From Actinomycetota bacterium (lineage in GTDB: Bacteria; Actinomycetota; UBA4738; HRBIN12), in contig DASQWI010000016.1 of the NCBI GenBank assembly GCA_035640355.1, positions 1 through 64,000 on the forward strand: a stretch of 64,000 nucleotides of DNA, given 5' to 3'. This document shows positions 1 to 64,000 of the stretch, one piece after another (positions within the stretch are counted from its first letter, which is position 1; every line of letters starts with the position of its first letter). A program made the translations under genes and the position numbers. The notes beneath the pieces were generated by a model that was not told where the DNA came from, did not search any database, and saw only the letters and a list, made by a program, of their open reading frames with translations.

Positions 1-412
1 CCGCAGGGCCGGTGGCGCCGTCCGCGCCGGTGGCGCCTTCCGCGCCGGCCGGTCCCATCGGTCCTATCGCACCGGCAAGGCCGGCTGGTCCCGTCGGGCC
101 GGCGGGGCCGAGGGCGCCCGTGGCTCCGCGTGGTCCTTCCACGCCGAACGTGAATGCGATCGTTCCTCGGGGGCATGTCCCTCGGAGCCGGCGTTCCCCG
201 ATCAACGAAACGACGCCAGTCCGACGGTCGTAGCACGCCTTGATCACGCCATGGCGACGGTGGCCCGCGACGGCGAAGTTCGCCAGCGCCGCCGCTCCGA
301 CGGCGGCAATCGCGACCATGACCGTCGCCCGCGACGTGCGACGACGGGTGCGTCGGATCCAGTCGCGCCATCCGCGACGGCGAGGGCGTGCCGGATCGAC
401 CGGGTCGTCCAT
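1..412 (-). CDS. Collagen-like repeat membrane protein (3' part outside window)
   Basis: Read leftward, the ATG at 410-412 opens a protein of at least 137 residues that runs off the left edge. Residues 1-28 are arginine-rich. About residues 29-49 form one hydrophobic segment, so the protein is probably membrane-anchored with an N-in orientation. A short domain with two cysteines (KACYD and GTCPRG) follows. From about residue 93 the chain becomes Gly-X-Y triplets (GPRGATGAL, GPAGPTGPAG, GADGATGPA), the signature of bacterial collagen-like proteins. This layout (TM segment, two-Cys module, collagen repeat) is common in actinobacterial surface proteins. The function is unknown; a structural or exposed role is inferred from the repeat. 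The C-terminal domain cannot be seen. Confidence 0.8.
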   Translation of the reverse strand, partial: MDDPVDPARPRRRGWRDWIRRTRRRTSRATVMVAIAAVGAAALANFAVAGHRRHGVIKACYDRRTGVVSLIGERRLRGTCPRGTIAFTFGVEGPRGATGALGPAGPTGPAGLAGAIGPMGPAGAEGATGADGATGPA

Positions 413-491
413 GAGTGGTTCATCGGACCGATCGAAGCGGGTATTGACCGGAGAGACAACGGATTCTCGATCGTTCGCGAACCGAGGTCGG

Positions 492-1667
492 TCAGACGCG
501 GAAGCTGAGCGGCGGGTCCTCTGTGGTGAGGATGCCCCGGTCGACCGTCCAGGCGCCGATATCGCTGTGCGCCCTGCCGTCGAAAGCGAGCTCGACGAGC
601 GACCGTCCGAACACGCTCGCGAACTTGAACGCGTGCGCCGCCCCCTGCCCGATCGCGACGTGGTCGTGCCCGGGCACGAGGTCGATCACGAAGTCGCGGT
701 CCGGCGTCATCGTGTACAAGCAGGTCGCTCGGCGAAGGTAGGGGCCGAACCCGGACGGCAGCCGCTCGCGCATGAAGGCATCCAGCCTCGATTGGTATTG
801 GGGGTCCGGCTCGAACGAGCGTTCATCGCCCGTGACCTCTGCCCCACCGACGTCCTCACCGATCTTCGGTCCGTTCTCGCCGAACGTCCCGACGCCATAG
901 AAGGAGGGCGTTCCCATCCAGATCCAGATGGGGAACCGCTCCGGCTCGAACGCGTGGGGGTCCGACGGCCCGTAGTAGCTGACCTGCTCCTGCGTCACTG
1001 TGATGTTGATGGGGTGCCAGAGCCGCTCGAGCAGCTCGTTCATCCACGCATCCATGGCCAGGATCAGTCGCTCGGCCCGAAACGTGCCGACCTGGGTTTC
1101 GAGCTCGTACCCGCCGCCGTTCTCCCTGACGTCCGTGACACGAGCGTTCTCGACGAGCGTCGCGCCTCTTGATTGGGCGAGACGCCGGTGCGCGTCGTTC
1201 GCCTTCGCCGCGGCGACGATCCCGGCATCGGGCTGGAACATCACGCGCACGTCGTCGGACAGACGCCACGCGGACCACCGCCGCATCGTCTCGGCGGCGT
1301 CGAGCCACTCGTACTCGATCCCGCCTACCTCCTCGAGGGACCGGACGTAGTCGTCGCCCCACGCGTACGAGCCTTCGGGATAGAGATCGATCCCACCCGT
1401 TCGGATCACCAGGCGCTGACCTGAATCCGCCTCGACCTCTGCCCACGCGGCGTAGGCGTCCTGAGCGAACCGCACGTACTCCGGCGCGTGGTACGAGAGC
1501 CGGATGATTCGCGAGTGATCCTGCGACGCGCCGCGCTCGTGCCCGAGCTCGAATCGCTCGAGACCGAGGACGCCGGCGCCGGCGCGAAGCGAGGCCCAGT
1601 ACGCGGCGGCAGAACCGATCCCGCCCAATCCGACGACCGCGACGTCGAAGTCCCTGCGTTCGTTCAC
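492..1667 (-). CDS. FAD-dependent oxidoreductase, monomeric sarcosine oxidase / N-methyltryptophan oxidase type
   Basis: A 391-residue DAO-family flavoenzyme, the usual length of monomeric sarcosine oxidases. The N-terminal Rossmann fingerprint GLGGIG is at residues 13-18, followed by the substrate-side motif SRIIRLSYH. Cys316 in CLYTMTPDRDFVID lies where sarcosine oxidase binds FAD covalently (Cys315), and a Lys in GPKIG fits the oxygen-activating lysine. Predicted reaction: oxidative N-demethylation of sarcosine or another N-methyl amino acid, giving H2O2 and formaldehyde. It lies 27 bp downstream of a betaine-homocysteine methyltransferase-like gene on the same strand. That pairing supports a role in glycine betaine or sarcosine breakdown. 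The exact N-methylated substrate is uncertain. Confidence 0.88.
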   Translation of the reverse strand: MNERRDFDVAVVGLGGIGSAAAYWASLRAGAGVLGLERFELGHERGASQDHSRIIRLSYHAPEYVRFAQDAYAAWAEVEADSGQRLVIRTGGIDLYPEGSYAWGDDYVRSLEEVGGIEYEWLDAAETMRRWSAWRLSDDVRVMFQPDAGIVAAAKANDAHRRLAQSRGATLVENARVTDVRENGGGYELETQVGTFRAERLILAMDAWMNELLERLWHPINITVTQEQVSYYGPSDPHAFEPERFPIWIWMGTPSFYGVGTFGENGPKIGEDVGGAEVTGDERSFEPDPQYQSRLDAFMRERLPSGFGPYLRRATCLYTMTPDRDFVIDLVPGHDHVAIGQGAAHAFKFASVFGRSLVELAFDGRAHSDIGAWTVDRGILTTEDPPLSFRV

Positions 1668-1694
1668 GGCGTACGCCCACGCGGCGTCACGCGG

Positions 1695-2690
1695 TTACGT
1701 CTCGGTCTCGGTGTGGCCGCGGTACTCGTACGCGCTCATCGCGCGACCGGTCTCGCTCTTCCAATCGCGTTCGTCGGAGGGTAGCTTGCCGATAGCCTTG
1801 GCCATCGCGCGTGCGTGCGCCTGGACCGAACCACAGCACGAACCGATGTAGTCGATCCCTGCGTCCTTCGCCTTCCTCGCGTAGTCCGCCATCTCCTGTC
1901 GCGATAGCTGCAGGGGGTCCAGGGCATACGGGAATCGTGGGCTCGCCGTGAAGTCGGGCTCTTCGGCGGTGGTTCGGTACGCGACCGGCTGCGTCGCTAT
2001 GTACCCGTCGACGGCGCCACGCATCTCGATGGCGATCGGCAGTTGCTGCTCGGGACCGTTCAGACAATTGACGCCGACGACGTCGGCGCCGGCGCCGGCG
2101 AGCCGTCGGGCGCACTCGGCGGGCGTATCCCCCTCGTAGCTGCGAGGTTCGACCTGCTCGAAGCTCATCGTCACCATCGTGGGAAGGCCGGTCGCCTTGG
2201 CGCGCTCGACGAACAGGAGCGCCTCGCCCAGGTACGAGAATGTCTCGCCGATCCAGAAGTCGGGCGGTCCGGCGTCGAGTTGATCCTGCAGCTGCCGGTC
2301 GAAGAGTGCCCGAACGTGATCGACGCTCGATGGATCCTCCGGAAGGTACGCCCACGTGAGGCTCAGGTTGCCGGCCACCAGCGCGTCGCCCTCGGAAGCG
2401 ACCTTGCGCGCGATCTGCACCGCGTTTCGATTGATCTCGTCCACCTTGTCCTTCATACCGACCGTCGCGAGCTTGTCGTCGCTCGCGTAGAAGGTCATCG
2501 TCTGAAGAACGTCGACGCCGGCGCGAAGGAACTCACGATGGAGTTCGGCGAGGGCGTCGGGGTGCTCGATCACGACCTCGGGCGTGAACGGGCCCGCCTG
2601 GACGTACCCGCGCTTCTCGAGCTCGAGCAGGTAGCCGCCGTCCCCGAGGACCGGTCCTTCGGTCAGGCGCTCCAGGATGCCTTTGGTCAT
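1695..2690 (-). CDS. Homocysteine S-methyltransferase family protein (betaine-homocysteine methyltransferase-like)
   Basis: A 331-residue single-domain pterin-independent methyltransferase. The zinc ligands of the family are present: Cys209 in VGVNCLNG, and Cys285-Cys286 in GSCCGS. The N-terminal GDGGYLLELEKRG resembles the start of BHMT-type enzymes. The known family transfers a methyl group from betaine, dimethylsulfoniopropionate or S-methylmethionine to homocysteine. ATG at 2690 is the first in-frame start, with no upstream competitor. The gene is the first of a two-gene unit with the sarcosine oxidase-like gene. Together they could cover the first and last steps of betaine to glycine, but no dimethylglycine oxidase is in view. 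The methyl donor is inferred from context only. Confidence 0.85.
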   Translation of the reverse strand: MTKGILERLTEGPVLGDGGYLLELEKRGYVQAGPFTPEVVIEHPDALAELHREFLRAGVDVLQTMTFYASDDKLATVGMKDKVDEINRNAVQIARKVASEGDALVAGNLSLTWAYLPEDPSSVDHVRALFDRQLQDQLDAGPPDFWIGETFSYLGEALLFVERAKATGLPTMVTMSFEQVEPRSYEGDTPAECARRLAGAGADVVGVNCLNGPEQQLPIAIEMRGAVDGYIATQPVAYRTTAEEPDFTASPRFPYALDPLQLSRQEMADYARKAKDAGIDYIGSCCGSVQAHARAMAKAIGKLPSDERDWKSETGRAMSAYEYRGHTETET

Positions 2691-2827
2691 CGCGGTCGGC
2701 CGAGTCTAGCGACGGCGGTAACGCCGAGCCGAGCGCCGAGATTGACCGTGAGTCAGAGACGCGCCCAGTTTGCAAGGCCGAAGCGCGCTGGGGAAGGATG
2801 CCCTGAGGACGGGGGGAGGTGTTCGTC

Positions 2828-3439
2828 GTGGGTCAGATGACACACGAGGAGCCGGGCGGTGTGATCTCGATGTTCGCCCGGAATTGGTGGCTGTTCCTTC
2901 TTCGCGGCGTGGCGGCGATCGTGTTCGGGATCATCGCCATCGTCTATCCCGACGTCACGATCACGGCGCTGGCCATCGTGTTCGGGATCTACGCGATCGC
3001 CGACTCGGTTGGGTCGTTCGCGAGCGCGATCGGCCATCGGAATGTCGACGGCTGGCACCGCGCGGCGCACGCGCTCGAAGGTGTCGTTGCGCTCGTTGCG
3101 GGCGTTCTCGCGCTGGTGCTACCCGATCTGACCGCCCTTGCCCTCGTCGTCCTGATCGGGATATGGGCCATCGTCAGCGGCGTCGTCGAGATCATGGCGG
3201 CGATCAGACTGCGTCGGGTCATCGACACCGAGTGGCTGCTCGGGATCTCCGGGCTGCTGTCGATCATCGCCGGCATCGTCATCCTCGTCTGGCCTGACGC
3301 CGGAGCGGTTGCGATCTCGTGGCTGATCGGGACGTACGCGATCGTCTTCGGGATCGTCTTCGTGTGGCTGGGGTTCAAACTTCGCCGGCTGGGTCGGACG
3401 GACGAGGGCGTCGATCGCGATATCCGGAGTGCGGCCTAG
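2828..3439 (+). CDS. HdeD-family (DUF308) membrane protein
   Basis: A roughly 200-residue integral membrane protein with about six hydrophobic helices arranged as three repeats of the type 'GI.AI..P..T', e.g. VFGIIAIVYPDVTITALAIV and GIVILVWPDAGAVAISWLIG. This matches the HdeD/DUF308 family. HdeD protects E. coli at high cell density under acid stress; elsewhere its role is poorly known. The GTG at 2828 is preferred because GGGGGAGGT at 2812-2820 sits 7 bases upstream. GTG 2819 and ATG 2837 are alternatives. The stop codon TAG (3437-3439) shares a CTAG palindrome with the stop of the convergent nucleotidyltransferase remnant. Confidence 0.85.
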   Translation: MGQMTHEEPGGVISMFARNWWLFLLRGVAAIVFGIIAIVYPDVTITALAIVFGIYAIADSVGSFASAIGHRNVDGWHRAAHALEGVVALVAGVLALVLPDLTALALVVLIGIWAIVSGVVEIMAAIRLRRVIDTEWLLGISGLLSIIAGIVILVWPDAGAVAISWLIGTYAIVFGIVFVWLGFKLRRLGRTDEGVDRDIRSAA

Positions 3440-4131
3440 GGGTAGTCCTGGTTCTGGTCCGAGTCGTGGTCCGAGTCCTGGTCCGGGTTCTGGTCCTGGT
3501 CCGACAGCCGTTCCGGCCACGGCTGGTTGGGATACAGGCTCGAGATCGAGTCTCGTAGCCACGCGCGCACGTCGCGAGCGAGCCAGTCGCGGAGCGTCTC
3601 GAAGTCGACATCGTCTGCGAGCGACGTTTGGTCATCTCCGCGTCATCGAAGTAGGCGGCGCCTCCGTAGAACAGGACGATGTCGCGAACGACCGTCGGAA
3701 TCCCCTACGCCGATAGCGCGGTGGCGCTCTAAATCGGCACGACGATCGGCGGTTCGGCGCTGAGGACCCAGTCGTCGTGCGATCGTCGTAGATGAGCACC
3801 TCGAGCTCCGCATCGCCGTCGGAGTGCGCGTGCGCGTGCGCCGGCAGGACGAGACGCCGGCGTCCCAGAGGCCGGTGGTCTCCTGATCGACGAGCGCGTC
3901 GCGCGCAATCAGGTTCCAGGCGGATAGCCGCTCGAACACCGTGCCCTGATCCTCGGCGAACGTGACGATGTCGATGTCCACGTGATCGCGTGTCTGCTCG
4001 CCGATCCACGCGTCCACGGCCCATCCGCCGCACAACGCCCACCACGGGCGGAGAGTTGACATGAGCTCGACAACGCGGACCAGGGAGCGAGGGATGGACG
4101 TCATGGACGTCATGGACGTCATGGACGTCAT
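3436..4131 (-). pseudogene. Decayed nucleotidyltransferase (aminoglycoside/lincosamide nucleotidyltransferase-like)
   Basis: The first part reads in one frame and gives WWALCGGWAVDAWIGEQT followed by HVDIDIVTF, the GG-W and D-x-D core of MNT/ANT-type nucleotidyltransferases. The reading then moves to a second frame (HSDGDAELEVLIYDD). A third stretch, PIVVPI to VRDIVLFYGG, contains two stop codons. A further shift gives DDVDFETLRDWLARDVRAWL, which resembles the family C-terminus. The tail is Asp/Gln-rich (DQDQNPDQDSDHDSDQ). At least three frameshifts and two stops make it a non-functional remnant unless there are several sequencing errors. The family adenylylates small hydroxyl substrates or acts as a toxin; which applies here cannot be told. 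Confidence 0.75.
4094..4129. repeat. Four perfect copies of a 9-bp tandem repeat
   Basis: ATGGACGTC is repeated four times without change (4094-4102, 4103-4111, 4112-4120, 4121-4129), followed by the degenerate ATGGATGAC. On the minus strand it encodes Met-Thr-Ser repeats at the head of the decayed nucleotidyltransferase. Perfect identity suggests recent slippage expansion. Confidence 0.9.
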
Positions 4132-4178
4132 GGATGACCCAAGTCGATTGATCTCGCGTCTTCCAGCAACGCCCATCT

Positions 4179-5472
4179 CGTTCGATTGAGTGTCAGTGGC
4201 TCGGTGTAGCGTCGCACGCATGTTCGGTTTGGGTTTACACGTTCAATGAGCGAGCTTCGCTCGGCTCTCGACGGCTTGTTGGTCGTTGATGACGCCGCAC
4301 TATCCGATGATCAACTGGTCGCCGATCTTGACGAAGTCGAACGCGCAACTCGACAACTCGAGACAATCCGCGCGCGCCGGCTCGGCGAGCTCGAGCGGCG
4401 ACAGGTCTGGAGCCGTGACGGCCATTTCTCGTTGGCGTCGTGGCTGGCCACGAGACATCGCGTCGCACCCTCGACGGCCGCCAGTCACGTTCGAATGGCT
4501 CGTGCATTGGAGGCGATGCCGGTCGCCGCGGACGCGCTTGCCACTGGCGACGTCTCATCGTCGGCGATCACGCTCCTCGCGTCTGCTCGGGAGGAAGCGC
4601 CCGAGCAGTTCGCGCGGTCCGAGGGGTCGTTGGTCGACGCCGCTCGAACGCTCTCCGTCGACCACCTGAAAGACGTCGTGGCGCGGTGGCGGCACGACCA
4701 CGCCGACGACGCCGACGACGATCGACAGGAGCTGTATCTCTCACCGACGCTCGTTGGCCGGGGCAGGCTCTCAGGCGATCTGAATGCCGAGACCACCCAG
4801 GTCCTGATCACCGCGCTCCGGGCGGTGCAGGACGCGGAGGTTCGCTCGAGCGACCGGACCGATACGCGATCCCCCGCCCGTCGCCGGGCCGACGCCTTGG
4901 GCGAGATCTGCCGCCAGTGGCTCGACTCCTCGGGCCGACCGACGGTGGCCGGGGAGCGCCCTCACGTCATCGTCACCATCGACGTGGAGAGCTTGGGTCG
5001 AAGCGAGAACGCGCCTGGCACCGCTCGGTCCGCCGGAGCGCGGCTTGGCGGGCGGCTCACCGACGTCGGACCGATCTCCGCAGCGGACGCGCTGATGTGG
5101 ACGTGTGACGCCCAGGTCACTCGGGTGATCACCGACGCCGGCTCGAGACCGCTCGACGTGGGACGGACCACCCGGATCACCCCGCCGTGGATCCGAAAGG
5201 CGCTCCTCGTCAGGGACGGTGGATGTGTGCCTTCCCCGACTGCGGGAGACCACCCTCGTGGTGCGATCCGCACCACGTTGTCCACTGGACCAACGGTGGT
5301 CCGACCGCACTGTCGAACCTCGTGCTGCTGTGTCGGCGACATCACCGGCTGATCCATCACAAGCGGTTCTCGGTGGAAATCTTGGACGGACTGCCGAGGT
5401 TCTATCGGGCGGATGGCACGGTGCTCGAGACCGCGGATCGGGCGCCGCCGTAGCGGTCGAGCTCCGTGTCCA
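4179..5472 (+). repeat. 13E12-type DUF222/HNH repeat element, copy 1
   Basis: This 1.3-kb segment is closely related to 47741-49032, which lies in the opposite orientation 43 kb away. Similarity begins with a 48-bp leader (4179-4226) found again at 48985-49032. It breaks for about 19 bp before the ATG, continues through the whole DUF222/HNH coding region, and ends about 19 bp after the stop. No terminal inverted repeats or target-site duplication were found. In mycobacteria this protein family is the 13E12 repeat family, known as a dispersed repeat and a phage integration target. Confidence 0.75.
4246..5453 (+). pseudogene. DUF222 / HNH endonuclease (13E12 repeat family), frameshifted
   Basis: From ATG 4246 the DUF222 part reads openly for about 325 residues (WSRDGHFSLASWL, HVRMARALEAMP, AETTQVLITALRA). 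At 5224-5229 the sequence is TGTGTG where copy 2 has TGTG, a 2-bp insertion that throws the HNH domain out of frame. The HNH part continues in another frame to the TAG at 5451: CAFPDCGRPPSWC, then DPHHVVHW, TNGGPT and CRRHHRLIHH, with the expected Cys pairs and HH/N/H residues. Read as is, translation ends early at 5352 and lacks the nuclease. The family is a putative HNH nuclease with no settled function. The single dinucleotide slip means an assembly error is possible. Confidence 0.85.
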
Positions 5473-5510
5473 CCACCCAGTCGATCAGAACCGCACCCCG
5501 TCAGGCGCGG

Positions 5511-6863
5511 TTAGGCCACGGCGGCTGACGCGAAGCGCTCGAAGTTCTCGACGGCGCGCTCGAGGTCCTGCTCGGTGTGCGCGATCGAGAACGTCCACGG
5601 GTCGCCGGCCGGAACCCACACGCCGCCGTTCAACTGGAATAGCCACGAGAGGTGCTGGAGGCGAAGGTTCGTCTCGGCGTGCTCGCGGAAGTCTCGGACC
5701 GGGTCGCGGCGGAACTGCACCGAACCGCGGGAGCGAACCGATGCGACCGTCGCCGGCAGCTCGTGCGTCGCGATCGACTCGCGGATGCCGCCGGCGAGCG
5801 TGGCCTCGAGCGCGTCGAACCGCTCGTACACGTCGCGCGTGAGGATCTCGCCAAGCACGACGCGCGCGGCGGCCATGCCGAGCGGGTTGCCGTTGAACGT
5901 CCCCTCTTGCTCCATGGTCCCGTCGGCGACGACGCGCATGACCTCCTCGGTCCCGCCGATCGCCGACACGGGAAGCCCGCCGCCGATCGCCTTGGCCAAC
6001 GCTACGACGTCGGGCGTGACGCCCGACCACTCGGCGGCGCCACCGAACGCGATCGTCGCGCCCGTCTTCACCTCGTCGAACGCAAGGAACGCGCCGTGGC
6101 GGTGGAGGAGCTCTCGAAGCCCTGCCAGATAACCGTCCGCCGGCGGGATGACGCCCGCGTTCATCAGGATCGGCTCGAGGATCATGCCCGCCACGCGGTC
6201 GCCCTCGTCTGCCAGGACGCGTTCGACCGCCGACAGGTCATTGAAAGGCACGATCCGAAGCGCCTGGCCGTACACGGGGGCGACGCCGGCGGTGTTCGGA
6301 AGCGTCCGAGGCCGATCGGGCGGACCGGCCTCCTCGACGTCCACCCAGTACGAGAACGCGAGGCCGTCGGAGCTGCCGTGGTACGAACCCTCGACCTTGA
6401 TGATCAGATCTCGGCCGGTCGCTGCGCGCATGATCCGGCACGCGTCCATCGTCGCTTCGGACCCGGTCGTCTTGAACCGCCAAAGCGGAAGGCCGAACCG
6501 CTCAGCCAGAAGCTCGGCGACCACGACGGTGTCCTCGACGGGCAACGCGAAATGCGTGCCGAGCGCGACACGATCCCGAACGGCCTCGACGACCTTCGGG
6601 TGCGCGTGGCCCACGACCATCACGCCGTAGCCGCAATGAAGATCGACGTACTCGTTCCCGTCCAGGTCCCACAGGCGCGAGCCGTCTCCGCGAACGCCGT
6701 AGATGGTATGGGGATCGAGGGCATGCCAGCTGCATGCGACACCACCTGCCAGCGACTGGCTCGCGCGCTTGAAGAACTCGATCGACCGAGGCAGCCGTTG
6801 TGCCAGAGCCGCCGACTCCTGCTCGATCAGGTGCTCGACTCTCGCCGGATCGACCTCGCCCAT
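5511..6863 (-). CDS. Class III aminotransferase, glutamate-1-semialdehyde aminomutase-like (paralog 1)
   Basis: A 450-residue PLP enzyme of fold type I. The motif FDEVKTG followed by VVALAKAIGGGLP places the PLP lysine at about residue 291. The phosphate-binding TTGSEATMDACR and the SYHGSSDG segment are typical of the glutamate-1-semialdehyde 2,1-aminomutase-like branch. ATG 6863 is chosen over ATG 6890 because GGGAGGT lies 4 bases before it. The gene follows a close paralog by 50 bp on the same strand, so they are probably cotranscribed. It is not a clear HemL: no other heme gene is near, and the catabolic neighbours suggest transamination or racemisation of another amino compound. The substrate is unknown. 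Confidence 0.85.
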   Translation of the reverse strand: MGEVDPARVEHLIEQESAALAQRLPRSIEFFKRASQSLAGGVACSWHALDPHTIYGVRGDGSRLWDLDGNEYVDLHCGYGVMVVGHAHPKVVEAVRDRVALGTHFALPVEDTVVVAELLAERFGLPLWRFKTTGSEATMDACRIMRAATGRDLIIKVEGSYHGSSDGLAFSYWVDVEEAGPPDRPRTLPNTAGVAPVYGQALRIVPFNDLSAVERVLADEGDRVAGMILEPILMNAGVIPPADGYLAGLRELLHRHGAFLAFDEVKTGATIAFGGAAEWSGVTPDVVALAKAIGGGLPVSAIGGTEEVMRVVADGTMEQEGTFNGNPLGMAAARVVLGEILTRDVYERFDALEATLAGGIRESIATHELPATVASVRSRGSVQFRRDPVRDFREHAETNLRLQHLSWLFQLNGGVWVPAGDPWTFSIAHTEQDLERAVENFERFASAAVA

Positions 6864-6913
6864 GCAGACCTCCCTCGACGGGCGGAGCATAGGCCTTCGG
6901 CTAAGAGCCGGCG

Positions 6914-8290
6914 TCAGCCGGTGATCGCGGCGGCGAACTCCTCGAAGTTCTCGACGTACCGGCGGGCGTCATCCTCGGTGTGGAACACGGACGTCGTCCA
7001 CGTCTCCTGCTTCGACCACGGCGACTTGAAGACGCCGCGGTTCTGCTGGAACAGCCACGCGAGGTACGTGATGCGCTCGTCGATCGGGATGCTGTCGCGG
7101 TATTCGCGCACCGGCGTCGCGCTGTAGATGACCGAGCCCTTTGCGCCCATCCCGGTCACGTACGCGGGAAGCCGGGTGCGCTCGATGGCGGCGCCGCAGC
7201 CCTCGGCGAGAGCGCGGTGGACACGGTTCAGCTGGTCGTACGCGTCCTTGGTCAACACCTCGGTGAGGCAGGCGCGCGAGGCCGCCATCGTCAGTGGATT
7301 CCCGTTGAACGTCCCCGCCATGTCGTACTCGCCCTTGACGACCGGGTCGAACAGCTCGCGCGTCGCTCCGACCGCGCCGCACGGCACTCCCCCACCGATC
7401 GCCTTGGCGAGGCACACGATGTCCGGCGTGACTCCGAACGCCTCCACAGCGCCGCCGTAGGCGAGCGCTGCGCCGGTCTTCACCTCGTCGTACGCGAGGA
7501 ACGCGCCGCGCGCATGGAGCAGGTCCCTCAGGCCCTGAAGGTACCCGGGCTCGGGCATGATTACGCCGCAGTTCATCATGGCCGGCTCGACGATCATCCC
7601 GGCGACACGACCGTCGAGCTCGTCGAGCGCGCGATCCACCGCTTGCAGGTCGTTGAACGGAACGACCCGGACGAGCTCCGCGAACGCGTCGGGGATCCCT
7701 ATCGCCTGCGGCACAGTGACGGGATGATCACGGTCGCCGATGAGGTCCGGGTCAGGCACCACGGAGAACATGAGCGCGTCGTGATGCCCGTGGTACGAGC
7801 CTTCGATCTTGATGATCATGTCGCGCCCGCTCACCGCGCGCATCAGCCGGGCGGCCTCCAGCGTCGCTTCCGTCCCGGAGTTGCAGAACCGCCATAGCGG
7901 AAGGCCGAACCGATCCGCGAGGTTCTCTCCCACCACGTCGATGCCCTTGGTCGGCTGCGCGAAGTGCGTTCCGCGGCGCGCCTGCCGTTCGATCGCCTCG
8001 ACGATCTTCGGGTGGGCGTGCCCCGCCACCATCGCGCCGTACCCGAGGTGGTAGTCGATGTACTCGTTGCCGTCGATGTCCCAGATGCGGTTGCCCTGGC
8101 CGCGATCGATGAACACCGCGTGGGGACGTGCGTCCTGCCACGATGAGGCGACGCCGCCGGCGACGGTGCGCTCGGCGACCGCCCGGTACTCGAGCGACGC
8201 GCGATGCTTCGGTTCGAGGGCCGCCTCCTCTTGCTCGATGAGGCGGGCGACGAGCTCGAGGTCGATGTCGACGGTCTCTCGAAGGGCCAC
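6914..8290 (-). CDS. Class III aminotransferase, glutamate-1-semialdehyde aminomutase-like (paralog 2)
   Basis: A 458-residue paralog of the gene just downstream, sharing the pattern L.GGVA.SW, GYG.MV.GHAHPK.VEA, and the PLP lysine (about residue 296) in VCLAKAIGGGVPCG. An open frame reaches further upstream to 8416, but that would overlap the tRNA-His gene. GTG 8290 has CGGAG six bases upstream and gives the same length as the paralog, so it is preferred. It is first in a two-gene unit. Two related but clearly diverged enzymes in tandem may form a heteromer or handle sequential substrates; both ideas are inference. Confidence 0.85.
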   Translation of the reverse strand: MALRETVDIDLELVARLIEQEEAALEPKHRASLEYRAVAERTVAGGVASSWQDARPHAVFIDRGQGNRIWDIDGNEYIDYHLGYGAMVAGHAHPKIVEAIERQARRGTHFAQPTKGIDVVGENLADRFGLPLWRFCNSGTEATLEAARLMRAVSGRDMIIKIEGSYHGHHDALMFSVVPDPDLIGDRDHPVTVPQAIGIPDAFAELVRVVPFNDLQAVDRALDELDGRVAGMIVEPAMMNCGVIMPEPGYLQGLRDLLHARGAFLAYDEVKTGAALAYGGAVEAFGVTPDIVCLAKAIGGGVPCGAVGATRELFDPVVKGEYDMAGTFNGNPLTMAASRACLTEVLTKDAYDQLNRVHRALAEGCGAAIERTRLPAYVTGMGAKGSVIYSATPVREYRDSIPIDERITYLAWLFQQNRGVFKSPWSKQETWTTSVFHTEDDARRYVENFEEFAAAITG

Positions 8291-8400
8291 GATGTGCTCC
8301 GTTTCCCAGTTGAACGGCCATTCAATTCTCGTCCCCGCCCGTCCCCACGTCAACCGCCGGAAAGACCCTCGGAGGGCCGTTGCTAGAATCGGTTCTACGT

Positions 8401-8478
8401 GGTGGCCGTAGCTCAAGTGGTTAGAGCGCCAGGTTGTGGTCCTGGAGGCTGGGGGTTCGAGTCCCCTCGGTCACCCCA
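8401..8478 (+). tRNA. tRNA-His (GTG)
   Basis: The acceptor stem GTGGCCG (8402-8408) pairs with CGGTCAC (8468-8474). The extra 5' G typical of tRNA-His (8401) faces discriminator C75 and an encoded CCA ends at 8478. The anticodon loop TTGTGGT gives anticodon GTG. The T-arm carries GGTTCGAGTCC. Confidence 0.95.
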
Positions 8479-8508
8479 CTGAAATCGCGATTGCTAGACT
8501 CGGCGGCC

Positions 8509-8585
8509 GGGCCTCTAGCTCAATTTGGCAGAGCAACGGACTCTTAATCCGCAGGTTCGGGGTTCGAGTCCCCGGGGGCCCACCA
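8509..8585 (+). tRNA. tRNA-Lys (CTT)
   Basis: The acceptor stem GGGCCTC (8509-8515) pairs with GGGGCCC (8575-8581), followed by A and an encoded CCA. The anticodon loop CTCTTAA gives anticodon CTT. The T-arm is CGGGG-TTCGAGT-CCCCG. It lies 30 bp after tRNA-His and is probably on the same transcript. Confidence 0.95.
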
Positions 8586-8604
8586 CCAGATGTCGTGCTC
8601 CGGG

Positions 8605-8675
8605 TGATGCTGGACGGAACGGCATCACCTGATCCTTGACGGAGTTCCGGCTGATCCTTGACACCGACTCCGGCT
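8605..8675. repeat. 71-bp direct repeat, copy A, flanking the LVIVD gene
   Basis: The segment is about 80-85 percent identical to 11535-11605 in the same orientation, with the LVIVD-repeat gene between them. It starts 20 bp after tRNA-Lys. Its left end contains a perfect 8-bp inverted repeat, GGTGATGC (8603-8610) and GCATCACC (8622-8629), which could also act as the tRNA terminator. Confidence 0.7.
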
Positions 8676-8718
8676 GATCGTTGACGGTGTCTCCGGCTGA
8701 CGCTTGACACCGTCATCC
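8629..8718. repeat. Four imperfect tandem repeats of 22-23 bp
   Basis: Units begin at 8629, 8651, 8674 and 8697. Each has the form CTGATCCTTGAC followed by 10-11 variable bases ending in TCCGG (last unit TCATCC). Copy B at 11535-11605 contains two units. Such arrays often bind a protein, for example at insertion-sequence ends, but no transposase is recognisable here. Confidence 0.75.
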
Positions 8719-9040
8719 AGTCGATCTCCTGAGCGACTCGCGTGTCGAAGACGTCCTTGTCGAAGCTCCGGATGAGGACGCCGTCGCTCTCCGGGCTACA
8801 CCGACTTCTTGGATCGCCGTGGCGCCGCCGAGGAGCGCCGCGACCTCCGCGTACTTGACGATTGTCCCCATCGATAGTTCGCCCAACCTCATCGTCCGTG
8901 CCCTATGCCGATACACCTCCACTCGGATACAGAGCGATGCGGACGCCGAAGTGTTTACCGGACAAACACTTTCGACCGCGACGATCGCCAGTTAACGAAA
9001 TGTCAGCGCCAACACCCGCGGCCGCCCGCAACGCGCGGAG
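8719..9040. other. Stretch without a recognisable gene
   Basis: No convincing gene was found. On the minus strand, 8722-8797 can be read as SDGVLIRSFDKDVFDTR followed by VAQEIDWMT, and a neighbouring frame begins MRLGELSMGTIVKYAEVAAL. The two pieces might be fragments of one broken gene, but I do not recognise the family and codon use is unremarkable. Confidence 0.35.
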
Positions 9041-9075
9041 GCGGCGCCTCGGGTCGGATGGGCCCGAGGCGCCGC
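9041..9075 (-). terminator. Strong stem-loop after the LVIVD gene
   Basis: GCGGCGCCTCGGG (9041-9053) and CCCGAGGCGCCGC (9063-9075) form a perfect 13-bp stem with a 9-base loop. It lies 31 bp downstream of the LVIVD stop codon on the minus strand. No T-tract follows, which is usual for actinobacterial stem-loop terminators. Confidence 0.7.
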
Positions 9076-9105
9076 TCCGCCCTCACATCGTGGTCGCCGC
9101 GATGC

Positions 9106-11181
9106 TCACGAAGGCAGCGAACCCGTGTACCGGAAGATGAACAGGCCGAAGTCCCGGTCGCTCGCGAGGATGATTCGGTCGCCGTTCTCGTCCTCCGCCA
9201 GCGCGACGCCCCAGAAGTTGTTCCCCTTGGCGTCGATGTAGTGAGCGAGCTCCGCCGGGTTGCTCGGATCCGAGATGTCGAATACACGGAACCCGCCCGC
9301 GTACCACGAGAAGTACGCGACCAGGTCGTCGTCCGGAGCCGGGCCGCCCTCGTTCGGGTCGCCCCGAGGAACTTCCACCTCGTGCACCGTCAGGTCTCCG
9401 AAGCCCGTGGCAAAGTCTTCGTCCGCGGTCTCCGCGATCGTGATCTGGGCGATCTCCGTCGGAGTGCTGGCCGGGTTCGTGTCGAGGACCCGGACGTAGC
9501 CCCAGCCATCGAAGATGGCCGTGATGTCAACCTCGAACCCGACCTCGCCGATGTCCGGCTCGAGATCGGCCGGATCTCCCAGCGGGTACGGAAGGGTGAA
9601 GTCGGGAGTCCTGGCGAACAACTCGTGCATCGCCGTGTGCGTGGTGCACACGGCCGGGATCTGCTCGTCGGACGGGAACGCCCCGAACCCGCAGTTCGGC
9701 GGATCGTCGTTCGCGGCGCCGCCGGCGAGATGCCGGCCAGTCAGGATCACGGCATCCCATCCCTGATCGGTGGCGTTGTCCGCCTTCTCGCCGGGGAAGC
9801 ACGCTGCTTCGGGCGCGTTCGGGTCACCCGATGGTCCTCGTTGGAGCACGATGATCTGCTCCTCGCCCGGATCGAGCGAGCCGGGCGGGATCGTCGAGTC
9901 CGCGTTCGGGATAGGCGCCGACGTTCCGGGGCACCCGTAACCGCCGTACGCCACCGGTCCATTGAGCCGCTTATCCGGAAGGGTCGTGACCGGAGCGCCG
10001 CCAACGGCGGCGGTGGTGTACTCCTCCGGGGCCGGGAAGTTCGCATCCCCGGTCACGCGCGTAAGCGGCGTCGTGCGGAACGGGTCGAAGTCCTCGTCGG
10101 TGCCGATGAACACGCTGCCGTCGCTGTTCCACTCACCTTGGTGGGCGTTGCCCTCCGGCTCGAGGCACTTCCCGAGCTCGGCCTGGATGACCTGATCGCA
10201 GGCGGCGTAGTCGAAGTCGCCGACGATCGTCGGGTTCGATGGGTCGGTGACGTCGACGTCGATCCAGCCCGCGTCCCAGTCCGACACCATCAGGTGCCAG
10301 GAGCCGTCCGGGAACTGCAGGATGTCGAAGTCGTGCGACGTCTTCAGCTGCCCGTGTGCATTCACCGTGACGCCGGGGAGCTCCGTCTCGGCGACGAGCA
10401 CGGGGTTCCTCGGGTCGGTGATCTCGAACAGGTCGACGTCCTCGACCTCTTCGTTGTCGATGGCCGCCGCGAACGCGTCGCCGTTGCCAGCGTCCCACGC
10501 GATCACGCTGTGGGACTCGTTGGCCCGATTTCCGTGAACGTCGAAGTCGCCGAAGTCATCCACCAGGATCATGGGGTTCGTCGGATCGTTGATGTCGTAG
10601 ATCGTGATGCCGCCCGGGTTGAGCTTCGGGTTGGACCTGGCCAGGCACCACTCGTTGCTCACAACGAGGATGTCTCCCGTGTAGTCGTCCGTGTCGATGT
10701 GCAGCGCCTGGATGCCCTCGGTCTGGTAGCCGGTCCCGCCGGCGTTGAGGAACCCGACCTTCACGGGGCTTGCCGGGTTGCTGATGTCGACGACGTGGAC
10801 GCCCCCGGAGTTGCATGCAGGCGTCTGATTCCGTGCGTCGAACCCGCCCCAGTTACCGAGGTAGGCGTACCAGGTGCCGTCGGAGGTCGTCGCCATCGCC
10901 GAGACGTCCGAGACGTCTCCGACCTGGTTCGTGAGTTTGAGCTTGCCAACGAGCTCGACCTGGTCGACGGATCCCGGAAGGTGGCCGGTGCTCGGCCCAT
11001 GCTGCTCGTGATGATGGTGGTCGTAGAAGTCGTCGGCCGCGAAGTCGTCCTGCGAATGGCCGCCGGGCGGTGGCCCCGCTGCGCCGAGCGCCCTGGTCGG
11101 CAACAATCCGGCCGAGAGAACCAGCGCTGATACGAGAGCCAGCCGACTCGACTTCCGCCGCACGGATGGTCGTATCGTCAT
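9106..11181 (-). CDS. Secreted LVIVD-repeat beta-propeller protein
   Basis: A 691-residue exported protein. Residues 1-34 form a signal peptide (basic start, LALVSALVLSAGLLP core, cleavage near ALGAAG), followed by a His-rich DFYDHHHHEQH stretch that might bind metal. Several repeats have the form 'I.DP.NP..V': DISNPASPVKVGFL, DINDPTNPMILVDDF, EITDPRNPVLVAETEL, DVTDPSNPTIVGDFD and DISDPSNPAELAHYID. These match LVIVD repeats, which fold as propeller blades. A Cys-containing insert near residues 390-460 resembles a protease-associated domain. AAGGAGGT sits 3 bases before the ATG at 11181. The gene stands alone between two related 71-bp repeats and is followed by a strong terminator. The role is unknown; extracellular binding is inferred. 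Confidence 0.85.
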   Translation of the reverse strand: MTIRPSVRRKSSRLALVSALVLSAGLLPTRALGAAGPPPGGHSQDDFAADDFYDHHHHEQHGPSTGHLPGSVDQVELVGKLKLTNQVGDVSDVSAMATTSDGTWYAYLGNWGGFDARNQTPACNSGGVHVVDISNPASPVKVGFLNAGGTGYQTEGIQALHIDTDDYTGDILVVSNEWCLARSNPKLNPGGITIYDINDPTNPMILVDDFGDFDVHGNRANESHSVIAWDAGNGDAFAAAIDNEEVEDVDLFEITDPRNPVLVAETELPGVTVNAHGQLKTSHDFDILQFPDGSWHLMVSDWDAGWIDVDVTDPSNPTIVGDFDYAACDQVIQAELGKCLEPEGNAHQGEWNSDGSVFIGTDEDFDPFRTTPLTRVTGDANFPAPEEYTTAAVGGAPVTTLPDKRLNGPVAYGGYGCPGTSAPIPNADSTIPPGSLDPGEEQIIVLQRGPSGDPNAPEAACFPGEKADNATDQGWDAVILTGRHLAGGAANDDPPNCGFGAFPSDEQIPAVCTTHTAMHELFARTPDFTLPYPLGDPADLEPDIGEVGFEVDITAIFDGWGYVRVLDTNPASTPTEIAQITIAETADEDFATGFGDLTVHEVEVPRGDPNEGGPAPDDDLVAYFSWYAGGFRVFDISDPSNPAELAHYIDAKGNNFWGVALAEDENGDRIILASDRDFGLFIFRYTGSLPS

Positions 11182-11205
11182 CAGACCTCCTTATGTGATC
11201 CCGAT

Positions 11206-11672
11206 AAAGCAAGTAGCCGGGAAAGACGCCTCCGGCGGACACTTCCGGATGCGATTGACATCACCTCCCACACCCGCGCGCGTAGCGGGAGCCGCCCTGT
11301 CCCGACGCCGCACAGCGGCTCGTCGGAGCGGCCACGATCATGTGGCTTGCCCCTCGTCTTCGGTCGTCGTTGCACATAGGCCGCGGGGGAAGTACCGATT
11401 TGGGGCATCTGTTCGTATGCCCAAGCTATGACGGGGCGTCGATCTCGCGCAACCGGCCTTCCGGCCCCTGCGTCCCGCACGGGACCGCGTCACGACCACG
11501 CGTATTGGGAGGACGGCAGTGCCGTGTCCAAGGTTGATGCTGACAGGACTGCGTTACCTGATCCTTGATGGAGTACCGGCTGATCCTTTGACACCGACTC
11601 CGGCTCTGATCTCTTCCGCGATCGAAGGAGCACCGGCCACTTTTCGACCTGCTGCGATGTACGAAAGGTGCG
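11206..11672. other. Intergenic stretch without a gene
   Basis: No frame here shows a recognisable protein. The stretch holds the upstream region of the LVIVD gene and, at 11535-11605, copy B of the 71-bp repeat. I saw no riboswitch that I could support. Confidence 0.5.
11535..11605. repeat. 71-bp direct repeat, copy B, flanking the LVIVD gene
   Basis: It shares TGATGCTG, ACCTGATCCTTGA, GGAGT.CCGGCTGATCC and TTGACACCGACTCCGGCT with 8605-8675, in the same orientation. It contains two units of the 22-23 bp tandem repeat. Together the two copies enclose about 2.9 kb. Confidence 0.7.
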
Positions 11673-12335
11673 TCAGCCTCGGAATCGGTACCCCATGCCA
11701 CGAACCGTCTCCACGATGTCGTTACGCAGTTTCTTGCGGAGGTATGCCACGTAGACCTCGACCACGTTCGATCTCGGTTCGTGATCGTATCCCCACACTT
11801 GATCCAGGAGCTGAGGCTGCGACAAGACCTCACCCCGGTGACGCATGAACGTCTCGAGTAGAGCAAACTCCCGAGAGGTCAGCTCTACCGATCGTCCGTC
11901 GATCCGCGCCTCTCTCGTCCGCAGGTCGAGGGTGACGGCTCCGTGAGAAACCGTCGACGATTCCGCTTGATCCGAGGTGCGCAGACGGGCCCGAACCCGA
12001 GCGAGTAGCTCTTCGAAGCTGAACGGCTTCGTGATGTAGTCGTCGGCTCCCGCGTCGAGATTGGCCACCCGGTCCGAGACGGCGTCCTTGGCAGTGAGGA
12101 CGATGATCGGAACGTTGGCGCTCCCTTGGCGCATTCGGGCCAGGACCTCTTCTCCGCTGACGGACGGCAGAAGGAGATCGAGAATGACCAGGTCGAATTC
12201 GTACGACCTGACGAGCCTCAGACCGTCGGCGCCGTCGTCGGCGATCCTGACGGCGAACCCTTCAGCCTCGAGCCCCCGCTTGATGAGGGAGGCGGTCTGG
12301 GCTTCGTCTTGAACGACCAGCACGTTCACGGGCAT
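11673..12335 (-). CDS. OmpR/PhoB-family response regulator (orphan)
   Basis: A 220-residue two-domain regulator. The receiver domain (1-118) has the acidic pair Asp10-Glu11, phospho-acceptor Asp53 in DLVILDLLLP, Thr81 and Lys103, all as expected. The winged-helix domain (about 127-220) contains ELTSREFALLETF, VLSQPQLLDQVWGYD and NVVEVYVAYLRKKL, ending GYRFRG. It should bind direct-repeat promoter DNA after phosphorylation. No histidine kinase is adjacent; the nearest in this window is 37 kb away, so its partner is unknown. An 81-residue protein with a strong ribosome binding site is transcribed divergently from about 200 bp upstream. Confidence 0.92.
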   Translation of the reverse strand: MPVNVLVVQDEAQTASLIKRGLEAEGFAVRIADDGADGLRLVRSYEFDLVILDLLLPSVSGEEVLARMRQGSANVPIIVLTAKDAVSDRVANLDAGADDYITKPFSFEELLARVRARLRTSDQAESSTVSHGAVTLDLRTREARIDGRSVELTSREFALLETFMRHRGEVLSQPQLLDQVWGYDHEPRSNVVEVYVAYLRKKLRNDIVETVRGMGYRFRG

Positions 12336-12536
12336 CGCGCTCCCGCCCCGCTACAGCCTGAATGCCTCCCCAGGCCGTTCGGTCAAGTCATGCTACCGGC
12401 CCTCGCCGTGACCACGGCAGCGCGGTTGAAAGCCCAGGTAGCGACGTTGCTGAACGAGTTCTCAGTCTTATTTCAGGGAGGTCTAAGCCTCGTTCGAGAA
12501 CGTGATCGTGGAAGCCGAATGGAAAGGAGGCGCATC

Positions 12537-12782
12537 GTGAGAGGCACTCCATGGGTCGTTGTAGAAGCGGACGACAAGCAGACGATTCAACAGGAGTTCG
12601 GCAAGGGCGAGATCGTCGACCAGCTGCCGTACAAGGGTCACTCGGTCTTCCTCGTGCAGAGCCAGAGCACGAGCATGCCACCGCTCCCGAAGACCGTCTT
12701 GGAGGGCCCCGTCTACGGGGTAGGCATCTTCCGGGACGAGCGAACGGCACGCACCCTTGCCAAGCGTCTGACTGAGGTTTAG
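12537..12782 (+). CDS. Small conserved-looking hypothetical protein (81 aa)
   Basis: GTG 12537 is chosen because AAAGGAGG (12523-12530) lies 6 bases before it, one of the best ribosome binding sites in the window. The product reads RGTPWVVVEADDKQTIQQ, then FGKGEIVDQLPYKGHSVFLV, a flexible SQSTSMPPLPK segment, and finally EGPVYGVGIFRDERTARTLA. It has no signal peptide or membrane helix and looks like a small alpha/beta protein. I do not recognise a family. It is transcribed divergently from the response regulator, which might control it (inference). A long nested hairpin follows its stop codon. Confidence 0.6.
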   Translation: MRGTPWVVVEADDKQTIQQEFGKGEIVDQLPYKGHSVFLVQSQSTSMPPLPKTVLEGPVYGVGIFRDERTARTLAKRLTEV

Positions 12783-12811
12783 TTCACTCAGAGACGCGTG
12801 ACTGATCGGCC

Positions 12812-12852
12812 GATCGGGGTCGGAGAGGTCGTGTGACCGCCCGGCCCCGATC
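12812..12852. terminator. Nested stem-loop between convergent genes
   Basis: GATCGGGGTCGG (12812-12823) pairs with CCGGCCCCGATC (12841-12852) with one mismatch. Inside the loop GGTC-GTGT-GACC forms a second small stem. It sits between the small protein and the ferredoxin, whose genes converge, so it may end transcription from both sides. Confidence 0.55.
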
Positions 12853-12936
12853 TGTCGTGTCCGCGCACGCCCGGCATCGTTGAAGATGCGGAATGGCATC
12901 GGGCGAGGTGCGGGGGCGCACCGCGGACAAAATCGT

Positions 12937-13266
12937 TTAGACGGCCTCGCCCCAGCCTGCCACGATTGGATGGTCCTTGTCCTGCGGGCCGACCTGTGCG
13001 GCGCCACCAGGCGAGCCGAGTCCCGTAACGGCTTCCGAGAACCACTCGGCGTTGACCCCGTTGAACTGCTTCCAGTCAGCGGGCACGTCGTCCTCGGTGA
13101 AGATCGCAGTCACTGGGCATACCGGCACACAGGCATCGCAGTCCACGCATTCCTCGGGCTGGATGTACAGCATCCGGGGCCCCTCGTAGATGCAGTCGAC
13201 CGGGCACTCGTCCACGCAGGCCTTGTCCTTGATGTCGATGCACGGTTCCGCGATCACGTAGGCCAT
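12937..13266 (-). CDS. fdxA: 7Fe-type ferredoxin
   Basis: A 109-residue protein of the actinobacterial FdxA type. The N-terminus CIDIKDKACVDECPVDC and the second motif CVDCDACVPVCP supply the ligands for one [3Fe-4S] and one [4Fe-4S] cluster (Cys9, 17, 21 and the ECVDCDACVPVCP group). The conserved YIQPEECVDC and a roughly 50-residue acidic C-terminal tail (DWKQFNGVNAEWF) match the family. It carries electrons in the cytoplasm; its partner cannot be named. It stands alone, with GGGAAGGG upstream of ATG 13266. Confidence 0.93.
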   Translation of the reverse strand: MAYVIAEPCIDIKDKACVDECPVDCIYEGPRMLYIQPEECVDCDACVPVCPVTAIFTEDDVPADWKQFNGVNAEWFSEAVTGLGSPGGAAQVGPQDKDHPIVAGWGEAV

Positions 13267-13360
13267 CCTTCAGCCCTTCCCCCACCGGACCACTGGCAAA
13301 CCGAGAGGTGATCCGTCCTCAGGTGACCCGACGCCGTGCCACATCGAACGCGATGCCGGC

Positions 13361-13777
13361 TCACGCTCGGAGACCTCCCAGAGCGTCGTCGTCTTTCTTG
13401 CCTCCCACGATCGCCCGGAGCGTCCTCGGGTCACCGCGCCAGTGCTCGGCGACCACGGCGGGAGGCGTCAGCTTGACCAGATGACGGAGCACGAGCGCCG
13501 CCACGATCGCATCGTCGAGCGGTCCTGCGATCGGGATGAACTCCGGAATGAGATCGATGGGTGAAGCGATCCAAACCACGGCGACGCCGAGCCAGATCTT
13601 GGCGCTTCTGGGCACCCTCGGATCGCGCAACAGATCGCGGAAGAGCGCGAGCAGGTTCGGGATCAACGTAGCGAGCTCGCGCGCCTGCGATCGCCGCCCT
13701 AGTGCGATCAGAACGATGATCCCGATCAGCCAGATTCCAACCGCGATGCCGAGCCCGATGAGAAGGCCGCGCATCAT
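13361..13777 (-). CDS. DUF1232 (YkvA-like) membrane protein
   Basis: A 138-residue protein. An N-terminal membrane helix (residues 3-26, LIGLGIAVGIWLIGIIVLIA) is followed by the DUF1232 core: DPRVPRSAKIWLGVAVVW, IASPIDLIPEFIPIAGPLDD and AALVLRHLVKL. The PIDLIPEFIPI.G..DD motif defines the family. Its molecular role is not established. Two ATGs (13777 and 13774) are possible. A decayed acetyltransferase lies just upstream on the same strand. Confidence 0.85.
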   Translation of the reverse strand: MMRGLLIGLGIAVGIWLIGIIVLIALGRRSQARELATLIPNLLALFRDLLRDPRVPRSAKIWLGVAVVWIASPIDLIPEFIPIAGPLDDAIVAALVLRHLVKLTPPAVVAEHWRGDPRTLRAIVGGKKDDDALGGLRA

Positions 13778-13790
13778 GCCCCCGGGCGAC

Positions 13791-14064
13791 TCAAAGCTCG
13801 ATCACCCGCCCTTCGTCGAGGTGAACCCCCAAGCGTCGAAGTAGAAGGCCCGGAGTTGGTCCTCGAAGTCGACGTGCATCCATTCGCACCCCGCCCGCCG
13901 AGCCTCTTCGACAGCGAGCGCACGAGCTTGGTCCCGATCCCACGATGCCGAGCAGCGGACGCGACCATCGTGTCTTGGTAGACACGCGTCTCGAACGCCT
14001 CGGCGTGCAGCGCGTTCATCTCGGAGTTGGTGACCTCGCCTCGCCACTCGTATCTGATCGCACG
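13791..14064 (-). pseudogene. GNAT acetyltransferase remnant with internal deletion
   Basis: The N-terminal IRYEWRGEVTNSEMNALHAEAF is typical of a common actinobacterial GNAT family, but it joins directly to TMVASAARHRGIGTKLV. The 40-50 residues that normally lie between, which form the first sheet of the fold, are missing. The frame then changes to AVEEARRAGCEWMHVDFED and LRAFYFDAWGF, and again to RVIEL before the stop at 13791. No start codon is in frame with the first part. Deletion plus two frame changes make it non-functional. It lies between the arginase-like gene and the DUF1232 gene. Confidence 0.7.
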
Positions 14065-14080
14065 AGCGTCCGCGCGTCGC

Positions 14081-15055
14081 TCATCCTGCCGCGGTGGCCT
14101 CGGCTGACTGTGCCGAGCCAGAGATCGCCACCGCGAACGACGCGGTGAATCGCTCGAGCAGTCCGTCATCGGCGGTCGCGTTGTGGGGGTTCAACTCGGC
14201 GAGCGTGATCGCGACCAGCCCCGGTCCGGACGCCAGCACACTCAAGGCGCGGAACATGACATCGAGCTTCAACCCCACGTTACGCGAGGAGATCTCGGAG
14301 AGCGGCGCGTCCGTGAAGTCGACCACGTCCACGTCGAGGTGGATGACGAAGCGCTCCGACCGTTCCGAGATGAGTCCGAGCGCTCGTTGCGCCGCACCCT
14401 CGGGATCGCCCCGAACCTCTTCGACCGATACGCGGCTGAGCCCCAGCCGCTCGATCTCGCTCTGTTCGAACCGGGTCGCCTGGGATCGATCGTGACCGAA
14501 CAGGACGATGTCGCCCGGGTCAAGCAACGGCGTCGGTCCGGCCGCCCGCGCCAACCGCGGATCGGTTCCATCGATCGCCAGCATGTGCGCGAGCCCCATC
14601 CAGTCGAGGGCGCCGTCACGACCGCTCGCCGGTGTGTTCAGATCGGAGTGGAGATCGAAATACAGAACTCCGACGCGCCCGAAGGCCCGTCGCACGCCCG
14701 CGACCGTCCCGATCCCGACCGTGCAATCGCCGCCCAGCACGAGCGCAACTCGGGTGCGATCCGAGAACGCATCCGCCACCCGTCCCGCCGTCGTCTGGAC
14801 CGTCTCCATCACGGCGTCGACGTTCTGGGCAAGGGGGTTGTCCCGGTCCGGTCGCCACGGGATCACCGGCCCGTCGCCGAGATCGGTCACCTCGACGCCC
14901 GCCTCGTCGAGCGCCTCGATCAGCCCGGCCGCTCGGAGTGCCCCCGGCGCCTGTTCTTGGCCCACACCGCATGCGCCGGCGCCCGAAGGTGCGCCGATCA
15001 GCGCGAGAGACCGAGCCATCCGATCGTCGCCAGCCGCGCTCGTCCCTGCTTCCAC
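14081..15055 (-). CDS. Arginase/agmatinase/formiminoglutamase-family hydrolase
   Basis: A 324-residue ureohydrolase-fold protein. The second metal motif is FDLHSDLN (Asp134, His136, Asp138) and the third is HLDVDVVDF (Asp241, Asp243), so most Mn ligands are kept. The first motif, normally GGDHS, is GGDCT here, with Cys111 in place of the His ligand. The change is found in some arginase-like proteins, and the metal site may hold one ion or act differently. The family cleaves guanidino groups; the substrate here is unknown. GTG 15055 gives full length; ATG 15019 (MARSLALIGAPSG) is a good alternative because the fold begins there. Confidence 0.8.
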   Translation of the reverse strand: MEAGTSAAGDDRMARSLALIGAPSGAGACGVGQEQAPGALRAAGLIEALDEAGVEVTDLGDGPVIPWRPDRDNPLAQNVDAVMETVQTTAGRVADAFSDRTRVALVLGGDCTVGIGTVAGVRRAFGRVGVLYFDLHSDLNTPASGRDGALDWMGLAHMLAIDGTDPRLARAAGPTPLLDPGDIVLFGHDRSQATRFEQSEIERLGLSRVSVEEVRGDPEGAAQRALGLISERSERFVIHLDVDVVDFTDAPLSEISSRNVGLKLDVMFRALSVLASGPGLVAITLAELNPHNATADDGLLERFTASFAVAISGSAQSAEATAAG

Positions 15056-15100
15056 GGATCAGTCACATCCACGGTTCGGCACCGTCGCATCATCTCGCCG

Positions 15101-15140
15101 CGGAGGCGCCTCCGTCCTGAGCTACCTCGCCCTAGGTAGC
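15101..15140. promoter_or_regulatory. Two palindromes in the divergent arginase / PHP intergenic region
   Basis: CGGAGGCGCCTCCG (15101-15114) is a perfect 14-bp palindrome. GCTACCT (15121-15127) and AGGTAGC (15134-15140) form a 7-bp inverted repeat. They lie between two divergent genes and could be operator sites; this is inference from position only. Confidence 0.35.
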
Positions 15141-15198
15141 CCGCAAGACTGCGCGGCGCCGATGACGCCACCGAGGCGTCGACCTACGCTCCGTCGTG

Positions 15199-15300
15199 AT
15201 GAGCACGAACCACAACGTCTCCAAGCTCGACGAGCGGGGATGGGCAGCTCCGCTCCCCGACGTTCGTTGGAGACTGTTCGCGATCCCGGGCGCGGCGTAG
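15199..15300 (+). CDS. Possible 33-residue small ORF upstream of the PHP gene
   Basis: The ATG at 15199 opens a 33-codon frame ending in TAG at 15298, 6 bp before the PHP gene. Its product includes WAAPLPDVRWRLFAIPGAA, which is not low-complexity. It may be a leader peptide or a chance ORF. There is no clear ribosome binding site and no recognised family. Confidence 0.25.
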   Translation: MSTNHNVSKLDERGWAAPLPDVRWRLFAIPGAA

Positions 15301-15306
15301 AGCCAC

Positions 15307-16365
15307 GTGCTTACCAATGCGGACGTCGGGGAGCTGCTCTGGCGGGCGAGCCGAAACGAGGGCGACCACCGCAGGCGGGCGCTGGAACGCGCCTCGCGGG
15401 CCTCGCGCTTCTGGGCGGAGGAGGTCCACGACGTGGCCGCCGCCGGCCGACCCCTGACCGAGCTTCGGTCCGTCGGACCGTGGATCGCGGCGCAGATCGA
15501 GACCTGGCTCGCGAGTCCGCCGCCCATCCCGGACGTTGAAGAGGCGCGGCGAGGGTTCCTCACCTACGCGGAGGTTCGGTCCACCTTGGACCTGGACCCG
15601 GCGTGGGAGTCGCTCCCCTGTGCCGACCTTCAGATGCACACGACCTACAGCGACGGAGCGGTGCCGCTCGATGGGATGGTCGTGGCCGCACAGAGACTCG
15701 GGCGGTCCTTCGTCGCCATCACCGACCATTCCCAGTCGTTGCAGATCGCCAACGGCATGACGGCGGACCGACTTGCGGCTCAGGGCCGTGCGATCGACGA
15801 GCTCGATAGAGCGTTCGCGGACGCGGGAGACGACTTCGGGATCCTCCGCTCGATGGAAGTGGACGTATTCCCCGACGGGACGATGGACATGGATGACGAG
15901 TCGTTGTCGACGCTGGATCTCGTCCTCGGCGCGTTCCACTCGAAGCTCCGCTCGACCGTCGACGAGACAGAGCGATACATGGCCGCCCTGCGACAGCCAC
16001 GCCTGCACGTGCTCGCGCACCCGAAAGCGAGGATGTACGGCAGACGCGTTGGGCTCGTCGCGGACTGGCACCGAGTCTTCGCCGAGGCCGCACGCCTGGG
16101 CAAAGCCATCGAGTTGGACGCAACGGTGTGGCGCCAGGACTTGAACGTCGCGCTCGCGACGCTCGCCCGCGAGGAGGGCGTGCGGTGGTTCTCCATCGGA
16201 AGCGACGCGCACAACGAACTCGAGCTGGAGTTCCTTCCGTTCGGAATGGCAACCGCCGCTCGCGCCGGCATCGAACGCGATCGCATCCTGAACTACCGGT
16301 CAATCGACTTCGTGCGCTCGTGGGCGCGCAAGCTCGTCGAGGAGGAACGGATCGAGCTCGACTAG
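15307..16365 (+). CDS. PHP-domain phosphoesterase resembling the C-terminal half of DNA polymerase X
   Basis: A 352-residue protein. Residues 1-75 look like the helix-hairpin-helix region of PolX (LTELRSVGPWIAAQIETWL). Residues 105-340 are a PHP domain with metal motifs DLQMHTTYSDG, AITDHSQSLQIANGM, RSMEVDVFPDGTMDMDD, VLAHPKARMYG and SIGSDAHN. The polymerase X catalytic palm is absent. In bacterial PolX the PHP domain gives 3'-5' exonuclease or AP-endonuclease activity, so a stand-alone repair nuclease is plausible but inferred. GTG 15307 is the first start after an in-frame stop. Confidence 0.85.
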   Translation: MLTNADVGELLWRASRNEGDHRRRALERASRASRFWAEEVHDVAAAGRPLTELRSVGPWIAAQIETWLASPPPIPDVEEARRGFLTYAEVRSTLDLDPAWESLPCADLQMHTTYSDGAVPLDGMVVAAQRLGRSFVAITDHSQSLQIANGMTADRLAAQGRAIDELDRAFADAGDDFGILRSMEVDVFPDGTMDMDDESLSTLDLVLGAFHSKLRSTVDETERYMAALRQPRLHVLAHPKARMYGRRVGLVADWHRVFAEAARLGKAIELDATVWRQDLNVALATLAREEGVRWFSIGSDAHNELELEFLPFGMATAARAGIERDRILNYRSIDFVRSWARKLVEEERIELD

Positions 16366-16383
16366 TGAAGAGAGCCCGCGCGG

Positions 16384-16809
16384 TCAGCGGCGTCGAGCTC
16401 GCGCCCGAGCGATGAAGTCGTCCGCCAACTTCGGTGGTGCGCAGGCCAGCCAGCCGTCGATGAGCGCTTCCCGCAACGCTGACCTGGAGACCTTCCTCAG
16501 TTGGATCAGGATCGCCGGATACCCATCGAAATGGGGAACCGTGAAGAACCCCTCGGGTCCACCCGACTTCGCCGCGAGCACCGCCTCCTTCTCGACGAGA
16601 TCGTCCACGCGAACCGCGAGGATGGGTCCATCGGGTACGGGCTCCTCGCCGAAGCGTCGGATGTCGGCCTTGCTGAACGGCCGCTCCCAGGCGAACGCCT
16701 TCCCGGCGACACTCCACGTACGATTGCCGTGCCGCTCCCCTGGCGTAACCTCCGGCAAGCCGGATGCGATCCGCGCAACGTCGCCGAGCGTCACCGAACG
16801 AGGACTCAC
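16384..16809 (-). CDS. MmcQ/YjbR family DNA-binding-like protein
   Basis: A 141-residue protein of the MmcQ/YjbR fold. Motifs are LPEVTPGERHGNRTWSVAGK, AFAWERPFSKADIRRFG, the hydrophobic ILAVRVDDLVEKEAVLAAK, and HFDGYPAILIQLRKVS. The C-terminal ALIDGWLACAPPKLADDF is typical. The family is called DNA-binding-like from its structure, but no function is proven. GTG 16809 overlaps the RidA stop in a GTGA quartet, so the two are translationally coupled. Confidence 0.85.
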   Translation of the reverse strand: MSPRSVTLGDVARIASGLPEVTPGERHGNRTWSVAGKAFAWERPFSKADIRRFGEEPVPDGPILAVRVDDLVEKEAVLAAKSGGPEGFFTVPHFDGYPAILIQLRKVSRSALREALIDGWLACAPPKLADDFIARARARRR

Positions 16810-17231
16810 GCGGTCTCTGTCTCCGGAAGAACGGCCACCGCATCCAGTTCCAGCAGGAAGTCGGGGTGAGCGAGACTCGCCACCATCGCCGCGGTGATGA
16901 CGGGCGGGTTGTCTCGCTGCCCCCACACTTGCCGGAACACTTCGAATCCCGGCTGGAGAGGCTGTCCCGCGAGCACGTAGAGGTTCCACTTGATGACGTG
17001 CTCCAAGCGAGCGCCGGCGGCCGCGAGCGCCGTTTCCAGATTCCTGAACACTTGCTCGGTCTGCGCGGCGAGGTCCCCTTTCCCCACGATCTCGCCCGAC
17101 GCATTCACCGCGTTCTGTCCGCCGACGTAGATCGTCTTGGCCCGGCCCGAAACAGTGACGACGTTCGACCACGCCGGGTTCTTGTGCAGGCCCTCTGGGT
17201 TCAGATGCTGCACGACGGCTTGCTCAGCCAT
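16806..17231 (-). CDS. RidA family protein (YjgF/YER057c/UK114)
   Basis: A 141-residue RidA-like protein with TIYVGGQNAVNASGEIVG, LAAQTEQVFRNLETALAAAGA, HVIKWNLYVLAGQPL and NPPVITAAMVASLAHPDFLL. RidA enzymes deaminate reactive enamine/imine intermediates. The catalytic arginine of true RidA (R105, in the R-x-A.. segment) seems not to be kept in PPVITAAMV, so this may belong to another Rid subfamily. GGAGGAG lies 4 bases before ATG 17231. It is the first gene of a coupled pair with MmcQ/YjbR and is divergent from a nucleotidyl cyclase. Confidence 0.85.
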   Translation of the reverse strand: MAEQAVVQHLNPEGLHKNPAWSNVVTVSGRAKTIYVGGQNAVNASGEIVGKGDLAAQTEQVFRNLETALAAAGARLEHVIKWNLYVLAGQPLQPGFEVFRQVWGQRDNPPVITAAMVASLAHPDFLLELDAVAVLPETETA

Positions 17232-17281
17232 GGCGCTCCTCCTCTCTCATTCGACTCCTCCCGCTGACCTATCCTTGAGCG

Positions 17282-17944
17282 GTGAACCTCTACTCCGGCA
17301 CCGTGACGTTCCTGTTCAGCGACGTCGAGGGAAGCACCGATCTGCTGAAGCGTCTCGGGGAGGGCACGTTTGCGACCGTTCTCGCGCAGCATCGTCGGAT
17401 CGTGCGCGAAGCATTCTCGGCTAGGGACGGCCGCGAGATCGACACCCAAGGTGACGCGTTCTTCTACGCGTTCGCCCGAGCCCGCGACGCCGTCGCGGCG
17501 GCGGTATCGGCGCAACGAGCGCTGGCCGGTCACGCGTGGCCCGAAGAAGGAGAGGTCCGCGTTCGGATGGGCCTGCACACGGGTGAGCCCGCCGTGGGCG
17601 ACGAGGGGTACACGGGAATGGACGTCGTGCGCGCCGCCAGGATTGCGGCGGTGGGCCGCGGCGGGCAGGTCTTGCTTTCGGAAACGACCCGCGCGCTCAT
17701 CGGACCAGACCTGCCCGATCGCGTCACGGTTCATCCGCTCGGCGAACGGCGGCTGAAGGACATCGAACGACCCGAACCCCTGCACGGGCTCGTCATCGAA
17801 GGCGTCCCGGGATCCGGCGACGGAATCGAGCTCGACGCGAGCGGCGAAACGGAACCGCGGTCCATCAAAGAGCAGATCTCTCGCATGATCGAGGCGAAGG
17901 TACTCCGCGAGCTGGAGCGGAGCCTCGAGGACGAGTCCGGCTGA
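17282..17944 (+). CDS. Single-domain class III adenylate/guanylate cyclase
   Basis: A 220-residue protein consisting almost only of a class III catalytic domain (residues 5-170). Metal-binding Asp14 is in FLFSDVEGSTDLL and Asp58 in EIDTQGDAFFYAF. The MGLHTGEP and GQVLLSETTRALI segments are typical. In GMDVVRAARI the usual transition-state Asn position is Val, a variation found in this compact sub-type. The C-terminal 45 residues (KEQISRMIEAKVLRELERSL) are probably helical. It should make cAMP or cGMP as a homodimer in the cytosol. A DUF1579-like gene follows 7 bp later. Confidence 0.88.
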   Translation: MNLYSGTVTFLFSDVEGSTDLLKRLGEGTFATVLAQHRRIVREAFSARDGREIDTQGDAFFYAFARARDAVAAAVSAQRALAGHAWPEEGEVRVRMGLHTGEPAVGDEGYTGMDVVRAARIAAVGRGGQVLLSETTRALIGPDLPDRVTVHPLGERRLKDIERPEPLHGLVIEGVPGSGDGIELDASGETEPRSIKEQISRMIEAKVLRELERSLEDESG

Positions 17945-17951
17945 GAACAAC

Positions 17952-18434
17952 ATGACCGGCGATCGGGCGTTGGAATCGTTCGGTCGGTTCGTGGGCTCCT
18001 GGACCACCGAGGCCACGCATCCTTCCCTTCCGGGCGTCGTCGTCCACGGCACCGCCGACATCGAATGGCTCGAAGGCGAACGCTTCCTGATCCAGCGCGC
18101 TCGCAACGAGCACTCCGACTTCCCCGACTCGATCTCCATCATCGGTTTCACCGAACAGGATCGCGTCGACGACGAGACCGGATCGGTTGAGCCAACCGGG
18201 TCGGAATCGCCGTTGAGCATGCATTACTTCGACTCGCGTGGCGTGTTTCGCATCTACCAAGCGAGCGCGGACGATCAGGCGTTGCGGCTGTGGCGAGACG
18301 CGCCTGGGTTCTCGCAACGGTTCACCGGCACCTTCGCCGACGGCGGCGACACGATCCTCGGCACCTGGCAGCTCCGCACCGACGACGTCCACTGGGAAGA
18401 CGACCTGCGGATCACCTACCGTCGAGCTCGATAG
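17952..18434 (+). CDS. DUF1579-like hypothetical protein
   Basis: A 160-residue soluble beta-rich protein. Conserved-looking stretches are LESFGRFVGSWTTEATHPS, WLEGERFLIQRA, DFPDSISIIGF, HYFDSRGVFRIYQAS and WRDAPGFSQRFTGTFAD. I recognise the pattern from widespread actinobacterial hypothetical proteins related to DUF1579, which may form a lipocalin-like barrel. No function is known. It sits 7 bp after the cyclase gene and is probably cotranscribed. Confidence 0.65.
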   Translation: MTGDRALESFGRFVGSWTTEATHPSLPGVVVHGTADIEWLEGERFLIQRARNEHSDFPDSISIIGFTEQDRVDDETGSVEPTGSESPLSMHYFDSRGVFRIYQASADDQALRLWRDAPGFSQRFTGTFADGGDTILGTWQLRTDDVHWEDDLRITYRRAR

Positions 18435-18455
18435 ACGAGCGCGGCTCTTCGTTCG

Positions 18456-19283
18456 TCAATCCACGTACGGCCCGTTGAATACCGGCGCCTCGCCGTACGG
18501 CTTCCCCGCCATCAAAAGGAATCGGGTGCCGGGTGACGCGTCCGTTACGGTGAGCTCGTCGCCGGGCCCTAGCAAAACGAGCTGCGGTGGCCTCGCGTGC
18601 GGACCATCGAGCCCGAAGTCCGCCTCTCCATCGAGCAGGTATGCGAAACCCTGGAACCCGCGCGGGACGGGAATCGTCGCAGCGCCGCCCTCCATCAGCT
18701 CGACGTCGAAGACGATGGCCGGCGTTCCGAGCTCGATGGGCGAGCCCTCGCCGACCAGGACCCGAACCGTCGCATCCCCCACGTTCCGAACGGGAATCTG
18801 ATCGGGCAACAACACCTGAGCGCTCGGCTCGGCCTGCTTGTCCTTTCGAGCCAGGTTCACCCAGAAGAGCACGCTCCTCCACTCGCTCTCCCCTAGGCCC
18901 TCGTCCCGCTCCTCCGCTCCGATGGCCTCGGCGTGCCACGCACCCCGGCCGGTCCGGAGCGCGAGCAGGCCCCCCTTGGGCAGTCGAACGCGTTCGATCG
19001 CTCCACCGGGACCCGTGCTGTGACCGGTGCTGGCCGAGCCCTCGAGGATGTACCAGAGGTTGTCGAACCCTCGGTGCGGGTGCTTCGTGTCGACGTCCTT
19101 CAGCTCCGAGAGCTTGAACCGCGCCTCGTGCACGAGGATGAACGGGTCGGTCGCCTCGTAGGGCACGCTCCTGGACGGAACTGGCTCCAGGATCTCGAAC
19201 CCCATCATCGGTCGAATGTGAGCTTCCTCGACCAGGACGGCCTCGCGCGATGTCGCCACGTCAGGCTGGGCCACGGTCCTCAT
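18456..19283 (-). CDS. Pirin family protein
   Basis: A bicupin protein of about 275 residues. The N-terminal cupin contains FILVHEARFKLSELKDVDTK, then HPHRGFDNLWYILEGSASTG, and GAWHAEAIG. The HPHRGFD motif supplies the metal-binding histidines of pirins. The C-terminal cupin (LVGEGSPIELGTPAIVFDVE) is weaker, as is usual. Some pirins are quercetin 2,3-dioxygenases and others are regulators. ATG 19283 is preferred over 19331 because GGAAAGGGG lies just before it. It is transcribed divergently from an HxlR regulator, which probably controls it. Confidence 0.88.
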   Translation of the reverse strand: MRTVAQPDVATSREAVLVEEAHIRPMMGFEILEPVPSRSVPYEATDPFILVHEARFKLSELKDVDTKHPHRGFDNLWYILEGSASTGHSTGPGGAIERVRLPKGGLLALRTGRGAWHAEAIGAEERDEGLGESEWRSVLFWVNLARKDKQAEPSAQVLLPDQIPVRNVGDATVRVLVGEGSPIELGTPAIVFDVELMEGGAATIPVPRGFQGFAYLLDGEADFGLDGPHARPPQLVLLGPGDELTVTDASPGTRFLLMAGKPYGEAPVFNGPYVD

Positions 19284-19346
19284 CCCCTTTCCGGGATCGG
19301 TTACGCCATCGCCATCGTCAACCCGCCGCATCGCGCTCGTATTCCG

Positions 19347-19368
19347 CTAGTAACTCTATGAGAACTAG
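19347..19368. promoter_or_regulatory. Candidate HxlR operator
   Basis: CTAGT (19347-19351) and ACTAG (19364-19368) form an inverted repeat with a 12-bp spacer in the pirin / HxlR intergenic region. The size and spacing fit the dyads bound by HxlR/YodB-type dimers. Binding is inferred. Confidence 0.5.
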
Positions 19369-19389
19369 TGTCGTGCTACCCTCGGGAGT

Positions 19390-19740
19390 GTGAAGACTTC
19401 GACCCAGGCCACGAGTCGTACGCACGACGAATGCGAGAGCGCCGACGCGGCTCTCGTGCGCGCGTTCGACCTGCTCGGCAAGCGCTGGACCGGTGTCGTG
19501 CTCGGGACCCTGAGGGGTGGGCCCGCGGGGTTCCGAGCCCTCGCCAGAGCCGTCGACGGGATCAGCGATTCGGTGCTTTCGGACCGGTTGGGCGAGCTCG
19601 CCGACGCCGGTCTCGTGTCGCGCACAGTCATGGAAGGACCTCCGGTATCGGTCACTTACGCGCTGACTGACGCAGGTCGTGCCCTACTGCCGGCTCTGGA
19701 ACAGATCACCCGCTGGGCCGAGAAACACCTGCCCGGATAG
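19390..19740 (+). CDS. HxlR-family transcriptional regulator
   Basis: A 116-residue winged-helix protein. ALVRAFDLLGKRWTGVVLGTL is the HxlR signature, followed by FRALARAVDGISDSVLSDRL (recognition region) and VSRTVMEGPPVSVTYALTD. Cys15 in the N-terminal HDECESADA lies near the position of the redox-sensing cysteine of YodB-like members, so thiol or quinone sensing is possible. The GTG start leads directly from the region containing a CTAGT/ACTAG dyad. The likely target is the divergent pirin gene and itself. Confidence 0.9.
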   Translation: MKTSTQATSRTHDECESADAALVRAFDLLGKRWTGVVLGTLRGGPAGFRALARAVDGISDSVLSDRLGELADAGLVSRTVMEGPPVSVTYALTDAGRALLPALEQITRWAEKHLPG

Positions 19741-19782
19741 CGGCCACCGAACCGCGTCGCCACCCCGCCTACGATTCCGTAA

Positions 19783-20313
19783 GTGCGAAGGAACGCGGCC
19801 GCAGTAGGAACGGCGATCTTCCTCGTCCTCGTCCCCGGCACTGCCGCCGGCGTCGTCCCCTGGCTCCTTACGGGCTGGCGCGGTCGCGAGCCACCCCTGC
19901 ACCCCGTGATCCGTCTTGTAGGACTCGTGCTGATAGTCGTCGGGGCGGCGGTACTGATTGGAGCCTTCGCCCGGTTCGTTACCGAGGGTCGAGGAACACC
20001 CGCGCCGATCGCGCCCACGGAGCGACTCGTCGTCGGCGGGCTCTATCGATACGTCCGGAACCCGATGTACCTGGCGGTGGCGGCAACGATCGTCGGACAG
20101 GCGCTGCTTCTCGGCCGACTTGAGCTGCTCGCGTACGCCGCCCTTTTCCTTGGCACGACGGCGGCCTTCGTCTACTGGTACGAGGAGCCCATCCTTCTTC
20201 ACCGCTACGGATCCCAGTACGAGACGTATCGGCGAGCCGTTCCGCGGTGGCGGCCGCGCTGGCGTCCGTGGGAGCCCGATGAACGGCCGCGAGATTTGAG
20301 CAGTCTTCCCTGA
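19783..20313 (+). CDS. Isoprenylcysteine carboxyl methyltransferase-like (PEMT/ICMT) membrane protein
   Basis: A 176-residue membrane protein with about four hydrophobic helices. The motifs GLYRYVRNPMYLAV and EEPILLHRYGSQYETYRRAVP are the SAM-binding signature of the ICMT/phospholipid N-methyltransferase superfamily. The basic tail (RWRPRWRPW) is cytoplasmic. The substrate is unknown; in bacteria such proteins methylate lipids or remain uncharacterised. It follows the HxlR gene by 42 bp on the same strand. The start is GTG 19783. Confidence 0.85.
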   Translation: MRRNAAAVGTAIFLVLVPGTAAGVVPWLLTGWRGREPPLHPVIRLVGLVLIVVGAAVLIGAFARFVTEGRGTPAPIAPTERLVVGGLYRYVRNPMYLAVAATIVGQALLLGRLELLAYAALFLGTTAAFVYWYEEPILLHRYGSQYETYRRAVPRWRPRWRPWEPDERPRDLSSLP

Positions 20314-20344
20314 TCCTTGTTTCGGGCCACGGCGATCGCCGTGC

Positions 20345-21352
20345 TTATCGGCCCGGGAGCGACCGCGGGAGCCCGAAGGCCGGGAGCACACTGTTGTCGA
20401 ATCGAGTCATGGCGCCGATCCGCTCGCCGCTGAGGGTCAGGACGTACAGGCCAACCCCGTGGCGGACGCCGGTTGCGCTGCGCAGGTAGGAACCGAACGC
20501 CGGCTGGCCGTTCGCGCGCGTCGGCACGAGGTCGTGCCTTCGGCCCGTCTTGAAGAGGCTGTCCAGGAAGCGCCCACCGATGTCTCGACCCTCGTATTCG
20601 AAGGGCATCGGTGGCATCGAGATGAAGACGTCGTCCGTTAGAACGGCCACGAGCGAGTCCACGTCGGCGGACTCCCACGCGCCGACGAACTTCGCGACGA
20701 TCGCCTCCTCGGAGGATGAGCCGGGCGCAGGAGGCGGTTCGCGGTCGGTGGGCCGCGCCCGTCGGCGCTCCAGGCCGCGGCGCGCCCGTTTGAGGGCGCT
20801 GTTCACCGATTCGACGGTCGAGTCCAGCATGTCCGCTACCTCGTTGGCGTGGAACCCGAGGACGTCGCGCAGGATCAGCACGGCGACCTGGCGAGGCGGC
20901 AAGACTTGAAGAGCGGTCACGAACGCCAGGGAGATCGATTCGGCCTGCTCGTAGCGGGCTTCGGGACCGAGCGGCGCGTCGATCGCTCCCTCCAGGAGGG
21001 CGTCTGGGAACGGCTCGAGCCATGCGATCTCGCCCAGCCGGGTCGGTTCGGGCGGGTCAAGCTGCGGCAACTGCCACTCCGTGGCCGGGCGTCGGCTCGC
21101 CGAGCGACGTGCGTTGAGCGATCGATTGGTGGCGATGCGATACAGCCACGTGCGGATGGAAGCGCGTCCGCCGAAGCCTTGGAGGGCCTGCCACGCGGCG
21201 AAGAGTGTGTCCTGGAGGGCGTCCTCGGCGTCCTGGAATGATCCGAGCATCCGGTAGCAGTGCACGAGCAGCTGGCGCCGGTACGGCTCGACCAGCTCCT
21301 GAAATGCGTCGGCGTTCCCCGCCTTCGCCATTCCGATGAGATCGGTCGTCAC
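20345..21352 (-). CDS. ECF sigma factor with C-terminal SnoaL-like domain (SigG type)
   Basis: A 335-residue sigma-70 protein. Region 2 is LVEPYRRQLLVHCYRMLGSF followed by QDAEDALQDTLFAAW and TWLYRIATNRSLN. Region 4 is LPPRQVAVLILRDVLGFHAN and EVADMLDSTVESVNSALKRA. From about residue 215 an NTF2/SnoaL-like domain follows (AKFVGAWESADVDSLVAVLT), as in SigG/SigJ-type factors where it can control activity without a separate anti-sigma. No anti-sigma gene is adjacent. GTG 21352 is the start. Its regulon is unknown. Confidence 0.9.
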   Translation of the reverse strand: MTTDLIGMAKAGNADAFQELVEPYRRQLLVHCYRMLGSFQDAEDALQDTLFAAWQALQGFGGRASIRTWLYRIATNRSLNARRSASRRPATEWQLPQLDPPEPTRLGEIAWLEPFPDALLEGAIDAPLGPEARYEQAESISLAFVTALQVLPPRQVAVLILRDVLGFHANEVADMLDSTVESVNSALKRARRGLERRRARPTDREPPPAPGSSSEEAIVAKFVGAWESADVDSLVAVLTDDVFISMPPMPFEYEGRDIGGRFLDSLFKTGRRHDLVPTRANGQPAFGSYLRSATGVRHGVGLYVLTLSGERIGAMTRFDNSVLPAFGLPRSLPGR

Positions 21353-21499
21353 GTTCGCACCCTACCCTCACGCCTCGTTCGCTCCTCATCCACTCTTGGA
21401 TAGACACCGGCCGAGGGACGAACTGGGCGGTCGCGTGCGCCAACTTGCCACAGGTCTTGGTGTCTGCATCGTCGACGGCTCTACAGAAAGAAACCCAAG

Positions 21500-22291
21500 A
21501 TGATGCTGAAAGACAAGGTTGCGGTGATCTACGGTGCGGGAGGTGCGGTCGGTGGTGCCATCGCACGTGCCTTCGCGCGCGAGGGAGCCAGGCTCTACCT
21601 CACGGGGCGAACCCTGGAACCCGTCGAGATCGTCGCCAAGGAAATCGTCGCAGCGGGCGGATCCGCCGAGTCGGCGGAGGTCGACGCACTCGACGAGCAG
21701 GCCGTGGACGAGCACCTCCAGTCCGTGGTCGACAAGGCTGGTCGTGTCGACATCTCGTTCAACGCGGTCGGGATCCCGAGTACGAACCTCATCGGTATGC
21801 CTCTCGTCGAGATCGACGTCGAGCGGTTCTCATTGCCGATCACCATGTTCACGGCGTCGTACTTCCTGACTGCACGTGCGGCCGCCCGGCAGATGATCGC
21901 AACCCGATCGGGGGTGATCATGACTCTCACTACCCTCCAGTCGCGGACTGGGTACCCAACGGCGGGAGGCTTCGGTCCGGCGATGGCCGCCAAAGAGGCG
22001 CTCACTCGACAGCTGTCCGCCGAGCTCGCGTCGCACGGCATCCGCGTGGTCGGACTGCGACCGCAGGGCATCCCGGAGACAAATGCGCTAAAGGAGGCGT
22101 ACGAGCCTCGCGCCAAGGCATCGGAGATGACTTACGAGGCGTTCACGGAGTTGGCCGCGAGCAAGACCCACACACGCCGGCTTTCGACGCTCCCGGAGCT
22201 GGCGAACACGGCCGTCTTCTTGGCTTCCGACAACGCGAGCGGGATGACGGGGACGACCGTCAACCTGTCCATGGGAAGCCTGGACGACTAG
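21500..22291 (+). CDS. Short-chain dehydrogenase/reductase-like protein lacking the catalytic Tyr
   Basis: A 263-residue Rossmann-fold protein of SDR size. The cofactor motif GAGGAVGGAIA (residues 12-22) and the NA.G motif (FNAVGIPS) are present. In the catalytic region GPAMAAKEALTRQL keeps the Lys of YxxxK, but the Tyr four positions before it is Ala. The Ser region (TLTTLQS) is near its usual place. It may therefore be a reductase with altered chemistry or a non-catalytic binding protein. The tail ASDNASGMTGTTVNLSMG is typical of SDRs. It stands alone upstream of an alpha/beta hydrolase on the same strand. Confidence 0.85.
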   Translation: MMLKDKVAVIYGAGGAVGGAIARAFAREGARLYLTGRTLEPVEIVAKEIVAAGGSAESAEVDALDEQAVDEHLQSVVDKAGRVDISFNAVGIPSTNLIGMPLVEIDVERFSLPITMFTASYFLTARAAARQMIATRSGVIMTLTTLQSRTGYPTAGGFGPAMAAKEALTRQLSAELASHGIRVVGLRPQGIPETNALKEAYEPRAKASEMTYEAFTELAASKTHTRRLSTLPELANTAVFLASDNASGMTGTTVNLSMGSLDD

Positions 22292-22300
22292 CGTCCGTTG

Positions 22301-22325
22301 CCCGGGCGGGCCTTTTTCCTGCCGC
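22301..22325 (+). terminator. Possible terminator after the SDR gene
   Basis: GCCC-GGGC-GGGCC followed by TTTTT lies just after the SDR stop codon. The stem is short (4 bp, or 6 bp if GGGCGG pairs with CCGCCC across the T-tract), so this is a weak call. Confidence 0.3.
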
Positions 22326-22429
22326 CCTGAGCCGAAACCTCCTTCCCGGGACCGATGAGTTTCCGCCCCCGCCGTGTCTCATCAAGGGGAGTTGGGGAAG
22401 GTGAAGTAGAGAGGCTGGAAGGAGGGGTC

Positions 22430-23203
22430 ATGGAGAACGTCCGTTCGAAGGACGGAACCACGATCGGGTTCGATCGCCTCGGCGAGGGGTCCCCGGTGAT
22501 TCTGGTTTCGGGCGGGTCCACCGACCGGATGGCGAACGCCCCGGTCGCGGGACACCTGGCCACTCGGTTCACGACGTTCAACTACGACCGGCGCGGCCGA
22601 GGTGACAGCGGCGACACGCTGCCCTACGCGATCGAGCGCGAGATCGAGGATCTCGACGCCGTCATCGCCGCGGCGGGAGGTTCGGCGTTCGTCTACGGCA
22701 CATCATCTGGTGCGGCGCTCGCGCTCGAGGCCGCGGCATCGGGACTGCCGATCGACAAGCTGGCGCTGTGGGAGCCGCCGTTCATCCCGGAGGGCTTCCC
22801 GCGTCCTCCCGGAGATCAGGTGGAGCAGTACGAACGCATGGTCGCCGAGGGCCGGCGGGGTGATGCGGTCGAGTTCTTCATGGCGAAGGTCGTGGGAATG
22901 CCCCCGGAGTTCGTGGCCCAGGCGCGCACCGCTCCGTTCTGGGCGGGACAAGAGGCGATCGCCCACACCCTCGCGTACGACGCGCGGATCATGGGCGACT
23001 ACTCGCTGTCGACGGAGCGGGCGGCGCTGGTCAAGGCGCCCACGCTCGTGATCGCCGGAACCGCGATCCCCTGGATGCGCCAGACCGCCGAGGCGCTCGC
23101 TGCGGCCATCCCCGACGGCCACATCCGAGTGCTCGAGGGGCAGACGCACGACGTCGACCCGGCGGTCATCGCCGAAGCGGTACAGGAGTTCTTCAGCGAT
23201 TGA
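22430..23203 (+). CDS. Alpha/beta hydrolase
   Basis: A 257-residue alpha/beta-hydrolase fold protein. Oxyanion region VILVSGGSTDR, the NYDRRGRGDSGDT strand-turn, nucleophile elbow VYGTSSGAALALEA (Ser in GTSSG), and catalytic His in GQTHDVDPAVIA are visible. ATG 22430 is chosen because GGAAGGAGG lies 4 bases before it; an earlier in-frame ATG (22355) lacks this. The family hydrolyses esters or related bonds; many members of this subgroup are annotated only as hydrolases. The substrate is unknown. Confidence 0.87.
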   Translation: MENVRSKDGTTIGFDRLGEGSPVILVSGGSTDRMANAPVAGHLATRFTTFNYDRRGRGDSGDTLPYAIEREIEDLDAVIAAAGGSAFVYGTSSGAALALEAAASGLPIDKLALWEPPFIPEGFPRPPGDQVEQYERMVAEGRRGDAVEFFMAKVVGMPPEFVAQARTAPFWAGQEAIAHTLAYDARIMGDYSLSTERAALVKAPTLVIAGTAIPWMRQTAEALAAAIPDGHIRVLEGQTHDVDPAVIAEAVQEFFSD

Positions 23204-23585
23204 ACGTGAACGAGCGAGAGGCGAACTGCTCGAGGCCGGCGCGCGTTTCGGTGCACGTGGAGACGAAGCACCTCCGTGTGACAGCGTCGGTCCTCCAAAT
23301 CGATGTACGAGCGCATTGGTCGGGTGTCGACCGTTTGGCCGTGGCCAGGTTGGGCGATTGACTCGCGACGATCAGCTTCGTACCGTCGACTCACGACCCG
23401 CTACGTCTCTCACCCGAGTCTGTGTCCGCGATGCACTCAACACCTCGCGCGTGTGTATCTCCGCGCGTTCGTCGGTGGACAAGCAACGGTCCGTCCCGAC
23501 GAACTTTGCTCGACGTGTCAGATCCGACTCCAGGAGTTCGCGCGGGTTCATCGTCGAGAGTGCGCTTAGGCGCTCTGCTCGTCGC
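23204..23585. other. Stretch with at most one weak small gene
   Basis: Between the hydrolase and the cyclase fusion no well-supported gene was found. The only item of note is a plus-strand frame with two CxxC pairs, listed separately. Confidence 0.4.
23303..23569 (+). CDS. Possible small CxxC...CxxC protein
   Basis: An 88-codon frame whose second half reads SLCPRCTQHLARVYLRAFVG followed by ELCSTCQIRLQEFARVHRREC. Two CxxC pairs 33 residues apart resemble a small zinc ribbon. The first half (VSTVWPWPGWAIDS) looks non-coding and there is no clear ribosome binding site, so a later start or a chance frame is possible. No family recognised. Confidence 0.3.
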   Translation: MYERIGRVSTVWPWPGWAIDSRRSASYRRLTTRYVSHPSLCPRCTQHLARVYLRAFVGGQATVRPDELCSTCQIRLQEFARVHRRECA

Positions 23586-24743
23586 TCAACCGGTCGACGC
23601 TCTGAACAGCTCCCACTCGCCGGGTACGCCTTTGAGGCCGGTCGAGCCGACCGGTTCGAATCGCAGGTCCGTACCTGTGGCGAGCTCCCGAACCGTCCGC
23701 GTCACGACAATCTGATCGTCGGTCGCCTCGTCCAAAACGCGTGAGGCGATGTGCACGCCGATCCCAGCGACGTCGCCATCGAGGATCTCGATCTCACCCG
23801 TATGGATGGCGGCGCGTAAACGGAGTCCGAGCTCCGAGACCGTGTCCATGAGCGCGAAGGCGCATCGGAGGGCCCGCGTCGGCGCATCGAATGTGGCGAG
23901 GATGCCGTCGCCCGTCGTCTTGACGAGATTGCCATGGAACCGCTCGACCTCGTTCCTCGCCGCCTGGTCGTGTCGGTCGAGTATCTTGCGCCAGTCGCGG
24001 TCCCCCACGGCAGCCGCCCGGCGCGTCGAGTCGACGATGTCTGTGAACAGAACAGTGGCGAGCACACGATCCACGTTCTCGGCTGCGTCGAGCGATCGGA
24101 TCTGCTCCTTCGTCCACGCGAACGCGTCGACGTATGGGCTGGTGGGTTCGTCCCCGGCCGGTTCGTACGACAGCAGGACGATGCCCGACGCGAACGCGCG
24201 AGTTTCGCGGAGCCGCATATAGGTGATTGGCGCCTTGGAACGGAACAGGCGCTTGCCGCTACCCAGGAGAACCGGGTAGACCGCGATCCGGTACTCGTCG
24301 ATCAAGCCGTGGTCCGTCAACGTATCGACCAAGTCGGCACTGCCGGAGATCAGAATGTCCCCACCCGGCTGGTCCTTGAGCTTTCTGACTTCCTCTGCGA
24401 CGTCTCCGCTCAGGAGCGTCGAGTTCTCCCACGCGAGCTCCTTGAGACTATTCGAGACGACGTATTTCGGAAGGCTGTTGATCCTGTCGGCCAAGCCATA
24501 GTCACGAGGAGCCGACGGCCAGAACGCCGCCCAGATCTGATAGGTCACGCGCCCAAGCAGAATCGCGTCGACGGCGAAGACCTCCTCCACCTTGAACCGC
24601 TGCATGTCCTCGGTTGCGTGCTGGAGCGCCCAAGCGTTCTTGCCGTCGGGGTGCTGTTCCTGCCCCGGCGCCTCCATGACGCCGTCGAGCGTCATGAACT
24701 CGGATGCGATCAACTTCCGCGTCAGGAAGGTCTCCCGCTGCAC
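23586..24743 (-). CDS. RibD C-terminal/DHFR-like domain fused to class III nucleotidyl cyclase
   Basis: A 385-residue two-domain protein. Residues 8-195 match the RibD_C/dihydrofolate reductase-like fold: ASEFMTLDGVMEAPGQ, ILLGRVTYQIWAAFWP, GDILISGSADLVDTLTDHGL and EYRIAVYPVLLGSGKRLF. After a linker (FAWTKEQIRSLDAAENV) residues 229-383 form a cyclase with Asp235 in VLFTDIVDST, Asp279 in VKTTGDGILATFD, and IHTGEIEILDGDVAGIGVHI. A TGLKGVPGEWELF tail closes it. Cyclases with this catalytic type are usually fused to alpha/beta hydrolases or ATPases, so the reductase-like partner is unusual. GTG 24743 is chosen as the last start before the conserved domain; the frame stays open to 24911. Confidence 0.82.
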   Translation of the reverse strand: MQRETFLTRKLIASEFMTLDGVMEAPGQEQHPDGKNAWALQHATEDMQRFKVEEVFAVDAILLGRVTYQIWAAFWPSAPRDYGLADRINSLPKYVVSNSLKELAWENSTLLSGDVAEEVRKLKDQPGGDILISGSADLVDTLTDHGLIDEYRIAVYPVLLGSGKRLFRSKAPITYMRLRETRAFASGIVLLSYEPAGDEPTSPYVDAFAWTKEQIRSLDAAENVDRVLATVLFTDIVDSTRRAAAVGDRDWRKILDRHDQAARNEVERFHGNLVKTTGDGILATFDAPTRALRCAFALMDTVSELGLRLRAAIHTGEIEILDGDVAGIGVHIASRVLDEATDDQIVVTRTVRELATGTDLRFEPVGSTGLKGVPGEWELFRASTG

Positions 24744-24902
24744 GAGTGACGTTTCCCGTCCACTGCTGGACGAGCGTGGCCTCGCCTGAGGTACGACGCA
24801 CGGAACGTTATCCGCGGATCGTGAGGCTTGACCAGGGCAGGCACGATGGGCGGCGGCGGAAGTCAGGGCGGATAGCAGCATGGCGGTCGTAGCATCCCGC
24901 GC

Positions 24903-25226
24903 ATGGATCAACCCGCGCTGCAGTTCGTAATGGAGACTGTGGTGGATGCCGTGAACTTTGACGGCGACGTGACTGCCCTAGCCTCGCGAGCGCAGGAAGG
25001 TGATCAGGGCGTAATCTCGGAGCTCACTCGCGCCCATGCGGCGGTGGCCGTGCTCACTGGAATCTGCTTGCGGCCCTCTTGGCTTTCGCAGGAAGACGCG
25101 GCTCAAGAGGCCATACTCGTTCTAACGGGCATCGTCGAACGCGGCTCAGAGCGAATTGCGGCGGAGCTACCCGGCGCGATCGAGGCAAGATTCGATGCGC
25201 TCGAGAAGCGGTGCGGCGGTCATTGA
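24903..25226 (+). CDS. Hypothetical protein with weak resemblance to sigma factor region 2
   Basis: A 107-residue acidic helical protein. ELTRAHAAVAVLTGICLRPS followed by QEDAAQEAILVLTGIV recalls the D-x-x-Q-E helix of sigma-70 region 2.1-2.2, but region 4 and the -10 recognition aromatic residues are missing. It may be a truncated sigma-like protein or an unrelated helical protein. It is transcribed divergently from the RibD/cyclase fusion. ATG 24903 has no clear ribosome binding site. Confidence 0.5.
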   Translation: MDQPALQFVMETVVDAVNFDGDVTALASRAQEGDQGVISELTRAHAAVAVLTGICLRPSWLSQEDAAQEAILVLTGIVERGSERIAAELPGAIEARFDALEKRCGGH

Positions 25227-25379
25227 CCTTCGAAGCGGGCTCGCCAGGCGTACGCGTTGGGTGGCTCATACGGTTGCCGATGCACACGACGCGTCCCTGC
25301 ACACTCGTCACGAAGTACGATCCAGGAACCGCCTGAGGAACATGCGACTAAGCCGGGCTCCACTAGAAGGGGTATCGCG

Positions 25380-25766
25380 ATGCGCATCAATCGTCAGGTC
25401 GTCGTGTTCGACGCGTCAGACCTCGCGGCAGAGAGCACCTTCTGGGCCGGGGTGCTCGACGGCACCGTTGATGCCGAGGATGACTGGCACATGGTGATGG
25501 TCGACGGTGAACCGCGGGTCGGGGTTCAGCTGGCGCCAAACCACATCCCGCCCGACTGGCCGGAGGGCACACCCGAGCAACAGATCCACCTCGACCTGTG
25601 GGTCGACGACTTCGCGGAAGCCCACGATCATGTCGTCTCGCTGGGTGCAAAGGTGCTCAAGCCGGCTGCTGAGGACGCAGACTCGCCCGATAACTTCCAG
25701 GTATACGCGGATCCTGCCGGGCATCCGTTCTGCCTTTGTTGGATTCAACGACGCGAGCAGACGTAG
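25380..25766 (+). CDS. VOC family (glyoxalase/dioxygenase-like) protein
   Basis: A 128-residue VOC protein made of two beta-alpha-beta-beta-beta modules: VVVFDASDLAAESTFWAGVL and HLDLWVDDFAEAHDHVVSLG. The end NFQVYADPAGHPFCLCW is the usual VOC tail. GAAGGGG lies upstream of ATG 25380. Members range from antibiotic-binding to dioxygenase proteins; metal ligands cannot be assigned with confidence, so the function stays open. Confidence 0.85.
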   Translation: MRINRQVVVFDASDLAAESTFWAGVLDGTVDAEDDWHMVMVDGEPRVGVQLAPNHIPPDWPEGTPEQQIHLDLWVDDFAEAHDHVVSLGAKVLKPAAEDADSPDNFQVYADPAGHPFCLCWIQRREQT

Positions 25767-25785
25767 CCAGGCCGGGCCTCGGTCG

Positions 25786-26724
25786 CTACCAGCCGATCTC
25801 GAATGCCCATGTGCCGGTGCCGATCGCGGGGTTCACCGGCACCGTGAGGACGACTCCGCCCACCGGCGCAACGATCTCCTCAACGAGGCCGCCGTACGGG
25901 TCGACGACTCGTCCCAGAACGTGACCGGCCTCAACTCTCTCGCCGAGCGTCGTCGCGTCCTCGAGAATCCCACCTCGCGCGGGCGCGACGATCCGAAATC
26001 CGCGTAACTCCTCCTGGCCGGACGTTGGGGCAACGTCTCCGGGAAGAGAACCGAGTGCGCGCAGGACGTACTCGACCCCCGAAGCCGCTCGCCGAACGGT
26101 TTCCGGCGAAGGTGGGAGTCCTCCGCCCGCCTCGATCAGGATCGACGGCAACCCGGCGCGCGACAGGCGAACGAACAGCGCGTCGTCGAGCAGGCTCGCG
26201 TCGAGTCCTTCGCCCGATCCGATGCGGTGCACGTACACGAATGGAGAGCCGTACGCGCTCGCCATCTGCGCGGCCGTCTCGTCTCCGTCGACCCGAAGCG
26301 TCCAATCGACCGTGTCGGACGGGACGCCCGCGGAATGCAGATCGATGAACGAGCCACCGCGGGCGGACATGATCTCGAAGAACCGCTCGTCCATCTCCCG
26401 CTCGAGATAGGTCGGGGCGAGCGGGTGCTCGCGGCTCAGCACGCCGAACCCGGGCACGTTCCCGATCGGCAACACGATGAGGCAGCCGTTGATCATCTCG
26501 GGCGAGAGTCGACGTTGGAGATCCATGGCGAGCAGCGTCGCATGCACCTCGTCGCCGTCGCGGGCGGCCATCATCCACACGACCGGGTCGCGCTCACGCC
26601 CACGGAGCACCGTGAACGGCACGTCGATCGAGTGACCACCCGGCAGCTCGCCGAGCAGGATCGTGCCCGTCGCGCGGAGTGGCCTATCGCCGGCGATAGC
26701 TGCGTCGAGCTGCTCGATGCTCAT
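25786..26724 (-). CDS. Succinylglutamate desuccinylase/aspartoacylase-family protein
   Basis: A 312-residue protein of the AstE/AspA zinc-carboxypeptidase-like family. The motif normally written HGDE is RDGDE here (Asp56 replaces the His; Glu59 is kept). The second zinc His is kept in FIDLHSAG (His130), and IEAGGGL is present. The C-terminal beta domain (RGGILEDATTLGERVEAGHV, VAPVGGVVL) resembles a biotinyl/hybrid motif found in this family. Loss of one zinc ligand may alter metal binding. Its ATG overlaps the stop of the upstream MerR-like cyclase (ATGA), so it is translationally coupled to a signalling enzyme. Confidence 0.82.
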   Translation of the reverse strand: MSIEQLDAAIAGDRPLRATGTILLGELPGGHSIDVPFTVLRGRERDPVVWMMAARDGDEVHATLLAMDLQRRLSPEMINGCLIVLPIGNVPGFGVLSREHPLAPTYLEREMDERFFEIMSARGGSFIDLHSAGVPSDTVDWTLRVDGDETAAQMASAYGSPFVYVHRIGSGEGLDASLLDDALFVRLSRAGLPSILIEAGGGLPPSPETVRRAASGVEYVLRALGSLPGDVAPTSGQEELRGFRIVAPARGGILEDATTLGERVEAGHVLGRVVDPYGGLVEEIVAPVGGVVLTVPVNPAIGTGTWAFEIGW

Positions 26725-27935
26725 CGAATGACCCGATAGAGAGCGACCGGACCCGGAACGCCTTTCAGGTCTGCGTCATCGATCCGTTCGAACGCGAATG
26801 ACGCGTGGCCGGCTGACTCGGCGACGACATCGCTCACAAGGACTTCGCCTGGGGCAGCGGCATCCGCGATCCGCGAAGCCAGGTTGACGGTCTGCCCGAA
26901 GACGTCGAGATCGCGTTCGATGACAGGCCCGGCGTGGACGCCGGCGTGTGACGAGAGCACTCCTTCGCCGTTCATGGTTCCGACGAGATCGAGCGCCGCT
27001 TCGACGCCGGTGGTCGGATGAGGCAGTTGCAACATCGCGCCGTCACCGAGGAGCTTCACGAGTCGCCCGCCGTGACGCGTGGCGGTGGCGTCAGCGAGCC
27101 GCTGGAGGGACGTCGCCGCGACGACCGCCGACTCGTCGCCGCGCTCGCGCGTAAAGCGCGTGAAGCTCGAAAGGTCCACGAATACGATCGCCGGCGGGCT
27201 CGGCGGCGCAGGTATCGGCGCCAACCCCTTGGTGGCAAGGAACCGCTCGAACCCCTCGACGATCCCGTTCACGCTCCGGTGCTCGAGGTACCGAGCGCTC
27301 AGCCACGTGAACATCTCCGGCGCGAGGTTCGTTGCCTTCGTGAGTCCGACGCGGACGTCGTCGGGAAACTCCTCCAGCTCACCGCGGAACAATCTTTCGC
27401 GCGCCGGCTTCGCGAGCTGCTCGTCCCAAAGATCCACCCAGCCGAGCAGCACGGCACGAACCCCTTGTGCCATCAACCTTGCCGCCCGGAGCAAGGCGTC
27501 CTCGTCCGGCGTCATTGACCATGCATCAAGGAAGCGTTCGAACAGCTCCTCCTCGTTTTCGTGGATCGGCGCTCCGGGATCGGGCTTGGGAAGGCCGAGC
27601 ACCTCGTAGACCGCGGGAAGCAGCTCGGCCCTCGGACCCGCGCTCGCCTGGAACTCCGCGAACGTCCGCCCGGATCTGGGCCCGGGCTCGTATGGAAGGT
27701 ACTCATCCGTGCGCTGGAACTTGAGGAATCCTTCGTTCGCGGCGCGCTCGATCGACTCGGCCGGCACGCCGGACCCGAGCAGAGCCGACACCATCTTGAC
27801 CACGAGCACCGCGCCGAACGTGAACCGGCCGCGCTCGTCCGGGGTGATCAGCCGAAGCCCGGCCAACCAATGGATGCGCTCCTCCGGACATGCCGCTTCG
27901 TCGGCAAGCTCGGCGGCGGAGTAGGCCCTCGGCAC
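26721..27935 (-). CDS. Class III nucleotidyl cyclase with MerR-like N-terminal domain
   Basis: A 404-residue protein. Residues 1-66 (SAAELADEAACPEERIHWLA, VPAESIERAANEG) resemble a MerR-type winged helix. Residues 90-235 form a helical regulatory region (RFLDAWSMTPDEDALLRAAR, ARYLEHRSVNGIVEGFERFL). Residues 245-402 are the cyclase, with Asp254 in IVFVDLSSFTRFT, Asp298 in LVKLLGDGAMLQL, and VFGQTVNLASRI supplying the Asn/Arg pair. The layout recalls mycobacterial cyclases with N-terminal autoregulatory domains. GTG 27935 is the start. It is the first gene of a coupled pair with the AstE-like gene and is divergent from the LigD-type ligase. Confidence 0.87.
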   Translation of the reverse strand: MPRAYSAAELADEAACPEERIHWLAGLRLITPDERGRFTFGAVLVVKMVSALLGSGVPAESIERAANEGFLKFQRTDEYLPYEPGPRSGRTFAEFQASAGPRAELLPAVYEVLGLPKPDPGAPIHENEEELFERFLDAWSMTPDEDALLRAARLMAQGVRAVLLGWVDLWDEQLAKPARERLFRGELEEFPDDVRVGLTKATNLAPEMFTWLSARYLEHRSVNGIVEGFERFLATKGLAPIPAPPSPPAIVFVDLSSFTRFTRERGDESAVVAATSLQRLADATATRHGGRLVKLLGDGAMLQLPHPTTGVEAALDLVGTMNGEGVLSSHAGVHAGPVIERDLDVFGQTVNLASRIADAAAPGEVLVSDVVAESAGHASFAFERIDDADLKGVPGPVALYRVIR

Positions 27936-28002
27936 GAGCGCATCGTAAAGGCAAGCTCACGGGCAACCTGTTCCTAGCTCCGTCGGATACGTTCAGACCG
28001 AG

Positions 28003-29007
28003 ATGCACCCGGCACTCGCGCAACTCGATGCATCTGATCGGCGCCTACTCCGTCGAGCGGCCATGCCGAGCTTCACGCCGCTGATGCTCGCCACCCTGGC
28101 CAAGCAGGCGTTCTCCAGTCCCGCGTGGGTGTTCGAACCCAAGCTCGACGGTCAGCGCTCGCTCCTGTGGAGGCGGCGGTCGACGGTTCGGCTGATCACG
28201 AGGAACGAGAAGGACCGGACGTCGCACTACCCCGATCTGATGGGCGCGATCCTGCGGCACAACGGCGCGCCGCTCATCGCGGACGGCGAGATCGTGGCCT
28301 TCGAAGGAGAAGTCACATCGTTCACGCGCTTGCAAGAGCGCATGCAGAACTCGAGACCGAGCGCGGCGCTCGTGGCGGCCGTGCCCGTGTACTTCTACCT
28401 GTTCGACCTGATCTGGTTCGATGGATACGACCTATCGGCGCTGCCCCTCGTCGCACGGAAATCGGTCCTGCACGAGGTGATCACTTTCGAGGACCCGATC
28501 CGCTACTCGCAGCACCTCGACGAGGACGGAGAGGTCGCGTTCCGCGCAGCCTGCGCGAAGGGATGGGAGGGCCTCATCGCCAAGCGCGCCGCGTCGCCCT
28601 ACACGCATGCGCGCTCCAACGACTGGTTGAAGTTCAAGTGCGTGAACGAGCAGGAGTTCGTCGTCGTCGGCTGGACCGAGCCCCACGGATCGCGCTCCGG
28701 ACTCGGCGCGCTGCTGGTCGGCTACTTCGAGGACGGCCAGCTACGGTTCGGCGGGAAGGTGGGGACCGGTTTCGGCGAGCGCGAGCTCGCCATGCTCACG
28801 AAGCGTCTTGCCCCGCTCGAACAGGCGACTCCGTCGGTCGCCGAAACGAAAGGACTGACCTTGAAGGGCGTGCACTGGGTCAAGCCAAAGCTGGTCGCCC
28901 AGGTCGGCTTTAGCGAGTGGACCCCCGACGGCAAGCTGCGACATCCGCGCTATCTCGGTCTCCGAGACGACAAGCGGCCGGATCAGGTCGTCCGCGAGCG
29001 AGCGTGA
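28003..29007 (+). CDS. ATP-dependent DNA ligase, LigD ligase-domain type
   Basis: A 334-residue ligase. The adenylation lysine is Lys47 in VFEPKLDGQRSL. Other nucleotidyltransferase motifs are LIADGEIVAFEG, YLFDLIWFDGYDL, KGWEGLIAKRA and NDWLKFKC. The C-terminal OB fold contains VVGWTEPHGSRSGLGALLVG and PKLVAQVGFSEWT. This equals the ligase module of LigD without the polymerase and nuclease modules. The adjacent gene encodes the polymerase module, 7 bp later. Together they could serve non-homologous end joining, but no Ku gene is visible here. ATG 28003 is the first start; MPSFTPLML at 28063 is possible. Confidence 0.92.
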   Translation: MHPALAQLDASDRRLLRRAAMPSFTPLMLATLAKQAFSSPAWVFEPKLDGQRSLLWRRRSTVRLITRNEKDRTSHYPDLMGAILRHNGAPLIADGEIVAFEGEVTSFTRLQERMQNSRPSAALVAAVPVYFYLFDLIWFDGYDLSALPLVARKSVLHEVITFEDPIRYSQHLDEDGEVAFRAACAKGWEGLIAKRAASPYTHARSNDWLKFKCVNEQEFVVVGWTEPHGSRSGLGALLVGYFEDGQLRFGGKVGTGFGERELAMLTKRLAPLEQATPSVAETKGLTLKGVHWVKPKLVAQVGFSEWTPDGKLRHPRYLGLRDDKRPDQVVRERA

Positions 29008-29014
29008 TGGCCGC

Positions 29015-29893
29015 ATGACTCGAAAGGTGGAGATCACTCGACCCGACAAACTGCTCTGGCCCACGCTCGACATCACCAAGCAGGCGTTCGTCGACTATCT
29101 CGACGCCGTGGCCGAGCACATGCTCCCGTGGCTACGAGAGCGACCCCTCACGGTGATCCGAGCGCCGGACGGCGTCGACGGACAGCGCCACTTCCAGAAG
29201 CAGACGCCGGCCTATGCACCGTCGTGGATCAAAACCGTCACCATCCCGGCACCCAGCGCCAAGCGCGACGTCGCCTACACCGTGTGCAACGACGCGGCCA
29301 CGCTGGCGTGGCTGGGCAACCAGGCCGCGCTGGAATTCCATCCGGCGCCGGTCCGGCGAGACCGGCTGGAGCGACCCGACCTGTTCGTCGTCGACATCGA
29401 TCCGCCCGACGACGCGTTCGACGCCGCCGTGGAGGTAGCGTTCTTGGTCCTCGAGGTCCTCGGCGACTTCAGCCTGACCGCCCTGGTGAAGACGACCGGC
29501 GGCAAGGGACTTCACGTCGTCGTCCCCGTCGTGCGGCACACGTCGCCCGAGCAGCTCCGGCACGCTGCCACCGGGCTCACCACGATCGTCGCCGGACGGC
29601 GACCCGACCTGGTGACCTCCGAGTTCCGCAAGGTGAATCGCAAGGGACGCGTCATGCTCGATCCATCTCGCAACGGCCCCGGTGCGACGATCGTGGCTCC
29701 CTATTCGCCGCGCGCGCGGGCCGAGGCGACCGTATCGTTCCCCGTCCTCCCCGAGGAGCTGCGGTCGATCACGCCCGATCGCTACACCATCACGACGGTG
29801 CCACGACGATTGAACGGCGCGGCTGCGACGCGCTGGACCGAAGCGGCGAGCGAACGCCATCAACGGTTGCCCTCCTCGCTCCTCCAAGACTGA
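29015..29893 (+). CDS. LigD-type polymerase/primase domain protein
   Basis: A 292-residue AEP-superfamily polymerase as found at one end of LigD. The N-terminus VEITRPDKLLWP is characteristic. Catalytic Asp127 and Asp129 are in LFVVDIDPPDD, and KTTGGKGLHVVVPV holds the conserved His. A third Asp is near VMLDPSRN, and TIVAPYSPRARAEATVSFPV follows. The family fills gaps and adds nucleotides during end joining. The gene starts 7 bp after the ligase gene, so both come from one mRNA and should act on the same ends. Confidence 0.93.
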   Translation: MTRKVEITRPDKLLWPTLDITKQAFVDYLDAVAEHMLPWLRERPLTVIRAPDGVDGQRHFQKQTPAYAPSWIKTVTIPAPSAKRDVAYTVCNDAATLAWLGNQAALEFHPAPVRRDRLERPDLFVVDIDPPDDAFDAAVEVAFLVLEVLGDFSLTALVKTTGGKGLHVVVPVVRHTSPEQLRHAATGLTTIVAGRRPDLVTSEFRKVNRKGRVMLDPSRNGPGATIVAPYSPRARAEATVSFPVLPEELRSITPDRYTITTVPRRLNGAAATRWTEAASERHQRLPSSLLQD

Positions 29894-29967
29894 CCGCCCG
29901 TCGCGGCGCGACGGCGCCCGGGCCGCGCGGGTAGGAACCCACTTGGATCGTGCGGGATAGTGATGGC

Positions 29968-31914
29968 ATGACCGACGAAGCTTCCTCCGCCCCGACGCTC
30001 TTCGACCTTCAGCCCGATCCCGACAAGAAGATCCAGGTCGGCCGCGTGCCGAGCCTCGTCCGTGAGGGCATCCGGATGCTGCTCGATGCGAGCCGCAGCG
30101 ACTTTCTGCTCTCCACGGCGCTTCAGCTCGTCGGTGGGGTGGGGATCGTCGCGCAACTCGTGATCGGACAGCAGGCCCTCCAGGCGCTGCTCGCCGCTGC
30201 ACGCCGGGACGCGTCGGTGATGTCGATCGTTCCGTGGGCCCTGGCGGTCGGGGCGGTCGCCACGGCGCTGTTCATCGCGTCCGCGATCCAGCGCGAGCGC
30301 CAAGAGCTCCTGGGCGAGGTCGTGGCGCGCTACGTCGAGGAACGACTCCTCGACGTGGCCACCAAGGTCGACCTGATCGTCTTCGACGATCCGGATTTCC
30401 ACAACCGCCTGGAGCGGGCAAGGAGTGCTCGCAATCAACCGATGAACCTGGTCTTCGGCGTGTCCGGCCTGGCGAGGGCGGCGATTGGTGTGATCGGCGT
30501 GACGATCGCGCTGATCGCGATCGAGCCGCTCTTGGTACCGATGATCGCCATCGTGTTCCTCCCGGCGTGGCTGGTCGCCTCGCGTCGGGGCGAGAGCTTC
30601 TTCCGGTTCTTCTGGCGGATCACGCCGCGCGACCGGGAGCGCAACCATCTGGCGAAGATCCTCACCGGACGCGACGCGGCGAAGGAGGTCCGCGCGTTCG
30701 GCCTCGCGCCCTACCTGCGATCCAGATACGAGCTCCTCTACGACGAGCGGATCCACGAGCTGCGACAGTTGGCCCGGCGGCACCTCCGCTTCTCGTTCTT
30801 GGCGAATCTCGCCATCGGTGCCATCGTCGTGCTCACCCTGCTGCTCGTCGCCTGGCTCACCCTCAGCGGGGGTGTGTCGCTGTCGCAGGCGGGGATCGCT
30901 CTGGCGGGCGTGGCGATCGTCGGCGCGAGGCTGACCGAGGCCGGGTACTCCGCGGGAACGCTGTCGGAGGCGTCGCTGTATCTCGACGACTACCGGACCT
31001 TCCTGGAGCTCATCCCCGCTGCCGAAGCGGCGCGACCGACGGGACGAGGGCCGGACGGGCTGCGGCGGATCGACGTCGAAGACGTCACGTTCACCTACCC
31101 CAGCGGTTCCACGCCGGCGTTAACGGACGTCTCCCTGTCGATCGACTCCGGGGAGGTCGTGGCGCTCGTCGGCGAGAACGGATCGGGAAAGACCACCCTG
31201 GCCAAGCTGATCGCCGGTCTGTACCGCCCTTCGCACGGCACGATCAGATGGGACGGCGTCGACACGGCGACGATCGATCCGGACGAGCTCCGCCGTCAGG
31301 TCGCCGTGATCTTCCAGGACTTCGGTCGATTCCACCTGACAGCACGGGAGAACGTGGGCCTGGGTCGGCCAGATGCGGTGCACGACCTGGAGGCGATCCG
31401 CGAAGCCGCCGAGCAGGCCGGCGCAGACGGTCGGCTGGCAACGCTTCCGAAGGGGTACGAAACGATCCTCGGTCCCGAGTTCATCGGTGGGACCGACCTC
31501 TCGGTCGGCGAATGGCAGCGCGTGGCACTGGCCCGGGCGCTGTTCCGCGACGCCCCGTTCGTCATCCTCGACGAGCCCACTGCCGCGCTCGATCCTCGCG
31601 CCGAGCATGAGCTCTTCCGCCGGATCCGTTCATTCCTCTCGGGCCGGACCGTTCTATTGATCTCGCATCGGTTCTCGTCGGTTCGGCCGGCCGACCGGAT
31701 CTACGTCCTCGAGGCGGGCAGGGTCGCCGAGAACGGCACGCACGAGGAGCTGATGCGCCACGACGGGCTCTACGCGGAGCTCTTCACCCTGCAGGCCGCC
31801 GCGTATCTCGGAGAAGGCGAACGAAAAGCGCTCGCGGATAACGGGCAGGTCCCGGGCGGTGACGGTCACGAGAGCCGAGATCTAGCGCGAGACGAGCCCT
31901 CCTCGCGTCCCTGA
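29968..31914 (+). CDS. ABC transporter, fused permease and ATP-binding protein
   Basis: A 648-residue half-transporter. The membrane part (residues 40-340) has about six helices. The ATPase part carries Walker A GENGSGKTT (about 402-410), Q-loop VIFQDFGRFHLT, signature LSVGEWQRVALARALF (about 510) and Walker B FVILDEPTAALD (about 530), then the His switch in LISHRFSS. The LSVGE.Q signature is of the LSGGQ type. The layout matches exporter-type ABC half-transporters that work as dimers. The substrate is unknown. ATG 29968 is preferred; GTG 29950 is in frame. Confidence 0.9.
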   Translation: MTDEASSAPTLFDLQPDPDKKIQVGRVPSLVREGIRMLLDASRSDFLLSTALQLVGGVGIVAQLVIGQQALQALLAAARRDASVMSIVPWALAVGAVATALFIASAIQRERQELLGEVVARYVEERLLDVATKVDLIVFDDPDFHNRLERARSARNQPMNLVFGVSGLARAAIGVIGVTIALIAIEPLLVPMIAIVFLPAWLVASRRGESFFRFFWRITPRDRERNHLAKILTGRDAAKEVRAFGLAPYLRSRYELLYDERIHELRQLARRHLRFSFLANLAIGAIVVLTLLLVAWLTLSGGVSLSQAGIALAGVAIVGARLTEAGYSAGTLSEASLYLDDYRTFLELIPAAEAARPTGRGPDGLRRIDVEDVTFTYPSGSTPALTDVSLSIDSGEVVALVGENGSGKTTLAKLIAGLYRPSHGTIRWDGVDTATIDPDELRRQVAVIFQDFGRFHLTARENVGLGRPDAVHDLEAIREAAEQAGADGRLATLPKGYETILGPEFIGGTDLSVGEWQRVALARALFRDAPFVILDEPTAALDPRAEHELFRRIRSFLSGRTVLLISHRFSSVRPADRIYVLEAGRVAENGTHEELMRHDGLYAELFTLQAAAYLGEGERKALADNGQVPGGDGHESRDLARDEPSSRP

Positions 31915-31944
31915 GCAACCTTAGGAACGGGCGATCGGCGCGCC

Positions 31945-32306
31945 ACGACGGAGGAAGACCAGTTCCGACGGGGGGCCTCGAGCGTGCTGGTCTCGGTTCC
32001 AATCTCACGAGCCATGACATGGAACGACTCGGCTTCTACGTCTGCGTCGCAGACCTCGAGGACGAGCTGATCCGCTCCCTCGGGACCGCCTTGGTGGAAG
32101 GGATCCTCTACTCATAGGGCGAGCGGGGATCGTTTTTGCACGTTCCAGAGGCAGCCCGCCTGGCGAGGACGCGCCATCGAGGATCAGCTTCGACGATTCA
32201 TCGGCACGTTCAGCGGCGGAAGATCCGCATCGCGCCATTGCTCGTCGAGGCTCTGGATCTACCCCGAGTTCCGCGACCGCTGGAGCGCCTGCTCGCCCAC
32301 CTGTGA
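31945..32306 (+). pseudogene. Remnant of a TOPRIM-domain (OLD-like) ATP-dependent endonuclease
   Basis: Only the C-terminal part of the gene remains, in several frames. It begins TEEDQFRRG, shifts to GLERAGLGSNLTSHDMERLG then FYVCVADLEDELIRSLGTAL, and meets a stop after VEGILYS. Later it reads FQRQPAWRGRAIEDQLRRFI, and after another shift RKIRIAPLLVEALDLPRVPR ending PLERLLAHL. This order matches the C-terminal end of TOPRIM nucleotidyl transferase/hydrolase proteins that pair with an AAA ATPase domain. The ATPase part is not upstream, where the ABC transporter ends. It is a truncated, decayed copy between two intact genes. Confidence 0.7.
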
Positions 32307-32342
32307 CCTCCGCTCGACCGAGAGTCATCTGCCGCCGCTCGT

Positions 32343-33572
32343 GTGAGCCATGACGTCTTCACGGCATGCGAACATACGTTCGTGCCCGGCGACGCGACGA
32401 TCCTGCACGCTGACGTCGATTCCTTTTATGCATCGGTGGAGCAGCGGGACGACCCGCGTCTGCGCGGACGGCCGGTCATCGTCGGCGGCGGCGTGGTGCT
32501 CGCAGCCAGCTACGAGGCCAAGGCCTACGGCATCCGCACGCCGATGGGCGAAGCGCTCGCCCGCCACCTCTGCCCCCACGCGGTGGTCGTTCGCCCCCGG
32601 ATGGACGCCTACAGCGACGCGAGCAAGGCCCTGTTCGAGGTGTTCTACGACACCACGCCGTTCGTCGAGGGCATCTCCATCGACGAGGCCTTCCTCGACG
32701 TCGGCGGCCTGCGGTGGATTTCGGGCACGCCCACGGAGATCGCGATACGCCTGCGTGAGGATGTCAGGGAGAAGGTGGGCTTACCGATCACCGTTGGCGT
32801 GGCCAGGACGAAGTTCCTCGCCAAGGTGGCCAGCGCCGTCGCCAAGCCCGACGGCCTCCTCGTCGTGCCGCCGAAAGCCGAGCTCGAGTTCCTTCACCCG
32901 CTCCCGGTCGACGCGCTGTGGGGCGTCGGGCCGGTCACCGCGTCGAAGCTCAACGACAAGGGCATCACGATCGTGGAGCAGGTAGCACGACTGGGCGAGG
33001 CGTCACTGGTCCGGATGCTCGGGAGGGCGGCCGGACGCCACCTGCACGCGCTGGCGCACAACCGCGACCCTCGGCCCGTGCAGGTGGGACGTCGCCGTCA
33101 CTCGATGGGGTCGCAGCGCGCGCTCGGGCGCAGGCGAAGGTCGCCGGAGTTGCTTGATGCCGATCTCGTCGCGATCGTCGATCGACTCGGACGAAGGCTT
33201 CGAACGGCGCACCGGGTGTGCAGGACGATCGTTCTCCGGCTGCGGTTCGACGACTTCTCTCGCGCGACGCGATCGCACACGCTGCCGGAGGCGACCGCCG
33301 AGACTCGAGCGATCCTCGTCACCGCGAGAGAACTCCTCGCCGGAGCCATGCCGATGATCAGAGACCAGGGGATCACCCTGATCGGCGTGACGCTCGGCAA
33401 CCTCGACCGTGACGACGCGATCCAGCTCGCGCTGCCGTTCGACCGTGCGCTCGCCCACCCGATCGATACGGCGCTCGACGGCGTTCGCGAGCGGTTCGGT
33501 TCGGGAGCGATCACCCGCGCTGTGCTCCTCGGCAGAGACAGTGGAATGTCGGTGCCACTGCTCCCCGACTGA
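32343..33572 (+). CDS. dinB: DNA polymerase IV (Y-family)
   Basis: A 409-residue Y-family polymerase. Catalytic motifs are ILHADVDSFYASVEQRDDP (metal Asp and steric-gate Phe/Tyr region), SYEAKAYGIRTPM, and SIDEAFLDVGGLR with the SIDE catalytic pair. The thumb helix-hairpin-helix is VDALWGVGPVTASKLNDKGI, and the little finger includes LRTAHRVCRTIVLRLRFDD. The segment QLALPF near residue 365 fits a sliding-clamp-binding motif. The protein copies past damaged bases. GTG 32343 gives an N-terminal extension of about 17 residues before the conserved domain. It lies in the same neighbourhood as the LigD-type genes. Confidence 0.95.
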   Translation: MSHDVFTACEHTFVPGDATILHADVDSFYASVEQRDDPRLRGRPVIVGGGVVLAASYEAKAYGIRTPMGEALARHLCPHAVVVRPRMDAYSDASKALFEVFYDTTPFVEGISIDEAFLDVGGLRWISGTPTEIAIRLREDVREKVGLPITVGVARTKFLAKVASAVAKPDGLLVVPPKAELEFLHPLPVDALWGVGPVTASKLNDKGITIVEQVARLGEASLVRMLGRAAGRHLHALAHNRDPRPVQVGRRRHSMGSQRALGRRRRSPELLDADLVAIVDRLGRRLRTAHRVCRTIVLRLRFDDFSRATRSHTLPEATAETRAILVTARELLAGAMPMIRDQGITLIGVTLGNLDRDDAIQLALPFDRALAHPIDTALDGVRERFGSGAITRAVLLGRDSGMSVPLLPD

Positions 33573-34796
33573 TCACGACGCGTCGGCCGCCAGCTGGTCC
33601 GCGATGTCTCGGAGCGTGGCGATCCACGTGTCGTTCTCCACTCCCCAGTCGCGTCCGAGGCGAACGATGACGGCATCGGCGTCGGGTGCGACGTACACGT
33701 ATTGACCGAAGTTGCCGAGCGCGTAGAACCTATCGAGCCGCTGCATGTCGATCCACCAGAAGTACTGGTAGTGCCCCGCCGGGTCGGTCGTCACGTCGGC
33801 CGCCGTCGCCTCGCGCACCCAGTCCTTCGAGACGACACGAGTGCCGTTCGACTCACCCTCGTGGAGGAACAACCGGCCGAACCGCGCGTAGTCGACCGCG
33901 GTCGCGTTGAGACCACTCTCCATCTTCTCGAAGCCCGACGCGTCCGAATCCAGGCTCCACGTCGCGTCGTACTCCGCTCCCAGGGGGATCCACAACCTGG
34001 TGCTCATGTACTCGGAAACGGACATGCCGGTGGCGCGCTCGATCACCATCCCCAGGAGCAACGTGTTGTAGTTGTTGTACAGCCACTCCTCCCCGGGCGG
34101 ACCGAGGATCTCCGTGTCCTCCAGAGCGAGCGCTCGAAGGTCGACGCCGTAATACGTGTTGATGTCGTCGCCCCACGGCACCGGGAGATCCTGCTCCACG
34201 TAACGAAGTCCCGACGACATCGCCAGGAGATCTCGAAGCCTGATCGACTCGAACCTGCGATCTCGTTCCGCGAGCTCGGGAACGTACTCGGTCACGGGAT
34301 CGGTCACGTCACCAATGAGCCCTTCGTCGATGGCGATGCCGACCAGCGTGGACAGGAACGACTTGGCCACCGAGAACGAGGTGTGCCGACTCTGTCGATC
34401 GGCGCCGTCGAAGTAGCGTTCGTACACCAATCGGTCCTCGTGCAGGATCAGGAACGCGCGCGTACCGGTTCGGCGAAGGAAACCGTCGAAGTCGCGGGAT
34501 GTCGAGTCAGCGGGCGGCTCGAGACCATCGACCTCGGGACCTTCGGCCAACGGGCTGGGATCCTCACCGGCCGGGATCGTCCGCGCGGGGAACCGGTACT
34601 GATCGTCGATGTCCGCCTCCATCCACCACATCGCTCGCGCCATCGTGGACCTGTCGACAGATGCCCAGGCCCAGACCCACATACCGAGCACGAGGGTCAC
34701 GACGACGAGCGCCACGCCCCCGATACGGCGCGGCCATCGACGGCGCCGCGATGACACCGCGGTCGGAGCCTTCCCCGGTCGCTTGGTCTTCGCCAT
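33573..34796 (-). CDS. Membrane-anchored serine hydrolase (beta-lactamase/class C type)
   Basis: A 407-residue protein. A basic N-terminus and one membrane helix (GGVALVVVTLVLGMWVWAW) anchor it outside the cell. The catalytic SxxK is in SFSVAKSFLSTLVG near residue 135, and the YxN motif is YNNYNTLLLG. These match the class C beta-lactamase / D-aminopeptidase fold. The third motif is not certain. It is more likely a peptidase or esterase than a drug-inactivating enzyme. GGGAGGCGAGGGC precedes ATG 34796. Its start lies 14 bp after the DMT transporter stop, so the two are in one operon. Confidence 0.85.
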   Translation of the reverse strand: MAKTKRPGKAPTAVSSRRRRWPRRIGGVALVVVTLVLGMWVWAWASVDRSTMARAMWWMEADIDDQYRFPARTIPAGEDPSPLAEGPEVDGLEPPADSTSRDFDGFLRRTGTRAFLILHEDRLVYERYFDGADRQSRHTSFSVAKSFLSTLVGIAIDEGLIGDVTDPVTEYVPELAERDRRFESIRLRDLLAMSSGLRYVEQDLPVPWGDDINTYYGVDLRALALEDTEILGPPGEEWLYNNYNTLLLGMVIERATGMSVSEYMSTRLWIPLGAEYDATWSLDSDASGFEKMESGLNATAVDYARFGRLFLHEGESNGTRVVSKDWVREATAADVTTDPAGHYQYFWWIDMQRLDRFYALGNFGQYVYVAPDADAVIVRLGRDWGVENDTWIATLRDIADQLAADAS

Positions 34797-34810
34797 GCCC
34801 TCGCCTCCCG

Positions 34811-35752
34811 TCACTCCCGGGGGTCGTGCGCACCAGCTTCGGCTCGGCTCGTGAGGTACGCGCCGGCGAGAACCAGGGCCGTTCCGACGAGCGAGATGAG
34901 TTCGATCACCTCGTCAAGGAAGACGACGCCCAGCGCGATCGCCACGACGGGGATGAGGTATGTGGCGACGGATCCTCGCGTCGCCCCCACCCGACCCACG
35001 AGGGTGGCCATCGCCACGAACGCCCATCCCGTTCCGAAGAAGCCGAGCGCGCCGATCGCCACCGCGCTCGACCATGCGAACTCCGAGTCGGGCAACGAGT
35101 AGAGCGCGGCCGGGGCGAGCACCACGAGCGCGACGAGCTGAGCGCGAAGCAACACGGGAAGCGCTCCGTTCCGCTGTTGCAGCGGCACCGCGATGTTCAG
35201 CGCCACGCCGTAGCACATGACCGCGAGGAGAACGAGCGCCGCGCCGAGCGCGGTGACCTCGGCGTCGCGCGCGGTCGGCCACAGCACGGCCAGCACGCCG
35301 GCAAAGCCGATCGCAACGCCCGCGAGCTGTCGACGACCCGGAGGCTTTCGAAGGAGGAACGCCGCGGTGATCGCGGCGAAGATCGGGACCGCTCCGTTGA
35401 TCATCCCGGCGAGCGACGAGTCGATCCATTGCTGCCCGATCGGGAACAGCAGCAGCGGAGCGCCCATCCACAGCACGCCGAGGAGGGCGATCCTCGGGAG
35501 GTCGGTGCGGTCGACGGGCCGCCGAGCCTTCGGCAGCACGGCGAGCGCCACGGCGCCCACGGCCACACGAGCCCACGCGATCACTCCCGGACCGAAATGA
35601 TCGAGGCCGATCTCGATCAGCAGGAACGACGAGCCCCAGATCGTCGCCGCGGCGGCGAGCAGACCCCACTCCTGCAGCCCGAACGCCTCGTGTCGCGTCC
35701 CGGCGGCGGTCTCGATCAACGCGCGCCGGCGCATCTCCGTTCGCTCAGCCAT
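34811..35752 (-). CDS. EamA/DMT-family transporter
   Basis: A 313-residue membrane protein with about ten helices in two repeats. The first EamA repeat includes ATIWGSSFLLIEIGLDHFGP and ARVAVGAVALAVL; the second includes LLAVMCYGVALNIAVPLQQR and TYLIPVVAIALGVVFLDEVI. The family exports amino acids, nucleosides or other metabolites. The substrate is not predictable. It is the first gene of a unit with the serine hydrolase. Confidence 0.9.
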   Translation of the reverse strand: MAERTEMRRRALIETAAGTRHEAFGLQEWGLLAAAATIWGSSFLLIEIGLDHFGPGVIAWARVAVGAVALAVLPKARRPVDRTDLPRIALLGVLWMGAPLLLFPIGQQWIDSSLAGMINGAVPIFAAITAAFLLRKPPGRRQLAGVAIGFAGVLAVLWPTARDAEVTALGAALVLLAVMCYGVALNIAVPLQQRNGALPVLLRAQLVALVVLAPAALYSLPDSEFAWSSAVAIGALGFFGTGWAFVAMATLVGRVGATRGSVATYLIPVVAIALGVVFLDEVIELISLVGTALVLAGAYLTSRAEAGAHDPRE

Positions 35753-35964
35753 TGAGTTCTGTCCGCATCAACGCTGGCGCACCTCGTCACGTGAGGTCGT
35801 GGTTACGTACGAAGAGACCGCCCTAGCTGGTCTGGTATTCCGAGGCCGAGGAGATCCCGTGATGTCCCCCTGAGATGTACCGGGACAACGTGTCATCGTC
35901 ACGTCCTTGTGGCGCCATCCGTCATAGAGGCGACGTCGGCTGAAAAGGGTGAAAGGAGAGGGCT

Positions 35965-36351
35965 ATGGCCGTACAGCTCACTACCGTCATGATCGGGGTC
36001 GAGAGCCTCGACCGATCCAAGAAGTTCTACGCCGAAGGACTCGGCTGCGAGATCGCGCAGGACTATCCGCACTTCGTGGCGCTGAACCTCGGCGCGGGAT
36101 CGTCCTCGCTCGCGCTCTACCCGCGCGAAGCCGCGGCGCAAGACGCCGGCGTGTCGCCGGAGGGTTCCGGGTTCCGCGGCGTCTCGTTCCACTACATCGT
36201 CGACTCGAAGGACGCCGTGGACGAAGTCATGAAGAAAGCCATCGCGGCCGGCGGTGACATAGTCAAGGAGGCCGGCGCCACGCAGTGGGGGTACTTCGGC
36301 TACTTCGCGGACCCCGACGGCTACCTGTGGAAGGTGGCGACGGGGAACTGA
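35965..36351 (+). CDS. VOC family protein
   Basis: A 128-residue VOC protein. The modules are TTVMIGVESLDRSKKFYAEG and SFHYIVDSKDAVDEVMKKAI; the end GYFGYFADPDGYLWKVA is typical of glyoxalase-like proteins. GAAAGGAGAGG lies upstream of ATG 35965. His and Glu metal positions are unclear. It is followed 41 bp later by the MarR-GNAT gene and its operator, which may read through from this gene. Confidence 0.88.
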   Translation: MAVQLTTVMIGVESLDRSKKFYAEGLGCEIAQDYPHFVALNLGAGSSSLALYPREAAAQDAGVSPEGSGFRGVSFHYIVDSKDAVDEVMKKAIAAGGDIVKEAGATQWGYFGYFADPDGYLWKVATGN

Positions 36352-36367
36352 TCCGACTTGCGCGATG

Positions 36368-36397
36368 TCCATCCTCTGACTAAGGTCAGAGGATGGA
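36368..36397. promoter_or_regulatory. Perfect 13-bp inverted repeat over the MarR-GNAT start codon
   Basis: TCCATCCTCTGAC (36368-36380) and GTCAGAGGATGGA (36385-36397) are exact reverse complements around TAAG. The right arm includes the ATG at 36393-36395. The size fits a MarR dimer site, so autorepression by blocking transcription or translation start is likely (inference). An RNA hairpin hiding the start codon is another possibility. Confidence 0.65.
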
Positions 36398-37280
36398 TGG
36401 CGTGGCAGTTGGACAGGTTCGGCGGTTCAACCGCCTGGTGACCGAACGCGTCGGAGCGCTCGACGACCACTTTCTCTCGCGCGACCGTCCGCTCGGAGAG
36501 GCCCGGGTGCTCTGGGAGATTGGGCCGGATGGCTGCGACGTGCGAGCCCTTCGGTCGCGTCTGGACCTCGACTCCGGCTACCTGAGCCGCCTGCTTCGGT
36601 CTCTCGAGCAGGCCGGTCTCGCCACCGGCGAACCGAATGAGCACGACCGCCGCATAAGGACCGTTCGACTCACGGAAGCGGGCCTCGCCGAGCGAGCCGT
36701 CCTCGACGAACGGAGCGACGCGCTCGCGGAATCGTTCCTCGCTCCGCTCAACGCGGTGCAGCGGGAACGACTCGTGGCAGCGATGGGGGACGTCGAACGC
36801 CTCCTGACGGCGGCGATGATCGACATCCGCCCCACCGACCCCGCCGATCCCGAAGCCCGGTACTGCATGCGCGAGTACTTCGCGGAGCTCGACCGCCGGT
36901 TCGACGTGGGCTTCGACCCCGCGGCGAGCATCTCCGCGGACGACGACGAGCTGCGAACGCCGAGAGGTCTGCTGCTCGTCGCCACCCTCCGAACCGAACC
37001 CATTGGATGCGGCGCTCTGAAATTCCACGACGGAGCGCCGACCGAGCTCAAACGCATGTGGGTCGCTCCGTCCGTCCGCGGACTCGGCGTCGGACGTCGG
37101 CTCCTCTGGGAGCTCGAGCGCGAAGCGGCACGCCACGCCAGTCGCATCGTCCGGCTCGAGACGAACGAGTCGCTCACCGAGGCCATCGCCCTCTACCGCT
37201 CGTCGGGCTACGTCGAGGTACCTCCGTTCAACGAGGAGGCCTACGCGCACCACTGGTTCGAGAAGCGCCTCGGCGGCTAA
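36393..37280 (+). CDS. MarR-type regulator fused to GNAT acetyltransferase
   Basis: A 295-residue two-domain protein. Residues 1-145 are a MarR winged helix (GEARVLWEIGPDGCDVRALR, DLDSGYLSRLLRSLEQAGLA, NEHDRRIRTVRLTEAG with the DxR wing). Residues 145-292 are a GNAT domain with the acetyl-CoA motif KRMWVAPSVRGLGVGRRLL (V/R-x-x-G-x-G/A) and LETNESLTEAIALYRSSGYV. This fusion is a known bacterial architecture. It may sense and acetylate a small molecule. The start codon lies inside a perfect 26-base palindrome, indicating self-control. It converges with the zinc-ribbon cyclase gene, 4 bp apart. Confidence 0.92.
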   Translation: MDGVAVGQVRRFNRLVTERVGALDDHFLSRDRPLGEARVLWEIGPDGCDVRALRSRLDLDSGYLSRLLRSLEQAGLATGEPNEHDRRIRTVRLTEAGLAERAVLDERSDALAESFLAPLNAVQRERLVAAMGDVERLLTAAMIDIRPTDPADPEARYCMREYFAELDRRFDVGFDPAASISADDDELRTPRGLLLVATLRTEPIGCGALKFHDGAPTELKRMWVAPSVRGLGVGRRLLWELEREAARHASRIVRLETNESLTEAIALYRSSGYVEVPPFNEEAYAHHWFEKRLGG

Positions 37281-37284
37281 CCGA

Positions 37285-40242
37285 TCAGGTTTGCGACGTG
37301 GCGACGCCCTCGAGCGAGCGCTCGAGAAACGTCTGCGCCTCGCGTGACCGTCGCCGCCGTTCGGCGGCCTCGTGCTCGTTGCCGCGGCGATCGGACACCT
37401 TGGCCAGCGAACGCCACAGCCACCCGCCGAGCTGACGGTCTCCGAGCTCCTCGGTGATCCGCACGGCCTTCATGAGGTCATCCTCGGCGCCATCGAGATC
37501 ACCGAGCTCGCGGCGGACGTCGCCGCGCTCGGCGATGGCGTCCGCGAGCTCCCACCGCGCACCGAACTCCTCGAAGATCGTGATCCCGCGCTCGATGCAC
37601 GGGAGCGCGTCCCGGAACCTGCCCAGGTCTTCCAGCACCCGACCGCGCTGAACGCACGTGATCCCGATGCTGAACTGGTCGCCGATCTGCTCCGCGAGCG
37701 TCATCGCGTCCATGCTCAGCTTGAGAGCCTCGTCGAGATCGCCTCGGCTATCACGACCGATCGACAGCGAGTTCAACGCCCGAACGCGCGACCACCCGTC
37801 ATCGGGATCCGCGACGTCGAGCGCCCGGAGCCAGATCGCCTCGGCCTCGTCGAAATCCTTCCGGTTCCACGGGACCCAGCCCGCGAACAGCAACGTGCGG
37901 GCGATCGCCCAGGGTTCTCCCATCCGCTCGGCAGCCTGGAGCGAGCGATCCAGGAGCTCCTCCGCCTGATCGAAATCCGCCTCGACGTTGATGGCGATGT
38001 CGCCCAGGAACCGCAGCGCGAGCGCGAGCGTGAACGGATCGTCGAGCTCCGTACCGAGCTCGACCGCACGCCGGCACTTGTCGGTGGAAGCGCGGTACTC
38101 GCCGAGCCAGTAGTGGGCCTCCCCCATCCCAGCCAGGGCACGGGCCTCGCGCACGCCCCATCGTTCCTCCGGTCCGCTCAGCCCGAGCGCGCGCCCGTAG
38201 TAGTCGAGCGCCGAACGGCTCTCCATCCGCCGCCTGGCGCGATCGCCGGCGGAGACCAGCGCGTCTGCCGCCCGCTCAGGCGTGGTCCGGTCGTCGGGAT
38301 ACAGATCAAGCGAGGCGACCGCGGCGAGCTCGAGATGGTCGGCGGCCCACGACGGGTGACCGGTCGAAAGCAACCGGTCGGCGATTGCCTCGTGCAGACG
38401 AACACGCTCCCGTTTGGGAAGGCTCGCGTAGGCCACGTCCTTCACGGTGGTGTGCCGAACCCGCCAGCGCTCGGAGGCGCGTTTGCCTTCCTCGTGAACG
38501 AGGATCTCCGCCTCCTCGAGCGCGGCGATCTCCTCCCGGGTAGCGCCGGGATCCACGACGAGCAGCTCTTCCAGGTCGAACGAGACGAAGAACGCCGACG
38601 CGCGTCGCGCGAGATCGCGGAGCCTCGGTGGCAGCGCGTCGAGGCGCGCCGAGACGGCCGCGTGCACCGTCGGCGGGATGGCCCCTCGATGCGACGGCAG
38701 CCCCGTCGCATCGGGCAGCAGCATGCCCGTCGTCTCGACGATGAAGAACGGATTGCCGTCGGCGCGCTCGGCGATCTGGCTCGCCTCGTCGTCCTCGATG
38801 CGACCACCCGCCGCCTGCTGAACGAGGTCGATCGACTCCTCCATCGTGAGCGGATCGAGCCGGATGGTGACGGCGTTCACGAGGCTCGCTCCCCAGGTCG
38901 ATCGCTTGTCGAGCAGCTCCGGTCGCGCGAGGGCAAGGATCATCACGCGGCGCCTGCCGTCGTTGGGCGTCGTCGCCAGTCGCTCGATCAGATCGAGCAT
39001 CGCCGGCTTGTAGGTGTGCGCGTCCTCGAAAGCGAGCACGTACGTCCGGTCCCGCGCGAGCGCATGAAGCAACGCGATCGTGCCCCCCTGCACCGCCTGA
39101 CCAAACGCCGCCTGTTGACGCTCGGCCGTCCCGAAGAGCAACGACAGTCTCTCGACGGTCGAGTCCGCGTCTGCTCCCTCGAGTGACGATCCGACGAGCT
39201 CGCGCAGCTTCACACGGATCACGTCGGGCGAATCGCTCTCGTCGATGCCGGCCAGATCACCAATGATCGCCGCCGCAGGCGCGAACGTGGCCGTGTCGGA
39301 GAACGCGCGGTCCAGGCCGCGCGCGACGGTCACGTCGTCGGCGAGACCGGCGAGGATCTCGTCGGCGAGGCGGGTCTTGCCGATGCCGGGCTCGCCGACC
39401 ACCGTCACCAGCGACGGACGGCCGGAGCTCGTAACGCGCGACAGGGTCTCGCGGACGATCGTGAGCTCGCTCCCTCTGCCAACGAAGGGGATCGTTCGGC
39501 GTCGCGACCTCATCGAGATCCCTTCGACCGGGAACCCGATCAGGTCGCTGGCGAATCCCTGGGCCGCGATCTCCCGGCGAGGCCCGTAGCTGACCGCGGG
39601 ATCGGTAAGCGCGAACGTCGTCTCGCCGACCAGAACCTCCCCCGGATCGGCGGCGTCCTGCAGGCGCGCGGCGGCATTCACGACCGGTCCGGTCACCAGG
39701 AGCTGCCCGGCGGGCCCGATCCCCATGGCCACCTCGCCGGATGCGATCCCGATGTGAACGTCGATCGGCTGGGGCAGCTCGAGCGACTCGGAGAGCCTTC
39801 CCATCCGGCCCCGGATGGCCAGGCCGGCGCGAACGGCGCGAAGAGCATCGTCCTCGTGCACGGTCGGGAGCCCGAACACTGCCATCACGGCGTCGCCGAT
39901 GAACTTCTCGGGCCTGCCCCGGAGCGCAAGCAGCTCCTCGCTGGCCACGTCGAAGAAGCGTCCGAGCACCTCGCGGGCGCGCTCGGGATCCAGGCGCTGG
40001 GCCAGACCGGTCGAGTCCACCAGGTCGGCGAACACGACCGTGACCATCTTCCGCTCGTCCGTCCCGAGCGATGTCTCGACCGGCGCGCCGCAATTGGCGC
40101 AGAACCGGGCGCGCTCGGAGAGCGGGTCCCCGCAGACGGCGCACATCGGTGGCGCGGCGGATGTCGTCACCCCGGCATCATCTCGCGTCGGGGTGACGGA
40201 CGGCCGAACGTCAGGCGTCGCGGACGAAACTCCCCTCTCCAC
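37285..40242 (-). CDS. Zinc-ribbon / class III cyclase / AAA ATPase / TPR regulatory protein
   Basis: A 985-residue multidomain protein. Near residue 33 a double zinc ribbon reads CAVCGDPLSERARFCANCG. Residues 65-235 are a cyclase (VTVVFADLVDSTGLAQRLDP; KFIGDAVMAVFGLP). Residues 250-560 are an AAA/NACHT-like ATPase with Walker A VGEPGIGKTRLADE, and a Walker B-like YVLAFEDAHTY. The remaining C-terminal half is TPR-like helical repeats (e.g. LRFLGDIAINVEADFDQAEE). Such proteins are common in actinobacteria; the ligand and output are unknown. GTG 40242 is the outermost start; a GTG at about residue 24 is also possible. It starts 36 bp after ftsH on the same strand. Confidence 0.88.
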   Translation of the reverse strand: MERGVSSATPDVRPSVTPTRDDAGVTTSAAPPMCAVCGDPLSERARFCANCGAPVETSLGTDERKMVTVVFADLVDSTGLAQRLDPERAREVLGRFFDVASEELLALRGRPEKFIGDAVMAVFGLPTVHEDDALRAVRAGLAIRGRMGRLSESLELPQPIDVHIGIASGEVAMGIGPAGQLLVTGPVVNAAARLQDAADPGEVLVGETTFALTDPAVSYGPRREIAAQGFASDLIGFPVEGISMRSRRRTIPFVGRGSELTIVRETLSRVTSSGRPSLVTVVGEPGIGKTRLADEILAGLADDVTVARGLDRAFSDTATFAPAAAIIGDLAGIDESDSPDVIRVKLRELVGSSLEGADADSTVERLSLLFGTAERQQAAFGQAVQGGTIALLHALARDRTYVLAFEDAHTYKPAMLDLIERLATTPNDGRRRVMILALARPELLDKRSTWGASLVNAVTIRLDPLTMEESIDLVQQAAGGRIEDDEASQIAERADGNPFFIVETTGMLLPDATGLPSHRGAIPPTVHAAVSARLDALPPRLRDLARRASAFFVSFDLEELLVVDPGATREEIAALEEAEILVHEEGKRASERWRVRHTTVKDVAYASLPKRERVRLHEAIADRLLSTGHPSWAADHLELAAVASLDLYPDDRTTPERAADALVSAGDRARRRMESRSALDYYGRALGLSGPEERWGVREARALAGMGEAHYWLGEYRASTDKCRRAVELGTELDDPFTLALALRFLGDIAINVEADFDQAEELLDRSLQAAERMGEPWAIARTLLFAGWVPWNRKDFDEAEAIWLRALDVADPDDGWSRVRALNSLSIGRDSRGDLDEALKLSMDAMTLAEQIGDQFSIGITCVQRGRVLEDLGRFRDALPCIERGITIFEEFGARWELADAIAERGDVRRELGDLDGAEDDLMKAVRITEELGDRQLGGWLWRSLAKVSDRRGNEHEAAERRRRSREAQTFLERSLEGVATSQT

Positions 40243-40278
40243 GAACAGGAAAACCGCCTCGTCGGAGGGGGAATTCCG

Positions 40279-42180
40279 TCAGGTTCTGCTGGGTGCCTCC
40301 TCCGGAACGACGACGGTCTTGGGGCGCGACGCGGTGCCCCCGACGATGGCCATGATGTCCTCGCCGTCGATCGTCTCCCGCTCGAGCAGCAGGCCGACGA
40401 CTTCGTCGAGCGCCGTGCGGCGCGACCGCAGCAGCTCTGTCGCCCGCTCATCCGCCTCCTTCAACAGGCGCTCGACCTCCGCGTCGATCAGCCGCTGCGT
40501 CTCCTCGGCGTACCCGCGGGAGGAGATCTGTTGCGGCCCCAGGTACTGCGGGCCGTCGTCCGAGTAACCGATCGGTCCGAGACGCGGGCTCATCCCGAAC
40601 TCACGCACCATCCGTATCGCGAGCTGCGTGGCGCCCGCCAGATCGTTCGCGGCGCCGCTCGAGATCTCGCCGAGGGCGAGCTGTTCGGCGGCCCGCCCGC
40701 CGAGCCTGATCGCCAGCGAATCGTGCAGATAGCTTTCGGGGTAGATCCGCCGCTCGTTCTCCGGAAGCTGTTCGGTCACGCCGAGGGCACGTCCCGCCGG
40801 AAGGATGGTCACCTTGGCCACCGGATCGGCGTTCTTCGAGAGCGCCGCGACGACCGCGTGTCCCGCCTCGTGAACGGCGACCGAACGTTTCTCCTCGGGA
40901 AGCAGCGCGTTCGACGCCTCTCGTCGCCCGAGCAGGATGCGATCGCGCGCCTCGGAGAAGTCGTTCTCCGAGATCCGATCGCGTCCGCCTCGCACGGTGA
41001 AGATCGCCGCCTCGTTCACCAGATTCGCCAGGTCCGCGCCCGAGAAGCCCGGCGTGGCCCGGGCCACGGCGTCGAGGTCGACGTCGTTCCCGATGGGCTT
41101 CCCCCGAGAGTGCACCGCTAGGATCGCGGCTCGCTCCTTCTGGTTGGGGAGCGGGATCTCGACGTTTCGATCGAAGCGGCCGGGACGAAGCAGCGCGGGG
41201 TCGAGGATCTCCGGCCGGTTCGTCGCCGCGAGCACCACGATGCCCGTCGAGCGGTCGAAGCCGTCCATCTCCGCGAGGAGCTGATTGAGGGTCTGCTCGC
41301 GCTCGTCGTTCGTGGCGAACCCGGCGCCGCGTCGCTGTCCGATTGCGTCGATCTCGTCGATGAAGATGATCGCCGGGGCACGCTTCTTCGCGTCGGCAAA
41401 CAGGTCACGCACGCGGGAGGCGCCGACGCCGACGAACAGCTCGACGAAGCCCGAACCGGTGATGGCGAAGAACGGCACGCCCGCCTCGCCGGCAACGGCG
41501 CGCGCGAGGAGCGTTTTCCCCGTGCCGGGTGGTCCGACCATGAGGACGCCGCGCGGACCCATCGCGCCGGCTTTCGCGTACCGGTCCGGCTGCTTCAGGA
41601 AGTCGACGACCTCGCTGATCTCCTGCTTGGCGCCCTCGTAGCCCGCGACGTCGCTGAACCTCGTCGACGGCGCCTCGGCGTCGTACACCTTCGCTCGGGA
41701 GCCGAGGATGCCGCCGACGCCGCCCGCGATCTGCCGCTGCGCGCGCCGGCCGATGTACAGGTACACGCCGATCAGCAACAGGAACGGAAGAAAGCTGAAG
41801 ATAACGCCGAGGAGCGTCGTTCCGGGCGTCGCCTCCGCGGTGATCTCCACGTCGTTGGCCTCCAGCTCCTCCGCGAGCCGTTGGTCCTGGATCGCGGTGG
41901 GGATCTGGGTCTCGTAGTTTCCGCCGCCCGACAGCGTGCCGTTGACCGCGCCGTCCGCGTCGATCACCGCCGTGTTCACGTCGCCGTTGCGAACGCGCGA
42001 GAGGAAGTTCGAGTAGCTGAGCTCCGTCGATGTCGGTTCACCCATGCTGGGCAAGAACAAGATGAGGATCGACACGAGGAGTCCGGCCACCAGCAGCCAG
42101 TTCCGCCACGCCGGCGGCGGCGGTGGCGCGGGCGCCCTCGGACGCTCCCGATCTGGTCCGGGCTTGGCCTGTTCGGTCAT
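40279..42180 (-). CDS. ftsH: ATP-dependent zinc metalloprotease FtsH
   Basis: A 633-residue FtsH. Two N-terminal membrane helices ([16 protein letters not shown] and [20 protein letters not shown]) enclose a periplasmic loop. The AAA domain has Walker [14 protein letters not shown] (about residue 217), Walker [16 protein letters not shown], and [23 protein letters not shown]. The zinc site is HEAGH (about 435) with a later Asp in the [10 protein letters not shown] segment. It degrades membrane and regulatory proteins. ATG 42180 follows GGAGG by 7 bases and is preferred over an upstream frame extension to 42255. Confidence 0.97.
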
Positions 42181-42261
42181 TCGTGAGCCTCCGTTCGAGT
42201 GCGTTCTGCGGACGGTGCCGCGTCGATACTGAACTGATGTCCTTCGGCGGTCCAATCCCCG

Positions 42262-42888
42262 TTACGCGCCGGGCCGGCGTGATAGCCGATCACGTTCTGC
42301 GTCGGCAAGGGAATCGCGCCGTTCGGCTTCCTCGATTCGCGATATGTCGAAGACCGACATCACGGTCTCGAAGATGCTAAGGAACCCGGCGGCGAACGAC
42401 AGAAGGATCGCCCACGCGAGGTCCTCGCGTGTCGGGTGGAGACCGCCGACGGCCCACGGCGCCACGATGAGGAACGCTGCCAGCGCGGTCGTGACGAGTT
42501 CCATCACCAGGAATCCCGGAGAGCGTGACGCGCGGCTGACTCCGCCGACCCGGACGAGCGAGTCGACGTTCGCCGCGATCAGCGTCACGCACAGGATCGC
42601 GAACAGGATCCTGCTCCATACGAGATCGAGAGCGACAAGCGAGAGTGACAGGCCGAGCGGGATCGCGAACACGATCAGCGTGATCCGCGTCCCGGCTCGA
42701 AGGTACGGCTCAACTATGGCACGTACGTGTTCGAGCCGGCGAAGGCCCGACTCGATGTAGAAGAAGATGCCGACGAAGAACAAGCCGATGAGCGTCGCCG
42801 AGACCTCGGCCATGTTCAGCAGGAACGCGTCGGTCACCGGTTGCACGGTCGAAGCGTAGTATTCGCGCGCGGGGAGCTCTTGCGTCAC
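42262..42888 (-). CDS. Hypothetical membrane protein (four to five TM helices)
   Basis: A 208-residue membrane protein. Hydrophobic segments include AEVSATLIGLFFVGIFFYIE, TLIVFAIPLGLSLSLVALDL, ILFAILCVTLIAANV and ELVTTALAAFLIVAPWAVGG. The tail is charged (ISRIEEAERRDSLADAERDR). No family recognised. GTG 42888 overlaps the stop codon of the GNAT gene in a GTGA quartet, so it is coupled to that acetyltransferase. Confidence 0.75.
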   Translation of the reverse strand: MTQELPAREYYASTVQPVTDAFLLNMAEVSATLIGLFFVGIFFYIESGLRRLEHVRAIVEPYLRAGTRITLIVFAIPLGLSLSLVALDLVWSRILFAILCVTLIAANVDSLVRVGGVSRASRSPGFLVMELVTTALAAFLIVAPWAVGGLHPTREDLAWAILLSFAAGFLSIFETVMSVFDISRIEEAERRDSLADAERDRLSRRPGA

Positions 42889-43394
42889 CGTTCGACGAGC
42901 TCGTCCGCGAGCATCTCCATGAGCATGCCGTCGTGCCACGTGCCGTCGGGGCCACGCTCGTACGAGCGCATGACGCCGACCTTGCTGAACCCGACCTTCT
43001 CGTACGCGCGGATCGCCGCGTTGTTATCCGCCGCCGGATCGATCGTCAGCCGATGATGGCCCCGATTGGCGATCAGGTGCTTGGCGAGAACGCGGATCGC
43101 CTCGGAGCCGATGCCCTGGTTATGTCGAGTCGTCGTCAGGAAGATGTCGATGCTCGCGTGGCGATACATCGGATCGTCCTCTTCGCCGTACTGGATCACT
43201 CCGACCGCGTCGCCGTCGACCTCGATGACGAAGACCTTCGCGTCGCCGACGAACTGGTCTTCGATTTCCGTGCGCTCGACCCGTCCCCATCGCCGCGCCA
43301 CCTCGGGCTCACGAAGGATGGACAGCAGCACGTCGACGTCGTCGGTCCGACCCGGGCGGAGCACGACACGAGGCCCGTTCAGCACGAGGCCCAC
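42885..43394 (-). CDS. GNAT acetyltransferase (RimJ/AAC(6')-like)
   Basis: A 169-residue GNAT protein. The beginning NGPRVVLRPGRTDDVDVLLS and the core SIDIFLTTTRHNQGIGSEAI (acetyl-CoA loop) and LTIDPAADNNAAIRAYEKVG are characteristic. GFSKVGVMRSYERGPDGTWH resembles the C-terminus of aminoglycoside 6'-N-acetyltransferase-like enzymes, though many such proteins acetylate other amines. GTG 43394 is the start. It is translationally coupled to the following membrane protein. Confidence 0.9.
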   Translation of the reverse strand: MGLVLNGPRVVLRPGRTDDVDVLLSILREPEVARRWGRVERTEIEDQFVGDAKVFVIEVDGDAVGVIQYGEEDDPMYRHASIDIFLTTTRHNQGIGSEAIRVLAKHLIANRGHHRLTIDPAADNNAAIRAYEKVGFSKVGVMRSYERGPDGTWHDGMLMEMLADELVER

Positions 43395-43489
43395 GGATTA
43401 TGGGGAGGTGGTGGCGGATCGGTGCAAGCTGATGCCTTCGCCGCCCGGATGTGACTCCAGCGCCATGCCCGGTCCCCCTTCCCGTCGGG

Positions 43490-43918
43490 TCAGCCCTCGA
43501 GCAACTTCTTGAGGCTCCCCAGGACCGTCGTCCAGCTCGTCTCGGAAACGGCCTTCGTCTCCTCGGACGGGAGGTTCGTTTCGGAGACGGTGAGCTCGGT
43601 CCTTCCGTCACGTTCGGCCAGCGCCCACGTCACCTCCTGATAGTGCTCGGGCCGATCCGGTAATCCCGAGAGATCGCTCCAGTGCGTGTGGACGAGGAGC
43701 CGATCCGGTTCGATCCGGACGATCGTTCCCTTGTCCACGTAAGGCTTGCCCTGCCACTCGCCCGTATGGACGATGTCGCTTCCCTCGGTCCAATCGCTCT
43801 GCGTGTCGACGCCGAAGAACCACTGCTTGATGATGCTCGGCGTCGTCAGCGCTTGCCAAACCTCGACAGCGGGCGCCTCGATCTCGACGGAGGCGCTCGC
43901 GTTCAGGTCCGTGGGCAT
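43490..43918 (-). CDS. SRPBCC/AHSA1-domain protein
   Basis: A 142-residue START-like (AHSA1) protein: ASVEIEAPAVEVWQALTTPS, KQWFFGVDTQSDWTEGSD and YQEVTWALAERDGRTELTVS. The fold has a hydrophobic pocket that binds lipids or other small molecules. The C-terminus SWTTVLGSLKKLLEG is the usual closing helix. The ligand is unknown. AAAGGAACGAC precedes ATG 43918. Confidence 0.9.
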   Translation of the reverse strand: MPTDLNASASVEIEAPAVEVWQALTTPSIIKQWFFGVDTQSDWTEGSDIVHTGEWQGKPYVDKGTIVRIEPDRLLVHTHWSDLSGLPDRPEHYQEVTWALAERDGRTELTVSETNLPSEETKAVSETSWTTVLGSLKKLLEG

Positions 43919-43970
43919 GTCGTTCCTTTCAACCGCGCGTTCTGGATTGGATTCCGTCGCTCATGGACCC

Positions 43971-44017
43971 CACGGTACGTGATGTGTGTGGAACGCCACG
44001 GTACGCGATGTGCGTGC
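43971..44017. repeat. 21-bp imperfect direct repeat
   Basis: CCACGGTACGTGATGTGTGTG (first 20 bases at 43971-43990) recurs at 43997-44017 as CCACGGTACGCGATGTGCGT plus G, with three changes and a 26-bp period. It lies in the region between the AHSA1 and PrmC-like genes, which diverge, and could be a tandem protein-binding site. Confidence 0.6.
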
Positions 44018-44062
44018 GACGGACCCCAGCATCCGCGTGGCGTTGACCGATAATGCGCCACG

Positions 44063-44890
44063 GTGACGATCGCCGACGGGAAGATGGCCGATCGCGAGCT
44101 TTCGCGGGCTCGCGTCGTCGACTCGCTTTCGCGGGGAGGCTTCGTCTCGCCGGATGCGGAGGCCGACGTGCTCATCGCGGCCGCGGGGGAAGGCGTCGGC
44201 CCGCTCGACGAGCTCGTGAGGCGGCGACTCGGTGGGGAACCGCTCGCGTGGATCACGGGATCGGTCCGGTTCTGCGGGGCGCGGATCCGCGTGCGCCCCG
44301 GCGTGTTCGTGCCGCGGCCGCACACCGAGACCCTGGCGATCCGCGCGTCGGCGTTGTTGCCGGACGACGGCAACTGCGTCGACCTGTGCACGGGCAGCGG
44401 TGCCGTCGCCGTGGTGGTGATGGCTGCGCATCCGGGCGGGAACGTCGTGGGTACCGACATCGACCCTGTCGCCGTCGCATGTGCTCGCGAGAACGGCGTC
44501 GACGCACGGCTCGGCGATCTCGACGAACCGCTCCCCCACTCGCTGCACGGTCGCGTCGACGTCATGACCGCCGTCGTGCCGTACGTGCCCACGGAAGCAC
44601 TGCACCTGCTGCCCCGCGACGTGCTGGCGCACGAACCTCGCCGTGCCCTCGATGGTGGAGACGGCGGGACGGCGATGCTCGGGCGTGCGGCCGAAGCGGC
44701 CGCTCGATTGGTCCGGCCGGGCGGGAGCGTGCTGCTCGAGCTCGGCGGAACCCAGGCGGATCCTGTGTCAGCGCGGCTGCGCGCACCGGGGTTCGAGGCG
44801 ATCAGGGTGCACCGCGACGACGACGGGTTCGACCGCGCCCTCGAAGCGCGAAAGGCATCGACGTCTTCAGTCGAGGGGCGCGAGCTGTAG
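44063..44890 (+). CDS. PrmC/HemK-like N5-glutamine methyltransferase, atypical
   Basis: A 275-residue class I SAM methyltransferase. The PrmC-like N-terminus includes LVRRRLGGEPLAWITGSVRF and VFVPRPHTETL. The SAM site is CVDLCTGSGAVAVVVMAAHP with VVGTDIDPVAVACAREN. The catalytic motif that is NPPY in PrmC reads VVPYVP here, as in the 'putative protein N(5)-glutamine methyltransferase' subgroup. The target is therefore uncertain. GTG 44063 is the start; the last 24 bp overlap the convergent sigma factor gene. Confidence 0.85.
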   Translation: MTIADGKMADRELSRARVVDSLSRGGFVSPDAEADVLIAAAGEGVGPLDELVRRRLGGEPLAWITGSVRFCGARIRVRPGVFVPRPHTETLAIRASALLPDDGNCVDLCTGSGAVAVVVMAAHPGGNVVGTDIDPVAVACARENGVDARLGDLDEPLPHSLHGRVDVMTAVVPYVPTEALHLLPRDVLAHEPRRALDGGDGGTAMLGRAAEAAARLVRPGGSVLLELGGTQADPVSARLRAPGFEAIRVHRDDDGFDRALEARKASTSSVEGREL

Positions 44891-45778
44891 CTCGGCGAGT
44901 CGGTCGGGATCGGCGATCATCGAGATCTCCACGATCGCCCCGGCCGACACCGTGCATTCGAACACCACGCGCGGCCTCCCCTCGGAGGACCACACCAGAC
45001 CGGCGAGGCCATCGACGAGCATCGGTCGCGCCGCTCGCGCTCGCCCGACGAACGTCTCGGCCACCGAGCGCGCGCCGCGGACCAGGGTGGGCGAGCCGAT
45101 CGCCGCAGCAGCTTCGTCCGCCCGAAGGACGACGTCTGGATCGAGCACCGCGAGCAGCGCGTCGAAGTCTCCGCCGCGAGCGGCAGCGAGGAATGCAGTC
45201 ACCACTTCCCGCTGACGGACGCGGGTCGCCGCATCGATCGCCGGCGCGGCATCGATCTCCGACGCCGCACCGGTCGCCGGGGCCGCACGAACGCGGCGAC
45301 GCGCGCGGCTCGCCAGCTGTCGTGCCGCGTCCGGTGAACGACCGACGATCGTTGCGATCTCCTCGAACGGCACCGCGAACATGTCGTGCAGGACGAACGC
45401 GACGCGCTCCGGCGGCGAGAGCGTATCGAGAACCACGAGCATGGCGAGTCCTACCGAATCGGCCATCAGGACGTCATCCTCGGGGTTCGACGACTCGACG
45501 TCATGACGCTCCCCGACCTGCTCGTCGAGCGATACCTCGAGTCGCGATCGCCGTGACCGCAACATGTCGAGACACACCCGGGCGACCACCGTCGTCAGCC
45601 ATCCTCCGAGGTTGTCGATCTCGGCTGCGCCCGACCGGCTGAGGCGCAGCCACGCCTCCTGAACGGCGTCCTCCGCCTCGCTCGCCGAACCGAGCATGCG
45701 GTACGCCACAGCGCTGAGATGCCGTCGGCTCTCCTCGAACCGTTCGGTCAGCCAACCGTCGTCGTTCCTGGTCACCAT
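44867..45778 (-). CDS. ECF sigma factor with C-terminal SnoaL-like domain (ECF41/SigJ type)
   Basis: A 303-residue sigma factor. Region 2 is RRHLSAVAYRMLGSASEAED with AVQEAWLRLSRSG and WLTTVVARVCLDMLRSRRSR; region 4 is LSPPERVAFVLHDMFAVPFE and IATIVGRSPDAARQLASRAR. The SnoaL/NTF2-like C-terminal domain (REVVTAFLAAARGGDFDALL) is the built-in regulator of ECF41 factors. These usually sit next to a carboxymuconolactone decarboxylase, oxidoreductase or epimerase gene. Here a VOC protein gene lies directly upstream. ATGAGGGC precedes ATG 45778; ATG 45796 is also in frame. Confidence 0.92.
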   Translation of the reverse strand: MVTRNDDGWLTERFEESRRHLSAVAYRMLGSASEAEDAVQEAWLRLSRSGAAEIDNLGGWLTTVVARVCLDMLRSRRSRLEVSLDEQVGERHDVESSNPEDDVLMADSVGLAMLVVLDTLSPPERVAFVLHDMFAVPFEEIATIVGRSPDAARQLASRARRRVRAAPATGAASEIDAAPAIDAATRVRQREVVTAFLAAARGGDFDALLAVLDPDVVLRADEAAAAIGSPTLVRGARSVAETFVGRARAARPMLVDGLAGLVWSSEGRPRVVFECTVSAGAIVEISMIADPDRLAELQLAPLD

Positions 45779-45818
45779 GCCCTCATGACGGAACAAACCG
45801 CTCCGGTGTGACGGCGCC

Positions 45819-46220
45819 TCAGCCAGTGAGGTCGCTGAAGAGCGTCAGCTGCAGCCCGGCCGGAGCCTCGAGTCGGGCGTTGAGCGAGCTCCACGGCGTT
45901 CGAGTCGGCTCGGCGAGAACCTTCGCGCCGGCCGCCGCGAGCTCAGCCGTGAGTGCTGTGCTGTCATCGACCTTGAACGCGATGCGCACGTGTCCGGCGA
46001 CGCGACGACCGACCTCGACCTCGTCGATGTAGTCGGCCTGGAGCGGATCGGCGAGCTCGAGCGTCGCGCGGCCTGCGTCGAGGATGGTGACCCGCCCGCC
46101 GCCGCCCGACACGAACTCCGCGTGCTCGCGCAGGCCGAGCACGTCGCGATAGAAGCCGAGCGCTTCGTCGTAGTCCTCGGCCGTGACGACGACACGCATC
46201 TCGTGAACCCGTTCGGACAT
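45819..46220 (-). CDS. VOC family protein beside ECF41 sigma
   Basis: A 133-residue VOC protein: EMRVVVTAEDYDEALGFYRD, RVTILDAGRATLELADP, GHVRIAFKVDDSTALTAELA and PAGLQLTLFSDL. It lies 40 bp upstream of the ECF41 sigma gene on the same strand and may be its operon partner or target, as small enzymes often are for ECF41. The substrate is unknown. Confidence 0.87.
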   Translation of the reverse strand: MSERVHEMRVVVTAEDYDEALGFYRDVLGLREHAEFVSGGGGRVTILDAGRATLELADPLQADYIDEVEVGRRVAGHVRIAFKVDDSTALTAELAAAGAKVLAEPTRTPWSSLNARLEAPAGLQLTLFSDLTG

Positions 46221-46247
46221 CGCTCTTCTCCTAATTCAGTGCCGAAG

Positions 46248-47054
46248 CTACCGGTTGATCTCGACCGGCGTGCCGAGCGGGAGGTCGAGCAGTGCACGCA
46301 TGTCGTCGTTGTAGACGCGTACGCACCCGTGCGAAACCGCCTGCCCGCGGTTGCTCGCATACGGCGTGCCGTGGACCGCCATCCGGCCCTGTCCGGGCCA
46401 ATCCGAGAGAACCGGTGAGAATCCGGAGAGTCCGAGCGCCATGATCCCGTACGGATTGTTCGGGTTCTCGTAGGGGACCTTCACCCAGACGTAGAACCGT
46501 CCCACGCCGGTCGGGTACTGCTCGGTTCCCACGCCGACGCGGAACGAATTGGCGAGCTCGTCGCCCTCGTAGTGACGGAGCACGCGACGCGAGAGGTCGA
46601 CCTCGATGCGCTGCTCTCGCTCGCGGATCTCCACTTCGTCGGACTTCACCCACGCCGACGTGCCGTTCGGCCGGAGTGGGAGGAGCACCTCGAGCCATTC
46701 CACGCCGTCGCGGCGGGTGGCCCCGTCGATCAGCAGCGGCGCGAGCTGACCCATCGGGTTCTGTGTGTCGAACGAGAAGTCCGGGCCCCCACTTTGTCCG
46801 GGCATCTCCCACATCGGCGTGTATCGCGATCGCGGCACGGCGACGAAATCGCCCTGCTCGGGCAGGATCCGTTGGGGTTTCTGCCCGGGGTCGGCGGCCG
46901 GTTGCGGCGATTCTGTTGACTGGGACTCGGCTTGGGCTTCGTGTTCGGGCTCGGGCTCGGGCGAGCCGGCTATCTGCGGCGTTGTTGCTGCGGACGAGCA
47001 CGCCACGAATAGAAGCGTGAGCGCCAGGACGAGCGAGGATGACCGGCCACGCAC
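46248..47054 (-). CDS. Lipoprotein L,D-transpeptidase (YkuD domain)
   Basis: A 268-residue secreted enzyme. The N-terminus LVLALTLLFVACSS contains a lipobox (FVAC) with Cys19, so a lipid anchor is likely. A Pro/Glu/Gln-rich linker (residues 30-62) follows. The YkuD domain ends with HGTPYASNRGQ then AVSHGCVRVYN, with catalytic Cys244 and His228/His242. It cross-links meso-diaminopimelate stem peptides of peptidoglycan (3-3 links) or attaches proteins. A short SH3-like region (WMEMP-like, WLEVLLPLRPNGTSAWV) precedes the catalytic domain. Confidence 0.92.
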   Translation of the reverse strand: MRGRSSSLVLALTLLFVACSSAATTPQIAGSPEPEPEHEAQAESQSTESPQPAADPGQKPQRILPEQGDFVAVPRSRYTPMWEMPGQSGGPDFSFDTQNPMGQLAPLLIDGATRRDGVEWLEVLLPLRPNGTSAWVKSDEVEIREREQRIEVDLSRRVLRHYEGDELANSFRVGVGTEQYPTGVGRFYVWVKVPYENPNNPYGIMALGLSGFSPVLSDWPGQGRMAVHGTPYASNRGQAVSHGCVRVYNDDMRALLDLPLGTPVEINR

Positions 47055-47072
47055 GCGAGCATCATTGCACCG

Positions 47073-47450
47073 CTACGCGGGACCCTCCACGTTCACTACT
47101 GGCTCGCCACGTCCGGAACGAACGACGACGGCCGTTCCCCCAACGTCGGACGGATTGGACTCCCGATGCACCGACCCACTCGGCACGAATAGGAAGTCAC
47201 CGGGACCGGCCTCACTCACGTTCGTTCCGCCCGGTCCCGATTCCATCCGCAACCGCCCGGTCATCACGTAGATCACGGACTCGTAGTCGCCGTGATGGTG
47301 CCATCCAGAGACCATGCCGGGGTCCGTGTGCACGAGCCCGCCCCACGTGCTGTCGGTGGCAACCGCCTCCTCCCGACGCATCCCCGACGTCGGCGCACCG
47401 GCGCGTCGACCGGTCTCGTCGATGTGCACCACCGGGTCGGCTTCGCCCAT
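47073..47450 (-). CDS. Cupin-domain protein
   Basis: A 125-residue single cupin. Motif 1 is GWHHHGDYESVIYVMTGRLR and motif 2 GPGDFLFVPSGSVHRESNPS, with the His and Glu metal ligands in place. The start ATG 47450 follows GGGAGCG; longer frames would overlap tRNA-Leu. The function is unknown; small cupins of this type often act on or bind small oxygenated compounds. Confidence 0.87.
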   Translation of the reverse strand: MGEADPVVHIDETGRRAGAPTSGMRREEAVATDSTWGGLVHTDPGMVSGWHHHGDYESVIYVMTGRLRMESGPGGTNVSEAGPGDFLFVPSGSVHRESNPSDVGGTAVVVRSGRGEPVVNVEGPA

Positions 47451-47522
47451 CGCTCCCTCTCTTCGTTCGCCGCGCGGATGATGACACGTGGCGGCAAGTC
47501 GGGACTTGTACCATCGTCGTGC

Positions 47523-47605
47523 GCGGGCGTGGTGGAACGGTAGACACGCCGGCTTTAGGTGCCGGTGCTCGAGAGAGCGTGGGGGTTCGAGTCCCTCCGC
47601 CCGCA
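47523..47605 (+). tRNA. tRNA-Leu (TAG)
   Basis: The acceptor stem GCGGGCG (47523-47529) pairs with CGCCCGC (47598-47604), with discriminator A. The anticodon loop CTTTAGG gives anticodon TAG. A long variable arm (TGCTCGAGAGAGCG) confirms a class II tRNA. CCA is not encoded. The last bases recur just downstream. Confidence 0.95.
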
Positions 47606-47636
47606 CGATCATTCAAGTCCTCCGCCCGCACGATCA
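47595..47636. repeat. 17-bp duplication of the tRNA-Leu 3' end
   Basis: CTCCGCCCGCACGATCA occurs at 47595-47611, covering the last acceptor bases of tRNA-Leu, and again at 47620-47636. Such partial copies of a tRNA 3' end arise at integration sites. Element copy 2 begins about 100 bp further on. No integrase gene is present, so past integration is inferred only. Confidence 0.6.
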
Positions 47637-47740
47637 ACACTCGAGCCACGGCTCCCGCAAAAGGACCGCAAAGACCGAAGAGGTACTCACGGGCGCGGCG
47701 ACTACCGCGCCTGAGCGCGCACCTATAAGTGGCTGCTGGA

Positions 47741-49032
47741 TGGACGCGGAGCTCGACCGCTACGGCGGCGCGCGTTCCGCGGCCTCGAGCACCGTGCCGT
47801 CCGAACGGGAGAACCTCGGCAGGTCGTCCACGATCTGCACCGAGAACCGCTTGTGGTGGATCAGCCCGTGGTGTCGCCGACACAGCAGCACGAGGTTCGA
47901 CAGCGCGGTTGGACCACCGTTGGTCCAGTGGACAACGTGGTGCGGGTCGCACCACGAAGGTGGTCTGCCGCAGTCGGGGAAGGCACACCCGCCGTCTCTG
48001 ACGATCAGCGTCTTTCGGATCCACGGCGGGGTGATTCGGGTGGTCCGTCCCACGTCGAGCGGTCTCGAGTCGGCGTCGGTGATCACCCTCGTCACCTGGG
48101 CATCGCACGCCCACGTCAGCGCGTCCGCCGCGGAGATGGCGCCGACGTCGGTGAGCCGCCCGGCAAGCCGCGCGCCGGCGGACCGAGCGGTGCCCGGACT
48201 GTTCTCCCTTCGACCGAGGCTCCCCGCGTCGATGGTGACGATGACGTGGGGACGCTCCCCGGCCACCGTCGGCCGGCCCGAGGAGTCGAGCCACTGGCGG
48301 CAGATCTCGCCCAGGGCGTCGGCCCGGCGACGGGCGGGGGAGCGGGTGTCGGTCCGGTCGTTGGAGCGAACCTCCGCGTCCTGCACCGCTCGGAGCGCGG
48401 TGATCATTACCTGGGTCGTCTCGGCGTTCAGGTCGCCTGAGAGCCTGCCCCGGCCGGGGAGGGTGGGTGTCAGGAACAGCTCCTGGCGATCGTCCTCGGC
48501 CTCGTCGGCGTGGTCGTGGCGCCACCGCGTCACCGTGTCCTTGAGTCCCTCGACAGGCATCGTTCTCGCCGCGTCGACGAGCTGTGCTTCCGAGCGCGAG
48601 AACGCTTCGGGCGAAGCGTCACGGGCGTGCGCCAGCAATGACACCGCTGACGATGAAACGTCGCCCGAGGCAGTGCATCCGCAGCAACCGGCATCGCCTC
48701 CAACGCCCGGGCCATCCGAACGTGACCAGCGGCCGTCGACGGCGCGACGCGATGTCTGGAGGCGAGCCATGATGCCAGCGAGAGATGGCCGTCACGGCTC
48801 CACACCTCGCGCCGTTGCAGCTCGGCGAGCCGACGCGCGCGGGATGATTTCGAGTTGTCGAGTGGCGCGCTCGACTTCGTCAAGATCGGCGACCAGTTGA
48901 TCGTCGGTCAGCGCGGCGTCATCAACGACCAACAAGCCGTCGAGAGCGGACCGCAACTCGCTCATCGCGCGAGTGTGATGGGAGCGAACATGCGTGCGAC
49001 GCTACACCGAGCCACTGACACTCAATCGAACG
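47741..49032 (-). repeat. 13E12-type DUF222/HNH repeat element, copy 2 (inverted)
   Basis: The reverse complement matches 4179-5472 from the 48-bp leader (48985-49032) through the coding region to about 19 bp after the stop. The two copies differ by scattered base changes and by distinct indels, so they are related but not recently copied. The element lies beside tRNA-Leu. Confidence 0.75.
47760..48965 (-). pseudogene. DUF222 / HNH endonuclease (13E12 repeat family), two frameshifts
   Basis: From ATG 48965 the first 40 residues (SELRSALDGLLVVDDAALTD) are in frame. An extra C at about 48,841 shifts the frame, and a base missing at about 48,672 restores it. Between them the correct reading is in a different frame (VWSRDGHLSLASWLASRHRV). 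After 48,672 the rest is open and complete: SPEAFSRSEAQLVDAARTM, AETTQVMITALRAVQDAEV and an intact HNH domain (CAFPDCGRPPSWC, DPHHVVHW, CRRHHGLIHH). So copy 2 keeps a whole nuclease domain but a broken N-terminus, the reverse of copy 1. A GTG or ATG inside could still allow a shortened nuclease. Confidence 0.85.
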
Positions 49033-49106
49033 ATCGCTGCGAACGACTTCATGGAGACGAACCGAACGACTTCACGGAATGCGACTAGGAGAATGTGACT
49101 GAATGT

Positions 49107-49131
49107 GGACTGGTGGAGGCTCCACTAGTCC
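49107..49131 (-). terminator. Stem-loop downstream of the sensor kinase
   Basis: GGACTGGTGGA (49107-49117) and TCCACTAGTCC (49121-49131) form an 11-bp stem with one G-A mismatch (G-U in RNA) around a GGC loop, 32 bp after the kinase stop codon. No T-tract is present. Confidence 0.6.
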
Positions 49132-49162
49132 TTGCGACGAACGGACCGATCGATCCTGCGAG

Positions 49163-51388
49163 CTACTGCCGTGCGATCCGCGCCGCGCCGGGTTCCGAAG
49201 GCGAAGGCATGACCGTCACCATGTCGGCGCGCGGAAGGCTGAACGAGAACGTCGATCCTTCAGTCGGCCGGGAGACCAGCCACAGGCGGCCCTCCATCGC
49301 CTCGATCAGCTGACGAGCGATATACAGGCCGAGGCCGGTTCCGCCGGCGTTCGGATCGACGCCGTTCTCAGCACGGTAGAAGCGGTCGAACACACGCTCC
49401 GGGTCTGGCAACAGGACGCCCGGCCCATGGTCCCGCACCGAAACCGTGCCCTCCTCGCCGATCGCCAGCACGCTGACCTCGACGGGCTGATCCGCGGGCG
49501 AGTACTTCAACGCGTTCGACAACAGGTTCGACACCACCTGCTGCACGCGGAACGGATCTCCCTTGATGAGAATCGGACCCATTCCATTGTGCAGCGTGAT
49601 CGTTCGGGCAGAGAACTGATCCCGGAACTCGGCCACCTGGTCGGAGACGAGCTGCGTGACGTCGAGCGGCTGAATGTCCATGACGAGCGTTCCCGACTCG
49701 ATCTGCGAGACGTTCAGCAGATCCATGATCAGTCGCTCGAGCCGGTCGGTCTGCCGCATCATGATCCGGTAGTACTCTCGGCGTGCTTCGGGCGAGTCGT
49801 CGGCCGTGCCGTCGAGCAGCGTCGCCAGGAATCCCTTCAACGGTGTGAGCGGTGTCCGCAGCTCGTGCGAGACCATGGCGACGAAGTCCTTCTTCATCTG
49901 CTCGGTCTGCACCTCGGCCGTGACGTCGTGCACGACGACGACGCGCGAGCTCGTCATGCCGTCGCGATCGCGAACGGTCGTCCCCGCGTGACGGATCCAC
50001 CGGCGCTCCCCGCCCTTGGTCGTGATGAGCGAGTCATGTTGCTCTGCCGGCGTGCTGTTCGGGTCGAACGACGTCCGCAGCGCCCCATCCGACAGCGCCG
50101 GCAAACCGAACACGTCCTCGGACGACCGGCCGACGGTCTCGGCGCGCGAATACCCGGTGATGCGCTCCATGGCCGGGTTCCACGACACGATGCGACGGTC
50201 GTGCGCAACGACGAAGATTCCGTCGGACGTGTGCGCCACGATCTCCGCCAATTGCGCTTGCTCGAACGTCTGGAAGAACAGCTTGTGGTTCTCGAGCCTG
50301 ACGGAGATCTGCGTGGCGAGGGCATCTAGCAACGCGCGCTCGGATGGGCGAAGGGGCTCGTCGCGGTAGATCGCGACCACGCCGCGTGCGTCGTCCTGGC
50401 CGCCGATCATCGCGATCTGCGGCGACAGCCCCATGTGCACCCGAACGAACGCTTCGAGTTTCGGTTGGTGCGCGTTGCCGCTGCCGTTCGCCGACGGCGC
50501 CGGCTTCAGCGAGCGCGTGCCGTTCGAGGTGTGCACCGTGATCCGCTCGTCATCGAGCACGACGAGCTCGACCGACCTCGCCTCGAGCATCTGCTCGAGC
50601 AGCTGCAGGAAGGGACGGAAATCGCCCGTCGTCTCGATCGGGCCCGACAGCGCACGACCCGCCTCGTACAGGTCGCGCATGTGGTTGCGTTCGCGCACCG
50701 ATCGGATCCACTGCCGGTACGCGAGGTACGACAGGACCATCGGGATCACCAGGAGCGGCAGGCCGGCGGGGGTCGCCACCCACAGCATCGCGGCCAGGAT
50801 GCCCAGCGCGGTGTTCCCCGCCCAGTGCAGGACGTTTACGGCGAGGGGGGGAGCGAGGATCGTCACGAACGACTTGCGCTCAACGAACGCGATCACCAGG
50901 ACCACGAGGTTGGCGTTGACAAGGAAGTACGCAGCCATCGAGACGCCGATCGCCAGCCATGTGGCCGGCTCTGAGGGCGGACCCACCGGCTCGAACAAAG
51001 CGAAAACGATCTCGCCCGCGCTGATGCCGAGGACGAACTGTCCGACATTGAACGCGACCTTCTGCCACGCCCAACGCCTCGCGAGGTGGCCGATGAGGAC
51101 GCCGGCGGCCACGGAGTAGGTCAGGACGCTCGGCCGTGCGAGCGGGAGAGCCGCGGCCCATAGGGCATCGGTGAGCGTGAAGTTCACCGTCTCGGTCCGG
51201 TGACGCAGCGGGATCGAGAACTGTTCGGCTGCCGCGATCGCCAGCGCCAACGCGATGACTGCGATGAAGTCCTGCCGGCTCCACGACTCGAGCGTCGGAA
51301 GTTGCGCAACGAGGATCCCGACCGCCGAGCCGGCGGTGGCGATGATCAGCACCCTTGCCGACAGCGGAAGGGAAGGTTTCTCGCTCAC
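49163..51388 (-). CDS. Membrane sensor histidine kinase with GAF and PAS domains
   Basis: A 741-residue protein. Residues 10-300 contain about seven or eight membrane helices (e.g. LIIATAGSAVGILVAQL, LSYLAYRQWIRSV at the end). A GAF-like domain (330-470, PFLQLLEQMLEARSVELVVL) and a PAS domain (480-590 region, TSDGIFVVAHDRRIVSWNPA, ITGYSRAETVG) follow. The phospho-His is in FVAMVSHELRTPLTPLKG (about residue 506), and the ATPase has N box VVSNLLSNALKYSP, G1 VRDHGPGV and G2 GGTGLGLYIARQL. GTG 51388 lies 5 bp after the stop codon of the subtilase gene, with GGAG upstream, so the two are in one operon. No response regulator is adjacent. Confidence 0.9.
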   Translation of the reverse strand: MSEKPSLPLSARVLIIATAGSAVGILVAQLPTLESWSRQDFIAVIALALAIAAAEQFSIPLRHRTETVNFTLTDALWAAALPLARPSVLTYSVAAGVLIGHLARRWAWQKVAFNVGQFVLGISAGEIVFALFEPVGPPSEPATWLAIGVSMAAYFLVNANLVVLVIAFVERKSFVTILAPPLAVNVLHWAGNTALGILAAMLWVATPAGLPLLVIPMVLSYLAYRQWIRSVRERNHMRDLYEAGRALSGPIETTGDFRPFLQLLEQMLEARSVELVVLDDERITVHTSNGTRSLKPAPSANGSGNAHQPKLEAFVRVHMGLSPQIAMIGGQDDARGVVAIYRDEPLRPSERALLDALATQISVRLENHKLFFQTFEQAQLAEIVAHTSDGIFVVAHDRRIVSWNPAMERITGYSRAETVGRSSEDVFGLPALSDGALRTSFDPNSTPAEQHDSLITTKGGERRWIRHAGTTVRDRDGMTSSRVVVVHDVTAEVQTEQMKKDFVAMVSHELRTPLTPLKGFLATLLDGTADDSPEARREYYRIMMRQTDRLERLIMDLLNVSQIESGTLVMDIQPLDVTQLVSDQVAEFRDQFSARTITLHNGMGPILIKGDPFRVQQVVSNLLSNALKYSPADQPVEVSVLAIGEEGTVSVRDHGPGVLLPDPERVFDRFYRAENGVDPNAGGTGLGLYIARQLIEAMEGRLWLVSRPTEGSTFSFSLPRADMVTVMPSPSEPGAARIARQ

Positions 51389-51392
51389 CTCG

Positions 51393-53183
51393 TCAGCTCC
51401 AGACGTTGGCGCTCCACGACGAGGCGCTCCAACTCGTCCCACTCCAACTGGTGCCGCTCCAGCTCGTCCCACTCCAACTGGTGCCGCTCCAACTCGTTCC
51501 ACTCCAACTCGTGCCGCTCCACGACGTGGCGCTCCAACTCGTGCCGCTCCACGAAGTGGCGCTCCAAGAGGTCGCGTTCCAACCTGGCGTGACCGCCACG
51601 ATCGCCGCCCAGGCGGTCGTGGACCATGACGTTGCGGACCACGACGTCGCGGACCACGGTTGCCCGAGCACGTCGACCTCGCCCTGAATGAGGTCCCCGA
51701 CGCCGTCGCCATCCGGATCGGCGTAGACATGGAACGTACCGCGACTCGCTTCGAGCGAGCCAAGACCGGTGGACGGAACGAGTCCGACGTTTTCGGGGAC
51801 CCAGCGGAACTTGCCCTGCCGCGCGCCGATTACGGCTCCGGCCGCGTCGACGAGGCCCGCGCCCCCGCCGGAGCGGTACGCCGAGGACTTGGTGGCGGAA
51901 CCGAGGAGCGTCGCCTTGGCAATGTCGGGCGTCATCGATGGGTCCGCCTGGAACATCAGCGCGGCGACACCGGACACGATCGCCGCAGCTTGCGACGTCC
52001 CCGTTCCCTTGATGTACGCATTGTCGACGACGGCCTCGGGGTGGGTCTGGTCGACGACACTCCCGACCGCACGCGGCGCGACGATCGTGATACCGGGCGC
52101 GACGAGGTCCGGCTTGAGGAACCCATCCGGCGTGGCGCCCCAGCTCGAGAACGGCGCCACGACGTCGTCGAAGCGATCCGACGTTCCGTTGAGGTCGGCC
52201 GCGCCAACGGTGACCACGAACGGGTCGTCACCAGGCTTGTTGATCGTCCCGCCGTTCGGGCCTCGGTTGCCCGCCGACGTGATGACCAGGATGCCGCCGA
52301 GCCAGACCTGTTCGACGGCGTAGTTCAACGGATCGAGGAGGTAGCTCTGTCGGGAGTCCGTTCCAAATGCGAGATTCAGCACGCGGATGCCGTAGGTCGA
52401 CCTGTTCGCCAGGACCCACTGCAGCCCGGCAATGACGACGGAGACGTCGGTGGACCCGTCGGCGCCGGCGACCTTGACGGAGACGAGGTTCGCGCGCGGG
52501 GCCACGCCCTTCCATTCGCCGGCTGAGGACGCGCCGTTGCCGCCGATGATGCCAGCCATGTGAGTTCCGTGCCCGTACCGGTCGAAACCGTCCTGCTCGG
52601 GCGTGAGGTCGACCCTCGCCAGAACGCGGTCCCCGAAATCAGGGACTTGGCTCACGCCGGTGTCGAGGACTGCCACCGTGACGCCGGCGCCCGTGTATGA
52701 ATCCTCGACGTGCGTCAGCCGGATGGAGTGACGCCATGCGGTGTTCGGGCTTTCGGTGTTGTACGACGTGGTGGACGACATCTCCACCGTCGCGTCGCCC
52801 CACACGAGCTCGACGGCGGATGAGCGGGCGAGGGCCGGTACGTCTTCTGCGGTAAGGCGCGCCGAGAAGCCCTGGACGATCGGGAGCTGGGTCGTCACCC
52901 TTCCGCCGAGGCTCCGAACGAGCGCCTCCGCGGAGGCGGAAGCGGGAACGGTCTCCCTGACGATGACGCGTACGGTCGCGTGGGGAGTCTGGGCGACGGC
53001 GTCGGCGACGCCGGGATCGACCTTGGTGGCCGGAAACGTTGGAGCGTCGAAGATCTCCGCGGCGGGACCTGCGAGTGTTCCGGCGAGGATCAGCGCGACG
53101 GCCGCGGCTGCGAATCGAATCGCGATGGTACGAGGAGCCGGCAGGCCGACCGGCAGCCCGACCCTCGCCGTCGCGTCCGACAT
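51393..53183 (-). CDS. Secreted subtilisin-like protease with C-terminal SWSGT repeats
   Basis: A 596-residue S8 protease. An N-terminal signal segment (IAIRFAAAAVALILAGTLAG) is followed by an inhibitor-I9-like pro-region (VRVIVRETVPASASAEALVR). The catalytic triad is Asp in VAVLDTGVSQ (about 173), His in RYGHGTHMAGI (about 204) and Ser in GTGTSQAAAIVSG (about 397). From about residue 506 the C-terminus is a repeat of Ser-Trp-Ser-X-Thr (SWSATSWSGTSW and so on), with a break at AWAAIVAVTPGW. The repeat may mediate binding to the cell surface or to itself (inference). GGGAGACGAGCGGGG precedes ATG 53183. The sensor kinase follows directly. Confidence 0.9.
   Translation of the reverse strand: MSDATARVGLPVGLPAPRTIAIRFAAAAVALILAGTLAGPAAEIFDAPTFPATKVDPGVADAVAQTPHATVRVIVRETVPASASAEALVRSLGGRVTTQLPIVQGFSARLTAEDVPALARSSAVELVWGDATVEMSSTTSYNTESPNTAWRHSIRLTHVEDSYTGAGVTVAVLDTGVSQVPDFGDRVLARVDLTPEQDGFDRYGHGTHMAGIIGGNGASSAGEWKGVAPRANLVSVKVAGADGSTDVSVVIAGLQWVLANRSTYGIRVLNLAFGTDSRQSYLLDPLNYAVEQVWLGGILVITSAGNRGPNGGTINKPGDDPFVVTVGAADLNGTSDRFDDVVAPFSSWGATPDGFLKPDLVAPGITIVAPRAVGSVVDQTHPEAVVDNAYIKGTGTSQAAAIVSGVAALMFQADPSMTPDIAKATLLGSATKSSAYRSGGGAGLVDAAGAVIGARQGKFRWVPENVGLVPSTGLGSLEASRGTFHVYADPDGDGVGDLIQGEVDVLGQPWSATSWSATSWSTTAWAAIVAVTPGWNATSWSATSWSGTSWSATSWSGTSWSGTSWSGTSWSGTSWSGTSWSGTSWSASSWSANVWS
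51400..51660. repeat. Tandem 15-bp repeat coding for the SWSGT array
   Basis: The 15-bp units, on the plus strand roughly CTCCAACTCGTCCCA or CTCCAACTGGTGCCG, repeat about ten times between 51408 and 51560; variants continue to about 51660. Both neighbouring codon positions vary little, so the array has been kept nearly uniform at the DNA level. Confidence 0.8.
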
Positions 53184-53357
53184 CCCCGCTCGTCTCCCTT
53201 TTTCCCAGGCCCCGACGGCCAAGAGTCTCGCCGTGCGAGGCGTACGGCACATCCGTCGAGCGGGGCAGACCGCAGTTTTGGGGGGTGATTCGGTTTGCGC
53301 CGTCGGACGTACGCCGATGTGGGACGTCGGGGCGGGAAACGGCTTAGTCGCTCGGAC

Positions 53358-53963
53358 TCAATAGCTCGTCGCGATCTGCTCTCGCAAAGCCCGGAGCGCG
53401 AGTCCCCGGTGGCTGATCGCGTCCTTTTCGTCATCCTCGAGCTCGGCCATCGTCCTGTCGTGCCCGTTCGGCACGAAGACCGGGTCGTACCCGAACCCAC
53501 GCCGGCCCCGGCGGTCGAAGAGGAGTCGCCCCTCACACACGCCTTCCGCGGACATCTCGCGTCCGTCCGGCCAGGAGGCGACTGCGACGCACCGGTACCG
53601 GGCGGTTCGCTCCGCCTCGGGAACATCGGTGACGGCCTCGAGCAGCTTGTCGAGGTTCTCCTCCTCGGTGGCCTTCTCACCTGCGAACCGGGCCGACCGC
53701 ACGCCCGGCGCGCCCCCGAGTGCGTCGACCTCGATCCCCGAATCGTCGGCGAGCGCAGGCACGCTGAACGATCGGGCGATCTCCCGCGCCTTCGCACGCG
53801 CGTTATCCAGATACGTCTCGTGCGGCTCGGCTACGTCTGGCCACGGCTCATGCGTCGTCTCCACGGTCTTCCACGAGACCGGCCAGTCCGCGCAGATCCG
53901 CGCGATCTCGCGGAGCTTGTGCGCATTCTTCGATGCGACGGCGATGCGTTCGGGAAAGGTCAC
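53358..53963 (-). CDS. rdgB: XTP/dITP pyrophosphatase (RdgB/HAM1)
   Basis: A 201-residue protein. The nucleotide-binding start AVASKNAHKLREI, the ADDSGIEVDALGGAPGVRSA loop, GYDPVFVPNG and SHRGLALRAL are all conserved RdgB motifs. It removes inosine and xanthosine triphosphates from the nucleotide pool. GTG 53963 starts 8 bp after the rph stop codon. It ends the cysM-murI-phosphodiesterase-rph-rdgB row, the order seen in Mycobacterium. Confidence 0.95.
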   Translation of the reverse strand: MTFPERIAVASKNAHKLREIARICADWPVSWKTVETTHEPWPDVAEPHETYLDNARAKAREIARSFSVPALADDSGIEVDALGGAPGVRSARFAGEKATEEENLDKLLEAVTDVPEAERTARYRCVAVASWPDGREMSAEGVCEGRLLFDRRGRRGFGYDPVFVPNGHDRTMAELEDDEKDAISHRGLALRALREQIATSY

Positions 53964-53971
53964 TCCGAAAT

Positions 53972-54706
53972 TCAGCCGACCATGTCGCGCTGGAACTTCG
54001 TGAGCTGCGAGATCCCCGACTCCGCGAGGTCGAGGAGCGCGTTCAGCTCTTCTCGCGAGAACGGTTCGCCCTCCGCGGTCCCCTGGACCTCGACGAGCGT
54101 GCCGGAGCCCGTCATCACGACGTTGCAGTCGACCTCGGCATGCGCGTCCTCTTCGTAGGTGAGGTCGAGAACCGGCGAGCCGCCGATGACTCCGACGCTT
54201 ACGGCCGCGACGGAGTCGACCAGCACGCCGGCTTTCGCCACGCCTTCCTGCTCGAGGCGACGAACCGCGAGCGCGAGAGCGATGTAGCCGGCGGTGATCG
54301 ATGCGCACCGAGTGCCCGCGTCCGCGACGAGCACGTCGCAGTCGACGACGATCGTGCGCTCTCCCAGCCGTCGAAGGTCCGTCACCGCCCGGAGTGAACG
54401 CCCGATGAGGCGCTGGATCTCCTGCGTCCGTCCGCTGGGCCTGCCCTTCGACACCTCGCGCGGCGTGCGCTCCTCCGTCGCCCGCGGCAGCATCGCGTAC
54501 TCGCCGGTCACCCAGCCCTTGCCGGTTCCGCGCATCCACCGTGGCGACTCGTCGACCACGGTGGCCGCGACGAGCACCTTCGTCCGTCCCTGCGAGAACA
54601 GTACCGAGCCTTCCGCCCAGTCCTGGAACCCGAGCTCCACGCCGATGACGCGAAGCTCACCGGGTGCGCGGCCGTCGGCGCGCACGCTCGCCGCCACGCG
54701 TGTCAC
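53972..54706 (-). CDS. rph: Ribonuclease PH
   Basis: A 244-residue phosphorolytic 3'-5' exoribonuclease. VRADGRAPGELRVIGVELGF, EGSVLFSQGRTKVLVAATV, GWVTGEYAMLPRATEERTPR, the IQRLIGRSLRAVTDL helix and DCDVLVADAGTRCASITAGY are RNase PH signatures. It trims tRNA precursors. GTG 54706 overlaps the previous stop as GTGA, confirming the start and tight coupling. Confidence 0.96.
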   Translation of the reverse strand: MTRVAASVRADGRAPGELRVIGVELGFQDWAEGSVLFSQGRTKVLVAATVVDESPRWMRGTGKGWVTGEYAMLPRATEERTPREVSKGRPSGRTQEIQRLIGRSLRAVTDLRRLGERTIVVDCDVLVADAGTRCASITAGYIALALAVRRLEQEGVAKAGVLVDSVAAVSVGVIGGSPVLDLTYEEDAHAEVDCNVVMTGSGTLVEVQGTAEGEPFSREELNALLDLAESGISQLTKFQRDMVG

Positions 54707-55455
54707 TCGGCGACCTCGAACGACGCACCCTCGGTGGCGAGGTCGATCGGCCCGCCGTACTCCTCGGCGGCCTGTCCCCGCGAGACCTCCTTGTCGAGCG
54801 TGGGCCAGATGTGGGTGAGCACGAGACGCCCGACCCCCGCCTCGCGAGCCTGGATCGCGGCCTGCCTCGACGACAAGTGGAACGGCAGGAGGTCGTCGCG
54901 GTCCTGCCACGTCGCCTCGGTGAGGAAGAGATTCGCGTCTCGCGCGATCTCCCCGACCCGATGCGTCGGGCCGGTGTCCCCGGTGTACGCGAAAACGGCG
55001 CCGTCCGCGCTCATCCGGAACCCGAGCGCGGGGATCCCCAGGTGCGCCATGGGTTCGGTCTTCACACGGAACGGACCGACCTCGAATGACTCCCCCGGCG
55101 CGACCTCGGTGAACGCGAAGGCGCGGCGCATCACGACCTGCGAATCGATCGACACCACGTCGGCCAGCTTCTGCGTGAAGTCCGTCGGCACGAACACGGG
55201 CAGATCGGGTGTGCCGATCTCACCGTAGTGCCGCGCGTAGAAACACGGATAGAGGTCGACGAAGTGGTCGGGATGTTCGTGGCTGATCACGATGCCGTGG
55301 ATGTCGGCCAGGTCGATGTGGCGCTGGAGATTCGCCAGCGTTCCGGTGCCGGCGTCGACCCACAGGTTGAACCCGTCGTGCTGCACGAGATAGCCGCTCG
55401 TCGCGGAGCCGGGGTTGGGCCAGGTGCCACTCGCCCCGAGGACGATGAGCTTCAC
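54703..55455 (-). CDS. MBL-fold hydrolase, Rv1339-like cyclic nucleotide phosphodiesterase
   Basis: A 250-residue metallo-beta-lactamase-fold protein. The zinc motif is SHEHPDHFVDLYPC, followed by the Asp in FAYTGDTGPTHRV and the His in VLTHIWPTLDKE. Rv1339 in the same gene order in Mycobacterium is an atypical cAMP phosphodiesterase; the present protein probably does the same, which would balance the cyclases in this region. RNase Z-like activity is the alternative. GTG 55455 overlaps the murI stop codon in a GTGA quartet. Confidence 0.87.
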   Translation of the reverse strand: MKLIVLGASGTWPNPGSATSGYLVQHDGFNLWVDAGTGTLANLQRHIDLADIHGIVISHEHPDHFVDLYPCFYARHYGEIGTPDLPVFVPTDFTQKLADVVSIDSQVVMRRAFAFTEVAPGESFEVGPFRVKTEPMAHLGIPALGFRMSADGAVFAYTGDTGPTHRVGEIARDANLFLTEATWQDRDDLLPFHLSSRQAAIQAREAGVGRLVLTHIWPTLDKEVSRGQAAEEYGGPIDLATEGASFEVAE

Positions 55456-56297
55456 GTGACGACCTCGACGACGCCGATCGCCGTCGAACGCACGCCGCCC
55501 AGCTCCGGACCGAGAAAGTGGTGCGAGATGCGACGGAACATTTCGGGGTCGCCCGTCGTGAGGAACTCGTGCCGCGGCGCTCCGGCGCCCCGATGGAGCA
55601 GGTTGGACGAGACGAGCGCCGCGTAGACGTCCTTCGCGGTCTCCTCGGCCGACGAGACGAGCACCACGTCCTCCCCCATCACCAGCTGGATCAGCCCGGA
55701 AAGCATCGGGTAGTGCGTGCAGCCGAGGATCAGCGTGTCCACGCCGGCCTCGCGCAGCGGCTCAAGATACTCCCGAGCGCGGCCGAGCAACTCGTCGCTC
55801 GAGGTGTCTCCCCGCTCGACGTGATCGACGAACGCCGGACATGCCCGAGAGATCAGGTCGACGTCGGGGGCGAGCCCGTCCATCGCCCGTTCATACGCGC
55901 CGCTTCGAACGGTCGCCTCCGTGCCGATGAGGCCGACCCGGCGGTTCCGCGTCGTTCGCGCGGCGGCACGGGTTCCCGGCTCGATCACGCCAACGACGGG
56001 GACGCCGTGCGCGTGGGCCAGATCGGCGATCGCCGCGACCTCGATCGAGTTGCACGCGACGACGAGCATCTTGACGCCGCGCGCGACGAGGTGCTCGGCG
56101 ATCTCCAGCGCGAAGCCGCGAATCTCCTCGACGGGACGGGGTCCGTACGGGAACCTTCCGTTGTCGCCGAGGTACAGGATCGGCTCGCGCGGCAACAGGT
56201 CGACGATCGCCCGAACCACGGTGAGTCCGCCGACGCCCGAGTCGAACACGCCGATCGGCGAAGGGTCGGTCTCGCCTCGGACGCTCGACCCGCTCAC
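55452..56297 (-). CDS. murI: Glutamate racemase
   Basis: A 281-residue MurI. Key stretches are IGVFDSGVGGLTVVRAI, YLGDNGRFPYG, MLVVACNS (first catalytic Cys), GVIEPGTRAA and ILGCTHYPML (second catalytic Cys). It makes D-glutamate for peptidoglycan. GTG 56297 overlaps the cysM stop as GTGA; the frame extends further upstream but only inside cysM. Confidence 0.96.
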   Translation of the reverse strand: MSGSSVRGETDPSPIGVFDSGVGGLTVVRAIVDLLPREPILYLGDNGRFPYGPRPVEEIRGFALEIAEHLVARGVKMLVVACNSIEVAAIADLAHAHGVPVVGVIEPGTRAAARTTRNRRVGLIGTEATVRSGAYERAMDGLAPDVDLISRACPAFVDHVERGDTSSDELLGRAREYLEPLREAGVDTLILGCTHYPMLSGLIQLVMGEDVVLVSSAEETAKDVYAALVSSNLLHRGAGAPRHEFLTTGDPEMFRRISHHFLGPELGGVRSTAIGVVEVVT

Positions 56298-57226
56298 CAC
56301 CACAGCGACTCCGCGACGCCCTTCTCGGCGCGCTCGAGCTCCGGCGCCCAGGCGTGGGTCGAGAGGTACTTCCACCCGCCGTCGGCGAGCAGGCACACCA
56401 CCTCCCCCTGGTCGAGCTCGGCCGCGATGCGCTGCGCGACGTGGATGACTGCGCCGGACGAGATCCCGGCGAACACTCCTTCGTTCTCCGTGAGCTGGCG
56501 CGTCGCTCGGAGCGAGTCGGACGAGTTGACGAGGAACTTCCGGTCCAGCACCGACTCGTCGAAGATCGGTGGAACGAACCCGTCGTCGAGTGAGCGAAGG
56601 CCGTAGACGAGGTCACCGAGCTCGGGTTCGGCCGCGACGACCTTGACGCCGGCGTCGTGCCGCTGCAGCCGACGTCCCACGCCCGTCAGGGTTCCACCCG
56701 TACCGAGGCCCGCGACGAAGTGTGTGATCTCGGGAAGATCGCTGACGATCTCCTCGCCGGTCCCCTCCTCGTGCGCGCGCGGGTTCGCGGGATTCCCGTA
56801 CTGGAACGGCATGAAGTAACGCTCATCCTTCGACAGGCGGCGCGCGACGTCGATCGACCCGTTCGTTCCCTTGTCGCCGGGCGAGAACACGATCTCGGCG
56901 CCGAACAGCTCAAGCAACCGGATGCGCTCCTCGCTCGCGTTGTCCGGGATGACCACCGTGAGTCGATATCCCTTCCGCCGCGCGACCATGGCGAGCGAGA
57001 TGCCGGTGTTGCCCGACGTCGGCTCCAGGATCGTCCGTCCGCGCGTGAGCTGACCGGCTTCCTCGGCCGCCTCGACCATGGCCTTGGCGATCCTGTCCTT
57101 CGTGGAGCCCGTCGGGTTCTGTCCCTCGAGCTTGGCCCACAGACGGACCCGCGGGTTTGGTGACATGTTGGGGAGCCCGACGAGCGGCGTGTTGCCGATG
57201 GCGTCGAGCACGTCAGCGAAGCGCAT
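56294..57226 (-). CDS. cysM: Cysteine synthase, CysM type (O-phosphoserine sulfhydrylase-like)
   Basis: A 310-residue PLP enzyme of fold type II. The PLP lysine is in NPTGSTKDRIAK; the phosphate-binding loop is GLGTGGTLTGVG, and the SGNTG loop is EPTSGNTGISLAM. The segment LVYGLRSLDDGFVPPIFDES matches mycobacterial CysM around the arginine that recognises O-phosphoserine, and the C-terminal GWKYLSTHAWAPELERAE resembles the lid that covers the active site when CysO-thiocarboxylate is the sulfur donor. CysO and MoeB lie upstream beyond a subtilase gene. ATG 57226 is the start. Confidence 0.93.
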   Translation of the reverse strand: MRFADVLDAIGNTPLVGLPNMSPNPRVRLWAKLEGQNPTGSTKDRIAKAMVEAAEEAGQLTRGRTILEPTSGNTGISLAMVARRKGYRLTVVIPDNASEERIRLLELFGAEIVFSPGDKGTNGSIDVARRLSKDERYFMPFQYGNPANPRAHEEGTGEEIVSDLPEITHFVAGLGTGGTLTGVGRRLQRHDAGVKVVAAEPELGDLVYGLRSLDDGFVPPIFDESVLDRKFLVNSSDSLRATRQLTENEGVFAGISSGAVIHVAQRIAAELDQGEVVCLLADGGWKYLSTHAWAPELERAEKGVAESLWW

Positions 57227-57279
57227 CCCGAGCGATTATCCCAGCGGGAGCTGGCGCGACGCTGTCGTCTGCGCGTTCG

Positions 57280-60200
57280 TTACGTCGTCGTGTCGACGAT
57301 CTGGGTCTGTCGGCTCGGCCGGTTGTTCGGGAAGGCGACGAGTAGACTCGGGTCCTCTCCGGGTTGCGCCGATCCAACGGACACCGTGACCGGTGACTTG
57401 GCTGTACAGGGCGCAGCGCCGAAGAATCCGCCGCAGGTCAGCGGGGAGGTCCGAAGCGCCGCGTCGGTGATGTTCAGTCTCGCTCCGTACGTTCCGGTGC
57501 TCGCGTCGATGGAGCCGACGGTCTCGCACGAGATGACCTCGGTGATTCCGGCGAACCCGCTGCACTGCGTGATCGCGTACGAGAGCTCGCCGATCGCATT
57601 CGACAGCCCGAGGTCACCGGCGTCGACAGCGACGGCTGTGAGCGTGGTGTTGTACGCGCTGTAATCGGCGAAGTACGTCGCATCGCACGTCTCGAAGGAG
57701 CTGGGTAGGAGGTACAGACACGTCGAGCCGGCCGAGCCGAAGCCGGCCACCTTCACCAGGAGCGCGTCGGCCTTCAGTTGCGGGTCGGCGAACGAACCGT
57801 CCGCGCCCACGTCGATCAGGACATCGGTCTCCACCGTGTCGGACGTGCTGTGGATCCCCGCGCTTTGCACGACGAACTCGACCGGCTCGCTCGGCGTGTC
57901 GTCCTGCGTCAAAAACTCGAGCCAGGTATTTCCGAGCAACGGGTCCTTGCCCATCGGAACGCCCTGCGCCGAGCCGTTGACCTGGCCACCGGTGAACGAG
58001 CGAGCGGCGATGGCCACGATGTCCTCTTCGAGCCCCGTCTTCTCGCGGTCGACCTCGCCGAGGAGGTAGACGTCGGCGAACGGAACGCCAGCAGCGTTTG
58101 AGCTCGACAGAGCGAGCTCGGCCGAGCCGCGCGTGAGGTCCAGCGTGCCCGGCCTCATCCTGTCGTTGGACGCGCCAAGTGGCGAGACATGCCACGGCAC
58201 GCGCAGGGTGTCGGTGTCCTTGCCCTCCCGTTGCGTGATCGTGATCTGCCCGTCGACGTTCCCATGGAAGTAGTACCAACCGAACAGTTGCTCGGGCGGA
58301 CCGATCACCGACGGGTCGAGCGTGAATCGCACGAAGAACGTCTTCGCCCGGCCCGGCGCCACACCGAACGCCATCGCATCGCGGAACGATGCACCCCTCT
58401 TCCTCACTTCAACCCGCGCGATCAACGGATCGAAGTCGACGTATCGAACGGCGCCCGCGACGCGATAGCGGTGACGGACGTTGTCGATGTTCTTCACGTG
58501 CACCGACCGCCTCACCACGGTCCGGCCGTTCATCGCGCGCAGCCCGAGGGACAAGCTCGGGGGTGTCGCGATGCTCACCGCCTCGGCGGACTCGTCCGCC
58601 CGAACGCGACCGGCACCGATCACGGTCGCCGAGGCGCGCGACCCGTCGAGGTTCGTCAGACGGGCGGTGGCCTGGTTCATCATCAATGCCTTGATCTCCT
58701 GCGCGCCGAGGTTCGGATGGATCTCGCGGAGGAGCGCTGCGACGCCGGCGACGTGCGGCGACGCCATCGAGCTCCCCCCGATGGTGAGGCTGCCCGTACC
58801 GCTTCCCGCGAGTGCCGACGTGATCGAGTCGCCTGGAGCCGCGATATCGGGCTTGAGCGCGCTCGTGTAACGCGTTGGTCCTTCCGAGGTGAACGAGCTG
58901 GCGCTGTCCTCGTAGCCCTGGATGACACGCGTTCGCGTCCCGATCCGCGTCCGCACGCGGACCTCGTTGTACGCGGCCGGAGCGTTCGGGCTGACGGCCG
59001 TCGCCACGACACTGCTGTCGTCGCCGGACAGATCGACCACCGGGATCGTCACCTGCGCCTCGTTCCCGCCGGTGCCGAGGACGCTCGGCACGCCTCCGAA
59101 TCCGTCCCACAGAACGACGGCGATCGCGCCCGCGTCCTGCGCGTTGATGATCTTGTCCTCGACGAAGCAATCACCCTCGGGCTGAGGGCCCTTGAAGATC
59201 AGCGCGATCTTCTTCCTGAACGGATTGCCCCGTGGAACGTCGTCACACAGGATCCGGTCCTCCGGGACCGGTCGGCCCCTCGCGTCTGCGGGCGGGTCGA
59301 ACTCGCGAGCGTCGACGATCGGTTGGGTGATGGGCGCGTCGTAGGGCACCGACCAGTCCTGGAACACGATGACCCCGCCGTCGGGAAGCCGGATCCGCGG
59401 CGTATCGACGACGGTGAGGCGCCGCGCGACGAACTCGTCGATCGTGGAGGCGACAGCGATCACCGTCGGCACGTTCCCGGGCGTCCCCGCGACGTAGGCG
59501 CCGCCCAGGTTCGGTTGGTTTCCGGCGTTCCCCGCGGCCGCGACCACGACGGTCCCCAGCGCGTCGACGGCGGCGAACGCCTCCGCGTCGACCTCGCTGA
59601 CCGTGTAGTCCTCGCCGAGCGAAAGGTTGATGACGTCCGCCGCATCGCGGGTGTCGCCGTCGCCGTTCGGATCGACGGCGCGCTCGACTGCCGCAAGGAC
59701 GACGTCGGCCGTCGCCGGCCCTTCATCGAACACCTTGAACGCCATCAGCTTGGCGCGCGGGGCGACGCCCCTGCCGATGCTTCCCTTCACACCGCGGCCG
59801 CAGCAGATGCCCGCGACATGAGACCCATGTTGGCCGGCCTCCGTGTCATTGCGGTCCAGCGGGTCGGGGTCGGGGGAGGGACGGTCGTTCGTGGGGTCGT
59901 CGTCGAAGGGGTCGTAGCCGCTGTCACCGACGAGGTCGTAGCCGGCGACCACCTTCGCGGTGGGGAACGAACCCGGTTCGACCACAGTGGGATCGTTCGC
60001 CTCGTAGTCGGCGCGGATGCCGGAGCCCCCGAAGTTCGCGTGCGTGTAATCGATGCCCGAATCGATGATCGCGACCGAGACGCCCTTGCCCCGCGCGCCG
60101 TGATCCCTCCACACCTCGCGAGCGCCGATGAACGGAACGCTCGATCGCAGGGCGGGAGACACCCGCGATGCGCGGACAACGCGTACGACGTCGGGCCGGG

Positions 60201-60591
60201 ACGCCAGCCGCGATGCGTCCCCCGCCGTCAGCACGGCCGAGAACGCGTTCACGGAACGTGCGAAGCGATAGCGGACCTCGCCACCGAGCGCTTCTGTGGC
60301 CGTGACCGCCGAACGCTGCGAGCTCAGGATCCTGGCTACGGTCTCGCGTTCGATGGTCGGCCCGAGCGCGCGGCGGGCCGTCGCGATGCGCGCCGCGAGC
60401 GAGGGAGTGCGGAGCTGGACCAGGTACACGCCGCGTTCGCCCCTCCTGGCCACAGCGGGAACGAAACCCGTGGGGACCCCCCAGCCGACCCCGCGCAAGT
60501 CGCGGGGACCGACCTCGCCCAGCGCCGCCGGCGAGGACGCCGCGACGAGCAGCAAACCGGCCGCGAACGCCACGACGACGCGAACGCGCAC
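57280..60591 (-). CDS. Large secreted subtilisin-like protease with PA domain
   Basis: A 1103-residue S8 protease. The signal peptide is residues 1-25 (VVVAFAAGLLLVAASSPAA). A pro-domain (60-150, VYLVQLRTPSLAARI) precedes the catalytic domain: Asp in VSVAIIDSGIDYTHANFGG, His in GQHGSHVAGICCG, Ser in GGSSMASPHVAGVA. A protease-associated insert (AGAIAVVLWDGFGG, about 480-570) lies between His and Ser. The last 400 residues are beta-rich and contain paired cysteines (CLYLLPSSFETC, CGGFFGAAPC). GTG 60591 is the start, about 190 bp after cysO. Its location inside the mec-moeB-cysO / cysM cluster is unusual. Confidence 0.92.
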   Translation of the reverse strand: MRVRVVVAFAAGLLLVAASSPAALGEVGPRDLRGVGWGVPTGFVPAVARRGERGVYLVQLRTPSLAARIATARRALGPTIERETVARILSSQRSAVTATEALGGEVRYRFARSVNAFSAVLTAGDASRLASRPDVVRVVRASRVSPALRSSVPFIGAREVWRDHGARGKGVSVAIIDSGIDYTHANFGGSGIRADYEANDPTVVEPGSFPTAKVVAGYDLVGDSGYDPFDDDPTNDRPSPDPDPLDRNDTEAGQHGSHVAGICCGRGVKGSIGRGVAPRAKLMAFKVFDEGPATADVVLAAVERAVDPNGDGDTRDAADVINLSLGEDYTVSEVDAEAFAAVDALGTVVVAAAGNAGNQPNLGGAYVAGTPGNVPTVIAVASTIDEFVARRLTVVDTPRIRLPDGGVIVFQDWSVPYDAPITQPIVDAREFDPPADARGRPVPEDRILCDDVPRGNPFRKKIALIFKGPQPEGDCFVEDKIINAQDAGAIAVVLWDGFGGVPSVLGTGGNEAQVTIPVVDLSGDDSSVVATAVSPNAPAAYNEVRVRTRIGTRTRVIQGYEDSASSFTSEGPTRYTSALKPDIAAPGDSITSALAGSGTGSLTIGGSSMASPHVAGVAALLREIHPNLGAQEIKALMMNQATARLTNLDGSRASATVIGAGRVRADESAEAVSIATPPSLSLGLRAMNGRTVVRRSVHVKNIDNVRHRYRVAGAVRYVDFDPLIARVEVRKRGASFRDAMAFGVAPGRAKTFFVRFTLDPSVIGPPEQLFGWYYFHGNVDGQITITQREGKDTDTLRVPWHVSPLGASNDRMRPGTLDLTRGSAELALSSSNAAGVPFADVYLLGEVDREKTGLEEDIVAIAARSFTGGQVNGSAQGVPMGKDPLLGNTWLEFLTQDDTPSEPVEFVVQSAGIHSTSDTVETDVLIDVGADGSFADPQLKADALLVKVAGFGSAGSTCLYLLPSSFETCDATYFADYSAYNTTLTAVAVDAGDLGLSNAIGELSYAITQCSGFAGITEVISCETVGSIDASTGTYGARLNITDAALRTSPLTCGGFFGAAPCTAKSPVTVSVGSAQPGEDPSLLVAFPNNRPSRQTQIVDTTT

Positions 60592-60778
60592 CTCGCTGAC
60601 CCCCCCTGTTTCGCATCGACCGTCTCGCGACCTGCCGAGGCGCGGAGGGACGACGAGTCGCGCGACGGAACCACGTCCAGCCGAATGCCGGGACGGGAGC
60701 GTTATCGACGAGCTCGAGGGGCGCCTTTACACGGCCTTCGAGGCCCGCGATCGGCGGATGCCGCGGGGTAGGGAGCGG

Positions 60779-61060
60779 TCAGCCCCCCGCGACCGCGGGG
60801 AGGATGGAGACGGTGTCGCCGTTCTGGACGTTCGTCTCCAGCGAGCCGAGGTACCGCACGTCCTCGTCGTTCACGTAGACGTTCACGAACCGGTGGAGCC
60901 CGCCTTCGGGCGTGACGACGTTCTTCGTGATTCCCGGGTATCGCGACTCGAGATCAGAGAGCAACTCGCGGACCGTCGAGCCCTCGGCGTCGACGAGGGG
61001 CTCTCCCCCCGCGTGCTTCCTGAGGATCGTCGGGAGCTTCACGCGGATCGGTTCGCTCAC
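60779..61060 (-). CDS. cysO: CysO-like sulfur-carrier protein (ThiS/MoaD family)
   Basis: A 93-residue ubiquitin-fold carrier. It reads IRVKLPTILRKHAGGEPLVD, VRELLSDLESRYPGI and FVNVYVNDEDVRYLGSLET, and ends in VAGG, the Gly-Gly terminus that becomes a thiocarboxylate. The VNVYVNDEDVR stretch is closer to CysO than to ThiS. GTG 61060 overlaps the moeB stop codon as GTGA. In this arrangement the carrier is made next to its activating enzyme (MoeB) and to the JAMM peptidase. Confidence 0.92.
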   Translation of the reverse strand: MSEPIRVKLPTILRKHAGGEPLVDAEGSTVRELLSDLESRYPGITKNVVTPEGGLHRFVNVYVNDEDVRYLGSLETNVQNGDTVSILPAVAGG

Positions 61061-61917
61061 GACGCGCTCCCCACGGAGACACCGTGCTCGGCCTCGGGCG
61101 GGGCCTGCCCGGGCGTGAGGCCGCAGAACGCCTCGTAGTCGATGAGCTCGGTGATCGAGGGCTCCTTGCCGCAGACCGGGCAATCCGCGTCCCACCGCAC
61201 CCTCACCGTCTGGAAGTCCATCTGCAGTGCGTCGAAGATCAGCAGCCGGCCGATCAGTGGATCGCCCTTGCCCGTGATCAGCTTCACAGCCTCGGTCGCC
61301 TGGATCGAACCGACGATCCCGGGCAACACGCCGAAAACGCCTCCCTCCGCGCAGCTCGGAACGGTCCCCGGAGGAGGCGGCTGCGGAAACAGACACCGGT
61401 AGCACGGTGCCACCTGTCCCGGCATGAAGACCGTGGCCTGCCCGTCCCACTGGTAGATCGACCCGTACACGAGCGGCTTACCGAGGAACTGCGTCGCGTC
61501 GTTCACGAGGTAGCGAACGGGGAAGTTGTCCGTCCCGTCGACGACGACGTCCCACGGCTCGAGGACCTCCATCGCATTCTGCGACGTGAGGATCATGTCG
61601 TACGGGACGACCTCGATCGTGGGGTTGATCGCGCGCAGACGGTCGACCGCGCTTTCGACCTTCGGACGTCCAACGTCCGCCGTCGAGTGGATGATCTGTC
61701 GCTGCAGGTTCGACTCGTCGACCTTGTCGAAGTCAACGATCCCAAGGGTCCCGACGCCGGCCGCCGCCAGGTACATCGCGACGGGCGAGCCGAGTCCCCC
61801 CGCCCCGATCACGAGGACCTTCGAGTCGAGGAGCTTTCGCTGACCGTCCCCGCCGATCCCCGGAAGGATGATGTGCCTCGCGTAGCGACGGACCTGGTCT
61901 TCGGTGAACGAGGTCAT
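61057..61917 (-). CDS. moeB: MoeB/ThiF-type adenylyltransferase for the sulfur carrier
   Basis: A 286-residue E1-like enzyme. The nucleotide motif is VLVIGAGGLGSPVAMYLAAA, with the substrate-adenylation Arg/Asn/Asp in DKVDESNLQRQIIHS. Zinc Cys pairs are CYRCLFP and CPVCGKEP. The C-terminal rhodanese domain of mycobacterial MoeZ is missing, so sulfur must come from another protein. ATG 61917 overlaps the stop codon of the M67 gene (ATGA). It should adenylate the CysO C-terminus. Confidence 0.93.
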   Translation of the reverse strand: MTSFTEDQVRRYARHIILPGIGGDGQRKLLDSKVLVIGAGGLGSPVAMYLAAAGVGTLGIVDFDKVDESNLQRQIIHSTADVGRPKVESAVDRLRAINPTIEVVPYDMILTSQNAMEVLEPWDVVVDGTDNFPVRYLVNDATQFLGKPLVYGSIYQWDGQATVFMPGQVAPCYRCLFPQPPPPGTVPSCAEGGVFGVLPGIVGSIQATEAVKLITGKGDPLIGRLLIFDALQMDFQTVRVRWDADCPVCGKEPSITELIDYEAFCGLTPGQAPPEAEHGVSVGSAS

Positions 61918-62339
61918 CCGATCGTCACGTCCTCCTCGGACACCGCTCCGCCGTCGAGGATCCTGAACGCTCGCAGCACCGGCGCGGCGCGATCCTCGAG
62001 CGACAGGATCAGGTAGTACGTGTCGGGGAACGACGGCTGGTCGCTGTCGGCCCACATGGCTCGCTTCCGGTCGGTCGGCGACGGATACGCCTCGGTATGT
62101 GTATGCGTGTGGAAGATCGCCAGTTGCTCAGAGCCCTCGTCCTCGATCTCGTTCCACACGCGGAGGCTCTCCTTCGGCTCGAACCGGTAGGTGAGGGGGC
62201 TTCCGTCGGCGTTCGTCATGGGGAAGAACCTCACGGGCCGCCCCTCCTTTCCGGCCAGCACCCCGCACGCCTCATTCGGGAGATTCGACAGTCCGTGCGC
62301 GACCATCTCGTCGAAGAACCCCTTGTCGATCTGGATCAT
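61914..62339 (-). CDS. Mec-like JAMM (M67) metalloprotease
   Basis: A 141-residue JAMM/MPN protein. Motif residues are the Glu in NEACGVLAG and IFHTHTHTEAYPSPTDRKRA, which supplies the His-X-His and Asp zinc ligands with Ser between (HTHTEAYPSPTD). In Mycobacterium the homolog (Mec) cuts cysteine from CysO-Cys. ATG 62339 (MIQIDKGFFDEMV) fits the family start best; the frame continues to 62378. It is the first gene of the row M67-moeB-cysO, each overlapping the next. Confidence 0.9.
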   Translation of the reverse strand: MIQIDKGFFDEMVAHGLSNLPNEACGVLAGKEGRPVRFFPMTNADGSPLTYRFEPKESLRVWNEIEDEGSEQLAIFHTHTHTEAYPSPTDRKRAMWADSDQPSFPDTYYLILSLEDRAAPVLRAFRILDGGAVSEEDVTIG

Positions 62340-62385
62340 TGCAGGTGCAACAACTGTAGCAGTGGGGTCGTATTCCACCGGGTGC

Positions 62386-63456
62386 TCAGGTCGTTCGCGC
62401 GAGCCGGCCCTCCACCTCGATCGTGCCGGGGCGACCGTCCACGATGACGCCGATGTCCGCCCATGGCAGGCGCCGGCCCGAGAGCTCGTCGCCGAGCCAC
62501 TCGTGGTCCGCGGTGGCGATCAGCAGACCTCCTGACGTCTGCGCATCAGCGAGGACCATCTGCTCGGGCAGCGTCAACGCTCCCCACTGGACGTGCGGAG
62601 CGACATAGGCGTGATTGCGCTTCGTCCCGCCCGGCACGACATCACGTTGTGCGAGCTCGAGCACTCCGTCCAGAAACGGGACGGCGCTCGCATCGATCGT
62701 CGCGCCCACGCCCGACGCCTGAAGCATCCGCAGCATGTGACCGAGGAGCCCGAAGCCGGTTACGTCCGTGGCGGCGTCCGCTCCCGCGATGAGCATCGCG
62801 TCGGCCGCGTCCGCGTTCGTCGCCGCCATGAGCTCGACCGCGCGTGAGAGCAGTTCGGGGTCGGCGACCCCCCGTTTGAGCGCCGTGGTGGCGATGCCTA
62901 CACCGAGCGGTTTCGTCAGCAGGAGGTGGGCTCCGGGTTGCGCGGTCGAGTTCCGAACGATGCGCTCGGCGTCGGTGCGGCCCAGCGCGACCATCCCGTA
63001 CTTCGGTTCCGGATCGGTGATCGTGTGGCCCCCCAGTACCGCGGCTCCCGCGTTGCTCGCCACGTCGATCCCGCCCTGGAGGACCCGCGCGAGCATGTCG
63101 AGCGGCAGCTCGTCGACGGGCCACCCCACGATGTTCAGCGCGAGGAACGGTCGCCCGCCCATCGCGTACACGTCGGAGAGCGCGTTCGCGGCTGCGATGC
63201 GGCCCCAGTCATAGGGGTCGTCGACGATCGGGGTGAAGAAGTCGATGGTCGCGATCAGTGCCTCGTTGTCGCGGAGTCGAACGACCGCCGCGTCGTCGCC
63301 GGTATCCGACGCAACGAGGACGTCGTCGCCGAGCTCGGGCAGGTTCACGGCACCAAGGACGTTGCCGAGATCGGCCGGACCGAGCTTGCACCCGCACCCA
63401 GCGCCGTGACTGAAGCTCGTGAGGCGCCGTTCCTGTCGCCGTTCCTGAACAGCCAT
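62386..63456 (-). CDS. selD: Selenide, water dikinase (selenophosphate synthase)
   Basis: A 356-residue SelD. The N-terminal active site SHGAGCGCKLGP has Cys21 and Lys24 where E. coli has Cys17 and Lys20; it is a Cys and not a Sec form. DTGDDAAVV, ALSDVYAMGGRPFLALNIVG, the GGHTITDPEPKYGMVALG region and TDVTGFGLLGHMLRM are conserved ATP-binding and catalytic parts. It makes selenophosphate from selenide and ATP for selenocysteine or selenouridine synthesis. No selA, selB or selU gene is in view. ATG 63456 is 47 bp from the divergent PfkB gene. Confidence 0.95.
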   Translation of the reverse strand: MAVQERRQERRLTSFSHGAGCGCKLGPADLGNVLGAVNLPELGDDVLVASDTGDDAAVVRLRDNEALIATIDFFTPIVDDPYDWGRIAAANALSDVYAMGGRPFLALNIVGWPVDELPLDMLARVLQGGIDVASNAGAAVLGGHTITDPEPKYGMVALGRTDAERIVRNSTAQPGAHLLLTKPLGVGIATTALKRGVADPELLSRAVELMAATNADAADAMLIAGADAATDVTGFGLLGHMLRMLQASGVGATIDASAVPFLDGVLELAQRDVVPGGTKRNHAYVAPHVQWGALTLPEQMVLADAQTSGGLLIATADHEWLGDELSGRRLPWADIGVIVDGRPGTIEVEGRLARTT

Positions 63457-63503
63457 GCAGGGAGGATACGGCCGCCGAACGACTCGTCCTACGCTTTGCC
63501 CCG

Positions 63504-64000
63504 ATGCGTACGGCCGTCGTCGGCCATACCGAGTGGATCGAGTTCGGCCACGTCGACCACGTGCCGAAGCCGGGCGACATCGTCCACGCCACCGGGGCAT
63601 GGGAGGAGCCCGGCGGCGGCGGCGCGGTCGCGTCCGTGCAGCTCGCGCGGCTCGGCGGATCGTGCACCTTCTTCACCGCGCTCGGCAACGACGAACGCGC
63701 GGACTGGACCAGGCGAGAGCTCGGACGGCGCGACGTTCGGGTCGAGGTGGTTGTCCGGAACGAGTCGAGCCGGCGCGCCATTGTGTTCGTCGACCGCAAC
63801 GGGGAACGGACGATCACCACGCTGGGCCGGCGTCTCGAACCGGTCAAGTCCGACCCGTTGCCATGGGACGAGATCGAGGAAACCGACACCGTCTACTTCA
63901 CGGCGGGCGACGTGGCGGCCCTCCAGAACGCCCGGCGCGCGCGCGTCCTCGTGGCCACGAGCCGGGTCATGGATCTGCTCGCCAAAGCGGATGTGTATCT
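63504..64000 (+). CDS. PfkB-family sugar kinase (5' part)
   Basis: The first 165 residues of a ribokinase-like protein; the window ends inside it. MRTAVVGHTEWIEFGHVDHV and the following GGGGAVASVQLARLGGSCTF (the substrate-binding GG region) and ALGNDERADWTRRELGRRDV are typical. VVRNESSRRAIVFVDRNGER matches the lid and sugar-binding region. The catalytic GAGD motif would lie beyond 64000. The substrate is unknown. It is divergent from selD. Confidence 0.87.
   Translation, partial: MRTAVVGHTEWIEFGHVDHVPKPGDIVHATGAWEEPGGGGAVASVQLARLGGSCTFFTALGNDERADWTRRELGRRDVRVEVVVRNESSRRAIVFVDRNGERTITTLGRRLEPVKSDPLPWDEIEETDTVYFTAGDVAALQNARRARVLVATSRVMDLLAKADVY

What the first reader, a model, noticed from the sequence alone, without database searches (positions are those of the whole stretch)
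23586..24743. RibD/DHFR-like domain fused to a class III nucleotidyl cyclase
The N-terminal reductase-like domain and C-terminal cyclase are in one continuous frame with catalytic Asp235 and Asp279 in place. Cyclases of this catalytic type usually carry hydrolase or ATPase partners. A pteridine- or nucleotide-binding domain could let the enzyme report folate, flavin precursor or NADPH status.
Basis: partly seen in the sequence, partly recalled or inferred. Interest (0 to 1): 0.65.

Follow-up and report, generated by a model that had tools for sequence, protein, structure and literature searches.

The report
DHFR-like domain fused to adenylate cyclase
One soil-bacterial gene encodes a cAMP-making enzyme joined to a domain shaped like an NADPH-dependent reductase; the same joined gene recurs in a dozen other genomes, so it is a real and, as far as I could search, undescribed way of wiring an input onto a cAMP switch, with the input still unknown.

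Summary
Confirmed. ORF 23586-24743 (-) encodes a 385-aa protein: RibD_C/DHFR-fold domain (residues 9-196), a 27-residue linker, and a class III cyclase domain (224-383). It is not a frame artefact. The same fusion, 55-66% identical over full length, occurs in eight further genomes, plus two copies cut by contig ends and two broken by single deletions. Submitters label these genomes Actinobacteria, Acidimicrobiia and Chloroflexi. Both halves are under purifying selection. The cyclase belongs to the LipJ/Rv1900c type, whose relatives here (27 of 29) carry an alpha/beta hydrolase instead. It keeps both metal Asp (D235, D279), the ATP-type Lys/Asp pair (K275, D324), His331 in the Asn position as in Rv1900c, and Arg335. 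The reductase half is of the YyaP/'dihydrofolate reductase family protein' type, not the riboflavin enzyme RibD: the genome has a separate, much stronger RibD_C match. Best reading: a soluble adenylate cyclase in which a DHFR-fold module has replaced the hydrolase as input or dimerisation domain, probably binding NADP(H). NADPH, pterin or flavin sensing is plausible but untested. New variant of a known kind.

The parts
23586..24743 (-). RibD_C/DHFR-like - class III cyclase fusion gene, 385 aa plus stop; GTG start at 24743 (relatives start about 7-8 residues later)
24156..24719 (-). RibD_C / DHFR-fold domain, residues 9-196
   Evidence: Pfam PF01872 E 2.6e-25; PDB 8jsv, 2gd9
24543..24554 (-). 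GRVT (64-67), DHFR-like nucleotide-binding motif (GRxT), Gly and Arg invariant in the 19-sequence alignment; NADP(H) contact inferred
   Evidence: weak alignment to E. coli DHFR GRHT
24339..24344 (-). Gly134-Ser135, position of the Gly-Gly loop of DHFR-fold reductases; Gly invariant
24075..24155 (-). linker residues 197-223 with FAWTxEQ-like motif conserved in the fused family and predicted helix 212-222
   Evidence: alignment; model
23595..24074 (-). class III cyclase domain, residues 224-383, LipJ/Rv1900c type
24039..24041 (-). Asp235, metal-binding residue 1
23919..23921 (-). Lys275, ATP-type substrate residue (Asn in Rv1900c)
23907..23909 (-). Asp279, metal-binding residue 2
23772..23774 (-). 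Asp324, ATP-type substrate residue
23751..23753 (-). His331 in the transition-state Asn position (His in Rv1900c; Asn in the G641 homologue)
23739..23741 (-). Arg335, transition-state Arg

Best explanation
A soluble, homodimeric adenylate cyclase of the LipJ/Rv1900c type whose usual N-terminal alpha/beta-hydrolase has been replaced by a YyaP-type DHFR-fold domain. The DHFR-fold domain holds the two cyclase domains together and, by binding NADP(H) and possibly a small substrate, changes their arrangement through the conserved linker helix, so that cAMP output follows the ligand state. Shown by computation: the fusion, its recurrence, purifying selection on both halves, the complete ATP-type cyclase residue set, and the DHFR fold. 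Inferred: ATP as substrate, dimerisation, NADP(H) binding, and regulation of the cyclase by the ligand. Unknown: the ligand.
For: Continuous frame and domain hits. Same architecture in G003, G052, G398, G399, G400, G560, G632, G641, with partial or broken copies in G013, G016, G401, G695. dN/dS 0.09-0.29 in the reductase half and 0.09-0.25 in the cyclase half. D235, K275, D279, D324 and R335 invariant wherever the copies cover them; position 331 is His, with Asn in one. In 29 hydrolase-cyclase relatives the K site varies (K in 13) and the D site varies (D in 19), so the fused clade keeps the ATP-type K-D pair more strictly. Lys/Asp specify ATP in adenylate cyclases (PMC4215837); Rv1900c shows that His can replace Asn (PMC4886424). 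Rv1900c and DHFR-like structures are the best fold matches. GRxT, Ser97 and Gly134, DHFR nucleotide-loop positions, are conserved. The genome has 13 cNMP-binding domains as possible cAMP readers.
Against: No biochemical data. NADP(H) binding rests on motif positions; the direct profile comparison with E. coli DHFR was weak (hhalign probability 1.2%). pTM is 0.57, so the relative placement of the domains is not predicted. Two of 13 copies are broken by deletions, so the gene is dispensable, unless those are assembly errors.
Confidence: 0.5

Rival explanations
1. The DHFR-like domain is only a dimerisation or stability scaffold; it binds nothing relevant, and cyclase activity is constitutive or set by expression.
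For: LipJ-type cyclases usually have a different N-terminal domain (hydrolase in 27 of 29), which suggests the partner is swappable. Class III cyclases are active as dimers (PMC4886424). Thermotoga DHFR, a fold match, is a dimer (own knowledge).
Against: Nucleotide-loop residues GR and Gly134 stay invariant and the domain is under purifying selection; a family-specific EHRxGxN loop is conserved. A pure scaffold would not need these.
Confidence: 0.22
2. A bifunctional enzyme: the reductase half turns over a small molecule with NADPH and the cyclase half is a co-located output, reporting flux rather than a bound ligand.
For: The reductase half is close (54%) to free-standing 'dihydrofolate reductase family' proteins of unknown substrate. 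Fold relatives include SacH, acting in safracin biosynthesis (7xh2).
Against: No substrate known to me for this subfamily; the putative substrate loop 26-35 is poorly modelled.
Confidence: 0.15
3. The reductase half is a working dihydrofolate reductase (as reported for the RibD-like protein Rv2671) and the cyclase reads folate status.
For: The genome has no match to the FolA family PF00186, so one of its RibD_C paralogues could supply this activity.
Against: Only a few related genomes carry the fusion (4 of 27 in the class), so it cannot be the lineage's general DHFR; 11 other RibD_C domains are available. Genomes using ThyX can do without FolA (own knowledge).
Confidence: 0.08
4. Assembly artefact or decayed gene without function.
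For: Many homologues are metagenome bins, and two copies carry 119-bp and 40-bp deletions.
Against: Nine full-length intact copies, low dN/dS, all catalytic residues kept.
Confidence: 0.02

Closest known systems
LipJ / Rv1900c (alpha/beta hydrolase-adenylate cyclase; NCBIfam NF058673; PDB 1ybt, 1ybu)
   Same: Cyclase domain: best PDB hit, 45-46% identity in the structure alignment; two metal Asp; His in the Asn position; Arg; two-domain layout with an enzyme-like N-terminal domain.
   Different: N-terminal domain is a DHFR fold, not an alpha/beta hydrolase; Lys275 instead of Asn; NF058673 score 180.8 against a cut-off of 800.
YyaP / 'dihydrofolate reductase family protein' (PDB 2gd9, 8jsv; Pfam RibD_C)
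   Same: Same domain and fold; nearest free-standing homologue 54-57% identical (L055, G185).
   Different: Those are single-domain proteins; the fused family has an EHRxGxN loop that the closest free-standing one lacks, and a C-terminal cyclase.
RibD (riboflavin deaminase-reductase)
   Same: Shares the Pfam RibD_C fold.
   Different: No deaminase domain; a separate RibD match exists in the genome (179.9 bits against 91.2 for this domain).
Ma1120 (class III cyclase, M. avium; PDB 4wp9, 5d15)
   Same: Class III catalytic fold, K-D substrate pair.
   Different: Ala in the Asn position and about 33% identity.

Membership tests
Class III nucleotidyl cyclase (catalytic domain) | Pfam Guanylate_cyc above its gathering score and catalytic-domain fold | tested here: met
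   31.8 bits against 21.9; fold match to Rv1900c, TMt 0.94
Class III nucleotidyl cyclase (catalytic domain) | Two metal-binding Asp | tested here: met
   D235, D279, invariant
Class III adenylate (not guanylate) cyclase | Lys and Asp substrate residues | tested here: met
   K275 and D324, invariant in fused copies
Class III nucleotidyl cyclase (catalytic domain) | Asn-Arg transition-state pair | tested here: inconclusive
   Arg335 kept; Asn is His331 as in Rv1900c, Asn in G641
Class III adenylate cyclase | cAMP formation in vitro | not testable with these tools
   needs protein
LipJ (bifunctional lipase/adenylate cyclase, NF058673) | Whole-protein score above 800 bits, with hydrolase domain | tested here: not met
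   180.8 bits, cyclase part only; no Abhydrolase hit
RibD_C / YyaP-type DHFR-like domain | Pfam RibD_C above gathering score and DHFR fold | tested here: met
   89.8 bits against 24.1; 8jsv, 2gd9 matches
RibD_C / DHFR-like reductase | NADP(H) binding and reductase activity | not testable with these tools
   motif positions conserved only
RibD (riboflavin biosynthesis) | N-terminal deaminase plus reductase | tested here: not met
   no deaminase domain; other locus is the strong match
DHFR (FolA, PF00186) | Match to DHFR_1 | tested here: not met
   no PF00186 hit in the protein or genome

The most novel reading that the evidence does not exclude
The first described family of adenylate cyclases gated by a DHFR-fold NADP(H)- or pterin-binding domain: a direct redox/cofactor-to-cAMP sensor that arose by replacing the hydrolase of a LipJ-type cyclase and then spread between lineages.
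Probability: 0.3. Interest if true: 0.65.

Novelty: new variant of a known kind. Interest (0 to 1): 0.45.

Why it matters
Actinobacteria and their soil relatives carry many class III cyclases whose input signals are mostly unknown. A conserved fusion to a domain with a defined cofactor fold gives a concrete, cheap hypothesis for one input (NADP(H) or a pterin-like ligand). It also offers a handle on the large, functionally unassigned 'dihydrofolate reductase family' proteins: fused to a cyclase, ligand binding may be read out as cAMP.

Tried and rejected
Riboflavin-pathway role: rejected, since another locus is the RibD match. Frameshift or assembly artefact: rejected by recurrence. Conserved operon: neighbourhoods differ. 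In genus g3 an alpha/beta hydrolase gene follows by a few bases (L009, L090, L091); in L011 a second cyclase gene follows by about 40 bp; neither is shared by the others. Viral or plasmid association: no relative in the viral scan, and no plasmid record covers 80% of the query. A G399 hit spanning 4-263 looked like a second fusion but is a free-standing RibD_C protein. Literature searches for the combination found nothing relevant (open-licence papers only). Comparison of the reductase half with E. coli DHFR was too weak to prove the nucleotide site. Single origin of the fusion: favoured but not shown (cyclase tree 32/73, reductase tree 69/64).

Full report
Observation. The frame 24743..23586 on the minus strand is open over 385 codons. 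Pfam finds RibD_C at residues 9-190 (E 2.6e-25) and Guanylate_cyc at 229-376 (E 1.3e-7), both above their curated cut-offs. The start is uncertain by about 7-8 residues: GTG at 24743 is available, while most relatives start near window residue 8.

Recurrence. Searching public genomes brought the same two-domain protein in AC_66 'Actinobacteria' (L009, the same sequence as G003), CF_16 and CF_167 'Chloroflexi' (L010, L013) and two Acidimicrobiia bins (L011, L012). Further copies are in G052, G013, G016 and in G560, G632, G641, G695. Taxon names are the submitters'. Together with the window this is 13 genomes. Nine have full-length copies in one frame; the start of the G632 copy is unclear. Two are cut by a contig end (G016, where only linker and cyclase are seen, and G695). 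Two are interrupted by single deletions: 119 bp spanning the linker and start of the cyclase in G013, 40 bp in the cyclase in G401. Frequencies: 4 of 27 in the window's class, 6 of 177 in the class of G398, 2 of 138 in the order of G400, 1 of 3 in the class of G052. It is rare but recurrent. No genome was seen to carry the two halves as neighbouring intact genes.

Selection. Pairwise NG86 dN/dS is 0.09-0.29 for the reductase half and 0.09-0.25 for the cyclase half; the more divergent pairs are near saturation at synonymous sites.

Cyclase half. It is of the Rv1900c/LipJ type (NF058673 180.8 bits on the cyclase part; 1ybt E 5e-42; fold match 1ybu TMt 0.94). Metal residues D235/D279, substrate residues K275/D324 and Arg335 are invariant in all fused copies that cover them; position 331 is His, except Asn in G641. 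Rv1900c also has His there and is an accepted cyclase (PMC4886424). The Lys/Asp pair marks ATP users (PMC4215837). In 29 hydrolase-cyclases from related genomes the Lys site is Lys in only 13 and the Asp site Asp in 19, so the fused clade is stricter. 27 of these 29 carry Abhydrolase_1, which confirms what the usual partner is.

Reductase half. Nearest solved structures are a DHFR-like enzyme of Leptospira (8jsv) and B. subtilis YyaP (2gd9). The genome has 12 RibD_C domains; the true RibD candidate is elsewhere (179.9 bits), and no FolA-type DHFR was found. Positions that contact NADPH in DHFRs (own knowledge) are conserved: GRxT at 64-67, Ser97, Gly134. A loop EHRxGxN (residues 30-36) is typical of the fused family and missing in the closest free-standing protein (L055). 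The model is unsure of this loop.

Origins. In the cyclase tree all fused copies plus one hydrolase-cyclase (L030) form a 100/100 clade nested among hydrolase-cyclases. In the reductase tree all fused copies plus one free-standing protein (L055) form a 91/93 clade. The simplest history is replacement of a hydrolase by a YyaP-type domain, followed by transfer between lineages; a single origin is not formally shown.

Mechanism. The best reading is a soluble adenylate cyclase with a DHFR-fold input domain. The linker carries a FAWTxEQ-like motif conserved in the family and a predicted helix at 212-222, a natural route for coupling. The genome has 13 cNMP-binding domains that could read cAMP. Dimerisation, NADP(H) binding and gating are inferred, not shown. 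Gene neighbours do not point to a ligand: they differ between genomes.

Novelty. Class III cyclases with many partner domains are known (746 Pfam architectures reported in 2016, PMC4886424), so this is a new variant of a known kind. I found no paper on this combination in the open-licence library; subscription papers and architecture databases could not be searched.

Noticed in passing
26721-27935 (-): A second class III cyclase gene (404 aa) 2 kb from the fusion, with an N-terminal region weakly like the regulator FtsR. A similar 404-aa cyclase gene directly follows the fusion in L011 (4728-5942), and another lies beside a free-standing RibD_C gene in L092.
   Followed up: partly
17285-17758 (+) and 39727-40056 (-): Two more cyclase-like stretches, so the 64-kb window holds four; the genome search with this protein gave 30 matches, most of them cyclase domains.
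   Followed up: no
whole genome G000: No FolA-type DHFR (PF00186) was found in a genome rated 97% complete, beside 12 RibD_C domains; one of these may serve as DHFR, or ThyX may make it dispensable.
   Followed up: no
L090 4973-5999; L013 22-1139: Two homologues are interrupted by single clean deletions (119 and 40 bp); decay or assembly collapse cannot be told apart without reads.
   Followed up: partly
L009 5459-6163, L090 6003-6830, L091 548-1375: In genus g3 an alpha/beta hydrolase gene follows the fusion by a few bases, the same fold that other LipJ-type cyclases carry fused.
   Followed up: partly
L073 (G049:C136): The nearest cyclase domain outside the fused family (64-68% identical) sits in a hydrolase-cyclase, a possible ancestor form.
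   Followed up: partly
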